Shown here in pieces: positions 1 through 64,000 of a stretch of 64,000 bases of DNA; positions within the stretch are counted from its first letter, which is position 1, and each line of letters begins with the position of its first letter. The notes under the pieces were generated by a model. It worked only from the letters and a program-made list of their open reading frames with translations, was not told the origin of the DNA and did not search any database. Source of the DNA: an uncultured Pelagibacteraceae bacterium. Its GTDB lineage: Bacteria > Pseudomonadota > Alphaproteobacteria > Pelagibacterales > Pelagibacteraceae. The translations under genes and the position numbers were made by a program. Location of the stretch: the NCBI GenBank assembly GCA_902573385.1, contig CACGJS010000001.1:35137-99136 (forward strand), in the 5' to 3' direction.

Positions 1-1
1 G

Positions 2-1462
2 ATGAATCAATTAAAGGGTAAGGTTACTTTTAATGATGTTGCTGGAGTTGAGGAAGCTAAAGAGGAAGTTGAAGAAGTTGTTGAATTTTTAAAAGACCCA
101 AAAAAATTTAGTAAGCTTGGAGGAAAAATACCGAGAGGTTGTTTACTAGTCGGGCAACCAGGAACAGGTAAAACATTATTAGCAAGAGCAATTGCTGGAG
201 AAGCAGGAGTTCCCTTTTTTACAATATCAGGATCAGATTTTGTTGAAATGTTTGTTGGTGTTGGGGCTTCTAGAGTTAGAGATATGTTTGAACAAGGAAA
301 AAAACATTCGCCATGTATTATATTCATTGATGAGATAGATGCTGTTGGAAGAAGTAGAGGTGCAGGTCTTGGTGGTGGAAATGATGAACGAGAACAAACT
401 TTGAACCAATTATTAGTTGAGATGGATGGATTTGATACCAATGAAGGAGTAATAATTATTGCAGCAACTAATAGGCCCGATGTATTAGACCCAGCTTTGT
501 TAAGACCCGGTAGATTTGATAGACAAGTAGTTGTTGGCCTTCCAGATATTATAGGTAGAGAGAAAATTTTAAAAGTTCATGTTAAAAAAATTAAAATGGC
601 TCCAGATGTGAAATTAAGAACTATAGCGAGAGGAACTCCAGGTTTTTCAGGGGCAGATTTAGCTAATATAGTTAATGAAGCAGCATTATTGGCTGCGAGA
701 AAAAATAAAAGAATTGTTACATTAAATGAATTTGAAGAAGCAAGAGACAAAGTAATGATGGGATCTGAAAGAAGATCTATGGTAATGACAGAGGAAGAAA
801 AAACTCTAACTGCTTATCATGAGGCTGGACACGCAATAGTAACTATCAATGAAGATGCTGCTCATCCTATTCATAAAGCAACTATTATTCCAAGAGGAAG
901 AGCATTAGGAATGGTTATGCAATTACCAGAGAGAGATGAGTTGTCTCAAACAAGAGAACAGCTCCACGCACAATTAGCTATAGCAATGGGAGGAAGAGTT
1001 GCTGAAGAGATAATTTTTGGAGATGACAAAGTAACAACTGGAGCATCTAGTGATATTGAGCAAGCAACAAAGAGAGCAAGGGCTATGGTAATGAGAGCTG
1101 GTTTAAGTAAAGAATTAGGGCCTGTTGCGTATGGAGAAAATGAAGAAGAGGTATTTTTAGGAAGATCAGTTGCAAGAACACAAAATATGTCTGAGGAAAC
1201 CTCAAGAAAAGTTGACTCAGAGATTAGAAAGATTGTGGATAAAGGCTATGAAAGAGCTAGAAAAGTTTTGACAGAAAAAATTGATGACCTACATAAATTA
1301 GCCAAAGCTCTTTTAACATATGAAACATTATCAGGTGATGAAATAGAAAATTTAATAAATAAAAATATTTATCCATCAAATAAAGAAGACTTAAAGGTTG
1401 AAGATGAAGACAAAAGTTCGACTTTAGGATCAATGGGACTTAAGCCAAAAATAGTTCATTAA
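2..1462 (+). CDS. ftsH: ATP-dependent zinc metalloprotease FtsH, 5'-truncated by the window edge
   Basis: FtsH is a membrane-anchored hexameric AAA+ protease that degrades misassembled membrane proteins and short-lived regulators, in enterobacteria including sigma-32. The visible 486 residues contain the AAA module (Walker A GQPGTGKT at about 51-58, Walker [10 protein letters not shown], an SRH-like region around [18 protein letters not shown]) and the peptidase zinc motif HEAGH near residue 273. The N-terminal periplasmic loop and two membrane segments of a normal protein of about 630 residues are missing. The Met at base 2 is therefore an internal residue and the gene begins upstream of the window. 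Walker A has Gln where most FtsH proteins have Pro. It heads a forward run with folP, glmM, thiD and purA; ftsH-folP-glmM is a common alphaproteobacterial order. The identification is secure. Confidence 0.97.
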
Positions 1463-1468
1463 TATATA

Positions 1469-2521
1469 ATGAAAAAATATTACACAAGAGTGTGTAATTT
1501 TTACTATGGTGAAAACTCAATTAAATTAATTAAGCAAAAAAAAAGCTTACCTTTAAATGGTAATAAAAAAATTTCTTTTGACCATATAGAAATATTATCA
1601 AGAAATTCAAAAAAAAAAATTCACATAAAAGAAGTAAAGAATCTAACAAAAAATTTAAAAAAAAAGATAAAAAAAGATATTAAAATTATTACTCAAAAAA
1701 AAAATAATTTTTCAAATTTAAATTTTAGTAAAATTCCAAATATTATGGGTATTTTGAATTTGACCCCTGATAGTTTTTCAGACGGAGGAAAATTTAATAA
1801 AGGAAATTTAGGATATGAACAAGCTAAAAATTTATTTAAGTTTGGAGCTGATATAATTGATATAGGAGGAGAGTCAACTAGACCTAAATCTAAAATTATA
1901 AAAAAAGAAATTGAATGGAATAGAATTAAAAAAATATTAACCAAAATAAATAAAAAAATTGTTCTATCATTAGATACAAGAAAATCAGAAATAATGGAAA
2001 ATGGAATTAAAAAAGGAGTTAAATTAATCAATGATATTTCAGGATTAAGTTTTGATACACAAACAATAGATGTCTTAAAAAAATATAAAATACCTTTTTT
2101 TATTCATCATATCCAGGGCACACCATTGACCATGCAAAACAACCCAACATACAAAAACGTATTATTAGACATTTATGATTATTTTGAGAAAAAGATAAAT
2201 TATGTAAGAAAAAATAAAATAAAACATAATAAAATTATACTTGACCCAGGCATAGGTTTTGGAAAAAATTTGAAACATAATTTGAACTTAATAAGTAATA
2301 TTTCTATTTTTCATAGTCTTGGTTTTCCTATATTGCTTGGTATGTCAAAAAAAAAATTTATCAAAGAAATTTCTGGAATTAATGATAGTAGAAAAAGAAT
2401 TGGAGGAACAGTTAGCTCTACAATATTTGCGATGATGCAAGGAGTTCAAATTTTACGAGTTCATGATGTAAAAGAGGTTATTCAAAGCATTAAAGTTTTC
2501 AATGAATTATTAAAAAGATAA
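1469..2521 (+). CDS. folP: Dihydropteroate synthase
   Basis: This enzyme condenses p-aminobenzoate with hydroxymethyl-dihydropterin pyrophosphate to make dihydropteroate in folate synthesis. The TIM-barrel core starts near residue 89 with MGILNLTPDSFSDGG. GADIIDIGGESTRP, SLDTRKSE, INDISG, LDPGIGFGK and LLGMSKKKFI follow in family order. At 350 residues it is longer than the typical enzyme of about 280. The extra N-terminal part of roughly 88 residues is Lys-rich, and similar extensions occur in some alphaproteobacterial FolP proteins, so I do not read it as a fusion. It follows ftsH by 6 bases and its stop overlaps the glmM start by one base (TAATG). The function is secure; the role of the extension is unknown. 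Confidence 0.95.
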   Translation: MKKYYTRVCNFYYGENSIKLIKQKKSLPLNGNKKISFDHIEILSRNSKKKIHIKEVKNLTKNLKKKIKKDIKIITQKKNNFSNLNFSKIPNIMGILNLTPDSFSDGGKFNKGNLGYEQAKNLFKFGADIIDIGGESTRPKSKIIKKEIEWNRIKKILTKINKKIVLSLDTRKSEIMENGIKKGVKLINDISGLSFDTQTIDVLKKYKIPFFIHHIQGTPLTMQNNPTYKNVLLDIYDYFEKKINYVRKNKIKHNKIILDPGIGFGKNLKHNLNLISNISIFHSLGFPILLGMSKKKFIKEISGINDSRKRIGGTVSSTIFAMMQGVQILRVHDVKEVIQSIKVFNELLKR

Positions 2522-3852
2522 TGAATAAAAAATATTTTGGTACTGATGGAATTAGAGGAACTGTTAATAAAGGAAATATTAATGGCGACATGTTTTTTAA
2601 ATTTGGGCTAGCTGCAGGAACTTTTTTTAAAAATCAAAAAAAATCTAAACAAACTGCAATTATTGCAAAAGATACAAGGTTATCAGGGTATACTTTGGAA
2701 CCCGCACTTGTATCTGGCCTTACATCAGCAGGCATGCATGTCTATACACTAGGACCTTTACCAACAAACGGTCTTGCTATGCTAACTAAATATATGAAGG
2801 CAAATATGGGTATAATGATTACTGCTTCACACAACCCCTATTATGATAATGGATTAAAATTATTTGGTCCAGATGGTTTGAAATTATCAGATAAAATAGA
2901 GAGGAAAATCGAAAATTTGATTGACAAAAAAATAGACAAACAATTATCTAACCCAAAAGTCCTTGGAAGAGTAAAGAGGCTAGAGAATGCAACTGAAGAA
3001 TATATTAAAATTCTTAAAAAAAATTTTCCTAAAAATTTTAATTTAAAGAAATTAAAAATAGTTATCGATTGTGCAAATGGTGCTGGATATAAGTCAGGTC
3101 CCAAACTGTTACAGTCTTTAGGAGCTAAAGTGATATCAATAGGTATCAAACCAAATGGCTTAAATATAAATGAAAAATGTGGATCTACAGTTCCAAAGAA
3201 AATTCAACAAGCTGTTAAGAAATATAGGGCACATATTGGAATTTCTTTAGATGGGGATGCGGACAGAGTAATTATGTGTGATGAAAATGCAAATATTATT
3301 GATGGCGACCAAATAATAGCAGCATTAGCTAAAAGATGGAAAAATAAAAAAATGTTACGAGGTGGGGTAATTGGAACTTTAATGTCTAATTATGGTGTAG
3401 AAAAATTTTTTAAATTTAACAATATAAAGTTTCTAAGAGCAAATGTTGGTGATCGTTATGTAAAAGAAAAAATGAAAAAAAATAATTTTAATCTAGGTGG
3501 TGAACAATCAGGTCATATTATTCTAGGTAAATTTGCAACAACAGGCGATGGTTTATTGGTTGCTCTAGAAGTTTTATTTTCATTAAGAAAAGGAAAAAAG
3601 GCTAGTACATTTTTTAATGTTTTTAAAAAGACACCTCAAATTTTAGAAAACATAACAGTAAGAGATAAAAATATTATAAATGAGATTAAAGTTAAAAAAG
3701 CTATTAAATTAACAAAAAACTTAATCAACGGGCAAGGCAGAATGCTTGTTAGAAAATCAGGAACTGAACCAAAAATTAGAATAATGGGAGAGAGTCAAAA
3801 TAAAAAATTACTTATAAAATGTATTAATATCATAAAAAAAGAAATCAGATAA
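2521..3852 (+). CDS. glmM: Phosphoglucosamine mutase
   Basis: GlmM converts glucosamine-6-phosphate to glucosamine-1-phosphate, the precursor of UDP-GlcNAc for peptidoglycan and lipopolysaccharide. The start FGTDGIRG is the family signature. The phosphorylated catalytic serine lies in TASHNP at about residue 103. The metal loop is DGDADR at about 244-249, the sugar-binding loop is GGEQSGH and the C-terminal phosphate-binding motif is RKSGTEPKIR. The length of 443 residues matches the family. It is translationally coupled to folP through a TAATG overlap and followed two bases later by thiD. Confidence 0.97.
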   Translation: MNKKYFGTDGIRGTVNKGNINGDMFFKFGLAAGTFFKNQKKSKQTAIIAKDTRLSGYTLEPALVSGLTSAGMHVYTLGPLPTNGLAMLTKYMKANMGIMITASHNPYYDNGLKLFGPDGLKLSDKIERKIENLIDKKIDKQLSNPKVLGRVKRLENATEEYIKILKKNFPKNFNLKKLKIVIDCANGAGYKSGPKLLQSLGAKVISIGIKPNGLNINEKCGSTVPKKIQQAVKKYRAHIGISLDGDADRVIMCDENANIIDGDQIIAALAKRWKNKKMLRGGVIGTLMSNYGVEKFFKFNNIKFLRANVGDRYVKEKMKKNNFNLGGEQSGHIILGKFATTGDGLLVALEVLFSLRKGKKASTFFNVFKKTPQILENITVRDKNIINEIKVKKAIKLTKNLINGQGRMLVRKSGTEPKIRIMGESQNKKLLIKCINIIKKEIR

Positions 3853-3853
3853 G

Positions 3854-4666
3854 ATGAGCCCAAAATCAAAAATATTAATAATTGCAGGATCAGACTCATC
3901 TGGTGGCGCCGGCATACAAGCTGATATTAAAACGGTCACAGCATTAGGTTCTTATGCCATGACATCTATAACAGCAGTTACGATTCAAAATACTACTGGT
4001 GTAAAGTCAATAGTTTCAATTAACCCAAGAGAGATATCTAGTCAAATTGAATTTACCTCCAAGGATATTAGGCCTGATGCTATAAAAATTGGAATGCTTC
4101 ACTCTTCAAAAGTAATAAAGTCTGTAATTCATTCATTGAATATTATTAATGTTAAGAAAATAATTTTAGACCCAGTTATGATTGCTAAAGGTGGCGCTAG
4201 ATTGATAGATGAAAAAGCCATTGATTTATTAAAAAATAAATTAATAAAAAAAGTTAGCTTAATAACTCCCAACATTCCTGAAGCAGAAATATTAACTAAT
4301 ACTAAAATAAAGACTAAAGAAGATATGATCTTTGCAGCAAGCTTATTGATTAGTATGGGTGCGAAAAATGTTTTTATAAAAGGAGGACATCTACATTCTA
4401 AAAACGTTTATGATATTTTTGTTAATAAAAAAGAGATTGATATTATAAAGAATAGAAGAATTACAACCAGCAATACACATGGAACTGGATGCACCTTATC
4501 TTCTGCCATTACTACATTTTTTTCATGTGGAAAAACTCTAAAGAAATCTTGTGAGCTAGCCACTAAGTATGTAAATCAATCCATAAGATCTAATCTTAAT
4601 TACGGTAAAGGTCATGGTCCAATAAACCATTTAAGTTCAAGTTTTATAGAGAAGAAATTTAGATAA
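3854..4666 (+). CDS. thiD: Hydroxymethylpyrimidine / phosphomethylpyrimidine kinase
   Basis: ThiD phosphorylates 4-amino-5-hydroxymethyl-2-methylpyrimidine (HMP) and then HMP-phosphate, giving the pyrimidine pyrophosphate used in thiamine synthesis or salvage. The ribokinase-like fold is recognisable from [18 protein letters not shown] near the N-terminus, the central [10 protein letters not shown] segment, and the ATP/anion-hole motif [11 protein letters not shown] near residues 207-217. Length (270 aa) is normal. No other thiamine synthesis gene is in this window. SAR11 strains are known to need an external pyrimidine precursor, and a ThiD kinase next to housekeeping genes is compatible with salvage; that link is inference here. 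The stop overlaps the purA ATG by one base. Confidence 0.94.
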
Positions 4667-5958
4667 TGAAAAATGTAGTTGTCGTTGGTTCACAGTGGGG
4701 AGATGAAGGAAAAGGAAAAATAGTTGATTGGTTGTCTGACCAGGCAGATGTTGTTATTCGTTTCCAAGGTGGTCATAATGCTGGACATACATTGGTAATC
4801 GATGGAGTTACATATAAATTAAGATTGCTTCCTTCAGGAATTGTTAGAAAAAATAAAATATCAATAATCGGTAATGGGGTTGTTGTTGATCCTTGGGCTT
4901 TATTAGAGGAAATTGAAGAAATAAAATCTAAAGGTGTCAATGTAAGTGAGGAAAATTTTATAGTTTCAGAATCTGCAAATCTTATCCTACCTTTTCACAG
5001 AGAAATGGATGAAATTAGAGAAGATGCGGCTGGTAAAAGCAAAATTGGAACTACTAGACGTGGAATAGGTCCTGCATATGAAGATAAAGTAGGAAGAAGA
5101 TCTATTCGAGTTATGGATTTAAGGTCTGAGAGCAATCTTGATCATAGATTAGAAACAGTATTATTACATCATAACGCAATTAGAAAAGGACTTGGAAAAA
5201 AAATATATAAAAAAGATCAACTTAAAAAAGAACTTTTAAAAATAGCTCCAAAAATATTGAAATTTTCACAACCAGTTTGGCTTAGAATAGACGAGTATAA
5301 ACGACAAGGAAAAAAGATATTATTTGAAGGTGCACAAGGAATTTTATTAGATGTTGATCATGGAACATATCCATTTGTAACATCTTCAAATACTGTTGCA
5401 TCTAGTGCGGCAACTGGTACTGGTTGTGGACCAAATTCAATTAATTATGTTCTTGGAATAACAAAAGCTTACACGACCAGAGTGGGAGAAGGACCCTTTC
5501 CAACAGAATTGCATGATCATACTGGAGAGTTACTTGGTTCAAGAGGAAAAGAATTTGGAACAGTTACAAGTAGAAAAAGAAGATGTGGATGGTTTGATGG
5601 AGTTTTGGTGAGACAAACAATTAAAATTTCAGGCATTGATGGCATAGCATTAACTAAATTAGATGTTTTGGATGAATTAGATGAAATTAAAATGTGTATC
5701 GAATACGATCTAGATGGAAAAAAAATAGACTATCTTCCTGCAGCTGTTGAAGATCAATTAAAGATAAAACCTATTTATAAAAAATTCCCTGGTTGGAAAA
5801 CGGCAACTAATGGAATTAAAAACATTGAAGCCCTTCCAGAGAATGCAAAAAACTATATTTATGCTTTAGAAGATTTTATTGGTACAAAAATTTCAAGTAT
5901 ATCAACTAGCCCAGAACGAGAAGACACAATTCTTTTAGAAAATCCTTTTGAAGTTTAA
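4666..5958 (+). CDS. purA: Adenylosuccinate synthetase
   Basis: PurA joins IMP and aspartate using GTP, the first committed step to AMP. The phosphate-binding loop [12 protein letters not shown] is at residues 12-23, with catalytic Asp13; GGHNAGHT (residues 36-43) carries the catalytic His. [23 protein letters not shown] and [11 protein letters not shown] follow in order. Length 430 is typical. It closes the ftsH-folP-glmM-thiD-purA forward run. Its stop codon lies in a TTAA that is also the stop of the convergent rpoH, so the two genes overlap by four bases with no terminator between them. Confidence 0.97.
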
Positions 5959-6848
5959 TTAATAGGTAGTAAATTTCTTGATTTAGCTGCATTGAGCATA
6001 TGCTTTTGAATTTTTTCAAAAGCTTTGTTTTCTATTTGTCTAACCCTTTCTCTACTAATTTTATACTTTTTACTTAACTCTTCAAGAGTTGTTGTTTCTT
6101 CATTTAATCTTCTTGAATATAAAATTTCTTTTTCTCTGTTATTTAAAATCTTAATAGAATCAATTAGTAAATCTTTTCTATTCTTCATTTCTTCTTGTTG
6201 AGCAAACTTTAAGTCATGATCAAGCTCTTTATCAGCTAACCAATCTTGCCACTCATCACCATCCTCACCAACTGGAGCATTTAATGAAAATTCTTTACCT
6301 GACAACCTTCTATTCATTGAAACAACTTCATCTTTGCTTACATCTAGCTTTTCTGCAATTTCATTTACATGCTCTTCTCTTAAATCTCCTTCACTTTTTG
6401 GAGCAATTTGGTTTTTTATTTTTTTTAGATTAAAAAATAATTTTTTTTGAGCTGTTGTTGTACCTATTTTTACTAAGCTCCAGGACCTTAGAATATACTC
6501 TTGAATTGAAGCTTTAATCCACCACATTGCATAAGTTGCTAGTCTAAAACCTTTCTCAGGTTCAAATTTCTTAACCGCTTGCATTAAACCAACATTGCCT
6601 TCAGAAATCATTTCATTGATTGGCAACCCATAACCTTTGTAACCCATTGCAATTTTGGCAACTAATCTTAGATGACTTGTTACAAGTTTTTCAGCTGACT
6701 TAATACTACCTGTGGTCTTCCAATTTTTTGCTAGCATATATTCTTCTTCGGCATCTAGCATTGGAAATTTTTTAATTTGTGCAAGATAAATAGATAGACC
6801 ACCTTCATTTGAAAGTGTAGGAAGATTATTATTAGTTGTTGCTGCCAT
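5955..6848 (-). CDS. rpoH: Heat-shock sigma factor sigma-32
   Basis: An alternative sigma-70 family factor directing RNA polymerase to heat-shock promoters. The 297-residue protein has sigma regions 1.2 to 4.2: [19 protein letters not shown] and [19 protein letters not shown] for region 2, and [17 protein letters not shown] for the region 4.2 helix-turn-helix. The RpoH box that separates RpoH from housekeeping RpoD is visible as [12 protein letters not shown]. Region 1.1 is absent, as expected for RpoH. It lies convergent to purA (4-base overlap) and 42 bases downstream of the start of the pseudouridine synthase gene end. FtsH, the protease that degrades RpoH in enterobacteria, is encoded about 4.5 kb away. 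Confidence 0.95.
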
Positions 6849-6890
6849 AATATAAGTTTATTTAATTAACTTTAATAATATTTCAATACT

Positions 6891-7871
6891 TTATTTATTA
6901 GTGTTTCTAAGTAATTTTAGTATATTTTCAAGGTCTTGTGGCAGAACTGATGAAAAAATCATTTCTTTATTAGTTTTAGGGTGAATAAATCCTAGTGTTT
7001 TTGCATGAAGAAACTGTCTATCCAATTTATAAATTAAATTTTCTAAATTAGTTGCTATATTTTTAAGTTTTTTATATTTTTTTTTATATTTATTATCTCC
7101 AAGAATACTATTACCCATATGTTTCATATGAACTCTTATTTGGTGGGTTCTTCCAGTTTCAAGTTTACATTCAACTAGACTTAGTGTTGGGGTTTTATCA
7201 TTCTCAAAAATTTCAAGAGTTTTATAATTTGTGATAGCTCTTTTTCCTTTAGAGTCACTTACTTCCATCATTTGTCTATTTTTTGAACTTCTAGTTATAA
7301 AAGTATCAATTCTACCTGAGGAAGGTCTAAGCTTTCCCCAAATTAAAAGTTGGTAAATTCTAGTAATTGTATGTTTGCTAAATTGAAGAGATAGGTTTTC
7401 ATGAGTTTCGTTATTTTTGGCTATGACAATTAATCCTGAAGTATCTTTATCAATTCTATGAACAATACCTGGCCGAAGTTCATCACCGATTGTTGAAAGA
7501 GCATTTTTATTATAACTCATTAAAGCATTTACGATCGTTCGATCATAATTTCCAGCTCCTGGATGCATAATAATACCCGAAGGTTTATTTATTATTAATA
7601 AATCTTTGTCTTCATGAATAATCTCAAGTTTAAAATCGTATGGTTTTAAAGAAGGTATCTTAGGTTTTGGAATTTCAAGTATTAAAATATCTCCTTTAGA
7701 TACTTTTTTAGAAGGAGTATTTATTATTCTATTATTTAACTTTAATTTTTTTTTTAAGATTAAATTTTTAATTCTTGTTCTACTAATCAACTTCTCTCTT
7801 TTGTTTATAAAAACATCAACTCTTAGACTATTTTCATCTGACTTTACTATTAAATTAATGTTTTTTTTCAT
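6891..7871 (-). CDS. rluD: RluD-type 23S rRNA pseudouridine synthase
   Basis: A RluA-family enzyme that isomerises uridines in rRNA. It has an N-terminal S4 RNA-binding domain (about residues 14-75), then the catalytic domain with HRIDKDTSGL (the Asp after Ile is the catalytic nucleophile) and the conserved GRTHQIRVHMKHMG near residues 240-255. The length of 326 residues fits RluD, which modifies helix 69; RluC cannot be excluded from motifs alone. It starts at ATG on the complement of 7869-7871, back to back with the forward tRNA-Arg gene 23 bases away. The RNA modification function is secure, the exact target sites are inferred. Confidence 0.88.
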   Translation of the reverse strand: MKKNINLIVKSDENSLRVDVFINKREKLISRTRIKNLILKKKLKLNNRIINTPSKKVSKGDILILEIPKPKIPSLKPYDFKLEIIHEDKDLLIINKPSGIIMHPGAGNYDRTIVNALMSYNKNALSTIGDELRPGIVHRIDKDTSGLIVIAKNNETHENLSLQFSKHTITRIYQLLIWGKLRPSSGRIDTFITRSSKNRQMMEVSDSKGKRAITNYKTLEIFENDKTPTLSLVECKLETGRTHQIRVHMKHMGNSILGDNKYKKKYKKLKNIATNLENLIYKLDRQFLHAKTLGFIHPKTNKEMIFSSVLPQDLENILKLLRNTNK

Positions 7872-7883
7872 AAAATGTAATAT
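7855..7883 (+). promoter_or_regulatory. Candidate sigma-70 promoter for tRNA-Arg
   Basis: TTAATG at 7855-7860 and TAATAT at 7878-7883 are separated by 17 bases, and the tRNA begins 11 bases after the -10-like box. The -35 match is weak, and the element overlaps the first codons of the divergent rluD. In so AT-rich a genome such matches arise by chance. Confidence 0.3.
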
Positions 7884-7894
7884 TAATACTATAT

Positions 7895-7971
7895 GCGCTT
7901 GTAGCTCAACTGGATAGAGCGCCTGACTTCGGATCAGGAGGTTCTGGGTTCGACTCCTAGCAGGCGCACCA
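7895..7971 (+). tRNA. tRNA-Arg (anticodon UCG)
   Basis: A complete 77-base cloverleaf. The acceptor strands GCGCTTG (7895-7901) and CAGGCGC (7961-7967) pair over seven positions with one G-T pair. The anticodon stem CCTGA/TCAGG encloses the loop CTTCGGA, so the anticodon is TCG and the tRNA reads CGN arginine codons, principally CGA. GGTTCGACTCC forms the T loop region, and the terminal CCA is encoded at 7969-7971. It sits on the plus strand between two minus-strand genes: 23 bases from the start of rluD and one base before the stop codon of the ABC permease gene. Confidence 0.96.
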
Positions 7972-7972
7972 C

Positions 7973-8764
7973 TTATTCACCAATATTTATTAAAGATCCC
8001 TTTTTTCTGGCCTGAGCAAAGGAATAATAAAATATTGAAATTGCAATAATTAAGTAAAGTGCATTCAAGTAAAAAGCTTGGACTATGTTTTCATAGTTAA
8101 CAGTTTGGTCAATTAATATACTTCTGGCTTCTTCAAAAATATAAACCAAAGGAAGTCCAAATGCTATTGATTGAAATATTTCAGGTAAGGTTTCTATTGG
8201 ATAGTAGACACAACCAAAAGGCGCTAATAAAAATAAAGTTGACCATGAAATATTTTCAAAAGATGGTCCAAACCTTAATAGTCCAGCAGACACTAATAGA
8301 CCTAAGGTTATCCCAAAAATATATAGACTTAAGAAAAGGAAAAATAAAGGAATACCTAGATTTAGAAGAGATATTCCAAATAAAGGAGAAGTTAGAAGTA
8401 TTGCTGGTACTAGTCCTATTAAAGCTCTAACTAATGCTGTAAAAACTAATGAAGTAATTATTTCACTCATCTTCATTGGTGCAATAAATAAATTAGTGAA
8501 GTTTCTACTCCATATTTCTTCTAAAAATAAAATATTAAAACCTATACTTGTTCTAAATAAAAAATCATAAAGAATAGCGCAAGAAAGAATAACTCCAATT
8601 GCACCACTATAATAGGTGCTATGTGAAGCAAAAAAATTTGAAATAAAGCCCCAAAGAGTAATTTGTATAGTGGGCCAATATACTAGATCCAAAACTCTTG
8701 GAAAAGATTGGGTAATTAAAAAAAAATGTCTTAAAAAAAGACCATAAATTCTATTAAAACTCAT
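7973..8764 (-). CDS. ABC-2 type exporter permease
   Basis: A polytopic membrane protein with about six hydrophobic segments, typical of ABC-2 permeases that pair with a separate ATPase for efflux or for export of drugs, lipids or polysaccharides. The substrate cannot be read from the sequence. I chose the ATG at the complement of 8762-8764 (N-terminus MSFNRIYGLFLRHFF) because an AAGGA ribosome-binding site lies seven bases upstream of it. A TTG five codons earlier would lie inside the ATPase gene. The gene follows its ATPase partner with one spacer base and stops one base from the 3' end of the opposite-strand tRNA-Arg. Confidence 0.82.
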   Translation of the reverse strand: MSFNRIYGLFLRHFFLITQSFPRVLDLVYWPTIQITLWGFISNFFASHSTYYSGAIGVILSCAILYDFLFRTSIGFNILFLEEIWSRNFTNLFIAPMKMSEIITSLVFTALVRALIGLVPAILLTSPLFGISLLNLGIPLFFLFLSLYIFGITLGLLVSAGLLRFGPSFENISWSTLFLLAPFGCVYYPIETLPEIFQSIAFGLPLVYIFEEARSILIDQTVNYENIVQAFYLNALYLIIAISIFYYSFAQARKKGSLINIGE

Positions 8765-8765
8765 T

Positions 8766-9488
8766 TTAATTCCTTGCAAGTTTTAAAAAAACTTCCTCTA
8801 AATTTTTTCTACCATGTTTATTAATTAATTCGTCGTGATTGCCTTTATCTATAATTATTCCATCCTTCATCATCAATATTAAATCACACAATCTCTTCAC
8901 TTCGTTCATATTATGAGAGGCAAGTAATACTGATATCTTTTTATCTTTTTTATAATTTTCTAAAAAAGTTCTAATAAAATCTCCTGTTTCTGGATCAAGA
9001 GAAGCTGTTGGTTCATCTAAAAGAAGTACTGTTGGATTATTAATCAAAGCTTTAGCTAAACTTACCCTATTTTTTTGACCAGAAGAGAGTTCACCAGTTA
9101 CTTTTTTTAATAAATTTTCAAGTCTTAATTCATTAGCTAAATATTCGATTCTATGATTTAAATTTTTGACACTATATAATTTACCATAAACAATTAAATT
9201 TTGTTTTACTGTCAGTTTTTTAGGTAATTCAATATATGGAGAAATAAAATTCATTTTATGGAGAAGAGAAATTCTATGATCTTCAATATTCATTCCGTTT
9301 ATTAATACAGAACCACCAGATGGTTTTAATAAACCAAGTATCATAGCTATAGTGGTAGTCTTTCCACATCCATTTGGGCCAAGCAAACCTATAATTTCAT
9401 TTTCTTTAATTTTGAAATTAATATTTTTTACAGCTATTTTAGAATCATAAGATTTTGAAAGATTTATAACTTCGATTGAATTTTGCAT
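8766..9488 (-). CDS. ABC transporter ATP-binding protein (ABC-2 exporter partner)
   Basis: A 240-residue nucleotide-binding subunit. Walker A is GPNGCGKTTT near residues 38-47, the signature is LSSGQKNRVSLAKAL near 134-148, Walker B is VLLLDEPTASLDP near 154-166 and the switch His is in LASHNMNE. The signature starts LSSGQ instead of the usual LSGGQ, which is a tolerated variant. It is coupled to the permease downstream and its ATG overlaps the stop of the upstream tsaC by one base, so the three genes are probably co-transcribed. Substrate unknown. Confidence 0.88.
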   Translation of the reverse strand: MQNSIEVINLSKSYDSKIAVKNINFKIKENEIIGLLGPNGCGKTTTIAMILGLLKPSGGSVLINGMNIEDHRISLLHKMNFISPYIELPKKLTVKQNLIVYGKLYSVKNLNHRIEYLANELRLENLLKKVTGELSSGQKNRVSLAKALINNPTVLLLDEPTASLDPETGDFIRTFLENYKKDKKISVLLASHNMNEVKRLCDLILMMKDGIIIDKGNHDELINKHGRKNLEEVFLKLARN

Positions 9489-10420
9489 TAAAATCTAGAT
9501 GCTCTCTTTAATCTATCATTTATTGATTTACCTAAACCAATATTAGGAATTTTTTCAACAGCAATTGATTTATATCCTTTATTCTTTATTTTTCTTAAAT
9601 ATGAATATAAATTTTTAGCAGCTTCTTTTAGATCATTTTTTTTACTCAAATAAAAATAATTAAAACTTTTTATTTTTTTCTTTTTTACTAAAAGATAAGC
9701 TTCATTTTTTTTAGGTTTTAAAGCATTCATTCTTAAAGGAATTCCCGGTGAGTAATGTAATTTTGATTGACCAGGAGCAATTTTTTTAGAGGGATTTATA
9801 TTAATCTTAATTTTTTTATTTAAAACACTTTCAATTTTAGAAACTTCTAATCCACCCAATCTTAATATTTGTGGAAATTTTGTTAAATCTATTATAGTTG
9901 ACTCAAGCCCAATTTTTGATTTTCCACCATCTAAAACATAATGAATTTTTTTGCCAAAATCATCTTTAACATCAGAAGCCTTTACAGCACTTACTTTGGT
10001 ACTAATATTTGCACTAGGTGCAGCTAGAGGATAGTTTAAATCATTTATCAATTTTTTGAAAACTCTGTGTTTTGGAAACCTAACTGCTAAAGTTTTTTTA
10101 TTATTTGTAACAATTTTAGATATTTTTGAATTTTTTTTTAAATGTAAGACAAAGGTTAATGGGCCAGGACAAAATTTTTTATAAAGTTTAAGAAATTCAT
10201 CACTTATTAAACAATCATTTTTTAAATCACTAATGTTAGAGTAATGAACAATTAGGGGGTTAGATTTAGGTCTTTTTTTTAATTTAAATATCTTTTTTAC
10301 TGCATAACTTGAAAAAGCATTAGCAGCTAAACCATAAACTGTTTCAGTGGGCACTCCTATACAGTAATTTTTATCTAGGTATTTTTTAGCTTTTTTGATA
10401 TTTGATTGATTAAATTTCAT
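9488..10420 (-). CDS. tsaC: L-threonylcarbamoyladenylate synthase, Sua5 type
   Basis: The enzyme makes threonylcarbamoyl-AMP from threonine, bicarbonate and ATP, the first step of t6A modification at position 37 of ANN-decoding tRNAs. Residues 1-200 form the YrdC domain (PTETVYGLAANA near 20-31, KRPKSNPLIVHY, SAPSANIS-like segment). The remaining C-terminal part begins with the Sua5 linker APGQSKLHYSPGIP, so this is the long Sua5 form (310 aa) and not the short TsaC form. It is divergent from xseB with 20 bases between the start codons. The function is well supported. Confidence 0.92.
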   Translation of the reverse strand: MKFNQSNIKKAKKYLDKNYCIGVPTETVYGLAANAFSSYAVKKIFKLKKRPKSNPLIVHYSNISDLKNDCLISDEFLKLYKKFCPGPLTFVLHLKKNSKISKIVTNNKKTLAVRFPKHRVFKKLINDLNYPLAAPSANISTKVSAVKASDVKDDFGKKIHYVLDGGKSKIGLESTIIDLTKFPQILRLGGLEVSKIESVLNKKIKININPSKKIAPGQSKLHYSPGIPLRMNALKPKKNEAYLLVKKKKIKSFNYFYLSKKNDLKEAAKNLYSYLRKIKNKGYKSIAVEKIPNIGLGKSINDRLKRASRF

Positions 10421-10440
10421 GTATTAATAGTTACTAATAT

Positions 10441-10686
10441 ATGAAAGATAAAAATTTACCAAACGATAATAACTCTCAATCACTTGAAGAATTAACGAAT
10501 GATGTAAATAATATTATTGAATTACTAGAAAAAGAAAAAGATCTTCAAAAATCTATAGATACTTATCAAAAACTATTAAGATTAAATAATATTATAGAAA
10601 AAAAATTTCAAAAAAACTCTAAAAAAATTAGTGAAGAAACTAAACAAAAAATAAATCTTGTGATGAGAAAAAAAAATGAAAAGTAA
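10441..10686 (+). CDS. xseB: Exodeoxyribonuclease VII small subunit
   Basis: An 81-residue protein whose centre (SLEELTNDVNNIIELLEKEKDLQKSIDTYQ, about residues 14-43) matches the two-helix XseB family that associates with XseA to degrade single-stranded DNA. Its end overlaps ispA by 11 bases. The order xseB-ispA-dxs is widespread in proteobacteria and strongly supports the assignment even though so short a protein carries few diagnostic residues. No xseA is present in the window. Confidence 0.85.
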   Translation: MKDKNLPNDNNSQSLEELTNDVNNIIELLEKEKDLQKSIDTYQKLLRLNNIIEKKFQKNSKKISEETKQKINLVMRKKNEK

Positions 10687-11548
10687 ACTTATAAAAGTAG
10701 CTAAAGATACAAATTCTTTTTTAAAAAATTTTTTAAAAAAACAGAAAAAAACAGAATTAATTCCTGCAATGAATTATGGATTATTTTCTGGCGGAAAAAG
10801 AATTAGATCAAAAATTTTATTAGATATAGGTTTTTTATTTAAAGTAGATTATAAAACTTTAATTATCATTGGATCGGCAGTTGAATGTATACATGCATAC
10901 TCTTTAATTCATGATGATTTGCCATGTATGGATAATGATAAAATGAGAAGAGGAAAGTTATCAACGCATGTTAAATTTGGAGAGTCTACTGCCGTATTGG
11001 CTGGTAATTCTCTTTTAACAATGGCATTTGAAATTTTAACAAGCTTAAATTTAAATATAAGCGAAAAAATAAAAATAAACTTAATTAAAAAACTATCTGA
11101 ATGTTCTGGCCATTTGGGAATAGCAGGAGGTCAATTTTTAGATTTAAGCTTTGAAAAAAAAAATATCTCAAAAAATAAAATTATAGATATGGAGATAAAA
11201 AAAACAGGAAAACTTTTTAGTTTTTGCTGCATGGCTCCAGCAATTATTAAAAAAAAAAGTCTCAAAGAGATTAAATTTTTTGAAAAGATTGGATCTGATA
11301 TTGGTTTATTATTTCAAATCGCTGATGATTTAATTGATCTTAAGGGATCAACCAAAATAGCTGGAAAAAAAACTGGAAAAGATAAAAAAAGAGGAAAAGC
11401 TACTCTTATAAGTTTACTTGGACATAAAAATGCTATTAAATATAGCAACAATATTAAAAGTAAAATTATTAAAGATTTAAAAAAATATGGTTCTAAATCA
11501 AAAAATATTAATGAAACTTTAAATTATATTTTATTAAGAAATAAATAA
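10676..11548 (+). CDS. ispA: Farnesyl diphosphate synthase (short-chain polyprenyl synthase)
   Basis: It condenses isopentenyl diphosphate with allylic diphosphates to farnesyl diphosphate. The first Asp-rich motif is DDLPCMDND ([15 protein letters not shown] near residues 79-93) and the second is QIADDLID near 217-224, both canonical for trans-prenyl synthases. The bulky residues before the first motif (AYSLI) fit a short-chain product. Length 290 is typical of IspA. It overlaps xseB by 11 bases and dxs by one base (TAATG), so the MEP-pathway entry enzyme and its downstream condensing enzyme are translated together. Confidence 0.93.
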
Positions 11549-13461
11549 TGCAAGATTATAAATTTTTAAAAGATATAAATTTTCCTTCTGATCTAAAAAA
11601 GCTATCTGAAAGTGATCTTAAGACACTCTCAGATGAACTTAGAGAAGAAATGATAAATGTAGTTTCTGAGACAGGTGGTCATCTTGGAGCAGGATTAGGA
11701 GTTGTAGAATTAACTGTTGCTCTTCATTATGTATTTGACACTCCAAATGATAAATTAATCTGGGATGTTGGTCATCAAACATATCCACATAAAATTTTAA
11801 CAGGAAGAAAAAATAAAATAAGAACTCTAAGACAAGGAAATGGATTATCTGGATTTACTAAGAGATCTGAAAGTGAATATGACCCGTTTGGAGCAGCACA
11901 TAGCTCAACCTCTATTTCTTCTGCTTTAGGAATAGCTGAAGCTAACAAACTATCTAATAAATCAAATAACGTGGTTGCAGTAATTGGTGATGGAGCAATT
12001 AGTGCAGGTATGGCTTATGAGGCAATGAATAATGCTGGAGCTTCAAAAGCTAAAATGATTGTAATTTTAAATGATAACGACATGTCTATAGCTAAACCAG
12101 TTGGAGCAATGAGAACTTATTTAGCAAGATTATTGTCAGGAAAAATTTATTTTAGTTTAAGAGAAACTTTTAGACTAATTGTTTCAGCTTTTTCAAAAAG
12201 ATTCAGTGCAAAAGCTGGAAAAGCTGAGGATTTTTTACGTTCAGCCGTAACTGGAGGAACACTTTTTAATTCTCTGGGTTTTTATTATATAGGACCAATT
12301 GATGGTCATGATCTAGATGCTCTTTTGCCCATTTTGAAGAATGCAAGAGACTCCAAACATAATGGTCCAATCATGATTCATGTAAAAACAAAAAAAGGTA
12401 AAGGTTATTCATATGCTGAAAAAGCAAATGATCATTATCATGGAGTTTCAAAATTTAATGTTGAAACAGGTGAACAGGTAAAAAGTAGCACAAATTTACC
12501 CGCTTATACGAAAGTTTTTGCAAACACTTTAGTTAAACATGCGCAAAAAGATAGTAAGATTGTTGGAATTACGGCAGCAATGCCTAGTGGAACAGGAATG
12601 GATATCTTTGCAAAAGAATTTCCCAAAAGAATGTTTGACGTTGGTATTGCTGAACAGCATGCAGTTACTTTTGCTGCTGGTCTAGCAACGGAGGGCTTTA
12701 AACCTTATGCTGCTATTTATTCAACTTTTTTACAAAGAGCCTATGACCAAGTAGTTCATGATGTTGCTATACAAAGTTTACCAGTTAGATTTGCAATTGA
12801 TAGAGCTGGTTTAGTTGGTGCAGATGGATCAACACATGCTGGCTCTTTTGATATAACCTATCTATCAACTTTGCCTAATTTTGTAGTTATGGCGGCAAGT
12901 GATGAGTCTGAACTGGTAAAAATGATTAATACTTCCATAGATATTAATGATCGGCCTAGCGCTATTAGATATCCAAGAGGAACAGGTATTGGATTAGAAT
13001 TACCTTCAATAGAAGAAAAAGTAGAGATAGGAAAAGGAAGAATAATTCAAGAAGGAAAAAAAGTTTGTATTTTAAGTTTAGGAACAAGATTAGAAGAATG
13101 TAAAAATGCTGCTGAAGAATTAAAGAATAAAGGAATAATCCCAACAATTATTGATGTAAGATTTGTAAAACCATTAGATGAAGAGCTTATTTTGAGATTT
13201 GCAAGAACACATGAAATAATGATTACTGTCGAGGAAGGTTCTATTGGAGGCTTTGGTTCACATGTTAAAAACTTATTAGCTGAAAAAGGTATTTTTGACA
13301 AAGGTTTAAAATTTAGATCTATGACACTCCCAGATATTTTTATTGAACAAGATAGCCCAAAGAAAATGTATGATGTTGCCGGTTTAAATGCAAAACAAAT
13401 TTCAAAAAAAATTTTAGATATTTTATTTATGCAAGACTCAATTAAAGTAGTAAAAAATTAG
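11548..13461 (+). CDS. dxs: 1-deoxy-D-xylulose-5-phosphate synthase
   Basis: Dxs condenses pyruvate and glyceraldehyde-3-phosphate with thiamine diphosphate, the entry point of the MEP isoprenoid pathway. Seen in order are [15 protein letters not shown], the TPP/Mg motif [18 protein letters not shown] near residues 148-165, the pyrimidine-binding domain starting around [10 protein letters not shown], the catalytic [12 protein letters not shown], and the transketolase C-terminal domain from about residue 500. Length 637 is standard. It terminates the xseB-ispA-dxs run and is convergent with aroC 18 bases away. No terminator hairpin is visible in that gap. Confidence 0.97.
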
Positions 13462-13479
13462 ATTTAATTATAAAGATTT

Positions 13480-14562
13480 TTAACTGCACTGGGCTTTATG
13501 CATTAAATAATGATCTAATAGCACACAGTTTAACATTGCTTCGCCTACTGGAACAGCACGTATTCCTACACAAGGGTCATGTCTACCTTTTACTGAGATA
13601 GTTGTGTTTTTTCCAAACTTATCAATTGTTTTTCTACTTTTTAAAATTGATGAAGTTGGTTTAACTGCAAAAGAAATCACAATTTCTTGGCCACTTGAAA
13701 TTCCTCCTAGTATGCCTCCTGCATTATTTGATTTAAATATTAATTTTTTCCCTTTTTGTGAAATTTCATCAGAATTTTGTTCACCAGTCAATTGTGCTGA
13801 GTTCATTCCTGAACCTATATTTACACCTTTAACAGCATTAATGCTCATCATAGCAGAAGCAATATCCATATCTAATTTTGAATAAATGGGAGCACCTAAA
13901 CCAGCAGGAATTCCTCTTGCTCTTACTTCTATAATAGCACCACATGAAGATCCAGACTTTCTAATGCTAAGTAAATATTTTTCCCATAATTTTACAATCG
14001 ATTTATCAGGACAGAAAAATGGATTTTTTCTAATTGTTGAGTCATTCCATTTGTTTAAATCACACCCAAGTATTCCTAATTGAGTTACTGCACCAATAAC
14101 TCTAAATTTTTTACCTATTTTTTTTTCTAAAACTTTTTTTGCTATTGCACCAGCTGCCACTCTTGCTGCTGTTTCTCTAGCAGAAGATCTTCCACCACCT
14201 CTGTGGTCTCTAATTCCATATTTTTTAAAGTATGTAAAATCTGCATGTCCTGGTCTGAATTTATTTTTAATAGTTTCATAGTCTCTAGACCTCATATCCT
14301 TATTATAAATAATTAGAGAAATAGGTGTTCCAGTTGTTCTACCTTTGAATACTCCTGATAGAATTTGTACTTTATCATCTTCTTTTCTTTGAGTTGTAAA
14401 CTTAGATTGACCAGGTTTTCTTTTATTAAGTTCTATTTGAATATCTTCTTCTTTTATATCAATATTTGGTGGGCAACCATCAATTATACAGCCTATAGCA
14501 GGTCCATGTGACTCGCCCCATGTAGTGAAACGAAATAGCTTTCCAAAAGTATTAAATGACAT
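13480..14562 (-). CDS. aroC: Chorismate synthase
   Basis: It removes phosphate from EPSP to form chorismate, the last common step to the aromatic amino acids and folate, using reduced FMN. Family signatures are visible: [17 protein letters not shown] at residues 17-33, the R-rich [24 protein letters not shown] near 119-142, and [17 protein letters not shown] near the C-terminus. Length 360 is normal. It is convergent with dxs and divergent from pdxH with 33 bases between start codons, a region that must hold both promoters. Confidence 0.97.
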
Positions 14563-14595
14563 TATTTATATTATATAGAATATTTTGTTAAAATT

Positions 14596-15222
14596 ATGAA
14601 TCAAAAAAACGCATTAGGATTGAATAGTTGCTTTTTAGATCTAAAAGACCCAATTGAATTGTTTAAAATATGGATGGAAGAAGCAAAAACTGCTGAACTA
14701 AATGATCCAAATGCACTTGCCCTTGCTACAGCTGATATAAATGCAAAACCATCAGTTAGAATGGTTTTATTAAAAGATTTTAGTAAATCTGGTTTTATTT
14801 TTTATACAAATTTAGAAAGTCAAAAGAGCAATGAATTAAAAGAGAACCCCAAAGCTTCTATGTGTTTTCATTGGAAAAGCTTATTAAGACAGGTAAGAGT
14901 TAATGGCATATTAACAAAAGTGAATGAAGATTTAGCAGATGAATATTATAATTCTAGATCTTATGATAGTAGAATTGGTGCATGGGCCTCTAAACAAAGT
15001 AGAGCTTTAAAAAATAGAAAAGACTTAATTTTATCAATAGAGGAATATAAGAAAAAATATAATAAAAAAGATGATGTGCCGAGACCAAAGCATTGGTCCG
15101 GGTGGAATTTATTGCCATCAAATATTGAGTTTTGGTTAGATGGAGAAAGTAGAATTCATGAAAGACTTAAATATAATAAAGATGAAAAAGGAAATTGGAA
15201 TAAAATTTTATTAAATCCTTAA
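14596..15222 (+). CDS. pdxH: Pyridoxamine/pyridoxine 5'-phosphate oxidase
   Basis: An FMN-dependent oxidase that forms pyridoxal 5'-phosphate. The substrate/FMN segment RMVLLKDFSKSGFIFYTNLES lies near residues 55-75 and the C-terminal family signature WSGWNLLPSNIEFWLDG near 173-189 is followed by RIHERLKY. Length 208 is typical. Its TAA stop is embedded in TTAA (15219-15222), which is simultaneously the stop of the convergent polyprenyl synthase gene. Secure assignment. Confidence 0.95.
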   Translation: MNQKNALGLNSCFLDLKDPIELFKIWMEEAKTAELNDPNALALATADINAKPSVRMVLLKDFSKSGFIFYTNLESQKSNELKENPKASMCFHWKSLLRQVRVNGILTKVNEDLADEYYNSRSYDSRIGAWASKQSRALKNRKDLILSIEEYKKKYNKKDDVPRPKHWSGWNLLPSNIEFWLDGESRIHERLKYNKDEKGNWNKILLNP

Positions 15223-16232
15223 AAATTTCTTTCCAAACTAAAAGAAGTTAAATTTTCTAAAATAGTTTTTTGTTCTGAATTTTTAAATATACTTAAAGAA
15301 TTTGAAGCAAGATTAATAAAGTGGTCTGCTTTTTTATAACACTCACTAATTATATTATACTTTTTTATTAAATTTAAAGTAAAAGTTAGATCTAAGTCAG
15401 ATCTTCTATTTTGTTTAAAGAAGCTCGCTATTTTTTCTTTTTCAGAAGAATTTATTTTTTGGAATAATAAAATGATTGGTAATGTAATTTTACCTTCAAA
15501 AAAATCTTTACCTATTTTTTTTCCAAAAATTTTTACTTCCGAATTATAATCCAAAGTATCGTCCGCTATTTGAAAAGTTAAACCAATATTTTTTCCATAA
15601 AAATCTAAAGCATTTTTTTCTTTGCTTTCTGAGTTAGATAGAATAGCTCCAACTTTTGTAGCAGCAGAAAATAAAGCGGCAGTTTTAGATGAAATTATTT
15701 TTAAATAAGTTTCTTCAAGTATATCTATCTCTCCTTTATGTTGTAGTTGTAAAATTTCACCCTGGGCAATCTGTGCTGAAGTAGACGATAATAGTTTTAA
15801 AATTTCTAAATTTCCATCTTCAACCATCATTTCAAAACATCGACTTAAAAGATAATCTCCAATTAAAATTGAAGTTTGATTGCCCCAAATAGAATTAAGT
15901 GTTTTTTTTCCTCTTCTTAAGTCTCCAAAATCTATTACGTCGTCATGCATGAGTGTTGCGCTATGTATCAATTCCACACAGGCAGCTAAATTAATATCTC
16001 TTCCACCTTTTGTATATCCACACAATTTTGCTGAGCCTAATGTTAGTAGAGCTCTTAATCTTTTTCCACCACTCAGTATATGATAGTTGGTCATTTTTTG
16101 AACTAATTCTACATCACTAGCAAGTTTTGATTTTATTTTCTCTTCAACCAAGACCAATTTCTCATCCACAGATTCCTTGAGCTGATAATAAGAATTATTT
16201 ATTTGATTTTTAAGCTGTATAACTGTTCCCAT
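15219..16232 (-). CDS. ispB: Long-chain polyprenyl diphosphate synthase (quinone side chain)
   Basis: A trans-prenyl synthase of 337 residues. The first Asp-rich motif is LMHDDVIDFGDLRRG near residues 91-105, the second is QIADDTLDY near 221-229, and GGKRLRALL precedes them. The residues before the first motif are small (SATLM), consistent with a long product such as the octa- to decaprenyl chain of ubiquinone. The exact chain length cannot be read from sequence. It is a second prenyl synthase, distinct from ispA at 10676, and is convergent with pdxH through a shared TTAA. Confidence 0.9.
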   Translation of the reverse strand: MGTVIQLKNQINNSYYQLKESVDEKLVLVEEKIKSKLASDVELVQKMTNYHILSGGKRLRALLTLGSAKLCGYTKGGRDINLAACVELIHSATLMHDDVIDFGDLRRGKKTLNSIWGNQTSILIGDYLLSRCFEMMVEDGNLEILKLLSSTSAQIAQGEILQLQHKGEIDILEETYLKIISSKTAALFSAATKVGAILSNSESKEKNALDFYGKNIGLTFQIADDTLDYNSEVKIFGKKIGKDFFEGKITLPIILLFQKINSSEKEKIASFFKQNRRSDLDLTFTLNLIKKYNIISECYKKADHFINLASNSLSIFKNSEQKTILENLTSFSLERNF

Positions 16233-16277
16233 ATAAAATTAAGTTAGTATAATTAAGTTTTATTTATTACTTATCAA

Positions 16278-16305
16278 TTGACGCACCTTAATCTTCAACT
16301 ATAAG
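16278..16305 (+). promoter_or_regulatory. Sigma-70 type promoter for the S49 peptidase operon
   Basis: TTGACG (16278-16283) and TATAAG (16300-16305) are 16 bases apart. This is one of the best promoter matches in the window and lies 38 bases before the ATG at 16344, with a TAAGGA ribosome-binding site in between. It would drive the S49 gene and probably glyQ, glyS and ppdK, which follow without gaps. Confidence 0.6.
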
Positions 16306-16343
16306 TAGCTTTATATTAAATCAAAATTCTGTAAGGATTATAC

Positions 16344-17150
16344 ATGTTATCATTTTTTAAAAAGAAAAAAATAGTAGCTCATATTAGGCTAAATGGCGTA
16401 ATTGGAAATGCAGGTAAATTCAAACAAGGCATAGATTTTGCAGGCCAGGAGGAAATAATTGTGAAAGCTTTTTCTCTAAAAAAAGCAAAAGCCGTCGCAA
16501 TTACCATTAATTCACCCGGTGGATCGCCAGTACAGTCTCATTTGATATATAGATTTATTAAAGCTCAAGCTAAAAAAAATAAAAAAAAAGTTATTGTTTT
16601 TGCAGAGGATGTTGCGGCCTCTGGAGGGTATTTAATAGCGTGTGCTGGAGATGAAATATATGCTAACTCAAGTTCAATAATTGGATCAATTGGCGTTATT
16701 TATTCATCTTTTGGTTTTACAGAGTTAATAAAAAAAATTGGAGTTGAGAGAAGAGTTCATACTGCTGGAAAAAATAAAAGCACTTTAGATCCATTTCTTG
16801 AAGAAAAAACAGAAGATATTGAGAGACTTAAAAATATTCAGTTAGAACTTCACAAAGATTTTATAAAAGTAGTAGAAGAAAGTCGAAAATCTAAGCTTAA
16901 TAAGTCTGAAGTAGAATTATTTTCCGGAGAGTTTTGGTCTGGAAGTAAAGCAAAAGATCTTGGTTTAATTGACAATGTAGGCAATGCCAATGAAGTTTTG
17001 AAAGAAAAATTTGGTGAAGATGTTGTAATTAAAAAATTTGAAAAATCTAAAAGTTGGTTAAATAAAAAACTTTCTTCATCTAGTAATCAAATGGATCAAC
17101 TAGCAAACATTCTTGAAGAAAGATCTATCTGGCAAAGATATGGCTTCTAA
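16344..17150 (+). CDS. S49 family serine peptidase (SppA/SohB-like)
   Basis: Peptidases of this family cleave signal peptides and other membrane-released peptides. The catalytic serine lies in [19 protein letters not shown] near residues 87-105, and the general-base lysine is probably in [13 protein letters not shown] near residues 140-152, so the Ser-Lys dyad appears intact. The protein (268 aa) is a single-domain form. It begins with a basic KKKK stretch and shows no clear signal peptide or membrane anchor, unlike classical SppA. It overlaps glyQ by 11 bases. The family assignment is firm; the cellular substrate is unknown. Confidence 0.88.
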
Positions 17151-18024
17151 AAAAAAAACTACAAAACCTAAATTTCAATCTTTTCAGGATACTATATTTA
17201 ATCTTCAAAAATATTGGAGTAAACAAGGGTGTATTGTTTTACAGCCTTACGATATGGAAGTTGGAGCAGGAACTTTTCATCCAGCAACAACATTAAGGTC
17301 TTTAGGATCAAAACCTTGGAAGACAGCTTATGTTCAGCCATCAAGAAGACCAGCTGATGGAAGATATGGAGATAACCCAAATAGACTACAACACTATTAT
17401 CAGTTCCAAGTATTAATAAAACCTTCTCCAGATAATATAAAAAAACTTTATTTAAATAGTTTAACTGTTATTGGTATTAATCATAAAGAACATGACATTA
17501 GATTCGTAGAAGATGATTGGGAAAGTCCGACTTTAGGAGCTGCAGGACTTGGTTGGGAAGTATGGTGTGATGGAATGGAAATTACGCAATTTACTTATTT
17601 TCAGCAAATGGCAGGTTTTGAATGTAAGCCAGTTTCGGTAGAAATTACTTATGGACTTGAAAGAATCTGTATGTTTACTCAACAAACAAAAAATGTTTAT
17701 GATCTTTTATGGAATGATGAAGGAGTAAAATATGGTGAAGTATTTCAACAAGCAGAAAAAGAATTTTCAGCTTATAATTTTGAATATGCGAATACAGAAA
17801 ATTTATTTAAAATATTTGACATGTTAGAACTAGAAGCAAAAGCATTAGTGGAAAAAAAATTATCATTACCAGCATATGATCAGTGCCTAAAAGCAAGCCA
17901 TGTATTTAATATTTTAGATGCAAGAGGGGTTATTAGTGTAGCTCAAAGGGCAGGCTATATTGGAAGAATTAGAGGAATTACCAAAGGTGTTGCAGAAATT
18001 TGGTTAAGTAGCCAAACAAAATAA
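17140..18024 (+). CDS. glyQ: Glycine--tRNA ligase alpha subunit
   Basis: The catalytic subunit of the bacterial alpha2-beta2 glycyl-tRNA synthetase. [20 protein letters not shown] near the start, the [19 protein letters not shown] segment, the [23 protein letters not shown] stretch and [10 protein letters not shown] are family-specific. I chose the ATG at 17140, giving N-terminus MASKKKTTK, over an upstream TTG at 17113, because it is a normal start codon and shortens the overlap with the S49 gene from 38 to 11 bases. The resulting length of 294 residues agrees with the family. The stop overlaps the glyS ATG by one base. Confidence 0.96.
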
Positions 18025-20090
18025 TGTCTGAGTTTTTTTTAGAACTATTCAGTGAAGAAATTCCTACAAATTTACAAAAAAGTTCTCGTATTATTTTATT
18101 GGAAAATTTCCAAAATTTATTTGAAGAGAAACAGCTAACGTTTAAAAAAAGTTTAGCATATTCAACCCCAAATAGACTTATAATTTTATTTGAAGGATTA
18201 TCTAAAGAAATTACACAAAAAGCTGAAGAAGTAAAAGGACCAAACGTTAATGCTCCACAAAATGCAATAGAAGGTTTTTTAAGATCTCATAAAATAGAAA
18301 AAGAGCATTTATTTAAAAAAGTATTAGAAAAAAAAGAGTTTTATTTTTTCAAAAAATCATCAAAAAAAATTAAGACCTTTGACTTATTACAAGAGCAAAC
18401 TCCTTTAATTCTTAATAAAATACCATGGAAAAAATCAATGCGATGGGGAAATTTTAATCTTAATTGGGGAAGGCCGTTAAAATCAATATTAGCAACTTTT
18501 GATGAAAAAAATTTAAATTTTAAATTTCATCACCTAACTTGTGTAAATACAACTTTTGTCGATAAAGATTTCGAAGATAAAAAAAGGATATTTAAAAATT
18601 TTAAAGATTATAAAATTTTTTTTCAAAAATCAGGAGTAGTTATTGATCATAATTTGAGAAAAAAATTTATTGAAAAAGAAATTGAAAGAATTTCTAAAAA
18701 AAAGAATATTATTGTAGATATAAATAATAAACTTTTAGAAGAGGTAACAGGTTTAGTAGAAAAACCCAGTGTTTTAATTTGTAAATTTGACGAAATATTT
18801 TTGAAAATTCCAAAAGAAATCCTAATCATTACAATGCAACATCATCAAAAATATTTTCCAACATTTAATAAAAAAGGAAACATAACAAATGAATTTTTGG
18901 TAATTACTAATAATAAAGATACAAAAGGATTTATCAAATCTGGTAATGAACGAGTTGTAGAAGCAAGACTAAGTGATGCACAGTTTTTTTGGAAAAAAAA
19001 TAAATCACAAAATTTAGTCAAACAAGTCACTAAGTTGAAATTGATAAATTATTTTAAAGGTTTAGGTTCTTACTTTGATAAAGTACAGAGAATGCGAAAA
19101 TTAGGAGGCATGATCTCTGATGAACTACTTATAAGTAAAGATAAAGTTGAATTGTTATGTTCAATCAGTAAAGCGGATTTAATTTCTGATCTAGTGAATG
19201 AATTTCCAGAGTTACAAGGAATTATGGGAGGACATTTTGCTGAGGCCCAAGGTTTTGAAAAAGATATATCTTTAGCTTTAAGTGAACAGTATTTACCACA
19301 GGGTCTTATTAGTAAAGTGCCAAAAAAAAAATATAGCATTGCTTTATCATTGACTGATAAATTAGATACACTGGTTGGTTTTTTTGGCATAAATCAAAAA
19401 CCGACAAGTTCAAAAGATCCTTATGCACTAAGAAGATTAGCCTTAGGAATTATTAGATTATTAATAGAAAATAAAAATAATTTTAAATTAAGAGATTTAA
19501 TAAATTATTCAGAATCTCTTTATGAGGAACAAGAATTTAAATTTGATAATGACAATACTCAAAAAGAAATAATTAATTTTTTATTAGATAGATTAAGGTA
19601 TTATATGAAAGAAAAAAATATTAGAGATGATATTGTTGAAGCTAGTATAAGTTCTACTGATTTAAATAATATTACATTAATTTATAAAAAAGCTTTATAT
19701 TTAAATAAAATAATAGATACACAGATTGGAAAAGATATAATCTTAAGCTACAAACGATGTTCAAGTATTTTAGTCAGTGAACTCAAAGATGAGTCATTAG
19801 AGATTTTAAATACAGTTGATCCAGGAATCTTTAAAAACGAATACGAGAAAAATCTATATAAAAAAATTACGCAATTAAGAAAATATTTTGAGAATATTAA
19901 TAAAGATGAAAATTATAATGAAACACTTACTAATCTAGCAAATATAAAAGCAGTAATTTTTGAATTTTTTGATAACGTTATTGTTAATGATAATGAAATA
20001 ATCATCAAAAAAAACAGATTGGAACTTTTACAAATGTTATGTAAAACCTTCGATAACTATATAAATTTTTCTAATATTGAGAGCATTTAG
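18024..20090 (+). CDS. glyS: Glycine--tRNA ligase beta subunit
   Basis: The tRNA-binding partner of GlyQ. It begins FFLELFSEEIPTN, the universal GlyS start. The middle contains ITMQHHQKYFPTFNKKG and LSDAQFFWKKN, and LSLTDKLDTLVGFFGINQKPTSSKDPYALRR, which carries an HD-like fold signature, lies near residues 436-466. The C-terminal anticodon-binding part is rich in Lys, Asn and Ile. Length 688 matches the family. It is coupled to glyQ on one side and to ppdK on the other: its TAG stop overlaps the ppdK GTG start by one base. Confidence 0.96.
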   Translation: MSEFFLELFSEEIPTNLQKSSRIILLENFQNLFEEKQLTFKKSLAYSTPNRLIILFEGLSKEITQKAEEVKGPNVNAPQNAIEGFLRSHKIEKEHLFKKVLEKKEFYFFKKSSKKIKTFDLLQEQTPLILNKIPWKKSMRWGNFNLNWGRPLKSILATFDEKNLNFKFHHLTCVNTTFVDKDFEDKKRIFKNFKDYKIFFQKSGVVIDHNLRKKFIEKEIERISKKKNIIVDINNKLLEEVTGLVEKPSVLICKFDEIFLKIPKEILIITMQHHQKYFPTFNKKGNITNEFLVITNNKDTKGFIKSGNERVVEARLSDAQFFWKKNKSQNLVKQVTKLKLINYFKGLGSYFDKVQRMRKLGGMISDELLISKDKVELLCSISKADLISDLVNEFPELQGIMGGHFAEAQGFEKDISLALSEQYLPQGLISKVPKKKYSIALSLTDKLDTLVGFFGINQKPTSSKDPYALRRLALGIIRLLIENKNNFKLRDLINYSESLYEEQEFKFDNDNTQKEIINFLLDRLRYYMKEKNIRDDIVEASISSTDLNNITLIYKKALYLNKIIDTQIGKDIILSYKRCSSILVSELKDESLEILNTVDPGIFKNEYEKNLYKKITQLRKYFENINKDENYNETLTNLANIKAVIFEFFDNVIVNDNEIIIKKNRLELLQMLCKTFDNYINFSNIESI

Positions 20091-22753
20091 TGAAAAAACT
20101 AATTTTAAACTTTAAATCAAAAGAGTCGAAAAAACTAAAAAATCCAAAAAATTTTCTTGGAGGAAAAGGTGTAAATCTTTCTCAAATGGGAAGAATGGGA
20201 CTACCTGTTCCACCTGGATTCACTATTTCAACTAACGTTTGTAAATTATTCTATCAAAATAATAAAAAACTAAATACTAAGATATTAAATGATATTAAAA
20301 ATCAATTAAAAATTATTGAAAAAGATTCTAATAAAAAATTTGGAGACTTAAAGAATCCTCTACTTGTATCTGTAAGGTCGGGGGCAAGAATTTCGATGCC
20401 TGGTATGATGGATACAATATTAAATTTAGGTTTAAATGATAAAACTGTTTTAGCCTTAGCCAAAAAAACTTCAAATATGAGGTTTGCAAAAGATAGCTAT
20501 AGAAGATTTATTCAAATGTATAGCAATGTCGTAATAGGTATAGAAAATTACAATTTTGAAGAATTAATTGAAAATTATAAGTTAACTAAAGGTGTTTTGC
20601 TAGATACTCAGTTGGATGAAAATGATTGGGATGGTTTAATTCATGACTTTAAAAAAATCATAAAAGAAAAAACAAAAAAAGATTTTCCACAAAATGTTTT
20701 TGATCAATTAAACGGAGCTATTAGTGCAGTGTTTTTATCATGGGAGAGTAATAGAGCGAAAGTTTATAGAAAATTAAATCAAATTCCATCAGATTGGGGT
20801 ACTGCAGTTAATGTTCAATCAATGGTTTTTGGTAATATGGGAAATGATTGTGCAACAGGAGTTGTCTTTACAAGAAATCCATCTGATGGAAAAAATGAAA
20901 TTTATGGAGAATATCTAATAAATGCTCAGGGTGAAGATGTAGTAGCTGGAACAAGAACACCTCAATACATTACTAAAAAAGCCAGAAAAAATGCAAAGGC
21001 AAAAGAAAAGTCTATGGAAGAGTCAATGCCAAAAGTATTTAAACAACTAGTTAAAATTTTAAAAGTACTAGAAAAATATTATAAAGATATGCAAGATGTC
21101 GAATTTACAGTCGAAAATAATAAATTATGGATGCTACAAACTAGATCAGGTAAAAGGACTTCTAAATCTGCAGTTAAAATAGCAGTAGATATGGTTAAAG
21201 AAAAACTTATTTCAAAAAAAGAAGCAATATTGAGAATTGACCCAAGTTCTTTGGATACATTGCTACATCCAACACTAGATGAAAAAAGTTCAATAAATAT
21301 TATAGCGAATGGTTTACCAGCCTCTCCAGGAGCTGCATGTGGAAAAGTTGTTTTTTCTTCAGATGAAGCTGAAAGATTAAATTCGATGATGCAAGATACT
21401 ATTTTAGTAAGAATTGAAACTTCACCAGAAGATATTCATGGAATGCATGCTGCAAAAGGAATTTTGACAGCAAGAGGCGGAATGACGAGTCATGCTGCAG
21501 TTGTAGCAAGAGGAATGGGAAGACCCTGTGTTTCAGGTTCGAGTGAAATTGATATTGATTACGAAAGAAGAAGATTTAAAACTTCATCTGTAGAAGTTAA
21601 AGAAGGTGATATAATTACCATTGATGGTTCATCTGGAAGAATTATTTTAGGAGAAGTAACAACAGTTAAGCCAGAAATTTCGGGAGATTTTTCAAAACTA
21701 ATGAATTGGGCCGATAGATATAGAAAATTAAAAGTTAGAACAAATTCAGAAACACCACTTGATACAAAAACTGCTAGAGACTTTGGTGCTGAAGGTATAG
21801 GTCTTTGTAGAACAGAACATATGTTTTTTGACCAAGAAAGAATTTTATCTGTTAGAGAGATGATTTTATCAAAAACAATTGAAGATAGAAATAAAGCATT
21901 AGACAAACTCTTGCCTCATCAAAGAAAAGATTTTACTGAAATATTTAAAATTATGTACGATCTACCTGTAACAGTAAGGTTACTAGACCCTCCGTTGCAT
22001 GAATTTCTTCCTAAGACTGAGAAGGAAATCAATGATATTGCAAAAGTAGTAGAGTTACCTTTAAAGGAAATTGAGTCAAGAATTAATGAATTACATGAAC
22101 AAAACCCTATGTTAGGACATAGAGGATGTAGATTAGGTATCTCATTTCCAGAAATTTACGAAATGCAATGTAGGGCAATTTTTGAAGCATTATCAGAGCT
22201 TAAGATTAAAAAAATAAAATCAGCTTTTCCTGAAATTATGATCCCATTGGTTTCAACCGAAGCAGAAATAAGAATTATGAAAGAATTAGTTGTAAGAATA
22301 GCAAATGAAGTTCAAAAGAAAAAAAATATTAAAATTGATTATACTGTAGGAACTATGATTGAGTTGCCAAGAGCCTCCTTAAAAGCAAAGGATATAGCGA
22401 AACATGCAGATTTTTTTAGTTTTGGAACTAATGATTTAACTCAAACGACATTTGGTTTAAGTAGAGACGATAGTGGAAAGTTTTTGAATGACTATATCGA
22501 AAATAAAATATTTTCTATCGATCCATTTATATCAATTGATGATGGCGTAGCTGATTTAATTGAAATTGCAACTGAAAGAGGAAGAAAACAAAATAAAAAA
22601 ATTAAACTTGGAATTTGTGGAGAACATGGTGGTGATCCCAAGAGCATTCGTTTTTGTGCGGAAACAGGGCTAGATTATGTTTCTTGTTCTCCTTATAGAG
22701 TTCCCGTAGCGAGATTAGCGGCTGCTCAAGCCGAATTATATAAAAAAAATTAA
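20090..22753 (+). CDS. ppdK: Pyruvate, phosphate dikinase
   Basis: It interconverts pyruvate, ATP and phosphate with phosphoenolpyruvate, AMP and pyrophosphate, and can serve gluconeogenesis. The N-terminal nucleotide-binding domain begins GGKGVNLSQMGRMGLPVPPGFTIS. The central phosphohistidine domain has GGMTSHAAVVARGMGRPCVSG near residues 460-480 with the catalytic His. The C-terminal PEP-binding barrel contains GAEGIGLCRTEHMFF and ends with GICGEHGGDPKSI, whose Cys is the catalytic acid. Length 887 is typical. The start is GTG, overlapping the glyS TAG; the same glyS-ppdK linkage occurs in other Alphaproteobacteria. Its stop shares TTAA with nadC. Confidence 0.97.
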   Translation: MKKLILNFKSKESKKLKNPKNFLGGKGVNLSQMGRMGLPVPPGFTISTNVCKLFYQNNKKLNTKILNDIKNQLKIIEKDSNKKFGDLKNPLLVSVRSGARISMPGMMDTILNLGLNDKTVLALAKKTSNMRFAKDSYRRFIQMYSNVVIGIENYNFEELIENYKLTKGVLLDTQLDENDWDGLIHDFKKIIKEKTKKDFPQNVFDQLNGAISAVFLSWESNRAKVYRKLNQIPSDWGTAVNVQSMVFGNMGNDCATGVVFTRNPSDGKNEIYGEYLINAQGEDVVAGTRTPQYITKKARKNAKAKEKSMEESMPKVFKQLVKILKVLEKYYKDMQDVEFTVENNKLWMLQTRSGKRTSKSAVKIAVDMVKEKLISKKEAILRIDPSSLDTLLHPTLDEKSSINIIANGLPASPGAACGKVVFSSDEAERLNSMMQDTILVRIETSPEDIHGMHAAKGILTARGGMTSHAAVVARGMGRPCVSGSSEIDIDYERRRFKTSSVEVKEGDIITIDGSSGRIILGEVTTVKPEISGDFSKLMNWADRYRKLKVRTNSETPLDTKTARDFGAEGIGLCRTEHMFFDQERILSVREMILSKTIEDRNKALDKLLPHQRKDFTEIFKIMYDLPVTVRLLDPPLHEFLPKTEKEINDIAKVVELPLKEIESRINELHEQNPMLGHRGCRLGISFPEIYEMQCRAIFEALSELKIKKIKSAFPEIMIPLVSTEAEIRIMKELVVRIANEVQKKKNIKIDYTVGTMIELPRASLKAKDIAKHADFFSFGTNDLTQTTFGLSRDDSGKFLNDYIENKIFSIDPFISIDDGVADLIEIATERGRKQNKKIKLGICGEHGGDPKSIRFCAETGLDYVSCSPYRVPVARLAAAQAELYKKN

Positions 22754-23583
22754 ATTTCTAATTTAAAATCAATAGCAGGCACACTATGAGTTATGCTTCC
22801 GATTGAAATTCTATCAATACCAGTTGCTGAAATTTTTTTTACTGATTTTAAATTAATATTTCCTGAGGCCTCAGTTTCATAATACTTTTTGGCTATTTTA
22901 ACTCCAACCTTAAGTTTCTTAATGTTCATATTATCAAATAAAACTGTATTGAATTTGAGACCAATTATTTTTTTTAATTGATTTAGATTATCTACTTCAA
23001 CTGTAATTTTTCTTTTTTTTTTATTTTTAATAGCCAAATCAACTAAAGCTTTGATGTTAGAGCTTGCTATATGATTATCTTTAATTAAAAATTCGTCACT
23101 CAAGTTAAATCTATGGTTAACTCCACCACCTAGTTTTACAGCATACTTTTGTATTACTCTTAAAGTTGGAATTGTTTTCCTTGTACAACAAATTTTACAA
23201 TTTTTATTAACCAGCTTAACAAAATTATTTGTTTTAGTGGCAATGCCTGAGATATGACTTATAAAATTAAGAGCAACTCTTTCTCCAATTAATATATTTT
23301 CAGCTTTCCCTTTAATAATTGCTATTAAGGTATTTTTTTTTACAAAAGAACCTTCTTTTTTTTTAATTATAAATTTTATCTTTTTGTCAATTAGTTTGAA
23401 TGTTTGTTTTGCGAATTTCAAACCACCAATCATAGCTTCTTGATTAGAAATTAATTTAGCTTTTATAATTTTAGTATTTTTAATTAAGTTTGAAGTAATA
23501 TCGCCAGAAGGGTAAAGATCTTCGTTTAAAGCAAGTTTAACTGTATTATTAATATAATAATTGCTTAATTTAATTTGAGACAC
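22750..23583 (-). CDS. nadC: Nicotinate-nucleotide pyrophosphorylase (carboxylating)
   Basis: It converts quinolinate and PRPP to nicotinate mononucleotide in de novo NAD synthesis. Recognisable elements are NEDLYPSGDITSNL near residues 16-29, ALNFISHISGIATKTN near 104-119, TRKTIPTLRVIQKYAVKLGGGVNHRFNLSDEFLIKDNH (catalytic and substrate-binding block, about 134-171), and the C-terminal SATGIDRISIGSITHS. Length 277 is normal. The start is GTG (complement of 23581-23583), five bases after the nadA stop, so nadA-nadC form an operon. nadB is not in the window. Convergent with ppdK through a shared TTAA. Confidence 0.95.
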   Translation of the reverse strand: MSQIKLSNYYINNTVKLALNEDLYPSGDITSNLIKNTKIIKAKLISNQEAMIGGLKFAKQTFKLIDKKIKFIIKKKEGSFVKKNTLIAIIKGKAENILIGERVALNFISHISGIATKTNNFVKLVNKNCKICCTRKTIPTLRVIQKYAVKLGGGVNHRFNLSDEFLIKDNHIASSNIKALVDLAIKNKKKRKITVEVDNLNQLKKIIGLKFNTVLFDNMNIKKLKVGVKIAKKYYETEASGNINLKSVKKISATGIDRISIGSITHSVPAIDFKLEI

Positions 23584-23588
23584 TTTTA

Positions 23589-24578
23589 TTACCTGCCAAT
23601 TGCAGCCATTCTCTCAACAGGTATTCTTGCTTTTCTTATCATTTCTTCATCTATTATTATTTCACCAGTTTCACTCTCTAAACAATCTAGAATTTTTGGG
23701 AGTGTAATTTTTTTCATATGAGGACAAAGATTACAAGGTCTTATAAATTCTACATTTGGATTTTCTACTTGAATATTATCACTCATCGAACACTCTGTAA
23801 CCATCATTACTTTTTTAGGTTGTTTATCTTCAACATATTTAATCATTCCACTAGTTGATCCAGCAAAATCACTAGCTTTAATAACATCAGGAGGACACTC
23901 AGGGTGTGCAATTATTTTAATTCCAGGATTTTTTTCTCTAATACTGAATATTTCTTTTTCATTAAACTTTTCATGGACCATACAAATTCCTTTCCATGGA
24001 ATAATTTCAACATCTGTTTGTGAAGCTACGTATTTTGCTAAATAATCATCTGGTAAAAATATAACTTTTTTTACTCCTAGAGAGTTTACAATTTTTACAG
24101 CATTAGCAGATGTACAACATACATCAGTTTCAGCTTTTACTTCAGCAGAAGTATTAACATAAGATACAACAGGTACACCTGGATGTTTTTTTTTTAATAG
24201 TCTGACATCTTTACCTGTTATAGATGACGACAACGAACAACCAGCATTCATATCCGGTAATAAAACTTTTTTTTTAGGACTCATTAACTTAGAAGTTTCT
24301 GCCATAAAATGAACTCCTGCCATTACAATTATATCAGCTTTTGTTTTAGAAGCTTCTATTGCCAGAGCCAAAGAATCAGCAGCAACATCTGCTACTCCAT
24401 GATAAATCTCTGGAGTTTGGTAGTTATGAGCAAGTATTATTGCGTTTTTTTCTTTTTTTAATTGATTAATTTTATGAATGTAAGGAGCGTGAACAGACCA
24501 CTCTATTTCTGGTATAATTTTAGAAATTTTTTTATAAATAGGATCAGTTGCTTTTTTAACTTCTTGTGAAAATTCCAT
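23589..24578 (-). CDS. nadA: Quinolinate synthase
   Basis: NadA condenses iminoaspartate with dihydroxyacetone phosphate to quinolinate and holds a [4Fe-4S] cluster on three cysteines. AIILAHNYQTPEIYHGVADVAADSLALA and MAGVHFMAETSKLM give the family. Candidate cluster ligands are Cys in MNAGCSLSS, in the central TECSMSD/CMVHEKF region, and in PCNLCPHMKK near the C-terminus. I chose the ATG at the complement of 24576-24578 over a TTG five codons upstream; neither has a strong ribosome-binding site. The gene is followed by nadC and lies 72 bases from the 3' end of the tmRNA gene, both on the minus strand. Confidence 0.95.
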   Translation of the reverse strand: MEFSQEVKKATDPIYKKISKIIPEIEWSVHAPYIHKINQLKKEKNAIILAHNYQTPEIYHGVADVAADSLALAIEASKTKADIIVMAGVHFMAETSKLMSPKKKVLLPDMNAGCSLSSSITGKDVRLLKKKHPGVPVVSYVNTSAEVKAETDVCCTSANAVKIVNSLGVKKVIFLPDDYLAKYVASQTDVEIIPWKGICMVHEKFNEKEIFSIREKNPGIKIIAHPECPPDVIKASDFAGSTSGMIKYVEDKQPKKVMMVTECSMSDNIQVENPNVEFIRPCNLCPHMKKITLPKILDCLESETGEIIIDEEMIRKARIPVERMAAIGR

Positions 24579-24650
24579 ATCTAAACTTATCAATCAGCAA
24601 GCATCATGTCATTTTATTATTGGTCGCATAAATATTGAAAAATCCATATT

Positions 24651-24916
24651 TTAAGGGGCGTTCTGTTACCCGGTGCCCCAGACCGTGCTTTTATGATTAA
24701 CCTAGGTTAATTATGCAGCAAGTGCGTAACTTTCGTTAGCATTTAAAGTTTAGCCCGTTGCGGTGGAACAATCCCGAACGAAAGAATAGCCTTTAGTCAC
24801 CCGTCGATCCTATTTCACCCCCATAAGTTGCAAATGGTGGAGGTGGTGGGTACTGCCCCCACGTCCGTAATGGTTATTACGAAATTCGTTTATCGTCGTA
24901 GTTGGCAAGCCAACGC
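24651..24916 (-). ncRNA. ssrA: Transfer-messenger RNA, circularly permuted two-piece form
   Basis: tmRNA rescues stalled ribosomes. Read on the minus strand, the gene begins with the acceptor piece (about 24916 down to 24835), which ends in the strand CACCTCC plus ACCA. A 12-base spacer (24834-24823) follows, then the coding piece starting GGGGGTG at 24822. GGGGGTG pairs with CACCTCC over seven positions with one G-T pair, rebuilding the tRNA-like acceptor stem across the spacer. The coding piece has GGATCGACGG and the tag reading frame at 24740-24711, encoding ANESYALAA then TAA. A perfect TTAACCTAGGTTAA palindrome (24697-24710) and a GGGGC/GCCCC helix (24655-24679) follow. Both outer ends are approximate. 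Permutation is known in Alphaproteobacteria. Confidence 0.93.
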
Positions 24917-24920
24917 TATT

Positions 24921-24948
24921 AATATAAAAGCATTTACAAGAGATTCAA
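24921..24948 (-). promoter_or_regulatory. Candidate sigma-70 promoter for ssrA
   Basis: On the minus strand TTGAAT (24943-24948) and TATATT (24921-24926) are 16 bases apart, placing the transcript start about at 24914-24916, where the acceptor-piece hairpin GTTGG-CTTG-CCAAC begins. The element lies in the 40 bases between ssrA and the divergent thyX. Confidence 0.5.
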
Positions 24949-24956
24949 TAAAAATC

Positions 24957-25907
24957 ATGAAATTAACTAAAGAACAATCACAAGAAATTAAAGATCAGCA
25001 ATCTCAAGAGAATCAAACAAAAAGAGTTACAGTTTTAGGGCTTGAAAAAATTCTTTATGAGGCAATACCAGCACTAGATCATGGTTTTGTTAGAGTAGTA
25101 GACTATATGGGAGATGACACTTCAATTGTTCAAGCTGCTAGGGTTTCTTATGGAAAGGGAACTAAACAAGTTTCTACAGATAGCGGATTGATAAAGTATC
25201 TAATGAGACATTGGCATAGCACTCCTTTTGAAATGTGTGAAATAAAATATCATGTCAAACTTCCAATATTTATTGCACGTCAATGGATCAGACATAGAAC
25301 AGCAAATGTTAATGAATATTCCGCTAGATATTCTATTTTGGATAAAGAATTTTATTTACCGTCAGTAGAAAATTTAGCAGCTCAATCATCAAGCAATAGA
25401 CAGGGCAGAGGTGACGTTATTGAAGGGGAGCAAGCTAAAGAAGTTTTAGAACTTTTAAAAAATGACGCAGAAAAAACTTATAATAATTATGAAATGATGC
25501 TTAATCAAAGATTTGATGGGTCAACAATTGATGAAAATAAAAAAGGTTTAGCAAGAGAGCTAGCAAGAATGAATTTAACTTTAAATACTTATACTCAATG
25601 GTACTGGAAAACCGATTTATTAAATCTAATGAATTTTTTAAGATTAAGAGCAGACAGTCATGCTCAGTATGAAATAAGAGTATATGCTGATATAATGTTA
25701 GATACTTTAAAGAAATGGGTTCCAATAACTTTTGATGCATTTATGGATTATAGAGTTGGTGGAACCGAAGTATCAGCTAAAGGTAAATTAATAATTCAAA
25801 AATTAATTAAAGGTGTAGAGGTTAATCTTGAAAATTCTGGACTGTCAAAAAGAGAGTGGAATGAATTAATGGTAGCTTTTAATCTTAATGAAAGATTACT
25901 TAAATAA
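24957..25907 (+). CDS. thyX: Flavin-dependent thymidylate synthase
   Basis: ThyX methylates dUMP to dTMP using FAD, NADPH and methylene-tetrahydrofolate, replacing ThyA. The family motif RHRX7S is present as [11 protein letters not shown] followed by ARY. The C-terminal part [18 protein letters not shown] supplies the substrate-binding Arg and Gln residues. The open frame extends back to 24828, but that extension lies antisense to the tmRNA acceptor piece and its spacer and encodes no ThyX-like sequence. I therefore start at the ATG at 24957 (MKLTKEQSQ), giving 316 residues, near the family length. Its end overlaps the next gene by 20 bases. Confidence 0.94.
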
Positions 25908-27813
25908 AAATATTAAAATTAAATATAGATCTGAAATAGATAGCTTAAGAGCAATTTCAGTTTTAGCAGTTGTAGTTTATCATGCTAAAATAAATATTTT
26001 AGGTTATTCATTATTTCCAGGAGGATATTTAGGTGTTGATATCTTCTTTGTAATTTCAGGATACTTAATAACCTCTATAATATTTAAAGAATTAAAGTAT
26101 AAAAAAAATTTTTCTTTTGGTGGTTTTTATTTAAGAAGAGCTCGAAGAATACTCCCTGCTTTATTTTTTCTGTTATTATGCTCTATCCCATTAGCATGGT
26201 TTGCATTATTACCTTCTGGTTTGGTAGATTTTGCTAGGTCTATTTATTTTTCACTTGGATTTTCTTCAAATTTTTATTTTTATTTTACAGGACTTGAGTA
26301 TGGAGCAGTTGATGGCTTATTAAAACCATTATTACATACTTGGTCTTTAGCAGTCGAAGAACAATATTATATTATATTTCCAGTTTTATTTGTATTTGGT
26401 TTTTTTTTTTTAAAAAAAAAAATTCATATAGCTATATTAATAATTCTTCTTTTAAGCTTAATATTTGCTGAATATTTTTCATTAAAAAATTCAAATTTGA
26501 ATTTTTATATTTTACCAAGTAGAGCTTGGGAACTTTTAGCAGGCTCTGCATTGGTTTTTTTAGAAGATAAAAAAAATTTTAAAATATCTAACTTTGTAAG
26601 CAATTTATTTTGTCTTTTAGGATTATTAATGATTTTTTTTTCATTTATCTATTTTTATGAAGCTGTTCCAAATCCTAATTTAAAAAATTGTTTACCAGTA
26701 GTTGGGACAATATTTATTTTAATTTTTATAAAAAAAAAAACAATTTTTGCAAAACTTTTAAGTAATAAATTACTTGTTGGCTTAGGTTTAATCTCTTATT
26801 CATTATATTTATGGCACTATCCAATCTTTGCTTTTGCAAGAAACCTTAGGATAGCTCAAGGACTATTAGAATACTCACTTATTGCTATTTTGATTTTTTT
26901 AATATCAATATTTTCATATTTTTTTATAGAAAAACCTTTTCGTGATAAAAAATTTATATCAAATCAATTATTTGTTAAAATTATTATAATTAGTTCATCA
27001 ATATTAATTTTATCTTCATTTACAATTATCAACAACAAGGGTTTTAAAAACAGATTTGCAAATTATGATAAATTTAGCATTGACTACCAAAAATACTTAA
27101 CAGAAGTTAGATTAAAAAAATATGAACTAGGAAATCCACAATTTATTGATTTAAATAAAAAAAATATTTTAATAATTGGCAATTCACATGGAAGAGATAC
27201 TTTTAATTCCTTAAAACTTAATGAAGATTTATTTGAAAATTTAGAATTTTCAATTCTTGATACTCGAATTTATTGTATTGAAAAAATTTTTGAAAAATCC
27301 GAATTTTGTGATGGACTTAAAATGACAAAATTGGAAAAGAAGATATTTAATGAAGCTAATATAATTATAATTAGTGCAGCATATACAGAAAAAGATTTGA
27401 TCAAAATTGAAAAAATTATAGATATTTCTAAAAAATATAAAAAAGAATTAATTTTGACTACCAAGAGTCCAAGTTTTTATTATGAAAATTATCTATCTAT
27501 TGTAGATAAATTCTACAATTTAAATAAAAGATTGCCCAATAAAGATGAGACAATAATTTTAGAAAAAGAATATTTTAAAAGTATGGATGAAGGAGTTAAA
27601 ATTTTGAATAAAAAAATAGAGGTTATAGCTAAAAATAAAAATATTAAATTATTAAAAAAAATAGATTTATTATGTGATCAAAAAAAACAAAGATGTGAGT
27701 TTTTAACAAAAAATAAGGATCGAATTTTATATGATGCAAATCATTACTCAATAAATGGAGCTAAACACATAGGAAAAAAAATATTTTCTTTAAATTGGTT
27801 AGATTTAAATTAA
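25888..27813 (+). CDS. Membrane acyltransferase (acyltransferase 3 family) with C-terminal SGNH domain
   Basis: An OafA/OatA-like protein that probably O-acylates a surface polysaccharide or peptidoglycan. Residues 14-360 form the acyltransferase-3 domain with about ten membrane segments: [18 protein letters not shown] with the catalytic-type His at the start, [18 protein letters not shown], then [14 protein letters not shown] and [16 protein letters not shown]. Residues from about 425 form an SGNH-type domain, with GNSHGRD as the Ser block and DANHYS near the C-terminus as the Asp-x-x-His block. Length 641 fits the two-domain class. It overlaps thyX by 20 bases, and its stop shares TTAA with mrp. 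The acceptor is unknown. Confidence 0.85.
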
Positions 27814-28631
27814 AAAGATGATTTAATTTTATTAGCTAAATCTAAATAAATTTTAGAAATTTGATGTCCTGGATTAGCTTCAACAATCGGTTTTCCTTCA
27901 TCAGCAGATTTTCCAACTTCAGGATTAATTGGAATTTCTCCTAAAAATTCTTTTTTGAATTCTTTTGCAGTTTTTTTAACCCCACCTTCACCAAATATTT
28001 TATATTTTTTTCCATCATCACCCATAAAATAACTCATATTATCTACTAAGCCTAAAATTTTTACACCGAGTTTATCAAACATCTTAATTCCTCTTTTTAC
28101 ATCTAACAAAGCAATTTCTTGAGGAGTTGATACTATAATTGCACCATCCATTTTAATTTCAGTAGCGAATGTTAACTGAGTATCACCAGTTCCTGGAGGC
28201 ATATCAACAATTATAAAATCTAAATCTTTCCAAGACACTTTTTGAGTAAAAGTTTTGATTGCGCTTGTTACCATTGGACCTCTCCAGATCATCGGAGTCT
28301 GTTGGTCAGCTAGAAATCCAATTGACATACACTGAATATCATATTTAGTAATTGGTGTTAAAGTTATTCCATCACTTTTTGGTTTTTCATTAATATCAAA
28401 CATTTTTGGAATAGAGGGTCCATAAATATCAGCATCAAGTAAACCAACCTTACAACCAATACTTTTTAAGGCTAAAGCAAAGTTAGTTGCGAATGTAGAT
28501 TTTCCTACCCCTCCTTTTGCACTTGAAATAGCTATTGTAAATTTTGTGCCTTTAATAGGGTTTTTTTCCGGAGGTTTCCCTGCCATTTTTTTCCTCATTG
28601 CGTCATTTAATTCTGGTTTTTCCTTAGGCAT
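27810..28631 (-). CDS. mrp: Mrp/NBP35-family iron-sulfur cluster carrier ATPase (short form)
   Basis: Mrp (ApbC) proteins are P-loop ATPases that carry Fe-S clusters. The deviant Walker A SSAKGGVGKSTFATNFALAL is near residues 33-52; DADIYGPSIPKM, MIWRGPMV and DMPPGTGDTQLT follow. At 273 residues it lacks the N-terminal MIP18/DUF59 domain found in many homologues, keeping only a short charged leader (MPKEKPELNDAMRKKMAGKP). Where many Mrp proteins have a Cys-x-x-Cys motif after NMSYF, this one reads MGDDG with no cysteine. The ATPase family is certain; a carrier role is inferred. Convergent with the acyltransferase gene, divergent from hflK. Confidence 0.88.
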   Translation of the reverse strand: MPKEKPELNDAMRKKMAGKPPEKNPIKGTKFTIAISSAKGGVGKSTFATNFALALKSIGCKVGLLDADIYGPSIPKMFDINEKPKSDGITLTPITKYDIQCMSIGFLADQQTPMIWRGPMVTSAIKTFTQKVSWKDLDFIIVDMPPGTGDTQLTFATEIKMDGAIIVSTPQEIALLDVKRGIKMFDKLGVKILGLVDNMSYFMGDDGKKYKIFGEGGVKKTAKEFKKEFLGEIPINPEVGKSADEGKPIVEANPGHQISKIYLDLANKIKSSF

Positions 28632-28645
28632 ATTCTTATCTTAGC

Positions 28646-28673
28646 TTGTTTTTCTCTATAAAGACATTATATA
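28646..28673 (+). promoter_or_regulatory. Candidate sigma-70 promoter for hflKC
   Basis: TTGTTT (28646-28651) and TATATA (28668-28673) are separated by 16 bases. The predicted transcript start, about 28680, is only a few bases before the hflK ATG at 28683, and no ribosome-binding site is visible between them. Either the mRNA is almost leaderless or another promoter upstream is used. Confidence 0.35.
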
Positions 28674-28682
28674 CATTGTCAT

Positions 28683-29783
28683 ATGTCAGACGATTTTCAA
28701 GGTAGAGGCGGAAGTCCATGGGGAACACCTCCAGGAGGAGGAAATGGTTCTGGGAAAAGACCAACACCTCCAGACATTGATGCAATTATTAGAGACATTC
28801 AAAGTAAAATTAATAAATTTTTACCTGGTGGAAGCTCATCAGGAGGTAAACCAATTGGTCTAGTTTTAATTATTCTAGCATTTGTGTGGTTAGCAAGTGG
28901 CTTGTATAGAGTCCTGCCAGACGAACAAGGTGTGGTGCTTAGATTTGGTAAATTTATAAAAACTACTCAACCAGGATTGAACTATCATATACCATTTCCT
29001 GTTGAGACAGTGCAGACACCAAAAGTTACAAAAGTAAATAGAATGGATATAGGCTTTAGGTCTGAAAGAGATAGCGGTTTTTCCACAGGAGGAGGAGTAG
29101 CAGACGTGCCCCAAGAAAGCTTAATGTTAACAGGTGATGAAAATATAGTTAATATAGATTTTTCAGTATTTTGGGTAATTAAAGATGCGGGGAAATTTCT
29201 ATTTCAAATTCAAGACCCGGAAGGAACAGTGAAAGCTGCAGCTGAAACAGCAATGAGAGAAGTTATTGCAAAAAGTGATATTCAACCAATTTTAACAGAA
29301 GGAAGAGCAAAAATTGAAACTGAAACACAAGAAATTATTCAATCAATTTTAGACGAATACAATAGTGGTATTCAGATTACACAAGTTCAAACTCAAAAAG
29401 CAGATCCACCAGATCAAGTAATAGATGCTTTTAGAGATGTTCAAGCTGCGAGAGCAGACATGGAAAGATCTAAAAATGAAGCTGAAGCATATGCTAATGA
29501 CGTTATACCAAGAGCCAGAGGGGAAGCTCAAAAAATTTTACAAGCAGCTGAAGCCTATAAAAAAGAAGTAGTTGCAAAAGCTGAAGGTGAGGCAAGTAGA
29601 TTTATTTCTATTTATACCGAATATGCTAAGGCAAAAGAAGTTACTCAAGAAAGAATGTATTTAGAGACTATGGAAAAAGTTTTAGCAGACATTGATAAAG
29701 TGATTATTGAAAAAAATGCAGGTTCAGGTGTAGTTCCATATTTACCACTTCCTGAATTGGGTAAAAAGAAAGTGACAAATTAA
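28683..29783 (+). CDS. hflK: HflK, FtsH-modulating SPFH membrane protein
   Basis: HflK and HflC form a cage around FtsH in the inner membrane and modulate its proteolysis. The first 55 residues are Gly/Pro-rich and polar (SPWGTPPGGGNGSG), as in HflK proteins. A single membrane segment (about 57-72, PIGLVLIILAFVWLASG) is followed by the SPFH band-7 domain with GLYRVLPDEQGVVLRFGK and an Ala/Glu-rich coiled-coil region around SKNEAEAYANDVIPRARGEA. Length 366 is normal. The stop overlaps the hflC ATG by one base (TAATG). FtsH itself is encoded at the left end of the window, not adjacent. Confidence 0.94.
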   Translation: MSDDFQGRGGSPWGTPPGGGNGSGKRPTPPDIDAIIRDIQSKINKFLPGGSSSGGKPIGLVLIILAFVWLASGLYRVLPDEQGVVLRFGKFIKTTQPGLNYHIPFPVETVQTPKVTKVNRMDIGFRSERDSGFSTGGGVADVPQESLMLTGDENIVNIDFSVFWVIKDAGKFLFQIQDPEGTVKAAAETAMREVIAKSDIQPILTEGRAKIETETQEIIQSILDEYNSGIQITQVQTQKADPPDQVIDAFRDVQAARADMERSKNEAEAYANDVIPRARGEAQKILQAAEAYKKEVVAKAEGEASRFISIYTEYAKAKEVTQERMYLETMEKVLADIDKVIIEKNAGSGVVPYLPLPELGKKKVTN

Positions 29784-30649
29784 TGAAAATACAAAAAATT
29801 TTATTACCAGTTATTATTGTAATTGGAGCTATAGCTTTTTTTTCAATATTTATAGTTAAAGAAGTAAATCAAGCAATCGTACTTCAGTTTGGTGATCCTA
29901 AAAAAATCATATTAAAACCTGGTTTAAACTTTAAAATACCATTTATTCAAAATGTTGTTTATCTTGATAAAAGAATTTTAAATTTAGATACACCACCGGA
30001 AGAAGTTATTGCATCAGATCAAAAAAGATTAATTGTAGATGCATTTGCAAGATTTCAAATAGTAGATCCTTTAAAATTTTATATTTCAGTTGGAAATGAA
30101 AGAGTTGCAAGATCAAGGTTAGCCACAATAATTAATTCAAGATTAAGAAATGTATTAGGACAACAAGAGTTACAAACTTTACTTTCGAAGGATAGAACGA
30201 AACAAATGACATTAATCCAAGAAGGTGTAAACACTGAAGCTGAAAACTTTGGTATTAAAATTGTAGATGTTAGAATAAAAAGAGCAGATTTACCTCAAGC
30301 AAATAGTGAAGCAATTTATAGACGAATGCAAACTGAAAGAGAGAGAGAAGCAAAAGAATTTAGGGCAAGAGGAGCCGAGATGGCTGTAACTATTACGTCA
30401 ACAGCAGACAAAGAAGTAGCAGTAATTTTAGCTGATGCCAATAAAGACTCTGAAATTATGAAAGGAGAAGGTGATGGAGAAAGAAACAAAATTTTTGCTG
30501 ATGCATTTGGCAGAGATCCAGAATTTTTTGCTTTTTATAGAGCTATGCAAGCATACGAAACAGCTTTGATTGGAGGTGATACATCACTGATATTATCTCC
30601 TGATAGTGAATTTTTTAAATTTTTTGGTAATATCAAGCCAAAACAATAA
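29783..30649 (+). CDS. hflC: HflC, FtsH-modulating SPFH membrane protein
   Basis: Partner of HflK. It has an N-terminal membrane segment (residues 5-25, ILLPVIIVIGAIAFFSIFIV) and then the band-7 domain (VNQAIVLQFGDPKKIILKPGLNFKIPF). RRMQTEREREAKEFRARGAE and ADKEVAVILADANKDSEIMKGEGDGERNKI are typical of the HflC stalk. The length of 288 residues is normal. It is coupled to hflK and followed 17 bases later by the DUF2065 gene, an arrangement also seen in enterobacteria. Confidence 0.94.
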   Translation: MKIQKILLPVIIVIGAIAFFSIFIVKEVNQAIVLQFGDPKKIILKPGLNFKIPFIQNVVYLDKRILNLDTPPEEVIASDQKRLIVDAFARFQIVDPLKFYISVGNERVARSRLATIINSRLRNVLGQQELQTLLSKDRTKQMTLIQEGVNTEAENFGIKIVDVRIKRADLPQANSEAIYRRMQTEREREAKEFRARGAEMAVTITSTADKEVAVILADANKDSEIMKGEGDGERNKIFADAFGRDPEFFAFYRAMQAYETALIGGDTSLILSPDSEFFKFFGNIKPKQ

Positions 30650-30666
30650 CTAAATATAATGATATA

Positions 30667-30852
30667 ATGAAAGAGCTAATTATAGCTTTAGGTCTTTTTC
30701 TTTTTATTGAGGGAATTTTATATGCCTTATTTCCATCAAAAATGAAAAATATGTTAAAAAAAATGGAAATGATTAAAGATAACCAATTACGATCTGGTGG
30801 ACTTATATTTGCACTGATTGGTTTTATTATAATTTGGTATGCTAAAAGTTAA
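30667..30852 (+). CDS. DUF2065 (YjeT-like) small membrane protein
   Basis: A 61-residue protein with two hydrophobic segments: residues 3-20 (ELIIALGLFLFIEGILYA) and 43-58 (SGGLIFALIGFIIIWY), joined by a basic loop. The FPSKMKNMLKKM stretch and the final RSGGL...IIWY pattern match the DUF2065/YjeT family, whose genes commonly follow hflC. No biochemical function is known; position suggests a link to HflKC or DegP activity in the envelope, which is inference. The next gene begins two bases after its stop. Confidence 0.82.
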   Translation: MKELIIALGLFLFIEGILYALFPSKMKNMLKKMEMIKDNQLRSGGLIFALIGFIIIWYAKS

Positions 30853-30853
30853 T

Positions 30854-32269
30854 ATGAGTAAAATTCGAAAATTATTAATAATTTTTTTTATAGTTGTTTT
30901 TACACCTAAGATTTTTGCAAAAGAAGCTCCAGCATCTTTTGCTGATTTGGCCGAAAAATTAATGCCATCAGTGGTAAATATCTCCACTACCACAACTGTT
31001 ATTACTAATACCAATCCTTTTCCAGGTTTTAAATTTCCTCCAGGATCACCTTTTGAAGATATGTTTAAAGAATTTGGGACTCCTCAAAAAAGAAAGTCTG
31101 CAGCTTTGGGATCAGGATTTATAATTGATGAAAAAGGAATTGTAATAACAAATAATCATGTAATTCAAGACGCAGAAGATATTCTTGTAAGGGTTGGGGG
31201 TGATAAAGAATATAAAGCTACACTAATTGGTGCAGATCCTTTGTCAGATATTGCGGTTATTAAGATAAACTCAAAAGAAAAATTTATTCCAGTAAAGTTT
31301 GGTGACTCAGATAAAGCAAGAATTGGAGATTGGGTAATTGCAATAGGTAATCCATTTGGTTTAGGTGGAACAGTAACCACAGGAATTATTTCAGCAAGAA
31401 ATAGATCAATTGGACTTTCGAGATATGAGGATTATATTCAAACTGATGCCTCAATCAACTCTGGGAATTCTGGGGGGCCTTTATTTGATATGGACGGTAA
31501 TGTTATTGGCATTAACACAGCAATTTTAGGTCAATCAGGTTCAATTGGTATAGGTTTTTCAATTCCATCTAATAGCGCAAAAAAAGTTGTAAGCCAGTTA
31601 ATAGAATTTGGTGAAACTAAAAGAGGATGGCTAGGAGTTAGAATTCAAGTAGTTACACAAGAAATTGCCGATATAGAAAAGCTAGGTGATCCTAGAGGTG
31701 CATTAGTTGCAAGTGTTGCAGAAAAAAGTCCATCAGACAAAGCAGGTATCAAGGCAGGAGATATTATATTGGAATTCAATGGTACAAAAATTAAAGAAAT
31801 GAAGGAACTTCCAAAGATTGTTGCCCAAACTGAAGTTGGAAAAACTGTAAATGTTAAAGTATGGAGAAATAAAAAAGAGATTAATAAAAAAATTAAATTA
31901 GGTAGATTAGAGACATCAAGTGATTTTAAAAAGAAAGAACTTAAAAAGTCTGAAGAAGAAAAACAAATAATTTCAGAAATAAAATCTTTAAAAATCACAG
32001 TAAGACTATTAAATAAAAAAGATATTGAACAAAGAAAACTTCCAAACCAAACAACAGGATTAGTTATAACTAATATTGGTAAAAGTAGTCCAGTTAAAGA
32101 CTTAAATATAGGCGATATAATAGTTGAGGTTCAAAAGAAAAAAATCAAATCTATAAATCAACTTATAAATATAGTAGACACTGCTTTAAAATCTGATCAA
32201 AAAACAATCTTGATTGCAATCTATAATAATCAAAACCAAAGAAGATATATTGGTATTAAATTAGATTAA
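30854..32269 (+). CDS. degP: Periplasmic serine endoprotease, DegP/HtrA family
   Basis: A periplasmic protease-chaperone for misfolded envelope proteins. The signal peptide is MSKIRKLLIIFFIVVFTPKIFA, with cleavage likely after FA near residue 22. The catalytic triad is His102 (TNNHVIQ), Asp132 (LSDIAVIK) and Ser206 (NSGNSGGP). Two PDZ domains follow: the first around GWLGVRI to about residue 345, the second at the C-terminus with GLVITNIGKSSPVKDLNIGDIIVEV. I chose the ATG at 30854 over one at 30839, because the latter overlaps the DUF2065 gene and adds only MLKVN before the signal peptide. It completes the hflK-hflC-DUF2065-degP quality-control cluster. Confidence 0.93.
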   Translation: MSKIRKLLIIFFIVVFTPKIFAKEAPASFADLAEKLMPSVVNISTTTTVITNTNPFPGFKFPPGSPFEDMFKEFGTPQKRKSAALGSGFIIDEKGIVITNNHVIQDAEDILVRVGGDKEYKATLIGADPLSDIAVIKINSKEKFIPVKFGDSDKARIGDWVIAIGNPFGLGGTVTTGIISARNRSIGLSRYEDYIQTDASINSGNSGGPLFDMDGNVIGINTAILGQSGSIGIGFSIPSNSAKKVVSQLIEFGETKRGWLGVRIQVVTQEIADIEKLGDPRGALVASVAEKSPSDKAGIKAGDIILEFNGTKIKEMKELPKIVAQTEVGKTVNVKVWRNKKEINKKIKLGRLETSSDFKKKELKKSEEEKQIISEIKSLKITVRLLNKKDIEQRKLPNQTTGLVITNIGKSSPVKDLNIGDIIVEVQKKKIKSINQLINIVDTALKSDQKTILIAIYNNQNQRRYIGIKLD

Positions 32270-32271
32270 TA

Positions 32272-33214
32272 ATGGACAAGCTGTCCAAGATTTTTTTTAA
32301 TTTCAGGTCCTACTGCTTCTGGTAAATCTAGTTTAGCAGTAAAAATTGCTAAAAAAATTAATGGAGAAATTATTAACGCAGACAGTATGCAGGTTTACAA
32401 GAAATTAAAAATCTTAACTGCTAGACCAAGTAAAAAAGAACAAAAAAATATCAAACATCATTTGTATGGAATAATTGATCCAGACAAAAAATTTTCTACA
32501 GGACAATGGTTAAAAGAAACAGTCAAAATTATTAAAGATATTCAAAAAAGAAATAAAATTCCGATATTAGTTGGTGGAACTGGCTTATATTTTTATTCAT
32601 TAATTAATGGTTTGGTTAAAATTCCAAAAATTCCTCTTAAAATTAGAAATAAAGTTAGATTAATACAAAGTAAAATAGGTCAAAAAAATTTTTATAAGAA
32701 ACTTAAAAAACTAGATCCAAATATTAAAAATAAATTTGATCCAAATGACTCGCAAAGATCGATAAGGGCCTATGAAATTAAATTATTTACAAAAACCTCT
32801 ATGTATGAGTGGTTTAATAAAACTGAGTCAAAATTTAAAGATAGTGAATTTTTAAAATTATATATAAATTTTAAAAGAGATGAGCTTGTCGAGAGAATTT
32901 CATTAAGAACATCGAGAATGATTGAAGAAGGCGCAATTGAAGAAGTAAAAAGATTTAATAAATTGAAGATTAAAAAAGAAAATAGTGTGAATAAAGTGAT
33001 TGGGATTGTCGAATTGACACAGTTTTTAAAAAATCAGATAAATCTAATTGAAGCTAAAGAGTTAATCTCTATTAAAACTAGACAATACGCCAAAAGACAA
33101 GCTACTTGGGCAAGAGGTAGAATGAGTTCTTGGAAAAAAATTAATCCAGCTAAAATTAGAGACTTCATAAAAAAATTAAATAAATCATCTCTTAAACTTG
33201 ACCAATTAACATAA
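32272..33214 (+). CDS. miaA: tRNA dimethylallyltransferase, with an apparent +1 frameshift at a T8 run near the start
   Basis: MiaA adds a dimethylallyl group to A37 of UNN-decoding tRNAs. The body is intact: GPTASGKSSLAVKIA (P-loop), INADSMQVYKK, LVGGTGLYFYSLI, and KTRQYAKRQATWARGRM near the end. The frame carrying the P-loop has no ATG, GTG or TTG between the in-frame stop at 32270-32272 and the P-loop. The first in-frame ATG (32387) lies after it. The ATG at 32272 overlaps the DegP-side spacer but is one frame off and stops after 17 codons. Removing one T from the T8 run at 32291-32298 joins them, giving MDKLSKIFLISGPTASGKS, a normal MiaA start, and 313 residues. This is a sequencing indel, a decayed start or slippage. 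Confidence 0.85.
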
Positions 33215-33233
33215 AGTCGAATAGATTGCCCAA

Positions 33234-35000
33234 ATGGGTAATTTATATTCAGGAGCAGAAATTGTTTTTAAGTGTTTGGAGGATCAAAAAGTTGATTATA
33301 TTTTTGGTTACCCAGGAGGAGCTGTACTTCCAATATATGATGAATTAAAAAATCATCCATCAATTAAACATATTTTGGTTAGACACGAACAAGGAGCAGG
33401 TCATGCCGCAGAAGGTTATGCAAGGTCAAGTGGAAAACCAGGAGTTGTACTGGTTACTTCAGGTCCAGGTGCAACAAATGTTGTAACAGCATTAACCGAT
33501 GCTTATATGGATTCAGTTCCATTAGTTTGTATTTCAGGTCAAGTACCAACACATTTAATTGGAACAGATGCCTTTCAAGAGTGTGATACAACAGGAATTA
33601 CTAGACCTTGCACAAAACATAACTGGTTAGTTAAAGATATAAATGATCTTCCAAGAATAATGCATGAAGCATTTGATGTTGCAACGACAGGTAGACCAGG
33701 ACCAGTATTGGTCGACATCCCGAAAGATATTCAGTTTGCAAAAACAAGGTATCTGAAACCTAAAAAAGAGAAAAAAATTAATGGAAAAGTTATTAATAGA
33801 TTTAATCAAAAAGATATAGATCATTTAATAAATTTAATGAGCAAATCATTAAAACCAGTTTTTTATACTGGGGGCGGAGTAATTAATTCAGGACCAAAAG
33901 CAAGTGAACTGTTAAGAGAGCTAGTTTCTTTAACTGGATTTCCAATTACATCAACATTGCAAGGATTAGGAGCATATCCAGGAGATGATAGTCTGTTTTT
34001 AGGCATGCTGGGCATGCATGGAACCTATGAGGCAAATAATGCAATGCATGATTGTGATTTATTAATTAACATTGGTGCCAGATTTGATGATCGTATCACA
34101 GGAAAGATAGACGAATTTTCTCCAAAATCAAAAAAAGTTCATATTGATATTGATCCATCCTCAATTAATAAAATTATAAAAGTAGATTTATCTATTGTAG
34201 GAGATGTTAGTGATGTAATTAGATCTACAATCAAAACTTTAAAAAAGAAAAATTTAAAATTAGATAAATCAAACAAGCAAAAAATTTCAAAATGGTGGCA
34301 ATTAATTCAAAAATGGAGAACAAAAAACTCTTTAAATTTTATTAACAGTGATGAAATTATTAAGCCTCAGCATGCAGTAAAAAGACTCTATGAATTAACT
34401 AAAGATAAAGACACATTTATAACAACTGAAGTTGGACAACACCAGATGTGGGCTGCTCAACATTATAAATTTAATAAGCCAAATAGATGGATGACATCTG
34501 GAGGACTTGGAACTATGGGATATGGTTTGCCTGCAGCAGTTGGAGTGCAAGTTGCAAATCCTAAAAAATTAGTAATTGACATTGCAGGAGAAGCTTCAAT
34601 TTTAATGACTATGCAAGAGATTTCGACAGCTGTTCAATACAATTTACCAGTTAAAATTTTTATTTTAAACAATCAATATATGGGAATGGTTAGACAGTGG
34701 CAGGAATTACTCCATGAAAAAAATTATTCAGAAAGTTATTCTGAAGCTTTACCTGATTTTGTAAAATTAGCTGAAGCTTATGGATGCATAGGAATTAGAG
34801 CTAAATCACCAGATGAACTTGATAAAAAAATTAAAGAAATGATCGATATAGATAAACCAGTGATTTTTGATTGTCTTGTTGATCAGGATGAAAATTGTTT
34901 TCCTATGATACCGTCAGGCAAGCCTCATAATCAAATGCTTTTAGGTCCTAAAGATCAAGAAGAAAATAAGATTAAAGGTAAAGGAAAGGTATTGGTTTGA
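33234..35000 (+). CDS. ilvB: Acetolactate synthase, large (catalytic) subunit
   Basis: A thiamine diphosphate enzyme making acetolactate or acetohydroxybutyrate, the first common step to valine, leucine and isoleucine. The N-terminal GYPGGAVLPIYDEL and RHEQGAGHAAEGYARSSGKPG (catalytic Glu in HEQGAGHAA) are near residues 25-70. The FAD/central domain and the C-terminal TPP domain (DIAGEASILM to LNNQYMGMVRQW) follow. The metal-binding motif reads GEAS where GDGS or GDAS is more usual. Length 588 is typical. The gene is followed after one base by the regulatory subunit and then by ilvC, forming ilvB-ilvN-ilvC. Confidence 0.96.
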   Translation: MGNLYSGAEIVFKCLEDQKVDYIFGYPGGAVLPIYDELKNHPSIKHILVRHEQGAGHAAEGYARSSGKPGVVLVTSGPGATNVVTALTDAYMDSVPLVCISGQVPTHLIGTDAFQECDTTGITRPCTKHNWLVKDINDLPRIMHEAFDVATTGRPGPVLVDIPKDIQFAKTRYLKPKKEKKINGKVINRFNQKDIDHLINLMSKSLKPVFYTGGGVINSGPKASELLRELVSLTGFPITSTLQGLGAYPGDDSLFLGMLGMHGTYEANNAMHDCDLLINIGARFDDRITGKIDEFSPKSKKVHIDIDPSSINKIIKVDLSIVGDVSDVIRSTIKTLKKKNLKLDKSNKQKISKWWQLIQKWRTKNSLNFINSDEIIKPQHAVKRLYELTKDKDTFITTEVGQHQMWAAQHYKFNKPNRWMTSGGLGTMGYGLPAAVGVQVANPKKLVIDIAGEASILMTMQEISTAVQYNLPVKIFILNNQYMGMVRQWQELLHEKNYSESYSEALPDFVKLAEAYGCIGIRAKSPDELDKKIKEMIDIDKPVIFDCLVDQDENCFPMIPSGKPHNQMLLGPKDQEENKIKGKGKVLV

Positions 35001-35001
35001 T

Positions 35002-35550
35002 ATGGTAAAATCTAGATCAGCATATAGTACACCTAGCAAACTTGGGAAATTAGATACTCATATTTTTGTTGTTTGGGTAGATAATGAAGCCGGTGTACTT
35101 GCTAGAATTGTTGGCCTCTTTTCTGGACGAGGATACAATATAGAATCTTTAGCAGTAGCCGAAGTTGATCATAAAAAAAATCTTTCAAGGGTAACAATTG
35201 TGACAACAGGAACACCCCAAGTAATTGAACAAATAACATTGCAATTAAAGAAATTAGTTCCAGTTCACAAAGTAGCTAACTTTAAAAGAGAAGATAAAAA
35301 AGTAATATTTAAAGAAATGTCATTATTAAAAATTGTTGGAAATTCAGTTAAAATTAATAAAGCTTTAAATGTTTGTAAAAAATTTAACCCAGTTATATTA
35401 GATCAAACTAAGAAATCTGTTGTAATTCAGGTTACTGCATTAAGAAGAGAAATAGATAAGATGATAAAAAATTTAAAACCACTTGGTCTTGTAAGCGCTT
35501 CAAGAACTGGAGCGGTTGCAATGACAAGAGGCGCAGAAATATTTAACTAA
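35002..35550 (+). CDS. ilvN: Acetolactate synthase, small (regulatory) subunit
   Basis: This subunit stimulates the catalytic subunit and confers feedback inhibition by valine or other branched-chain amino acids. The ACT domain starts near residue 18 with THIFVVWVDNEAGVLARIVGLFSGRGYNIESLAVAEVD. The C-terminal second domain has VALRREIDKM-like sequence and ends with SRTGAVAMTRG. Length 182 is slightly longer than the usual 160-170, because of a Ser-rich N-terminal leader (MVKSRSAYSTPSKLGKL). It is one base downstream of ilvB and 19 bases upstream of ilvC. Confidence 0.94.
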   Translation: MVKSRSAYSTPSKLGKLDTHIFVVWVDNEAGVLARIVGLFSGRGYNIESLAVAEVDHKKNLSRVTIVTTGTPQVIEQITLQLKKLVPVHKVANFKREDKKVIFKEMSLLKIVGNSVKINKALNVCKKFNPVILDQTKKSVVIQVTALRREIDKMIKNLKPLGLVSASRTGAVAMTRGAEIFN

Positions 35551-35557
35551 ATATTAA

Positions 35558-36592
<1,035 letters not shown>

Positions 36593-36626
36593 CACTTATT
36601 TAAAGGGTTTCTACTTATACACGAAT

Positions 36627-36655
36627 TTGTAAAGTTAAATTAATTAACCTATACT
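36627..36655 (+). promoter_or_regulatory. Sigma-70 type promoter for the peptide ABC transporter operon
   Basis: TTGTAA (36627-36632) and TATACT (36650-36655) are separated by an optimal 17 bases. The -10 box is one base from consensus. The expected start near 36662 leaves a leader of about 20 bases with the near-ideal AGGAGGGG ribosome-binding site (36672-36679) before the ATG at 36683. This combination predicts strong expression of the binding protein. Confidence 0.65.
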
Positions 36656-36682
36656 TTTCATTATAATAATTAGGAGGGGAAA

Positions 36683-38242
36683 ATGAAGTTTACGAACTTA
36701 ATTAAGTTTTTATTGGCTACTTTGATTATTTTTGCATCGAATAATGCTATAGCAAAAACGATCAAATGGTCTATGCAAGGAGATAGTTTAACACTAGATC
36801 CGCACGCACAAAATGAGGGTCCTACAACTCAAGTATCAAGACAAATTTATGAAGCTCTTGTTACTAGAGGTTTAGATATGTCGATAGGACCTCAACTAGC
36901 AACAAAATGGAAAGCGGTAGATCCAAATACTTGGTATTTCTATTTAAGAGATGATGTTAAGTTTTCTAATGGACAAAAAATGACATCTGAAGATGTGGTT
37001 TTTAGTATACTAAGAGCAAAACAACCAACGTCTGATTTTAAAGAATACATAAGTACTATTTCATCAGTTAAAGCAATTGATGATTACACAGTTCAAATTA
37101 AAACAAGTAAACCAAATCCAATTCTTTTAAACCAGTTATCAAATATATTTGTTATGTCTAAACAATGGGCAACAGATAATTTTGCTATTGCGCCACAAAA
37201 TTGGGATGCAGGACAAGAAACATTTTCTGCAACAAATGCAATGGGAACCGGTCCTTTTAAAATCACTTTAAGAGAGCCTAATACAAAAACTGTTTTTAAA
37301 AAAAATGGTAAATGGTGGGGTAATGTTGAACATAATATAACTGAGATACAGTTACTTCCAATTAAAAATGCCGCAACAAGAGTAGCTGCTTTATTATCTG
37401 GTGAAATAGATATAGTCACAGACGCTCCAGTTCAAGACTTGGCTCGTATTAGTTCTTCGGGAGGTCATAAAGTAGAAAGCACTCCTCAGATGCGTACAAT
37501 CTTTCTTGGAATGGATCAAGCTGCTGATAAACTAAGAACAGGTAATACTGGAGACAATCCTTTTAAGAAAAAAGAGGTTAGACAAGCTCTTTATCAAGCA
37601 ATAGACATAGAAGCTATAAAGAAAAAAGTTATGAGAGGTTTAAGTGAACCAGCAGGGATTATAACTTTTCCTGGCGTTACAGGTTATACTAAGGCTCTTG
37701 ATAAAAGACTACCTTACGATGTTGACGCTGCAAAAAAACTGTTAGCGGATGCCGGATATCCAGATGGTTTTGATGTTGAACTAAGATGTCCAAATGACAG
37801 ATATGTAAATGATGAAGCAATTTGCACAGCTGTTGTAGGAATGTTAGGAAAAATAGGAGTTAATGTATCTTTATTTGCTCAAACTAAAAGTAAACACTTT
37901 AAAGAATTAAAAGATAACCAGGGTGATTTTTATATGCTTGGTTGGGGTGTTCCTACTTTAGATAGTCATTACGTATTCCATTATCTATATGAGTCAGGTG
38001 CAAGCTGGAATAAAGTTAATTTCAGTGATTCAGATGTAGATGCTGCAATTAGAGTAATGGAAGGAGAAGTTGACCTAGATAAAAGAAATGCTGCAATAGC
38101 AAAAGCTTGGAAAATTGTAAGAGATAATATTGCTTATCTTCCTTTACATCACCAAGTAATTTCTTGGGCATCAAAATCAAATGTTGATGTTCCTATAAGA
38201 CCGAATAACGAACCATTATTCCGTTTTTCTAGAGTAAACTAA
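36683..38242 (+). CDS. Peptide/nickel-type ABC transporter substrate-binding protein (family 5)
   Basis: A periplasmic receptor of the OppA/DppA class. A signal peptide spans residues 1-24 (basic start, hydrophobic core LIKFLLATLIIFA, cleavage after AIA). The mature part has the family-5 signature around TSEDVVFSILRAKQP and the segments LDPHAQNEG, MGTGPFKI and DVDAAKKLLADAGYPDGFD. Length 519 is typical. Ligand, whether di- or oligopeptides or another solute, cannot be read from sequence. Its strong promoter and ribosome-binding site, followed by a stable stem-loop before the permease genes, fit the usual excess of binding protein over membrane components. Confidence 0.92.
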   Translation: MKFTNLIKFLLATLIIFASNNAIAKTIKWSMQGDSLTLDPHAQNEGPTTQVSRQIYEALVTRGLDMSIGPQLATKWKAVDPNTWYFYLRDDVKFSNGQKMTSEDVVFSILRAKQPTSDFKEYISTISSVKAIDDYTVQIKTSKPNPILLNQLSNIFVMSKQWATDNFAIAPQNWDAGQETFSATNAMGTGPFKITLREPNTKTVFKKNGKWWGNVEHNITEIQLLPIKNAATRVAALLSGEIDIVTDAPVQDLARISSSGGHKVESTPQMRTIFLGMDQAADKLRTGNTGDNPFKKKEVRQALYQAIDIEAIKKKVMRGLSEPAGIITFPGVTGYTKALDKRLPYDVDAAKKLLADAGYPDGFDVELRCPNDRYVNDEAICTAVVGMLGKIGVNVSLFAQTKSKHFKELKDNQGDFYMLGWGVPTLDSHYVFHYLYESGASWNKVNFSDSDVDAAIRVMEGEVDLDKRNAAIAKAWKIVRDNIAYLPLHHQVISWASKSNVDVPIRPNNEPLFRFSRVN

Positions 38243-38252
38243 ATTAATTTTT

Positions 38253-38280
38253 TACAAGCCCTTTTAAAAAAGGGCTTGTA
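38253..38280 (+). terminator. Intercistronic stem-loop after the binding-protein gene
   Basis: TACAAGCCCTTTT (38253-38265) pairs perfectly with AAAAGGGCTTGTA (38268-38280) across a two-base AA gap. No clean T run follows, so full termination is unlikely. The position between binding-protein and permease genes suggests 3'-end stabilisation or partial termination. Confidence 0.6.
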
Positions 38281-38297
38281 AGCTAAGTTTTCATAAA

Positions 38298-39281
38298 TTG
38301 ATAAAATATTTTTTTAAGCGTTTATTTCAGTCAGCAATGGTTATGCTGGTTGTTGCATTTGTTTCTTTTTCTCTATTTAATTTTGTTGGTGATCCAATTA
38401 ATAATATGGTTGGTGAAGAAACTTCAGATGAAGAAAGAGCTGAGCTTAGAGATACTTTAGGATTAACAGACCCAATACATATTCAATTTTCTAGATTTGT
38501 AGTAAATGCTTCTAAAGGTAATTTTGGTATTTCTTATCAATTAAAAAGACCAGTTTCTGAATTAATCTCTGAAAGACTACCAGCAACGATCGAACTTGTT
38601 TTAATTTCAGCATTAATTGCACTTGTATCTGGAACTTTATTGGGAGTTTATACTGGGATAAATCGAAAAGGCTTTTTGAGTGATATAATATTAGCTATTT
38701 CTTTGCTGGGTGTTTCACTCCCTACATTTGTAATCGGGATATTATTTATTTATCTTTTTGCTGTAATTTTAGGGATACTACCTTCATTTGGTAGAGGAGA
38801 GGTTGTTAGTTTAGGCTATTGGACTACTGGTTTTTTAACTATATCTGGCTTAAAGGCTATAATTCTTCCATCTGTAACTCTAAGTCTTTTTCAAATGACT
38901 TATATCATTAGGTTAGTTCGCGCAGAAATGATGGAAATTTTGCAAACAGATTATATTAAATTTGCAAGAGCAAGAGGTATAAAAGAAAAAAGCATTCATT
39001 ACAAACATGCATTAAAAAATGGATTAATACCTGTAATTACAATTGCAGGAATAAACATAGGTACTTTAGTTGCATTTTCAATAATTACAGAAACTGTTTT
39101 TCAATGGCCAGGTATGGGATTCTTATTCATACAGGCTGTCCAATTCGTTGATATACCAATTATGTCAGCATACTTAGTTTTTATAGCATTTGTATTTGTA
39201 ATGATAAATTTCATCGTAGATATTTTATATTACTTCATTGATCCGAGAATTAGAGTTAAAGCGGAGGTAGTAAGTGGATAG
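38298..39281 (+). CDS. Peptide-type ABC transporter permease (DppB-like)
   Basis: First transmembrane subunit of the importer. The N-terminus MIKYFFKRLFQSAMVMLVVAFVSFSLF is typical of DppB/OppB proteins. About six membrane segments follow, and the EAA loop motif that contacts the ATPase is visible in TDYIKFARARGIKEKSIHYKHALKNGLIPVIT near residues 217-248. The start is a TTG at 38298, in the right place for this conserved N-terminus; no ATG lies nearby. Length 327 is normal. It overlaps the second permease by eight bases. Confidence 0.92.
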   Translation: MIKYFFKRLFQSAMVMLVVAFVSFSLFNFVGDPINNMVGEETSDEERAELRDTLGLTDPIHIQFSRFVVNASKGNFGISYQLKRPVSELISERLPATIELVLISALIALVSGTLLGVYTGINRKGFLSDIILAISLLGVSLPTFVIGILFIYLFAVILGILPSFGRGEVVSLGYWTTGFLTISGLKAIILPSVTLSLFQMTYIIRLVRAEMMEILQTDYIKFARARGIKEKSIHYKHALKNGLIPVITIAGINIGTLVAFSIITETVFQWPGMGFLFIQAVQFVDIPIMSAYLVFIAFVFVMINFIVDILYYFIDPRIRVKAEVVSG

Positions 39282-40200
39282 TAAAAATTTAACATTATTT
39301 AATAGAATAAAAGATAGTGATATTTACTTTAGTTTTATAAAGTCACCAACAGCTGTATTTTCTACTATTATATTGATTATAATTTTCTTTTGTTCTTTTT
39401 TTGTTGAATTAGTAACACCATATAATCCATTTGACCCATCATCTTTATCTTTAATGGATGCTTTTACACCACCTTCATGGACAAAAGATGGTCTTGCTAA
39501 ATTTATTTTAGGAACTGATGGTCAAGGTAGAGATATGTTATCCACAATTCTTTATGGATCACGAATTTCTTTAATCGTAGGTTTTTCAGCAGTTATATTT
39601 GCTTTAATATTAGGAGTAGGATTAGGATTAAGTGCTGGATATTTTGGTGGTAAATATGAAATGATTGTTATGAGATTAACAGATGTACAATTAACTGTAC
39701 CAAGTATCTTAATGGCTCTTTTAGTAGATGGAATTGCACGTGGAATTATTTCAAGAGAAATGCATGACGAAATGGCAATATATGTTTTGATTTTTGCAAT
39801 CGGTATTTCTGAGTGGCCGCAGTTTGCAAGAGTTTCAAGAGCTGCAACATTAGTTGAAAAAAATAAAGATTATGTTTCTGCGTCTACAATTATTGGTGTT
39901 TCAAATATAATTATTATGATTAAACACATATTACCAAATATTATGAGACCAGTTCTAGTAATTGGGACAATAGGACTTGCACTTGCAATAATAGCTGAAG
40001 CTACACTTAGCTTTTTAGGAGTAGGTGTTCCTCCAACAACACCTTCGCTAGGTACATTGATTAGACTAGGTAATGATTTTTTATTTTCTGGGGAATGGTG
40101 GATTACTTTTTTTCCAGCTATATTTTTAGTTTTATTAGCTTTTTCAATTAATTTACTAGGAGATTGGATGAGAGATACTCTTAATCCAAAATTAAATTAA
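39274..40200 (+). CDS. Peptide-type ABC transporter permease (DppC-like)
   Basis: Second transmembrane subunit. It has an N-terminal membrane segment (about residues 28-48), then LGTDGQGRDMLSTILYGSRISLIVGF (the conserved DppC segment near 83-108) and the EAA loop ARVSRAATLVEKNKDYVSASTIIGVSN near 187-214. The start is GTG at 39274, inside the last codons of the previous permease. Length 308 is normal. Its TAA overlaps the ATG of the ATPase gene by one base, so the membrane and ATPase subunits are translationally coupled. Confidence 0.92.
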   Translation: MDSKNLTLFNRIKDSDIYFSFIKSPTAVFSTIILIIIFFCSFFVELVTPYNPFDPSSLSLMDAFTPPSWTKDGLAKFILGTDGQGRDMLSTILYGSRISLIVGFSAVIFALILGVGLGLSAGYFGGKYEMIVMRLTDVQLTVPSILMALLVDGIARGIISREMHDEMAIYVLIFAIGISEWPQFARVSRAATLVEKNKDYVSASTIIGVSNIIIMIKHILPNIMRPVLVIGTIGLALAIIAEATLSFLGVGVPPTTPSLGTLIRLGNDFLFSGEWWITFFPAIFLVLLAFSINLLGDWMRDTLNPKLN

Positions 40201-41882
40201 TGACATTTTTAAAAATTAATAATTTGAGTGTTAATTATGAAATGCGCAGAGAAACAGTTTACGCTGCAAAAAAAATAAATATTAATGTCGAAAAAGGTGA
40301 AATACTTGGTTTAGTTGGAGAATCTGGATCTGGAAAAAGTACAGTTGGTAATGCTATAATTAATCTTATAGATGAACCAGGTAAAGTGTCTGGTGGATCA
40401 ATAATATTAGATGGAATAGATATTTATGAAAATCCTGAAAATATTCTTAAACTTAGAGGCAAAAAAATAGGTCTTATTTTTCAAGATCCACAAACATCTT
40501 TAAACCCTATACTTACAATTGGAGAACAATTAATTGAAACAATTCAAACTCATTTAAAGTTAAGCAAAGAAGAAGCAAAAGATAAATCAATTAAGTTATT
40601 AAAAGAGGTAGGAATAAAAGATGCTGAAATTAGATTTAATAATTATCCTCATCAATTTTCTGGAGGAATGAGACAAAGAGTTGTAATTTCATTGGCTCTT
40701 TGTTGCGAACCAGAACTTCTTATTGCTGATGAGCCAACTACTGCACTTGATGTTTCAATTCAATCGCAAATTTTAGATTTAATTAAAAGATTAACTGAGG
40801 AAAGAAATTTAGCTGTAATATTAATTACCCATGACATGGGGGTAATATCTGAGACAGCAAACAGAGTGGCAGTAATGAAAAATGGAGATTTAGTAGAGAT
40901 AGGTCCAACTAAAGAAATATTAACTAAACCTAAAGAGATTTATACCAAAGCACTTATAAGTTCAGTTCCACCTACAAATAAAAAAATATCTAGATTTAAA
41001 ATTATTGAGAAAGAAAATAAAAAACAGGGCGAAACTAATATTAAAATTTTGAATAGATGGACAAAAAAAGAAATTATTGATCAAGATTTAGTTAAAGTTA
41101 AAAATTTAAGTAAAACATTTGATGACAATTTTTTTACAGAAAGTTCTAAAAATTCTGTAATGGCAGTAGACGATGTGTCATTTAACATAAAAGAAGGGGA
41201 GTCCTTTGGGTTAGTTGGAGAAAGTGGTAGTGGTAAATCAACAATAGCAAAAATGATTGTTAATTTATATAGCCCAAGTGCTGGAGATATTGATTTTGAT
41301 AATGTCTGTATAACTAAAATCAAAAGAAATAAAGAAATGATGAAGTTTAGAAAACAAATTCAAATGATTTTTCAGGATCCTTATTCATCATTAAATGGGA
41401 GATTAAAAGTTAAAGATATAGTTTCAGAGCCAATTAAACTTCACAATCCTTCAATTAGTTCAAAAGATATAGATAGTTATATTTATGATTTATTAGAATC
41501 TGTTGAGTTAACTCAACAATCAGCTGAACGTTATCCCCATGAATTTTCTGGAGGACAAAGACAAAGAATATCAATCGCAAGAGCTCTTGCTACTCAACCG
41601 AGACTTCTTGTGTGCGATGAACCAACCTCAGCATTAGATGTTAGTATTCAAGCTCAAATTTTGAATCTATTAAAAGATTTACAAGAACAGCTTAACTTAA
41701 CAATATTATTTATAAGCCATGATCTGCCAGTGGTAAGACAAATGTGTGATCGCATAGGAGTTTTGAAAAATGGAAAGATATGCGAAATTTCAAAAACTGA
41801 GGAATTATTTGAAAGTCCAAAACATGAATACACCAAAGAACTTTTACATCTGATGCCTAAAATTGAGTCTATTTATAATTAA
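40200..41882 (+). CDS. Fused double ABC ATPase of the peptide importer (DppD-DppF type)
   Basis: Two complete nucleotide-binding domains in one 560-residue chain. Domain 1 has Walker A GESGSGKST near residue 40, the signature FSGGMRQRVVISLAL and Walker B LLIADEPTTALDV. Domain 2, from about residue 300, has Walker A GESGSGKSTIAK, signature FSGGQRQRISIARAL and LLVCDEPTSALDV. Each domain is followed by the oligopeptide-transporter extension (SSVPP and LLHLMP regions). In classical dpp and opp operons the two ATPases are separate genes, while fused versions also exist (GsiA, YejF). With the binding protein and two permeases the importer is complete. Confidence 0.93.
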   Translation: MTFLKINNLSVNYEMRRETVYAAKKININVEKGEILGLVGESGSGKSTVGNAIINLIDEPGKVSGGSIILDGIDIYENPENILKLRGKKIGLIFQDPQTSLNPILTIGEQLIETIQTHLKLSKEEAKDKSIKLLKEVGIKDAEIRFNNYPHQFSGGMRQRVVISLALCCEPELLIADEPTTALDVSIQSQILDLIKRLTEERNLAVILITHDMGVISETANRVAVMKNGDLVEIGPTKEILTKPKEIYTKALISSVPPTNKKISRFKIIEKENKKQGETNIKILNRWTKKEIIDQDLVKVKNLSKTFDDNFFTESSKNSVMAVDDVSFNIKEGESFGLVGESGSGKSTIAKMIVNLYSPSAGDIDFDNVCITKIKRNKEMMKFRKQIQMIFQDPYSSLNGRLKVKDIVSEPIKLHNPSISSKDIDSYIYDLLESVELTQQSAERYPHEFSGGQRQRISIARALATQPRLLVCDEPTSALDVSIQAQILNLLKDLQEQLNLTILFISHDLPVVRQMCDRIGVLKNGKICEISKTEELFESPKHEYTKELLHLMPKIESIYN

Positions 41883-41936
41883 TATATCTCGAAGACCTAA
41901 AACGATCGTATAATAATCAAAATTTAACAAAATATT

Positions 41937-41964
41937 TTGCATTCTCTCCTATAGATTGTATTAT
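41937..41964 (+). promoter_or_regulatory. Candidate sigma-70 promoter for leuA
   Basis: TTGCAT (41937-41942) and TATTAT (41959-41964) are 16 bases apart, 22 bases before the leuA ATG. They lie in a 104-base gap after the transporter ATPase. No leader peptide with runs of leucine codons and no attenuator hairpin is evident there. Confidence 0.45.
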
Positions 41965-41986
41965 AGATTTTCAAAAATTTTTGATT

Positions 41987-44588
<2,602 letters not shown>

Positions 44589-44593
44589 AAATA

Positions 44594-45466
44594 ATGGAAA
44601 CAAGCAGAGACGATTTTGTAATTGCAATTCGTTCTGCATTTTTAAAAAAAAGTAACAAACAACGATTTTCTTTAATAGGGTTAATTTTTTTTTCAATATT
44701 TTTTTTAATACTTGGTAGATTTAATTTTCCTATAATTAATCATACAAAAATTTTTATTAAAGAAATAATTTATAGATCTTCATTTATTATTTCAGTACCA
44801 GAAAATTTTGTAAAAAATACTTATTCTAACATAGAAAGTCATTTTAATTTATATGATGAACATGAAAATAATAAAAAAGAGTTACAAGAATTTAAAGCAT
44901 TAAAATTAAAAAATGATTATATTTTATTAGAGAATATTAGGTTAAAAAAAATAATAGACTCTTATTTAGTTAGTTCTGAAGAGATAGTAGCAAAAGTTTT
45001 GATTGATAAGCAAAGTCCATTTTTAAGATCAGTTGTTTTAAGTAAAGGTAGTAGAAATAAAGTCAAATTAGGTATGGCAGTTTTAGATAATAATTATTTA
45101 GTAGGAAAGATAGTGGAAGTAAATTATTTAACGTCAAGAGCTTTATTGTTGTCAGATTTAAATAGCAAAATTCCAGTATCGATTGAACCTGGAAACATAC
45201 AATCTATATTGTCTGGTACAGGTAAAAATGAAGGCATTATTCAGTATTTAAAAGATGAAACAAACATAAGTAATGAAAGTATAATTTATACATCTGGTTC
45301 GGGAGGATTATTTAAAGAAGGAATTCCAATTGGAAAAATAGATAGTCAAAAAACAGAAATAAATTCTGAAGAAGAAAAAAAACAAAATAAAAAAGTTTTA
45401 TTTTTTTCTGATTTTTCACAATTGCAATTTGTCAAAATTGTAGAATTTAAGGAAAATAATAATTAA
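44594..45466 (+). CDS. mreC: Rod shape-determining protein MreC
   Basis: MreC links the cytoplasmic MreB filament to periplasmic PBP2. The protein has a cytoplasmic N-terminus of about 25 residues, one membrane segment (about 28-45, FSLIGLIFFSIFFLILG), a coiled coil around residues 85-130 and a beta-rich periplasmic domain with SRNKVKLGMAVLDNNYLVGKIVEVNYLTSRALLLSDLNSKIPV. Length 290 fits. It is five bases after mreB and directly abuts mreD. Confidence 0.9.
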   Translation: METSRDDFVIAIRSAFLKKSNKQRFSLIGLIFFSIFFLILGRFNFPIINHTKIFIKEIIYRSSFIISVPENFVKNTYSNIESHFNLYDEHENNKKELQEFKALKLKNDYILLENIRLKKIIDSYLVSSEEIVAKVLIDKQSPFLRSVVLSKGSRNKVKLGMAVLDNNYLVGKIVEVNYLTSRALLLSDLNSKIPVSIEPGNIQSILSGTGKNEGIIQYLKDETNISNESIIYTSGSGGLFKEGIPIGKIDSQKTEINSEEEKKQNKKVLFFSDFSQLQFVKIVEFKENNN

Positions 45467-45985
45467 ATGGGTAAATTTAAAGATATAACATTTTTTAAAA
45501 GGATAATTGCCAATATTCCGATTCTATTACTTTTTATTTCGGTTTTAAATGAATTTGATTTTAATTATTTGGAGATAAAATTTTTTGCATTTAACTTTCC
45601 ATTTATTCTAATATTTTATTGGAGCTTAAAAAAAACTGAAGTTTTGGGTTATGGCTATATTTTTATTGCAGGTTTAATAAATGATGTTGTTATAGGTTTT
45701 CCAATTGGTATAAGCAGTTTTTGTTATTTACTTATATGTGGATTTGCAGCATATCTAAAAAATATTACCTTAAGACCTAGTTTACTAAAAGATTGGTTAT
45801 TTTTTTTATTTACAATCTTAGCAACAAATTCAATAATGTATTCACTATTAGTTTTATTTTTCGGGTTTGAAATTAATTATAATAAATTATTAATAAATTT
45901 ATCATTTACTTTTTTATTATATATTTTATTCGCCTATATTTTTGACATGTATCACAAGTTAGTTTTTGGAAGAACAAATGATTGA
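45467..45985 (+). CDS. mreD: Rod shape-determining protein MreD
   Basis: A small polytopic membrane protein of the elongasome. It has about five hydrophobic segments over 172 residues (IIANIPILLLFISV, FFAFNFPFILIFYW, GYIFIAGLINDVVIGFPIGISSFCYLL, LLFFLFTILATN, YILFAYIFDMYH). The segment GLINDVVIGFPIGISS resembles the best-conserved MreD region. Sequence conservation in this family is low, so the call rests largely on position directly between mreC and mrdA. The frame overlaps the PBP2 start by eight bases. Confidence 0.82.
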   Translation: MGKFKDITFFKRIIANIPILLLFISVLNEFDFNYLEIKFFAFNFPFILIFYWSLKKTEVLGYGYIFIAGLINDVVIGFPIGISSFCYLLICGFAAYLKNITLRPSLLKDWLFFLFTILATNSIMYSLLVLFFGFEINYNKLLINLSFTFLLYILFAYIFDMYHKLVFGRTND

Positions 45986-47945
45986 TAGTAGTGACTCTGG
46001 TATAAAAAAATTAAACACAATAAATAGAAGAATGTTTATTATTTCTGCGGCTAAAGCTTTAGTTTTTACAGGTATTATTGCGAGACTTTTTTCACTTCAA
46101 ATTAGTGATAATAAAAAATATTTGACTCTTTCTGATAAAAACCGATTAAGAGAGTGGAGATTGCCGCCAATAAGAGGAGAATTTTTAGATTATTTTGGTA
46201 ATACTATAGCAGGAAATTTAAAAGTTTATCAACTACACGTAATTCCAGAACAAGTTGAAGATTTTAAATCTTTAATGGTGAGACTTAAAGATATTTTAGA
46301 TTTAAGTAAAAATGAATTTACAAAAATAATTAAAAAAAAGAATAGTCAAAAAAATTGGGAAACTTTGATTGTTTCAGAAAATCTAAGTTGGGATCAATTT
46401 TCTAAAGTTAATTATTATTTACACGAATTAGTAGGTGCCAAACCTGTTTTATCAGTAGTCAGAAGCTATCCATTTAAGGATAATTATACGCATGTACTTG
46501 GATATGTTTCTCAGGCTAGTGAGCAAGATTTATTAAACAATAAGTTGATCAAAAAGAATCATGTTCCTGGATTAAGAGTTGGAAAAAATGGTTTAGAAAA
46601 AACCTACGAAAATCAATTAATCGGATCAAATGGTGTTCAAAGATATGAGGTAAATGCTTATGGAAAAAGAATTAATCAATTAGATCATGTTGAGGGAACA
46701 AAAGGTCAAAATATTACATTAACAATAGATACAGAAATCCAAAAACTATGCAATGAACTAATGCTTAATAAATCTGGATCAATAAGTGTAATGGATATTT
46801 TTAATGGAGAAATAATTGCGATGCACTCATCCCCATCATTTGATCCAAATTTATTTTTATATGGAATAAGTCATGAAAATTGGAAATCAATTAGAGAAAA
46901 TCCACTTAAACCATTAATTAACAAAACAATTTCAGGTTTATATTCTCCTGGTTCAACAATTAAACCAATAGTAGCTTTATCAGCTTTAGAAAATGATATT
47001 ATTAACCCGAACTTTAGAGTTAAATGTAGTGGAAAAATGGAAATGTATGGACAAACTTACCATTGTTGGAAGGAAAAGGGACACGGTGTAGTAAACTTAA
47101 GAAGTGCAATAAAACAGTCCTGCGATACATATTTTTATGAGGTAGCTAGAAAGTTAGGTGTAGATAGACTTAGTGATACAGCCTTAAAATTTGGACTAGG
47201 AGCTAAGGTTTTAGAAGGAATATATGAAAATGAAAAAAAGGGATTAGTTCCAAATACAAAATGGAAAAGAAATGCTCTTGGAAAAGGATGGGTTTTAGGC
47301 GAAACATTGATTACTGGAATCGGTCAAGGTTACATCCAAGCTACTCCAATTCAATTATGTTTAATGACAGCGCAAATTGCTAATGGAGGTCATAAAATTT
47401 ATCCAAAGATAATTTTAAATAAAGATGATGAGTCAATAGATGAAATAAAAAATAAGATGGAAAATAGTGAAATTCTAGATAAAAAAAATACAACTCAATC
47501 GTTATTAAAAGTAGGAGAAGAAATTTTTAATAATGATGATAAAAAATATTATAAGCTTTTTAAAAATCCTGAAAATATAAAACTGGTAATAGATGGAATG
47601 TTTGGTTCTACTAATGAAATTAGAGGAACTTCATATAGATCAAGGATAGATGATCCAAAGTATCAATTTGCAGGCAAAACTGGAACAGCTCAAGTAAAAA
47701 GAATTACAGAAGAACAAAGAGAGTTAGATTTAAAAACAGAACAAATACCCTATGAATCTAGAGATCATGCGCTTTATATAGCTTTTGGACCATATAAAAA
47801 ACCTCGCTATGCTCTTAGTATAATTATAGAACATGGTGGGTCAGGTGGTGTCGTTGCTGCACCTATGGCAAAAAAACTATTTAAAATGATTATTGATAGA
47901 CATGATTTAAGAGAACTAACTAAAAAAAACTTAATGTCAGCATAA
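45978..47945 (+). CDS. mrdA: Penicillin-binding protein 2 (elongasome transpeptidase)
   Basis: It cross-links peptidoglycan during cell elongation. One N-terminal membrane segment (about residues 20-38) is followed by the dimerisation domain (LREWRLPPIRGEFLDYFGNTIAGN). The transpeptidase domain has SxxK with the catalytic Ser at about residue 326 (SPGSTIKP), SxN as QSCDTYF in the second motif region, and KTGTAQ near residue 567. I start at the ATG at 45978, preceded by GGAAGAA, instead of a TTG four codons upstream. The ATG lies inside mreD. At about 655 residues it is within the family range. Confidence 0.94.
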   Translation: MIDSSDSGIKKLNTINRRMFIISAAKALVFTGIIARLFSLQISDNKKYLTLSDKNRLREWRLPPIRGEFLDYFGNTIAGNLKVYQLHVIPEQVEDFKSLMVRLKDILDLSKNEFTKIIKKKNSQKNWETLIVSENLSWDQFSKVNYYLHELVGAKPVLSVVRSYPFKDNYTHVLGYVSQASEQDLLNNKLIKKNHVPGLRVGKNGLEKTYENQLIGSNGVQRYEVNAYGKRINQLDHVEGTKGQNITLTIDTEIQKLCNELMLNKSGSISVMDIFNGEIIAMHSSPSFDPNLFLYGISHENWKSIRENPLKPLINKTISGLYSPGSTIKPIVALSALENDIINPNFRVKCSGKMEMYGQTYHCWKEKGHGVVNLRSAIKQSCDTYFYEVARKLGVDRLSDTALKFGLGAKVLEGIYENEKKGLVPNTKWKRNALGKGWVLGETLITGIGQGYIQATPIQLCLMTAQIANGGHKIYPKIILNKDDESIDEIKNKMENSEILDKKNTTQSLLKVGEEIFNNDDKKYYKLFKNPENIKLVIDGMFGSTNEIRGTSYRSRIDDPKYQFAGKTGTAQVKRITEEQRELDLKTEQIPYESRDHALYIAFGPYKKPRYALSIIIEHGGSGGVVAAPMAKKLFKMIIDRHDLRELTKKNLMSA

Positions 47946-49070
47946 ATGTACAATCAGGCTTCTTATAGTGATAATTCAACATTTTTTCAAAAAGTTAAAT
48001 CTTTAGATTATTCTTTGTTAATTTGTATTTTATTGATTGGAGTTATTAGTAGTTTTTCAATGTATTCCACTGACGGAGGTGAACTATTATATCATACAAA
48101 AAGTCATATAATTAGATTTATAATATTTTTTGTGATGATGATTTTTTTATCTTTTTTGAATATTAGATTTTGGCATTCAGTTGGGTATTTATTTTATATT
48201 CTTATTTTAGGACTTTTATTATTTGCATCATTTTATGGAGTAACAGCTTCTGGATCACAGAGATGGATAAGTTTATACTTTATTAACATTCAACCTTCTG
48301 AATTAATGAAAATAGCTATAATAATTTGTCTTGCTAAATATTATCATCGAAGTCAAATAAATAATATTAATACTTTTAGAAATTTATTAATTCCAATTAC
48401 AATATTAATACTACCAATTTTATTAGTAATTTCACAACCTGATTTGGGAACATCTATTTTAATCGGGTTGAGTGGACTTGTTGTATTGTGGTTAGCAGGT
48501 ATTAATATAAAATATTTTATTTATTCTTCTTTAGTTTTAATTATTTCAATGCCATTTGTAATTTCCTTTTTACAACCTTATCAAAAAGCTAGAATTTTAA
48601 CTTTCTTTGATCCCGATAAAGATCCTTTAGGAGCCGGATATCAAATAATTCAATCTAAAATAGCTGTTGGATCAGGTGGATTATATGGCAAAGGATATTT
48701 AAAAGGAACACAGAGCTATCTTGAATTCTTACCAGAAAAACATACTGATTTTATATTTACATTATTTTCTGAAGAATATGGGTTTTTAGGCTCCATGTTT
48801 CTTTTGTTAGTATATGCAATTATAATATTTAGAATATTGAGAATAGGAGCAATATCTAGAAGTTTTTTTGCTAAAATTTTTTGTTTTAGTTTTGCATCAG
48901 CAATATTTATTTATATATCTGTTAATATGAGTATGGTATTAGGTCTAGTACCAATAGTTGGCTCTCCTCTACCTATAATGTCTTATGGAGGATCTTCAAT
49001 GCTTGCTACAATGATAGGCTTTAGTGTTGTAATGAGCTCTAAAATACATCGTAGACAATTAATTTCATAG
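47946..49070 (+). CDS. rodA: RodA, SEDS-family peptidoglycan glycosyltransferase
   Basis: RodA polymerises glycan strands together with PBP2. The protein has about ten membrane segments. SEDS signatures seen are GSQRWISLYFINIQPSELMKIAIIICLAKYY near residues 101-131, QPDLGTSILIGLSGL near 165-179, and FLPEKHTDFIFTLFSEEYGFLG near 262-283, which includes the catalytic-type Asp. PLPIMSYGGSSMLATM lies near the end. Length 374 is normal. It abuts mrdA directly and ends the rod-shape operon; a new promoter is visible 36 bases beyond the stop. Confidence 0.95.
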   Translation: MYNQASYSDNSTFFQKVKSLDYSLLICILLIGVISSFSMYSTDGGELLYHTKSHIIRFIIFFVMMIFLSFLNIRFWHSVGYLFYILILGLLLFASFYGVTASGSQRWISLYFINIQPSELMKIAIIICLAKYYHRSQINNINTFRNLLIPITILILPILLVISQPDLGTSILIGLSGLVVLWLAGINIKYFIYSSLVLIISMPFVISFLQPYQKARILTFFDPDKDPLGAGYQIIQSKIAVGSGGLYGKGYLKGTQSYLEFLPEKHTDFIFTLFSEEYGFLGSMFLLLVYAIIIFRILRIGAISRSFFAKIFCFSFASAIFIYISVNMSMVLGLVPIVGSPLPIMSYGGSSMLATMIGFSVVMSSKIHRRQLIS

Positions 49071-49083
49071 ACTATTACGTATT

Positions 49084-49112
49084 TTATTAGAATAATATGT
49101 CACAATTATAAT
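49084..49112 (+). promoter_or_regulatory. Candidate sigma-70 promoter upstream of the FAD dehydrogenase gene
   Basis: A perfect TATAAT (49107-49112) lies 17 bases after TTATTA (49084-49089), 27 bases before the ATG at 49140. The -35 match is weak. It falls in the 69-base gap that separates the rod-shape operon from the next group of genes. Confidence 0.45.
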
Positions 49113-49139
49113 TTATAAAAATTATTTATAAGTTTTTGA

Positions 49140-50384
49140 ATGAATAAAAATTTAAAAATTGCAATCGTTGGAGCTGGTATTCAAGGAATTTGTAATGCAT
49201 TATTTTTACAAAAAAAAGGTTTTCAAGTTACTTTGTTTGATAGGGAAAGCCCTGGAAGCCAAGCAGCATCATATGGAAACGCTGGCCATTTTTCACCTTA
49301 CGCTTCAGTACCTGTGAATAGACCGGATATTTTAAGTGATGTTCCAGCTATGCTGTTAAGTTCAACTGGACCCTTGGCACTAAAATGGAATTATGTTCCA
49401 AAGATGCTTCCCTGGTTTTTAAAATTTATAAAAAATTGTAGTAAAAAAAATATGATGCATACTGCAAAATATATGCATCAGATATTAGATTTAGCTTTAC
49501 CCGCATACGATGAATTATTTGAAGAAATTGACTTATCTGAATTGATAGAAAATAAAGGTATTATGTATATTTGGAATGATCAAAATCTTAAAAGTAGAGA
49601 GTTGGAGATTAACATAAGAAATGAAATAGGAGCAGAACAACAACTACTAAGCAAAAGTGAGATCCACGACTTAGAACCTAATATTAAAAATATTTATCAT
49701 GCTGGAGTTTTTTATAAAAAAGCAAGACATGCAAGAAATCCAGGGAAAATTTGGGTTAAATTATTTGAAAATTTTACAAAAAAAGGTGGAAAGTTTTTAA
49801 AATTAGATATTCAAAATATAAACTTTGAAGAAAACAACCCTGTTTTAAAATCTGAAACGCAGAGATTTATTTTTGATAAATTAGTCATTTGTTGTGGAGC
49901 ATTTTCAAAAAAATTAACAGATAAATTACATGAAAATATTCCATTAGATACTGAAAGAGGTTATCATATTCACTTTAAAGGTTTTGATCATTTAATTTCA
50001 CGTCCTGTTGTTTTTCAAAATAGAGGTTTTGGAATGACTCCAATGGAACAAGGTTTGAGAGTTGTTGGAACTGTTGAATTTGGAGGTTTAAATAATCCAC
50101 TTTCAAGATCTAGAATAAAAAATTTAGTTAATAATGCAAAATATCTTCTAGATGGTATACCAGACCTTCATGATGATGAATGGCTGGGTTTTAGGCCTAC
50201 ACTGCCAGACTATCTTCCTGTTATAGGTCCTTCTAAAAATTATAAAAATGTTTTTTATTCATTTGGTCATCATCATTTAGGATGGACTTTAGCCGCTATA
50301 TCTGGGAAGATAATTTCAAAAATGATTTCAAATGAGAATACTAATTTAGATTTAGAACCATACAGTTCTTTAAGGTTTTCTTAA
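49140..50384 (+). CDS. FAD-dependent D-amino acid dehydrogenase-like oxidoreductase (DadA family)
   Basis: A DAO-superfamily flavoenzyme, probably deaminating D-amino acids or similar amines. The dinucleotide motif is IAIVGAGIQGICNALFLQKKGFQVTLFD at residues 7-34. SYGNAGHFSPYASVP is the conserved segment after it in DadA proteins, and GFRPTLPDYLPVIGPS followed by GHHHLGWTLAAISGK lie near the C-terminus. Length 414 is typical of DadA (about 415-430). No racemase is nearby. The substrate is not certain. It is followed 11 bases later by an EamA permease and then a 2-hydroxyacid dehydrogenase, a plausible small catabolic operon. Confidence 0.82.
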   Translation: MNKNLKIAIVGAGIQGICNALFLQKKGFQVTLFDRESPGSQAASYGNAGHFSPYASVPVNRPDILSDVPAMLLSSTGPLALKWNYVPKMLPWFLKFIKNCSKKNMMHTAKYMHQILDLALPAYDELFEEIDLSELIENKGIMYIWNDQNLKSRELEINIRNEIGAEQQLLSKSEIHDLEPNIKNIYHAGVFYKKARHARNPGKIWVKLFENFTKKGGKFLKLDIQNINFEENNPVLKSETQRFIFDKLVICCGAFSKKLTDKLHENIPLDTERGYHIHFKGFDHLISRPVVFQNRGFGMTPMEQGLRVVGTVEFGGLNNPLSRSRIKNLVNNAKYLLDGIPDLHDDEWLGFRPTLPDYLPVIGPSKNYKNVFYSFGHHHLGWTLAAISGKIISKMISNENTNLDLEPYSSLRFS

Positions 50385-50395
50385 TTCGTTAAAAA

Positions 50396-51349
50396 ATGTA
50401 TTTATTAAATCTGCTAGACAATCTGGAACAGAAAGTTTTAAAATTCAAAATTAAACCAACTAATAAAGTAGCTTATTTTATTTTAATATTAACAACTATA
50501 TTTTGGTCTGGAAATTTTATAGTTGGCAAAGCAGCAAGTATATATGATATTCCACCGTTTTCTTTAAATTTTTATAGATGGTTTTTTGCCGGATTAATTT
50601 TACTTCCTTTTACTTACAAGGAAATAATAAATAATAAAAAATATATTTTAGACAATTTAGGTTTTTTCATAATATTGGGCATTACCAGTATTACAATATT
50701 CAATTCTATTGTTTACTATTCTCTTTATTATACCCAAGTGATAAGTGGAATTCTAATGATATCGACTATTCCTGTATGGATTATTTTTATTTCATCAATT
50801 TTAAAAATTGAAAAAACAAATATTTTTCAAATTATAGGAGTTATTTTATCTTTAACAGGTGTAATTTTTATTATTACAAAAGCTGACTTAAATTTAATAA
50901 AAAATTTAGATTTTAATAAAGGTGACTTATCAATGGTAGTTGCAATGTTTTCTTGGGCAATTTATTCAGCATTATTAAAAAGTAAAAAATATAAAATTTC
51001 TCAAGTCTCTTTATTAGAGGTTGTGATTATTTGTGGATTAGTTTTTTTAGTACCAATATATTTTATTGAAATGAATATAGGTAATACGATTATTTTAGGC
51101 AAACCATTTTATTTAATTTTAGCTTATGTAGTTATTTTTCCAGGTCTAGCAGCATTCTTTTTTTGGATAAAAGGGATTTCAATTATAGGAGCAAATAGAG
51201 CTGGAATTTTTTTACATTTGATGCCAATCATGGGAGCAGTAATGGCAATGTTAATTTTTGATGAAAAATTCATGTTTTACCATATTCTAGGAGCAATCTT
51301 TATTATTGCTGGTATAACACTTTCAAATAAAAAAAAAATTGATGCTTAA
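50396..51349 (+). CDS. EamA/DMT-family transporter
   Basis: A drug/metabolite transporter superfamily permease with ten predicted membrane segments in two EamA repeats (about residues 27-162 and 178-310). TTIFWSGNFIVGKAAS is the family start and SMVVAMFSWAIYSALLKSK opens the second half. About 25 polar residues precede the first segment. The family exports or imports amino acids and many other metabolites, and the sequence does not fix the substrate. Position between an amino acid dehydrogenase and a 2-hydroxyacid dehydrogenase suggests an amino acid or keto/hydroxy acid. It overlaps the next gene by eight bases. Confidence 0.85.
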   Translation: MYLLNLLDNLEQKVLKFKIKPTNKVAYFILILTTIFWSGNFIVGKAASIYDIPPFSLNFYRWFFAGLILLPFTYKEIINNKKYILDNLGFFIILGITSITIFNSIVYYSLYYTQVISGILMISTIPVWIIFISSILKIEKTNIFQIIGVILSLTGVIFIITKADLNLIKNLDFNKGDLSMVVAMFSWAIYSALLKSKKYKISQVSLLEVVIICGLVFLVPIYFIEMNIGNTIILGKPFYLILAYVVIFPGLAAFFFWIKGISIIGANRAGIFLHLMPIMGAVMAMLIFDEKFMFYHILGAIFIIAGITLSNKKKIDA

Positions 51350-52292
51350 AGTTGCAATACTTGATGATTATCAAAACGTTTCACAAGAATTTGTTGATTT
51401 AAAAAAACTATCTGGAAAATATGAATTTAAAATTTTTAGTAAACCTTTTTTAGATGAAGATGATGTAATCGAACAATTATCTGATTTTGAAGCTTTGTTA
51501 ATTATGAGAGAAAGAACGTCAATTACAAAAAATTTAATTGATAATTTAAATAATTTAAAATTTATTATTACAAGTGGTATGAGAAATAATGCGATTGATT
51601 TAGAAGCTGCAAAAAAAAGAGGAGTCATAGTCTCTGGCACTGAAATTAACGTTAACCCTACAGCAGAATTAACTTGGACTTTAATTTTAGGATTAGCTAG
51701 AAACGTAAAAGAAGAAATTGATAATATGTATCAAGGTTATTGGCAAACTAGTATAGGTTTTGAGCTTAAAGGTAAAATTTTAGGTTTAGTTGGGCTTGGA
51801 AAAGTAGGTTCTCAAGTTGCAAAAATTGGAAAAGCTTTTGGAATGCAGGTTATGGCTTGGAGTGAAAATTTAAATTTAGATACTTGTAAACAACTGGATG
51901 TTTTACCTTGTAGTAAAGATGATCTAATTCAAACTTCTGATTTTTTATCAATTCATGTTCGAGGTGGAAACAGATATAAAGAATTAATTAAATTAAAAGA
52001 ACTTGATGCAATGAAAAAAACAGCTTTTTTAATTAACACTTCAAGAGGTCCAATAATAAATGAAGATGATTTAATTATTGCTTTATCAACAAATATTATT
52101 GCTGGTGCAGGACTAGATGTTTATGAAAAGGAACCTCTACCAGAAAATAATAAACTTAGATTTTTACCAAATGCACTTTTATTGCCTCATATAGGATATG
52201 TAACTGCAGAAAACTATTCTATTTTTTATACACAAATGATTGAAAATTTAGAAGCATGTGTGAATGACAAACCTATTAGAGTTATAGAATAG
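51342..52292 (+). CDS. D-isomer specific 2-hydroxyacid dehydrogenase family protein
   Basis: An NAD(P)-dependent oxidoreductase of the phosphoglycerate dehydrogenase superfamily. The nucleotide-binding motif GLVGLGKVGSQVAKIGKAFG lies near residues 145-164. The catalytic Arg is in INTSRGPIINEDDL, the Glu in DVYEKEPLP and the His in LLPHIGYVT, so the triad is complete. At 316 residues it lacks an ACT domain and therefore is not classical SerA. Substrate unknown. I start at the ATG at 51342; a TTG one codon earlier is less likely. Confidence 0.87.
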   Translation: MLKVAILDDYQNVSQEFVDLKKLSGKYEFKIFSKPFLDEDDVIEQLSDFEALLIMRERTSITKNLIDNLNNLKFIITSGMRNNAIDLEAAKKRGVIVSGTEINVNPTAELTWTLILGLARNVKEEIDNMYQGYWQTSIGFELKGKILGLVGLGKVGSQVAKIGKAFGMQVMAWSENLNLDTCKQLDVLPCSKDDLIQTSDFLSIHVRGGNRYKELIKLKELDAMKKTAFLINTSRGPIINEDDLIIALSTNIIAGAGLDVYEKEPLPENNKLRFLPNALLLPHIGYVTAENYSIFYTQMIENLEACVNDKPIRVIE

Positions 52293-52294
52293 AT

Positions 52295-52990
52295 TTATTT
52301 TATTTTTTTTAGAAAAATTTGTGAGTTATTAACACATATAATTTTTAAATTATTTTTTTCTTTAATAAATTTATTTATTGTTTCTGCGGGAACATCATTA
52401 GATTCAGTATATATATTTCCATAAAAGTAATCATCACAAATCAATATTCCTCCAGCATTTAAAAAATTCCATGCATTATTAATATCTTTATAGACCTGCA
52501 TAGACTCATGTGACCCATCAATATAAATAACATCGAATTTTTCTTTATTTTTAATAAAGAAATTATCTGAAGTTTCTCTAAAAAAAGAAAATTTATTTTT
52601 AAACTCACTCATATTTAATTTAAAATTCTCAAAATTTTCATTGATTTCATTATTATCTTCCCAAATATCTACGCAGGCTACATTAATAGTTGAGTAATTT
52701 TTTAATATAAACAAAGCACTGTTGCCTTCCCAAGAACCTATCTCTAAATATGAAAATTTTTTGAAATTTTTACTAATTATTTTATCCCAATAGTATGTAT
52801 TGATAGAAAAATAGTCTGTAGTGGTGTGTTTGTTTTTTAGATAATTTTGATGAAAGTTTCGATGTAATTTTTTTTTAGATTTGGTAAAGGGATGTAGAAT
52901 TCTATCTAAAAAAAAATGTAAAAAAACTTTAAAAGGAGCTTTTTTTTCTAACTGGTATTTGACTCTATAATAAAAGTTTCTTGAAAACAT
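52295..52990 (-). CDS. Class I SAM-dependent methyltransferase
   Basis: A 231-residue protein with the Rossmann methyltransferase motif I YLEIGSWEGNSALFI near residues 80-94. Motif II-like NVACVDIWEDN follows, and then FDVIYIDGSHESMQVYKDINNAWNFLNAGGILICDDYFYG near 154-193. The DGSHxxxxVxxDI pattern occurs in methyltransferases of the Methyltransf_24 type, often linked to glycan or small-molecule modification. The acceptor cannot be told. The N-terminal 75 residues are basic and aromatic, without recognised domain. It is convergent with the hydroxyacid dehydrogenase and divergent from msrB. Confidence 0.8.
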   Translation of the reverse strand: MFSRNFYYRVKYQLEKKAPFKVFLHFFLDRILHPFTKSKKKLHRNFHQNYLKNKHTTTDYFSINTYYWDKIISKNFKKFSYLEIGSWEGNSALFILKNYSTINVACVDIWEDNNEINENFENFKLNMSEFKNKFSFFRETSDNFFIKNKEKFDVIYIDGSHESMQVYKDINNAWNFLNAGGILICDDYFYGNIYTESNDVPAETINKFIKEKNNLKIICVNNSQIFLKKIK

Positions 52991-53028
52991 TTATATTTAA
53001 TTTATTATTTTTATATTAAATAAGCTAT

Positions 53029-53403
53029 ATGAAATATAAACAAAACATTAACCTTACAGCTGAACAAAAATTAGTTTTGTTTGAGGATGGAACTGAAGCG
53101 CCTGGCTCTAGTGATTTAAATCATGAAAAAAAAGAAGGTAGTTATCACTGTGTAAATTGTGGTGAAAAATTATTTGAATCAGACACTAAATATGAAAGTG
53201 GATCAGGCTGGCCTTCATTTTATCAATCGTTACCTGATGTTTTTGAAACTAAAACAGATCATTTACTAGGCTATGCTAGAACAGAATATCATTGTAAAAA
53301 ATGTGGTGGTCATCACGGTCATATTTTTGATGATGGACCCAATCCTACAAAAAAAAGATATTGCAATAATGGTGTTTGTTTGATTTTTAAGCCAAAAAAA
53401 TAA
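53029..53403 (+). CDS. msrB: Peptide-methionine (R)-S-oxide reductase
   Basis: MsrB reduces the R epimer of methionine sulfoxide in oxidised proteins. Two zinc-binding Cys pairs are present (CVNCGEK near residue 40 and CKKCGGHHGHIFDDGP near 87). The catalytic Cys lies in RYCNNGVCLIF near residue 115, with a second Cys five residues later. The core also has SGSGWPSFYQ. Length 124 is normal for a single-domain cytoplasmic enzyme; there is no signal peptide and no MsrA fusion. It neighbours grxC, a glutathione-linked redox protein. Confidence 0.95.
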   Translation: MKYKQNINLTAEQKLVLFEDGTEAPGSSDLNHEKKEGSYHCVNCGEKLFESDTKYESGSGWPSFYQSLPDVFETKTDHLLGYARTEYHCKKCGGHHGHIFDDGPNPTKKRYCNNGVCLIFKPKK

Positions 53404-53430
53404 TAGATATGATATTTTTTTTAAGGTAAT

Positions 53431-53685
53431 TTATTTTAATAAATCTTTTAATTTATTTTCTTTTTCTAAAGCTCTAGCTTCATCGTAACCACCAATGTGT
53501 TGATCACCAAAAAAAATTTGAGGAATGGTTCTTTTTCCATTAGATTTTGCAATCATTTCGTCCATTGCACCGTCAACTGTTGCAATATTAATTTCTTTAT
53601 ATTCGACATTATTTCTAGCCAGTAATCTTTTAGCGGCATCACAAAAATTACAAAGTGGTCCTGTATAAATTGTTACATTTTTCAT
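53431..53685 (-). CDS. grxC: Glutaredoxin 3 (GrxC-type)
   Basis: An 84-residue dithiol glutaredoxin. The active site is CNFC (residues 12-15 in TGPLCNFCDAAKRLL), where classical GrxC has CPYC. TIPQIFFGDQHIGGYDEARAL near residues 53-71 supplies the cis-Pro and the glutathione-binding GG. Length and layout match the family. It lies three bases downstream of the DUF2805 gene, so the two may be co-transcribed. Confidence 0.92.
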   Translation of the reverse strand: MKNVTIYTGPLCNFCDAAKRLLARNNVEYKEINIATVDGAMDEMIAKSNGKRTIPQIFFGDQHIGGYDEARALEKENKLKDLLK

Positions 53686-53688
53686 AGT

Positions 53689-53985
53689 TTATAAATAATC
53701 ATTCTTTTTAATTTTGCTAGTAATTTCTTTTCTTGAGTATTCAAATTTTTTTCTATGTTTTATACTTTTTTGGTTTACTCTTTTTCTCCATAATCTTAAA
53801 GAAGTAGGTTTTATAGATCTTCGCATAATCTTGATAACTTCAGATTCTGTCTTTCCAGTCTTTTGTTCAATTTCTTCAAATGTAATTCGGTCTGCCCAAG
53901 CAGCCCAGATGATCCAGTCAGGATCTGATATATGAGGCTCTGGATTTTTAACCCTAGTTATGGGGGTGTGACCTTTTTTTTTCAT
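53689..53985 (-). CDS. DUF2805 / TIGR03643 family protein
   Basis: A 98-residue basic protein of unknown function. Residues 18-73 (ISDPDWIIWAAWADRITFEEIEQKTGKTESEVIKIMRRSIKPTSLRLWRKRV) match the small DUF2805 family as I remember it, which is common in marine bacteria. TFEEIEQKTGKTESEVIKIMRR looks like a helix-turn-helix, and the C-terminus is Lys/Arg-rich, so nucleic-acid binding is plausible but unproven. It is upstream of grxC, and its 5' region carries the 54051-54096 hairpin. Confidence 0.75.
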   Translation of the reverse strand: MKKKGHTPITRVKNPEPHISDPDWIIWAAWADRITFEEIEQKTGKTESEVIKIMRRSIKPTSLRLWRKRVNQKSIKHRKKFEYSRKEITSKIKKNDYL

Positions 53986-54050
53986 AAATCCTTTATATTT
54001 GAAAAAAAAGATTAATGCATTTTATTTAAAATAGTGTTATTCTGTAAATA

Positions 54051-54096
54051 GATAGTCCTATTAGCCATCTTTAGCTCCCGGTTTTTTAGGACTATC
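54051..54096. other. Hairpin between the divergent DUF2805 and LysE-type genes
   Basis: GATAGTCCTA (54051-54060) and TAGGACTATC (54087-54096) form a perfect 10-bp inverted repeat around a 26-base loop containing TTAGCCATCT followed by TTAGCTCCC. It lies 14 bases before the LysE-type ATG at 54110 and 66 bases from the DUF2805 start. No T run follows on either strand, so it is not an ordinary terminator. It could be a structured leader of the exporter mRNA or an operator. I recognise no known riboswitch. Confidence 0.5.
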
Positions 54097-54109
54097 CTAA
54101 TTATCTCAA

Positions 54110-54724
54110 ATGTTTCCCTTAAATTACTTTCTTTTTTTACAGATAATTTTGTTTTTATTTATTACTCCAGGAACACCCAGAATTGTAATTATTTCATATT
54201 CAATGAATTACGGAGTTCAAAAATGTATTTGGACAGCATTAGGAGATGTGACAGCAAATATACTACAAGCATTTTTAGTTATTTTTGTTCTTGGATCTTT
54301 TTTTAAGGATAATCCAAATTTTTTAAGTATAATTAAATGGATAGGAATACTTTATTTATTTTATTTGGCTTATGATGTTTATAACTCTAGACCAAAGAAT
54401 ATAAATTCAAGAAATATCTCTTCAAAAAGTTTTTTTTCTTTTTTCAGAGATGGTTTTTTAGTTGCTGGAACAAGTCCAAAAGCATGGATGTTCTTTCCTT
54501 TAATATTTCCACAGTTTATAGATTTTAACTCAAATTATACTGTTCAGTTTTTTATTTTAATTACTACATATGTAGTTTTAGATTTTTTATCTTTAATTAC
54601 CTATGCTGTGCTTGCTAGAAAATTAATTGTTTGGATAAAGACCAACCCTAAAATAATTAATACAATTTCTGCTAGTGTCTTATTAATAATAGCAATAATA
54701 ATTGTATTTATTCAAAAATATTAA
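54110..54724 (+). CDS. LysE/RhtB-family amino acid exporter
   Basis: A 204-residue membrane protein with about six hydrophobic segments. The conserved N-terminal segment FITPGTPRIVIISYSMNYGVQKCIWTALGDVTANILQ (about 18-54) is the LysE/RhtB signature, with TPGT replacing the more common TPGP. DGFLVAGTSPKAWMFFPLIFPQF near 121-143 is the second conserved region. Members export lysine, arginine, homoserine, threonine or related compounds; the substrate is not readable here. It lies immediately downstream of the 10-bp hairpin and without a visible ribosome-binding site. Confidence 0.85.
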   Translation: MFPLNYFLFLQIILFLFITPGTPRIVIISYSMNYGVQKCIWTALGDVTANILQAFLVIFVLGSFFKDNPNFLSIIKWIGILYLFYLAYDVYNSRPKNINSRNISSKSFFSFFRDGFLVAGTSPKAWMFFPLIFPQFIDFNSNYTVQFFILITTYVVLDFLSLITYAVLARKLIVWIKTNPKIINTISASVLLIIAIIIVFIQKY

Positions 54725-55062
54725 ATTATGATCAATAATATATTTTTTACTTAGGAAGCTCTTTTTTGGATTAATTTCTAAATTTTTTGTAAAAAAAACT
54801 ATTTTGAGAATCGAAATGAAAATTTCGACCATATCCAGCAATATTTCTTTTAAATTTTAATCGTATTGCAACTTTTGCTATATAAAGATTTATTATCTTT
54901 TTTTAGTATTAAAAATGTCAATAAATATGCTATTTTTATGGTTGTATAAATATCACACTATTAGAAATATTGTATTTATCGATCTTTTTATTCTCTATAA
55001 GTAAAATAAATGTGATAAATCATGGTTTTTATTAATAAAAAACATAAATATAAGGAAAAATT
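54725..55062. other. 338-base intergenic region upstream of the outer membrane protein gene
   Basis: By far the longest gap without a protein or RNA gene in this window. It is almost pure AT. It contains a small hairpin at 54811-54828 (TCGAAAT, GAAA tetraloop, ATTTCGA) and an ATAAGGAAAA ribosome-binding site before 55063. Several weak promoter-like pairs exist near 54970-55005, none convincing. No tRNA, tmRNA or open frame of note was found. It probably holds the promoter and regulatory leader of the following gene. Confidence 0.5.
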
Positions 55063-55785
55063 ATGATTAAAAAGATACTAAGCACACTTTTAGTTTCTTC
55101 TGTAATGTTTCTTGGCTTAGCTACTAGTTCATTTTCATTTGAAAGACCAACAATCGCGATTGGTGGATCACTGAACTATGGAGGTTATGTAGCAAGTGGT
55201 AAAGAGATTGAGGGTAGCTCAGGTGTTACAAGACCTGGATACACTGAAGAAGAGAACGATGGAACTGCAGCCATGGAAGTTGGTTACAGCTCTGTATTCC
55301 TCGAAATGACAATAGCAGATAGACTAACTCTAGGTGCTGAATATATGGCAGAGGAAGTTGAAACTGAAATAGCTGAAAGAACAGATACTTGTACAGTTCA
55401 ATGTGATGAAACTGGAATTGGTACTGATCTTGGAACTAGTACAGTAAAAGCAGTATTCTCTAATTTGACTACTATGTACGCTGAACTTAGATTGTTCAAC
55501 GGAGTTTATGCTAAAATGGGTGCTATGGAGATAGATGTAGAAACTAAAGAAAGTCTACATACTTCTTCAAGCTACGCTAACATAACTCTTGATGGATCTA
55601 CTTATGGTATTGGCTATAAAAATAGCTGGGACAATGGTATGTTTGTAAAAACAGAAACTATGATTCATAATTGGGATAATTTTACAATTACAGCAACAAG
55701 TGCAGATGCTACTCCAAATGGCAACTCTATTAAGGGTGACATGGATGGTATCGTAGCTTCATTAAGAATTGGAAAAGCATTTTAA
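55063..55785 (+). CDS. Predicted outer membrane beta-barrel protein
   Basis: A 240-residue exported protein. The signal peptide (KKILSTLLVSSVMFLGLATSSFSF, cleavage near residue 25) is followed by alternating polar and aromatic strands (GGSLNYGGYVASGK, VGYSSVFLEMTI, LTLGAEYMAE, TMYAELRLFNGVYAKMGAMEIDV, STYGIGYKNSWDNGMFVKTETMIHNW). The final strand GIVASLRIGKAF ends in Phe, the usual C-terminal signal for BAM-mediated insertion. A Cys pair (TCTVQC) sits in a probable extracellular loop. I do not recognise a named family. Strong terminator, long 5' region and less AT-biased codons suggest high, regulated expression. Confidence 0.75.
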   Translation: MIKKILSTLLVSSVMFLGLATSSFSFERPTIAIGGSLNYGGYVASGKEIEGSSGVTRPGYTEEENDGTAAMEVGYSSVFLEMTIADRLTLGAEYMAEEVETEIAERTDTCTVQCDETGIGTDLGTSTVKAVFSNLTTMYAELRLFNGVYAKMGAMEIDVETKESLHTSSSYANITLDGSTYGIGYKNSWDNGMFVKTETMIHNWDNFTITATSADATPNGNSIKGDMDGIVASLRIGKAF

Positions 55786-55821
55786 TTCAATTTTAATAAG
55801 CTAAATAGAAAATTTAAAAAG

Positions 55822-55848
55822 AGCCCGCTTTAAGCGGGCTTTTTTTTT
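55822..55848 (+). terminator. Rho-independent terminator of the outer membrane protein gene
   Basis: AGCCCGCTT and AAGCGGGCT (55822-55830 and 55832-55840) form a perfect nine-base stem with a minimal loop, followed by T9. This is the clearest intrinsic terminator in the window and stands out for its GC content. Confidence 0.93.
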
Positions 55849-55886
55849 GACAAAAAAAAAAGAATTTTACTGTTATAGTGTAAATT

Positions 55887-56654
55887 ATGAAACTAGGGTT
55901 TATTGGCACAGGAAAAATAGCATCATCAGTAATTACAGGCATTTGCACCTCTAAAATATTTTTTAGTAAAATTTTAATTTCACCAAGAAATAAATTAATA
56001 GGACAAAGACTTAGAAAAAAATTTAAAAAAGTTTTTATAGCAAAAAATAACCAAGAAATAATTAATTCATGCAATTGGGTTTTTTTATCAGTTACACCTT
56101 CAGTAGGAGAAAAAATTATTAAGGATTTAAAATTTAAAGCTAATCAAACAGTAATTAGCTTTATATCAACAATGACACTAGCACAGCTTAAAAAAGCTAT
56201 TAAAGTTAAAGCTAAAATTATAAGAGCAATACCCTTACCTCCAATTTCCTTAAAAAAAGGACCAGTTCCTATTTGCCCACCTAACAGAAAGGTCAAAAAT
56301 TTTTTTAATAAAATTGGAACGACTGTAGAAATCAAAAATGAAAAATCTTCAATTAATTTTTGGTCAACATCAGGAATGATGGCGCCTTATTATGAGCTAT
56401 TAAGAATAATGACTAGTTGGTTGGTTAAAAGGGGAGTTAAAAGAAAAAATGCACAAAAATATATAACTTCATTATTTTTAGCTTTATCTGAAGATGCGGT
56501 CATTAATTCAAAAAAAGATTTAAAGTATTTAGTTAAAGAATCTCAAACACCAAAAGGATTAAATGAACAAGGTGTAAAAGAATTATCAAAAGCTGGCTTT
56601 TATAAATCTTTAGAAAAAACACTTGGCAACATACATAAAAGATTAGATAAATAA
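55887..56654 (+). CDS. Pyrroline-5-carboxylate reductase-like protein (ProC family)
   Basis: ProC reduces pyrroline-5-carboxylate to proline with NAD(P)H. The Rossmann motif LGFIGTGKIASSVITGI is at residues 3-19, SCNWVFLSVTPSVGEKII near 60-77 and RAIPLPPISLKKGPVPICP near 112-130. The C-terminal dimerisation domain is less typical: ProC usually has a DAxTALSGSGPAY segment, whereas here the region reads STSGMMAPYYELL. At 255 residues it is somewhat short. It may therefore be a ProC paralogue with another imine or keto substrate. It lies seven bases upstream of the branched-chain type ABC importer genes. Confidence 0.72.
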   Translation: MKLGFIGTGKIASSVITGICTSKIFFSKILISPRNKLIGQRLRKKFKKVFIAKNNQEIINSCNWVFLSVTPSVGEKIIKDLKFKANQTVISFISTMTLAQLKKAIKVKAKIIRAIPLPPISLKKGPVPICPPNRKVKNFFNKIGTTVEIKNEKSSINFWSTSGMMAPYYELLRIMTSWLVKRGVKRKNAQKYITSLFLALSEDAVINSKKDLKYLVKESQTPKGLNEQGVKELSKAGFYKSLEKTLGNIHKRLDK

Positions 56655-56660
56655 TATTTT

Positions 56661-57455
56661 ATGGATCAAACTCAAAATATTTTACAAATTGAAAATCTAT
56701 CTAAATACTTTGGAGGGTTAGCTGCTGTCTCAGACTGTTCTTTAAAAATTAAGAGAGGTTCAATAACTGGAATAATTGGCCCAAATGGATCAGGAAAAAC
56801 TACTTTATTTAATTTAATTGCAGGAAATCTAAAATCTTCTCAAGGTAAAGTTTTATTTAATAATGAAGATGTTACAGATATACCTTCTTATGAATTGTTT
56901 TCAAAAGGCATACTTAGAACTTTTCAAATAGCACATGAATTTACAAATTTATCAGTTTTAGAAAATTTGATGATGGTTCCTCCAAACCAATCGGGTGAAA
57001 AATTAATGACAGCACTGTTAAAGCCAGGTCTAGTTAAAACTGAAGAATTGACTATAAAGCAGAAAGCCCAAGATGTTGTAGATTTTTTAAATTTAAAACA
57101 TTTATCTAATGAATTAGCTGGAAACCTATCTGGAGGACAAAAAAAACTACTTGAACTTGGAAGAACAATGATGGTTGATGCTAAATTAGTATTACTTGAT
57201 GAAGTTGGAGCAGGAGTTAACAGAACACTATTAAAAGATTTAGGAAGTGCAATTTTAAAACTAAATAAAGAAGAAGGTTACACATTTTGCATGATTGAAC
57301 ATGACATGGAATTTATAAGTAGATTGTGTGATCCAGTAATAGTTATGGCTGAAGGATCCGTTTTATTTGAAGGAACTGCTGATGAAGCAAAGAAAAATGA
57401 AAAAGTTATTGAAAGTTACTTGGGTAGAGGATCAAAATTAAAGGAAGAAAATTAA
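56661..57455 (+). CDS. livG: Branched-chain amino acid type ABC transporter ATPase (LivG-like)
   Basis: One of two ATPases of a HAAT-family importer. Walker A GPNGSGKTTLFNLIAG lies near residues 38-53. The LivG-specific segment SKGILRTFQIAHEFTNLSVLENLMM, the signature LSGGQKKLLELGRTMM near 155-170 and the Walker B region LVLLDEVGAGVN follow. The residue after the catalytic Glu is Val where Pro is usual (DEP). Length 264 is typical. It overlaps livF by one base (TAATG). Substrates of such systems include branched-chain amino acids, other amino acids, amides and urea. Confidence 0.88.
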   Translation: MDQTQNILQIENLSKYFGGLAAVSDCSLKIKRGSITGIIGPNGSGKTTLFNLIAGNLKSSQGKVLFNNEDVTDIPSYELFSKGILRTFQIAHEFTNLSVLENLMMVPPNQSGEKLMTALLKPGLVKTEELTIKQKAQDVVDFLNLKHLSNELAGNLSGGQKKLLELGRTMMVDAKLVLLDEVGAGVNRTLLKDLGSAILKLNKEEGYTFCMIEHDMEFISRLCDPVIVMAEGSVLFEGTADEAKKNEKVIESYLGRGSKLKEEN

Positions 57456-58162
57456 TGGCTTTTTTCGAAGGGAAAAAAATGACAGGAGGTTATGGAAATG
57501 GCCCAGATATAATTAATTCTTGTACTGTTGATGTTAATAAAGGAGAGATAGTTTCAATACTTGGTCCTAATGGTGCGGGTAAATCAACAGCAATGAAAGC
57601 AATGCTAGGTCTTTTAAATTTAAAATCTGGTTCAGTGGTAATTAATGGAAAAGATATTTCAAAATTTTCACCACAAGAGAGAGTTAGAGAGGGAATTTCA
57701 TTTGTTCCACAAACAAAAAATGTTTTTGCAGGTATGACTGTTGAAGAAAACTTAGAAATGGGAGCTTACTTAAGAAATGACAATTATCAAAATATTATAC
57801 AAGAAATTTATGAACTTTTTCCAATATTAAAAGAAAAAAAAGATCAGTTGGTAGGAGAATTGTCCGGTGGACAAAGACAACAAGTTGCTCTTGGAAGAGC
57901 CCTAATGATAAAACCAAGTGTCTTAATGTTAGATGAACCCACTGCAGGAGTTTCACCAATAGTAATGGATGAATTATTTGATCATATTATAAAAGTCAAA
58001 AAAACTAATGTTGCAATTTTAATGGTTGAGCAAAATGCGAAACAAGCATTAAATATTTCAGATAGAGGTTATGTTTTAGTCACTGGTGAAAATCGTTATT
58101 CAGGCACAGGAAAAGAATTATTAAATGACACAAGAGTAAGAAGCTCTTTTTTGGGTGGATAG
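57455..58162 (+). CDS. livF: Branched-chain amino acid type ABC transporter ATPase (LivF-like)
   Basis: Second ATPase of the importer. It has Walker A GPNGAGKSTAMKAMLGLL near residues 38-55, REGISFVPQTKNVFAGMTVEENLEMGAYLR near 83-112, signature LSGGQRQQVALGRALMIKP and Walker B VLMLDEPTAGVSP. Length 235 is the LivF norm. The TAATG overlap with livG and the near-abutting permease gene show one transcription unit. Its closeness to LivF rather than UrtE cannot be decided without a tree. Confidence 0.88.
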   Translation: MAFFEGKKMTGGYGNGPDIINSCTVDVNKGEIVSILGPNGAGKSTAMKAMLGLLNLKSGSVVINGKDISKFSPQERVREGISFVPQTKNVFAGMTVEENLEMGAYLRNDNYQNIIQEIYELFPILKEKKDQLVGELSGGQRQQVALGRALMIKPSVLMLDEPTAGVSPIVMDELFDHIIKVKKTNVAILMVEQNAKQALNISDRGYVLVTGENRYSGTGKELLNDTRVRSSFLGG

Positions 58163-58163
58163 T

Positions 58164-59174
58164 ATGGATTTTTTAAACGCAACCATATTATTATTAAACT
58201 ATATTTTTGTTCCAGCTTTGACTTATGGCTCTCAATTAGCACTTGGTGCAATATTTGTAACTTTAATCTATGGTATTTTAAGATTTGCTAATTTTGCAAC
58301 TGGCGACATGATGGCATTTGGAACAATGGTAACTATTTTAATTACTTGGTACTTCCAATCACTTGGTGTTTCTTTAGGTATTTTGCCAACAGCTCTTTTA
58401 GCAATACCTTTTGCTATAATTTTTATGATTGGCTATATGCTTATTATAGATAAATTTGTATTTAGGTATTATAGAGTCCAAAAAAGCCCCCCCGTTCAAC
58501 TTGCGATGGTAAGTATTGGCGTTATGTTTGTAACTCAAGCTATAGTAAGAATAATAATTGGCCCCTCAGATCAAAGATTTTTTGATGGGAAGAAATTTAT
58601 TATTAAAGCTGGAGAATTTAAAGAAATGACAGGACTTAATGAGGGTTTGGCAATTAAATCTAGTCAGGTATTAACTATATTTATCACCCTAGTATTAGTT
58701 TCAATTTTGTTTTGGTTTTTAAATAAGACTAAAACTGGAAAAAGTATGCGAGCTTATTCAGACAATGAAGATCTAGCTTTATTGTCTGGAATTGATCCAA
58801 AAAGAGTAGTTATGATTACATGGATTATTGCAGGTATTTTAGCAACAATAGGAGGAGCGTTATATGGTTTAGATAAAAGCTTTAAACCTTTTACTTATTT
58901 TAACAATATGTTGCCAATTTTTGCCGCAGCAATTGTAGGAGGTATTGGAAATCCATTTGGCGCATTTTTAGGAGGTTATGTAATAGCTTTTTCAGAAATA
59001 TTTTTAACCTATGCATACAAGAAATTTTTTATGTATGTTTTACCAGAAAGCATGGAGCCAGAAACTTTGGTTCAATTATTGTCAACAGATTATAAATTTG
59101 CTGTATCTTTTTCTATACTCGTAATTGTCTTACTCTATAGACCAAATGGTATATTCAAAGGAAAGGTACTGTGA
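58164..59174 (+). CDS. livH: Branched-chain amino acid type ABC transporter permease (LivH-like)
   Basis: An inner membrane permease of about eight segments. GSQLALGAIFVTLIYGILRFANFATGDMMAFGTMV near residues 20-55 is the LivH signature, and GSGA-type sequence of the second half appears as AGILATIGGALYGLD and IFAAAIVGGIGNPFGAFLGG near 230-275. I start at the ATG at 58164, which has GGTGGA upstream; a GTG at 58155 inside livF is the alternative and would add three residues. It overlaps livM by four bases (GTGA). Confidence 0.88.
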   Translation: MDFLNATILLLNYIFVPALTYGSQLALGAIFVTLIYGILRFANFATGDMMAFGTMVTILITWYFQSLGVSLGILPTALLAIPFAIIFMIGYMLIIDKFVFRYYRVQKSPPVQLAMVSIGVMFVTQAIVRIIIGPSDQRFFDGKKFIIKAGEFKEMTGLNEGLAIKSSQVLTIFITLVLVSILFWFLNKTKTGKSMRAYSDNEDLALLSGIDPKRVVMITWIIAGILATIGGALYGLDKSFKPFTYFNNMLPIFAAAIVGGIGNPFGAFLGGYVIAFSEIFLTYAYKKFFMYVLPESMEPETLVQLLSTDYKFAVSFSILVIVLLYRPNGIFKGKVL

Positions 59175-60544
59175 GAAAAAATTTAAACGTAATTGCAGCC
59201 TATACAATAATGTTAGGGTTAATTGTTTTAGTTGGAATATTTCAATCTTGGAATGTTGCTCTATCAATTTTTAATATGTGTTTAATTTCTGCAGTTATGA
59301 CAATGGGTGCGAACGTACAATGGGGTTATGCTGGTTTAATTAATTTTGGTATTATGGGCTATGCAGCATTGGGAGGTTTGGCAGCAGTTTTGATATCAGT
59401 TGACCCTGTTCATGAAGCTTGGTCTGTAGGTGGTTTTAATATCATAATATGTTTGTTTTTAATAATTACGATTATAATTTCAATACGTTATGTTTTAAAA
59501 ATTTTTGAAAAATCTAAAATTAGAAATTATATTATAGCCACAATTATTATTGTGGGTGTTGTTTTTATAAGAATAATATCTGGACCTAGCATAGAAGCAA
59601 TAGAAGCTGTAAATCCTGCAACAACGGGTTTCCTTGGTGGCCTAGGTTTGCCCATAGTATTTTCTTGGATAGCAGGAGCTTTCTTCGCTGCTGGATTAGC
59701 ATTTATTGTAGGAAAGGTTGCTCTTGGTTTACGAGCAGACTATTTAGCAATAGCTACACTACTAATTTCTGAAATTGTTATAGCTATAATTAAACACGAA
59801 GACTGGTTAGCCAGAGGTGTTAAAAATGTAATTGGTTTAAAAAGACCTGTTCCATACGAAGTAGAGCTTCAGACTAAGGATTGGTTTATAAATTTGATTG
59901 CAAAATTTAATGAAGGAACATTAAGCGTATTTACTTATGGAACACCTGAAAGACAGCAAGCTTTACAGCAGTTAGTGATTGAAGGATCTTCAGTTTTTGT
60001 AAAACTTTGTTATTCAGGGTTGTTTTTATTAGTTGTTATAGCTTTATTGATAATTACTCAAAAAGCACTTTATTCTCCATGGGGAAGAATGATGAGAGCA
60101 ATAAGAGATAATGAAGAAGCGGCAAATGCTATGGGTAAAAATGTTGTTAAACAACACTTATTAATATTTATTTTAGGCTCTGCGATTGTAGGAATTGCAG
60201 GAGCAATGTTGGTTACTCAGGATGGTTTGTTTACGCCTGGAAGTTATAGACCAATGAGATATACATTTTTAATCTGGGTTATGGTTATAGTAGGGGGAAG
60301 TGGAAATAATTTTGGTGCAATTTTAGGTGGTTTTGCAGTTTGGTTTTTATGGATTGAGGCCGCTCCAATAGCCTTATTCTTAATCAACTTATCTACGGCA
60401 AGTCTTCCAGAGACTCATGAATTAAAAATACATCTAATTGAAAGTGTTCCTTACTTTAGATATTTAATGATGGGAATGGGGTTATTATTGATCATGAGAT
60501 ATCGTCCTAAGGGTATACTTCCTGAAAAAATCGAAATAAAGTAA
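59171..60544 (+). CDS. livM: Branched-chain amino acid type ABC transporter permease (LivM-like)
   Basis: Second permease of the importer, with about ten membrane segments. GYAGLINFGIMGYAALGGLAAVL near residues 53-75, KVALGLRADYLAIATLLISEIV near 185-206, GRMMRAIRDNEEAANAMGKNVVKQ near 307-330 and VGGSGNNFGAILGG match LivM. At 457 residues it is longer than many LivM proteins because of a periplasmic-type insertion near 235-275 (VPYEVELQTKDWF to RQQALQQL). The start is GTG at 59171 overlapping the livH TGA. It is followed by a 22-codon reading frame and the MFS gene. Confidence 0.88.
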   Translation: MRKNLNVIAAYTIMLGLIVLVGIFQSWNVALSIFNMCLISAVMTMGANVQWGYAGLINFGIMGYAALGGLAAVLISVDPVHEAWSVGGFNIIICLFLIITIIISIRYVLKIFEKSKIRNYIIATIIIVGVVFIRIISGPSIEAIEAVNPATTGFLGGLGLPIVFSWIAGAFFAAGLAFIVGKVALGLRADYLAIATLLISEIVIAIIKHEDWLARGVKNVIGLKRPVPYEVELQTKDWFINLIAKFNEGTLSVFTYGTPERQQALQQLVIEGSSVFVKLCYSGLFLLVVIALLIITQKALYSPWGRMMRAIRDNEEAANAMGKNVVKQHLLIFILGSAIVGIAGAMLVTQDGLFTPGSYRPMRYTFLIWVMVIVGGSGNNFGAILGGFAVWFLWIEAAPIALFLINLSTASLPETHELKIHLIESVPYFRYLMMGMGLLLIMRYRPKGILPEKIEIK

Positions 60545-60551
60545 TCTTATT

Positions 60552-60620
60552 ATGAAATATATTTTGCTTGGAGCCGCTATAGCATGGGCTATGTATATAG
60601 GTGATAAATATATTTTTTAA
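60552..60620 (+). CDS. Candidate 22-residue membrane microprotein
   Basis: ATG at 60552 opens a 22-codon frame ending TAA at 60618-60620. The peptide MKYILLGAAIAWAMYIGDKY (first 20 residues) is a single hydrophobic helix with Lys at both ends. The stop overlaps the ATG of the MFS gene by one base, the same TAATG coupling used between real genes throughout the window, and it fills the gap between livM and the MFS gene exactly. No strong ribosome-binding site precedes it. Whether it is translated is unknown; it may be a coupling leader or a real small membrane protein. Confidence 0.4.
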   Translation: MKYILLGAAIAWAMYIGDKYIF

Positions 60621-61783
60621 TGAATAAAAATCTTTGGTTACTAATTTTAAGTCAGATTTTTGCATTTACTGCTGCACCTGTAACAGTTTTTTTAAGTGGA
60701 ATAATAGGCTCCCAACTCAGTCCAATAAAATCGTTAGCTACATTGCCAATGGCTTTGTCAATTGTAGGAATAGCTGTATTTGCAATTTTTGCTGCTAAAA
60801 TTATGAGTATAATTGGTCGTAGAGCAGGGTTTATATTTGCATCAATTGGAAGTTCTTTTTCATCTTTGTTAGCAGCCTACTCAATAATTGGCAAAAGTTT
60901 TATTTTATTCAATTTTGCATGTTTTTTACTGGGTGCTGCTGTAGCTTTTAGTCATCAATATCGTTTTGCAGCCGTTGAAACTGTAAAAAAGGATATGGCC
61001 CCAAAAGCTATATCAATAATACTATTAGCAGGAATAGGGTCAGCTTTTATTGGGCCAAATTTAGCAAACCTCACAAAAGAAAGTATAGCTGGACATTTAT
61101 ACTCCGGATCATATGTTGCTCTTGCTGTTTTAACTTTAACATCAACAATCTTCTTATTATTTTATAAAGACGGACACAAACCACATAAAGTTATTAAAAA
61201 AAAAACACGTAGTTATTTTGAGTTAATTTCCCAGCCTAGATTTTTACAAGCATTAATTGCTTCAGCATTTGCTTATGCTGTAATGTCATTTTTAATGACT
61301 GCAACACCAATAAGTATGCATGTAATGGAAAAAATAAGTTTAACTAAAACAGGATTTGTAATTCAACTTCATATAGCTGCAATGTTTTTACCATCTTTAA
61401 TTACAGGTAATCTAATAAAAAGATTTGGGCACAGTAAAATAATGTATGTTGGTGTTGTTTTATTTTCAATAACAATTTTAACTAGTTTATTTGAACAAAA
61501 CTTTATTAATTATTTAATAGCTCTTATATTTTTAGGATTTGGCTGGAATTTTTTATTTATATCAGGAACAAGCTTATTAGTTTTATCCTACAGAGAAAAA
61601 GAAAAGTTTAAGGCTCAAGGGTTTAATGATTTTCTAGTTTATTCAACTCAAGCAGCCGCTAGCTTATCTGCGGGAGTATTTTTAAATTTAACAAGCTGGA
61701 AAACAATGAATTTAATTTGTATAATTTTTCTAGTATTGATTATATTATCAACATTAAGAGCTGATTTTAGAGAAACAAAATAA
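60620..61783 (+). CDS. MFS transporter
   Basis: A major facilitator protein of 387 residues with about twelve membrane segments. The cytoplasmic loop between segments 2 and 3 carries SIIGRRAGFIFASIGSSFSSLLAAY (GRR motif), and the second half repeats it as LIKRFGHSKIMYVG. FLLGAAVAFSHQYRFAAVETV near residues 93-113 contains charged residues within a membrane region. Substrate unknown. It is coupled to the preceding 22-codon frame and followed one base later by a TauE-type gene, and lies inside the locus of the branched-chain type importer. Confidence 0.85.
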   Translation: MNKNLWLLILSQIFAFTAAPVTVFLSGIIGSQLSPIKSLATLPMALSIVGIAVFAIFAAKIMSIIGRRAGFIFASIGSSFSSLLAAYSIIGKSFILFNFACFLLGAAVAFSHQYRFAAVETVKKDMAPKAISIILLAGIGSAFIGPNLANLTKESIAGHLYSGSYVALAVLTLTSTIFLLFYKDGHKPHKVIKKKTRSYFELISQPRFLQALIASAFAYAVMSFLMTATPISMHVMEKISLTKTGFVIQLHIAAMFLPSLITGNLIKRFGHSKIMYVGVVLFSITILTSLFEQNFINYLIALIFLGFGWNFLFISGTSLLVLSYREKEKFKAQGFNDFLVYSTQAAASLSAGVFLNLTSWKTMNLICIIFLVLIILSTLRADFRETK

Positions 61784-61784
61784 G

Positions 61785-62546
61785 ATGGAAGTTTTATCTT
61801 ATTTTCAACTTAACTTAGTAGAAGTTTGTTTTATATTTTGTACAGTATTTATTGCCTCTATAATTAGAGGATTTAATGGTTTTGGTTTTTCTGCGATTTG
61901 TATTTCTGGATTTTCTTTCATACTTCCTGCTATTGAAATAGTTCCTTTAATTTTAATATTAGAGGTATTAATCAGTATTTTTATGATTCCATATATATGG
62001 AATAAGATTGATTGGAAATTTGTTGCAAAGATTTTAATAGGAATAATCATTGGTTCACCAATAGGTCTTTTTTTATTAAAATATTTATCTTCGCAAACAA
62101 CACATTTATCAGTTTGTTTAATAATAATATTTTTTTCAGTATTATTAATGAGAGGATATTCAAACAAAAAAATAAATAATAATTATGTTAAATTTTTTAC
62201 AGGTTTGGTCTCTGGAACGTTAAATAGTCTAACAACTTTAGGAGGTATGCCAGTTGCGCTTTTTCTATTAATAACAAATATTCAGCCGGCAATAATCAGA
62301 GGATCATTAGCAGCATTATTTTTTTTTACAGACATTTATGCTTTTGCTATAAGTTTTTTTGCAGGAATTGTTGATACTATAACTATCTATAGAGCCATTC
62401 CATTAATTATTATTTTACCAATTGGAATTTTTATTGGTGATAAGTTTTTTGTTAAAAGTAAAAAAGAAACATATAGAAAAGTAGTGTTCTATTTTTTAAT
62501 ATTTATTTCAATATTTGGTGTTTTTAGGATTATCAGTAATTTTTAG
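61785..62546 (+). CDS. TauE/SafE-family membrane protein (sulfite exporter type)
   Basis: A 253-residue protein with about eight hydrophobic segments. FIASIIRGFNGFGFSAICISGFSFILPAIEIVPLILILEVL near residues 23-63 and TGLVSGTLNSLTTLGGMPVALFLL near 139-162 are the two TauE half-repeats. Members export sulfite, sulfoacetate or other organic anions, or are of unknown substrate. It follows the MFS gene with one spacer base. The strong bidirectional terminator after it marks the end of the forward liv transcription unit. Confidence 0.85.
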   Translation: MEVLSYFQLNLVEVCFIFCTVFIASIIRGFNGFGFSAICISGFSFILPAIEIVPLILILEVLISIFMIPYIWNKIDWKFVAKILIGIIIGSPIGLFLLKYLSSQTTHLSVCLIIIFFSVLLMRGYSNKKINNNYVKFFTGLVSGTLNSLTTLGGMPVALFLLITNIQPAIIRGSLAALFFFTDIYAFAISFFAGIVDTITIYRAIPLIIILPIGIFIGDKFFVKSKKETYRKVVFYFLIFISIFGVFRIISNF

Positions 62547-62552
62547 ATAAAA

Positions 62553-62584
62553 AAAACCCCAGCGATTCAAATCGCTGGGGTTTT
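62553..62584. terminator. Bidirectional intrinsic terminator
   Basis: AAAACCCCAGCGATT (62553-62567) and AATCGCTGGGGTTTT (62570-62584) are perfect complements with a two-base loop, flanked by an A run on the left and T run on the right. It therefore terminates both the forward TauE gene and the reverse binding-protein gene. Confidence 0.92.
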
Positions 62585-62600
62585 AAAATTGAGAAATTAA

Positions 62601-63791
62601 TTATCTTTGTTTTTTAGTTTTAAATTTTCCACCTTTGATTTCTTTTTCTAAGAAAGAACCTTCGGCTTCACCAACTTCAGTAAATGACACTCCAGTTGCA
62701 CCTTCGTAGTCAACTTTTTTTCCTTTAGCTAGTAAATCTAAACCTTTTTTAAGTTCACCTGGGTAAATTTTAGTTCCAGGACCGTTAGCAACTGCCATTA
62801 CATTTTTAGCAATAGAAGCTCTATCAGCTGATCCACCCGCTTGCATTGCTAAAACAATTAAAGCTGCAGCATCATAGGATTCTCCTGTGTAGGGTCCTGA
62901 GGAATCTATTCCAGCTCCTTTAGCAACTCCCTCAAATACTCCAGCACCTTTGCCAGTTGAACCAGGAATTGAACCAAAAGATTTATTTAGACTTTTTCCA
63001 AAAGCATCAGTTAAAGAGTCACCGATCATACCATCAGATAAAATAAATTTATCAAATGCACCAGAGTCCAAAGAACCTTGAATGATTCCTTTTCCACCTT
63101 GGTCAAGATATCCAATTACTGCAACTGCATCACCACCTGCAGAAGCTAAAGTAGCTACTTCAGATGAGTAGTCAGCTTTTCCATCTTCATGAGCTGCTGT
63201 AGTTGTAACTTTAATGCCATGAGCTTTTACAGCTGCTGCATAAACATCAGCTAAACCTTTTCCATAGTCATTATTTGTATAAGTAATAGCAACACTTTTG
63301 ATTTTTCTGTCTTTGGTAATATCAGCTAAAATCTGTCCACCTCTAGCGTCAGAAGGAGCTGTTCTAAAAAAGAACCCTTTATCATCTAAAGTTGTAAGAC
63401 CAGGTGATGTTGCTGAAGGTGAAATCATTACTACACCATTTGGTACAGCAACGTTTGATGCAATAGCACCAGTTACACCTGAACAGTCAGCACCCATGAT
63501 CGCTGCTACTCCTTGTGATACAACACCTTCAGCTGCTGCAGTTGCCGCCGCTGAGTCAACACAAGTTGAGTCTGCTCTTATTACTTCAATTTTTTTTCCA
63601 CCTAAAAGTGAACCAGAATCAGAAGCTTCTTTAAATGCAAGCTCTGCTGATGCAGCCATAGCTGGTGTTAGAGATTCAATAGGACCAGTAAATCCTAATA
63701 TAATTCCCATTTTTATCGAATGTCCATCTGCTAATACGTTTGATGTAAAAGTTGACACAAACATAAATGCAGCAATAAATAGTTTTTTCAT
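62601..63791 (-). CDS. Branched-chain amino acid type ABC transporter substrate-binding protein
   Basis: A periplasmic binding protein of the Peripla_BP_6 (LivK/LivJ) family. The signal peptide is residues 1-21 (MKKLFIAAFMFVSTFTSNVLA). The mature part begins with IKMGIILGFTGPIESLTPAMAASAELAF, followed by GAIASNVAVPNGVVMISPSATSPGLT and KSVAITYTNNDYGKGLADVYAAAVKAHG. Length 396 is typical. A strong AAAGAGGA ribosome-binding site precedes the ATG. It faces the livG-livF-livH-livM genes from the opposite strand across the MFS and TauE genes, and is almost certainly their receptor. Ligand not determinable. Confidence 0.9.
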   Translation of the reverse strand: MKKLFIAAFMFVSTFTSNVLADGHSIKMGIILGFTGPIESLTPAMAASAELAFKEASDSGSLLGGKKIEVIRADSTCVDSAAATAAAEGVVSQGVAAIMGADCSGVTGAIASNVAVPNGVVMISPSATSPGLTTLDDKGFFFRTAPSDARGGQILADITKDRKIKSVAITYTNNDYGKGLADVYAAAVKAHGIKVTTTAAHEDGKADYSSEVATLASAGGDAVAVIGYLDQGGKGIIQGSLDSGAFDKFILSDGMIGDSLTDAFGKSLNKSFGSIPGSTGKGAGVFEGVAKGAGIDSSGPYTGESYDAAALIVLAMQAGGSADRASIAKNVMAVANGPGTKIYPGELKKGLDLLAKGKKVDYEGATGVSFTEVGEAEGSFLEKEIKGGKFKTKKQR

Positions 63792-63805
63792 TATTTTCCT
63801 CTTTG

Positions 63806-63817
63806 ATTGTTAACAAT
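63806..63817. promoter_or_regulatory. 12-bp palindrome upstream of the binding-protein gene
   Basis: ATTGTTAACAAT is a perfect palindrome, 15 bases before the ATG at 63791 on the minus strand and just upstream of the AAAGAGGA ribosome-binding site. In a genome this AT-rich a palindrome of this length can occur by chance. It could be a regulator operator. The remaining region up to 63896 is AT-rich and presumably holds the promoter, which I could not assign. Confidence 0.25.
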
Positions 63818-63896
63818 TTATAAAAAGCTAATTAAATTATGATTAATCTAATAATTCAATGGATAAATTATCTTATTTTATGCAGGTTTAAGGGCA

Positions 63897-64000
63897 TTAT
63901 CTCATCGAGAAAGGATCAAGTGATGGTTCATCAGATGTATAATACCAAGTTGTTTTTACTCTTGTATAATCTTTAATAGATTCAATACCTGCTTCTTTTC
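63897..64000 (-). CDS. C-terminus of a probable aldehyde dehydrogenase, cut by the window edge
   Basis: Reading the minus strand from the window edge, an open frame of 33 codons ends with TAA at the complement of 63897-63899. The peptide KEAGIESIKDYTRVKTTWYY followed by TSDEPSLDPFSMR resembles the end of NAD-dependent aldehyde dehydrogenases, where an (E/D)-x-G-I-x-x-Y-(T)-x-x-K-x-x-W pattern is usual before the C-terminus. The catalytic part is outside the window, so family and substrate are uncertain. It would lie upstream of the binding-protein gene on the same strand, 105 bases before it. Confidence 0.5.
   Translation of the reverse strand, partial: KEAGIESIKDYTRVKTTWYYTSDEPSLDPFSMR

Follow-up and report, generated by a model that had tools for sequence, protein, structure and literature searches.

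The window, i.e., the whole stretch of 64,000 nucleotides of an uncultured Pelagibacteraceae (SAR11) bacterium that was analysed here, almost certainly carries the ssrA (tmRNA) gene in the normal circularly permuted form of alphaproteobacteria, for which a two-piece, SmpB-partnered function in ribosome rescue is proposed. The gene itself is of an already known kind and textbook for SAR11, and it only confirms that streamlined genomes retain ribosome rescue. Interest beyond the known gene lies in the conserved spacer between its two pieces and in cassette arrays found in relatives. The spacer, generally held to be waste, appears to be under selection in a very abundant bacterial group and would thus provide a sequence signal for the processing of permuted tmRNA, and through the arrays, streamlined ocean bacteria may acquire restriction enzymes, secreted proteins, and further niche genes.

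The Rfam covariance model alpha_tmRNA was matched on the minus strand over its full length (24952-24652, model positions 1-355) with 217.9 bits at an E-value of 9.5e-62, passing the curated cut-off (gathering score 50), and tmRNA_permuted was matched at 24897-24711 of the same strand with 129.1 bits. A permuted tmRNA with the tag ANESYALAA* was likewise called by ARAGORN. As read from the sequence, the gene consists of an acceptor piece, 12 intervening nucleotides, and a coding piece in this order, and it has a tRNA-like fold, GCU as resume codon, the tag, and, upstream, a conserved promoter. The acceptor piece (24835..24917, minus strand), which comes first in the transcript, was delimited by the alpha_tmRNA alignment, ARAGORN, and stem covariation, its exact 5′ end being inferred from the promoter. 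It contains a 5′ hairpin (GTTGG..CCAAC, 24914-24901), the T-arm GUGGG-GGCAGUA-CCCAC (24862-24846; ARAGORN tRNA domain and T-stem covariation), the 3′ strand of the acceptor stem (CACCUCC, 24845-24839), and an encoded ACCA (24838-24835), with which the piece ends as in the permuted type. The spacer UUUGCAACUUAU (24823..24834, minus strand) is exactly 12 nt long based on the ARAGORN parse, the survey of SAR11 genomes, and conservation, and its removal is expected. The coding, mRNA-like piece (24652..24822, minus strand; alpha_tmRNA alignment to 24652 and the drop in conservation there) opens with the 5′ strand of the acceptor stem (GGGGGUG, 24816..24822) directly behind a predicted RNase P cut (24823/24822), and this strand pairs across the spacer with 24839-24845 in 7/7 positions. 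The tag frame (24711..24740, minus strand; ARAGORN) reads GCU AAC GAA AGU UAC GCA CUU GCU GCA UAA, i.e., an alanine resume codon, a short tag with a hydrophobic, ALAA-like end (ANESYALAA), and the stop codon UAA.

In both stems of the tRNA-like domain, SAR11 and other alphaproteobacteria differ by compensating changes, the acceptor stem occurring as GGGGGUG/CACCUCC, GGGGGCG/CGCCUCC, GGGGACG/CGUCUCC, and GGGGUCG/CGACUCC, and the T-stem as GUGGG/CCCAC, CCGGG/CCCGG, and CAGGG/CCCUG. Given these covarying stems and the E-value, the structure is not a product of chance. The folding energy of the precursor was no better than that of shuffled sequences (z −0.35), which is expected for a pseudoknotted RNA but lends the structure no support. 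Upstream of the gene, a sigma-70-type promoter was predicted on the minus strand (−35 TTGAAT 24948-24943, 16-nt gap, −10 TATATT 24926-24921) by a consensus scan that is by itself not above chance; the pattern TTGAAT-N16-TATAWT recurs in 120/143 distinct Pelagibacteraceae sequences and has a gap of exactly 16 nt in each of them. At the other end, conservation drops sharply past 24652 (mean entropy 0.17 at 24680-24652 versus 1.59 at 24651-24630). The permuted tmRNA, its 12-nt spacer, its seven-pair acceptor stem, and its tag had all been given correctly in the preliminary description, which left the strand (minus) unstated and placed the ends at 24651 and 24916, at most about 2 nt away from the 3′ end of the covariance model match and from the start derived from the promoter. 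Its assignment to the two-piece permuted type of alphaproteobacteria, made to depend on the outcome of a covariance search, is borne out by the alpha_tmRNA fit in this SAR11 genome.

The divergent neighbour is thyX (24957..25907, plus strand) with an ATG at 24957. A longer thyX open reading frame (24828-25907, TTG start) overlaps the tmRNA gene, and its start at 24828 very probably repeats the thyX mis-start reported in P. ubique (PMC2704228). Between the start of the tmRNA gene and the thyX ATG (24900-24960), about 30-40 bp remain, so that either the divergent promoters would overlap or the thyX transcript would begin within the tmRNA gene. Downstream of the tmRNA gene follow a nadA-like reading frame (quinolinate synthase, named from reading its translation; 23589..24593, minus strand) and, after it, a nadC-like one (22750-23583). 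Elsewhere in the window, the rhtB sRNA motif (Rfam RF01814) was matched at 54033-54114 on the plus strand with 74.4 bits.

Across the same order, a tmRNA match above the cut-off was obtained for 220/247 genomes. Tags and spacers were compared in 101 loci rows parsed by ARAGORN, which come from 91 distinct SAR11 genomes, and SAR11 acceptor ends were located by a pairing-based search and ARAGORN. All parsed SAR11 tags (91 genomes) have nine residues and end in A-[LIV]-A-A. ANESYALAA is the commonest (36/101 rows), next to ANDELALAA, ANNKFALAA, ANDKFALAA, ANESYAIAA, and more, and the tag table of ARAGORN already holds ANESYALAA (alphaproteobacterial) and ANESYAIAA (Pelagibacter sp. IMCC9063). SAR11 spacers measure 5-17 nt, with 12 nt prevailing in the family of the window and 7 nt in the sister family. 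As every readable SAR11 gene combines a nine-residue tag with a spacer of 5-17 nt, nothing in these lengths is peculiar to the window; the lengths given earlier stand, but the attribute “very short” says little within SAR11. The tag had also been described as shorter than the 10-14 residues common elsewhere, which is true of its nine residues, yet these are only one below the most frequent length of 10, and tags of 2 residues exist as the extreme (2025 tmRNA database paper, PMC11915505). No tmRNA match was found in 7 of the 149 most complete genomes of the order. Real loss of the gene in such genomes was considered less likely: smpB was kept in all seven tmRNA-negative genomes examined and the assemblies are fragmented, so assembly gaps are the likelier cause.

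Whether such short spacers and tags reflect minimisation, as the preliminary description had proposed, was assessed in 47 alphaproteobacteria outside SAR11, in which spacers measure 5-67 nt (median 26) and tags 9-32 residues (median 12). Larger genomes tend to have longer spacers (Spearman 0.49, p 5e-4, without correction for kinship), whereas tag length shows no such trend (rho −0.10, p 0.50); tags of 20-32 residues occur in several genomes of 1-2 Mb, and a 5-nt spacer occurs in one genome of 2.8 Mb. Hence, genome streamlining is partly supported as a reading of the lengths, for the spacer and not for the tag. That spacer and tag were merely shrunk by streamlining and have no sequence-specific role is nevertheless unlikely in view of the spacer sequence itself. 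Among 143 distinct Pelagibacteraceae sequences the spacer has the consensus UUUACAACUUAU, in which positions −2 to −8 are nearly invariant (entropies 0.17-0.46 bits) and position −1 is free (1.23). The mean pairwise identity of the 12-nt spacers (0.839, n=105) resembles that of the tag frame (0.846), in contrast to that of 12 nt inside the promoter gap (0.499), and DNA just beyond the gene is at an entropy of 1.59. Shared ancestry alone is insufficient to account for this, as unconstrained neighbouring positions have diverged, and such strong conservation within the family of the window argues for a functional motif instead of mere shortening. Spacers of the sister family differ and measure 5-9 nt, which makes the motif specific to one family. 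Based on sequence comparison, the motif CAACUUA (positions −8 to −2 relative to the RNase P site) most likely serves processing, for instance as an RNase P leader.

Slightly less probable still is that the spacer is conserved for a signal on the other strand, i.e., a promoter element or an N-terminal extension of thyX, and not for tmRNA processing. The divergent orientation of thyX and the open frame that runs from inside the spacer (24828) into it would fit such a signal. The extension, however, corresponds to the known mis-annotation in P. ubique (PMC2704228), the start at 24957 fits thyX, and a candidate thyX promoter pair recognised by eye lies closer to the gene on the plus strand (TTGGCA 24902-24907 and TATAAA 24923-24928). 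A signal for tmRNA processing remains the preferred reading of the spacer.

The course of this processing in SAR11 (cleavage, trimming, and assembly of the two pieces) is inferred from other alphaproteobacteria. A single transcript would fold with the spacer as a loop that closes the acceptor stem; RNase P would cut before G24822 and free the coding piece, and a 3′ exonuclease would remove the 12 nt still attached to the acceptor piece, back to the encoded CCA. Both pieces would remain paired, be charged with alanine, and, together with SmpB, rescue stalled ribosomes, whereby ANESYALAA would be added as a degradation tag for ClpXP. As one endonuclease cut is enough in this scheme, the earlier statement that processing must cut on both sides of the spacer need not hold. 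In the window genome, smpB was identified at G000:C36:3135-3557 (175.5 bits, cut-off 119.1). Both clpX (above cut-off) and RNase P RNA were found in 11/11 complete SAR11 genomes; in the 61%-complete assembly of the window genome, neither RNase P RNA nor full-length ClpX was found. RNase PH was not found in 7/7 complete genomes of the genus of the window (G003, G005, G011, G013, G015, G020, G026), where weak matches fell within an open reading frame of ~700 aa read as PNPase, and was found in the four complete genomes of sister genera (G001, G007, G009, G158). RNase D-like reading frames in the genus of the window were only short ones of about 200-230 residues, and other enzymes may be responsible for 3′ trimming of RNA there.

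The spacer is short and conserved like mature RNA, which is unusual for discarded sequence and would suit its retention in a one-piece RNA whose acceptor end is a closed loop, either inactive as alanine acceptor or working differently. We consider such retention very improbable. The perfect acceptor stem and the encoded ACCA, with compensating changes across alphaproteobacteria that have spacers of up to 67 nt, would serve no purpose without a free CCA end; in addition, smpB was present in 19/19 genomes searched (the window genome and 18 relatives), and the base at −1 varies as at the flank of a cleavage site. A pseudogene or degraded copy, suggested by tmRNA fragments in several relatives, can be practically dismissed for the window gene in view of its match to the full model, its intact stems and open tag, its conserved promoter, and its single copy in the assembly (847,581 bases, 61%-complete).

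The weak additional tmRNA matches in relatives turned out to be copies of the final bases of the gene; an interpretation as tRNAs was rejected, as ARAGORN found none. In the window genome, the corresponding 23-mer near the 3′ end of the tmRNA gene (GGCACCGGGTAACAGAACGCCCC, 24655..24677, minus strand) exists as a single, variant copy, and the arrays lie outside the window. Its counterpart in relatives, GGCACCTGGCAACAGAACGCCCC, forms direct repeats that delimit cassette arrays, both at the tmRNA gene and at other sites (SAR11 loci L178, L179, L180, L181, L184, L268, L281, and L307). In a scan of 247 genomes, the 21-mer GGCACCNGGNAACAGAACGCC often occurred 2-6 times per Pelagibacteraceae genome, and its reversed control pattern gave no match. 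Within the fetched loci, allowing up to 4 mismatches, 109 distinct repeat copies outside the tmRNA were counted in 70 loci; copies were oriented in the same direction in 40/40 multi-copy loci, at a median spacing of 732 nt. Between the repeats lie 66 distinct small cassettes with 115 open reading frames of at least 60 aa, 93 of which run opposite to the repeat. The Pfam matches listed for 101 cassette reading frames include restriction enzymes (DpnI, Mrr, MrcB-like, HNH), endonuclease/exonuclease, DUF2784, DUF805, and further families; the 25 commonest of the 28 and 37 Pfam/PHROG families listed for them contain no integrase. In two genomes (G157 with locus L169 and G232 with locus L170), only copies of the tmRNA 3′ end and no complete gene were found, probably due to assembly gaps at the array.

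Homologous cassettes were found at differing array positions and chromosomal sites in 25 pairs, for example, a pair of 686 and 686 nt with 97% identity that is the second cassette in one genome and the first in another. A 359-nt cassette is common to a tmRNA array (L178) and an array between prx and rnhA (L184) at 94%. The latter has eight repeat copies; in its closest relatives (prx 91-93% identical) the array is absent, prx and rnhA adjoin, and no repeat copy was found. One conserved Xer-like recombinase of ~325 aa was detected per SAR11 genome searched, few having another, regardless of whether arrays were present. A dif site as cassette core was rejected, no likeness to dif being visible by eye. 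The repeat-bounded arrays look integron-like or like an additive genomic island, the latter having been described in Methylopumilus, where islands are marked by repeats of the last 20 bp of a tRNA gene (PMC10872708). No earlier report of cassette arrays on SAR11 tmRNA tails was found in the limited set of journals searched. On balance, we lean slightly towards the tmRNA 3′ end (24655-24677) having served as the original attachment site of a cassette system of Pelagibacteraceae that resembles integrons but lacks an integrase. In this system, copies of the 23-mer would bound tandem cassettes at the tmRNA gene and other loci and cassettes would be gained and shuffled by an outside recombinase. 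The copy in the window would then be unoccupied, with a variant core.

Among known systems, a two-piece tmRNA was reportedly described for Caulobacter by Keiler et al. in 2000, a study cited in PMC2704228. The window gene has in common with Rfam RF01849 (alpha_tmRNA) and RF04321 (tmRNA_permuted) all model positions, the order of the pieces, and the tail CACC.GG.AACAGAA, and differs from the 47 alphaproteobacteria outside SAR11 in its spacer (12 nt versus a median of 26) and tag (9 residues versus a median of 12). Closest is the permuted tmRNA gene beside thyX of “Candidatus Pelagibacter ubique” HTCC1062, described in 2009 (Meyer et al., PMC2704228), which likewise adjoins thyX and presents the same problem of the thyX mis-start, whereas its downstream neighbour is other than that in the window. 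The same study gives 75-125 bp between the pieces as the general case, compared to 12 in the window. Two-piece tmRNA genes are also carried by pelagimyophages and the OM43 phage Melnitz (PMC9004378). A phage origin of the window copy was considered and found unsupported, with no match to phage records. Eight IMG/VR phage contigs (L187-L194) carry their own permuted tmRNA with a SAR11-type tail, plus ribonucleotide reductase genes. They share with the window gene the permuted type, the 3′-end 23-mer, and, in 7/8, a tag of nine residues (ADENLALAA; AKTINADENLALAA in L191, both called by ARAGORN), but are phage-borne, start the tag with ADEN instead of ANES, and have no thyX as neighbour.

Follow-up and report, generated by a model that had tools for sequence, protein, structure and literature searches.

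Frameshifts in poly-A and poly-T tracts are known from Buchnera and Blochmannia, where single-base indels in A/T runs interrupt otherwise intact core genes of AT-rich, reduced genomes (PMC3017870; PMC5009743), and those of Blochmannia are conserved. In a Roseiflexus insertion sequence, a 6-bp inverted repeat lies just 5′ of the slip site, U5C5, and synthesis of the transposase requires transcripts that lack one base (reviewed in PMC5009743). Deletion slippage by Escherichia coli RNA polymerase on T8 restored a reporter at ~10% (PMC6260861), whereas a transcriptome-wide survey covering E. coli and Buchnera showed homopolymer slippage to be mainly insertion and never observed a restored frame (PMC5574713). 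Other described systems concern RNA structure and the control of translation. A structure over a start codon beside an upstream stop is a recognized layout for translational coupling, as in the RNA-unfolding model (PMC12548453), and E. coli miaA is controlled posttranscriptionally by CsrA/CsrB (PMC12249760). Conserved RNA structures have been described from Pelagibacter in a survey that was aimed at long intergenic regions and whose main text does not mention miaA (Meyer 2009, PMC2704228).

Here, we describe the start of miaA in an uncultured Pelagibacteraceae bacterium; the window is the whole stretch of 64,000 nucleotides that was analyzed, and coordinates are positions within it. The gene and both of its neighbors lie on the plus strand. 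Directly upstream is an htrA/degP-type serine protease open reading frame (30839 to 32269; NCBIfam TIGR02037 above cutoff), whose end also adjoins miaA in the relatives that were read, and next in the run is an ilvB-type acetolactate synthase large subunit gene (33234 to 35000; NF006581 above cutoff). The protease stop codon, TAA at 32267 to 32269, ends 2 nt 5′ of the ancestral miaA start, an ATG at 32272 to 32274 from which nearly all genus relatives are aligned in frame. As assembled, this ATG and the remainder of miaA are in different frames: the ATG opens a frame of 17 codons (32272 to 32325; stop TAA at 32323 to 32325) that encodes MDKLSKIFFNFRSYCFW. The MiaA frame, at +1 relative to the ATG, is closed upstream by a TAA at 32270 to 32272, is open from 32273 to 33214 (313 codons), and reads WTSCPRFFLISGPTASGKS... 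Between 32273 and the P-loop GPTASGKS (32306 to 32329) it holds no ATG, GTG, or TTG. The sole near-cognate start near the P-loop is an ATT at 32300, and the first in-frame ATG, at 32387, begins an open reading frame (32387 to 33214) whose product of 275 amino acids lacks the P-loop. Removal of one T from a run of eight (T8, 32291 to 32298) makes the start of the gene MDKLSKIFLISGPTASGKS and regains the genus-typical MiaA N terminus, MDxxSKI[IF]LISGPTASGKS. An earlier note on this DNA had claimed that the P-loop frame lacks a standard start, that the ATG at 32272 lies in another frame with a stop after 17 codons, and that deletion of one T yields a normal N terminus, and all three readings were borne out. 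The same note did not see that a conserved hairpin lies 3 nt 5′ of the T run, nor that a −1 shift leads into the wrong frame.

That hairpin (TGGACA-AGC-TGTCCA, 32273 to 32287) overlaps the start codon and matters more than the T run. In the window it has 6 pairs, 3 of them G-C, a predicted folding energy of −5.7 kcal/mol, and a spacing of 3 nt (AGA) to T8. Across 98 genus sequences the consensus is TGGAY-N5-RTCCA, and in all but a few the first codons of the gene are ATG GAY NNN NNR TCC AAR. Of the five consensus pairs, the innermost joins two wobble positions and is C-G in 63 sequences, T-A in 32, and something else in 3. Among the matches listed in the larger set of genus genomes, a few exceptions are U-G (G187, G357, G368, and G399) or C-A (G202, G275, and G363). 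When 51 distinct sequences were compared, pairing was found in 99.6% of cells, versus 6 to 46% when the partner was slid. Serine codon 5 is TCC in 97 of the 98 sequences, a codon that accounts for 3.2% of serine codons genome-wide and that is used at two other conserved miaA serines in only 4/95 and 2/95 sequences. Likewise, GAC occurs in 62/98 sequences against a usage of 16.9%. A fixed rare TCC together with a raised GAC indicates that the bases, and not the amino acids alone, are under selection. Since the wobble pair switches just 2 to 3 times on a tree of 61 sequences, a paired-change count that is not significant and too small for a covariation test, the hairpin is supported chiefly by the fixed rare codons where its bases pair and by the control in which the partner was slid. 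Taken as a whole, these comparisons are strong evidence for base-level constraint at the miaA start and good, if not conclusive, evidence that the bases pair.

The hairpin is absent from the sister family f2 (most of L071 to L090) and has been lost in a few members of the genus (L048, L183, and L187). Two of these, the single-cell genomes AG-359-P07 (L183) and AG-333-N06 (L187), belong to one subclade; miaA seems to start at a TTG directly before TCC AAA in the former, and the latter has no clear standard start. This subclade offers a natural control for hairpin function. In another relative (G036, locus L058), miaA starts at codon 4 (ATG TCC AAA), AAG having replaced the ancestral ATG, while the stem GGAC...GTCC is kept, which amounts to a natural separation of the hairpin from the start codon. 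We asked whether an equivalent hairpin occurs at other starts and found none at the 219 other candidate starts common to this genome and G213, a nearly complete relative at ~79.5% protein identity; miaA was itself unscored in that scan since its start is out of frame, and by sequence it would have passed. No relevant Rfam match was found at the hairpin, nor did we find an earlier report of it, and we consider it a real, modest finding. It resembles the structured RNAs described from Pelagibacter in being a conserved RNA structure in the same genus, and it differs in that the survey was directed at long intergenic regions (Meyer 2009, PMC2704228). The miaA hairpin is constrained and probably regulatory, an RNA structure placed where a coding sequence begins, in a group that ranks among the most abundant of marine bacteria. 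The gene that carries it encodes a tRNA-modifying enzyme, and the hairpin itself is small, genus-wide, and easily tested by reporter fusions. To our knowledge, few posttranscriptional controls have been described in this group.

Apart from its start, miaA appears undamaged. The otherwise intact coding frame (32300 to 33214) matches TIGR00174 at 266.5 bits against a cutoff of 148.65, over profile positions 4 to 278 of 288, and also matches PF01715. Divergence from five close relatives at codon positions 1, 2, and 3 is 15 to 21%, 10 to 13%, and 36 to 39%, respectively; none of the 61 columns that are invariant in 60 relatives of the genus has changed; and the gene is no farther from outgroups than is ordinary. 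These patterns indicate that the MiaA frame is under purifying selection and that miaA either still functions or ceased to do so very recently. Decay as a pseudogene was rejected, as neither codon-position divergence nor the invariant columns give any sign of it. The family assignment thus stands, for a gene that as assembled is frame disrupted, with start codon and P-loop not in one frame. It is the sole miaA copy found in this genome, which is 61% complete.

The extra T appears to be private to this genome. A length-flexible pattern for the start region matched 275 of 399 genus genomes, and the region measures 44 nt in all ~155 relatives among the matches listed and 45 nt here; when the pattern was held to the +1 spacing, it matched this genome alone among the 399. 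In four relatives (G071, G245, G275, and G295), the corresponding site reads TTTTTTTAAT, with an in-frame T7, which together with the difference in length suggests that the window departs from its relatives by one T added to a seven-T stretch. The earlier note had proposed comparing T-run length among related SAR11 genomes, and that comparison gave no T8 at the miaA start in any relative under the +1 pattern. Close relatives do not initiate at another in-frame start, which the note had also considered: apart from a few exceptions such as G036, those read have an in-frame ATG followed by M-D-x-x-S-K, a hydrophobic strand, and the P-loop. Neither genome contigs nor viral contigs gave an exact match to the start region, and hence no second copy of the species for comparison. 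We think it probable, with considerable confidence, that the extra T is an accident private to this genome, introduced in error during assembly or amplification or else by recent mutation.

An assembly indel at the poly-T, which the earlier note had raised, thus survives as a live explanation, although the assembly is not generally riddled with indels. We compared ~450 kb of this genome, roughly half of it, with ~800 kb of G213. The conserved coding DNA came to 190 kb, in which 194 A/T runs of length 8 and 118 of length 9 to 12 are in frame, leading us to reject a general homopolymer-indel problem. One further disruption was seen in those 190 kb, a number that is a lower bound because the check is blind to indels near gene ends, of the miaA type. 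That disruption affects an lnt-like gene (apolipoprotein N-acyltransferase, by resemblance only; G000:C7 ~13734 to 13815, locus L128) adjoining an A16 run, where a few residues of the G213 protein are missing and the sequence looks like a collapsed low-complexity stretch. As a solitary event, the one in miaA is about as compatible with a rare error of assembly or amplification as with a recent mutation. Since other T8 runs were assembled in frame, a random assembly error in the miaA run would be infrequent. Living lineages should seldom carry a frameshifted core gene, and on that ground error seems slightly more likely than real mutation. We envisage an ordinary, constrained miaA starting at ATG 32272, in which codons 7 to 9 would have turned into seven consecutive Ts, a state that a few relatives show, and in which this stretch would then have gained one more T, by amplification or assembly (slightly likelier) or by a recent private mutation in the cell or lineage. 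Such a frameshift would be neither programmed nor inherited. If T8 is genomic, it would probably lower MiaA function without abolishing it: most transcripts would give the 17-residue peptide, and a minority, in which U8 had become U7, would encode MiaA. The T8 itself carries little weight; annotation as a probable error or private mutation suits it better than citation as a recoded gene.

Other readings of T8 assume that it is real and that MiaA is made all the same. With the nascent hairpin as an aid, RNA polymerase might skip one U within U8, so that a mixed mRNA pool gives reduced but sufficient MiaA. The direction of slippage fits, since loss of one base restores the frame; a hairpin of 6 pairs followed by 3 nt and U8 scores as terminator-like; the Roseiflexus element sets a precedent for a 6-bp stem at a slip site with transcripts minus one base; and the ~10% deletion slippage on T8 in E. 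coli leads us to expect leaky, not null, MiaA if T8 is genomic. However, the miaA stem is weaker (−5.7 kcal/mol, 3 G-C pairs) and stands 3 nt from a homopolymeric U8 rather than next to U5C5, slippage on homopolymers is mostly insertion, and T8 is private to one genome. That the rest of miaA is undamaged accords with slippage but is equally expected under an error or a very recent base. The locus is like the Buchnera and Blochmannia cases in that a core gene, intact elsewhere, has a single-base indel within an A/T run, in an AT-rich reduced genome, and unlike them in that the run is only 8 long, is common to no relative, lacks the conservation seen in Blochmannia, and is known here from genomic sequence alone (PMC3017870; PMC5009743). 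Retention of the frameshift between strains or species was not found; it is unique among the 399 genus genomes. The hairpin, for its part, is kept in relatives without the T run and so did not evolve for slippage, and we found no evidence that the T8 arrangement is under selection. We therefore regard slippage as an unlikely source of MiaA. The earlier note had suggested a possibly slippage-dependent miaA, which as an established mode is not supported, there being no T8 in any relative; its remark that poly-T runs are known for frame-restoring slippage holds for the E. coli reporter (PMC6260861) but not for the E. coli and Buchnera transcriptomes (PMC5574713). Programmed −1 frameshifting does not describe the locus, as ribosomes slipping by −1 on the U run would enter the wrong frame and +1 is needed. 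A +1 shift, for which UUU-U would permit re-pairing after the step, would have to occur where frame 0 has no stop or evident slow codon, that frame continuing to 32325. Alternatively, translation might begin elsewhere in the MiaA frame. ATT serves as the start codon of infC in E. coli, so the ATT at 32300 has a precedent, but its use would cost the segment before the P-loop, and the ATG at 32387 would cost the P-loop itself, whereas relatives retain the ATG and MDxxSKI. We consider an alternative start or a +1 shift most improbable. The SAR11 lineage is free-living, unlike Buchnera and Blochmannia.

As to what the hairpin does, the reading that we prefer, at about even odds, is that it masks the miaA start and couples translation to the upstream htrA/degP-type gene, so that miaA would be translated chiefly by ribosomes finishing that gene. 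Position and conservation suggest this: a predicted, conserved structure overlies the start codon, and the upstream stop, 2 nt before the ATG here, falls at about −4 to +4 nt in 93/98 sequences by a rough scan. The arrangement shares with the RNA-unfolding model an upstream stop within a few nucleotides of a start under predicted structure, and it differs in that the hairpin is very small, lies almost wholly inside the downstream reading frame, and is only predicted to make miaA depend on upstream translation (PMC12548453). The same overlap with the start codon would suit a translational repressor, and MiaA itself could be one, the hairpin serving as an operator that mimics the anticodon arm of tRNA-Phe, a MiaA substrate, and through which MiaA not engaged with tRNA would repress translation of its own mRNA. 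The GAT-class core GGAUUUAAAAUCC is one base off the anticodon arm GGAUUGAAAAUCC of the G213 tRNA-Phe. If so, a tRNA-modifying enzyme would set its own level by sensing unmodified tRNA. But the loop varies, being AAGCU in the window and AAACA, AACCA, or ATTCG in its clade, without A36-A37-A38; a loop with U33 and A36-A37-A38 occurs in the GAT class only and neither in the window nor in its clade, and most A-A loops follow simply from the lysine codon. Imitation of the tRNA-Phe arm, with binding and perhaps prenylation by MiaA, is accordingly quite unlikely. Were the dyad instead a DNA operator for a transcription factor, its perfect symmetry would be explained, but it lies downstream of the start codon and inside a gene run, and its paired wobble positions change together, which a dimer reading its half-sites separately would not require. 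A genome-wide operator was rejected because the genome has no more than 3 sites, a number close to that of the control, and we judge a DNA operator of any kind very unlikely. Control by CsrA was rejected as well, no CsrA having been found in the 21 genomes searched; the locus resembles the E. coli case in posttranscriptional control of miaA, predicted on the Pelagibacter side, but the element is a different one (PMC12249760).

Two further RNA genes were noted along the way. A tRNA-Phe was called at L126 2451 to 2525 (G000:C5 ~22451 to 22525) on the minus strand, at the place of the G213 tRNA-Phe and beside a cold-shock-like gene. It is unusual in being 75 nt long with a T loop of TGCGAAT rather than TTCGANT, and the G213 tRNA-Phe used as a query had no close match elsewhere in this incomplete genome. 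Within the window, ARAGORN identified a tmRNA gene on the minus strand at 24620 to 24930, with the tag ANESYALAA.
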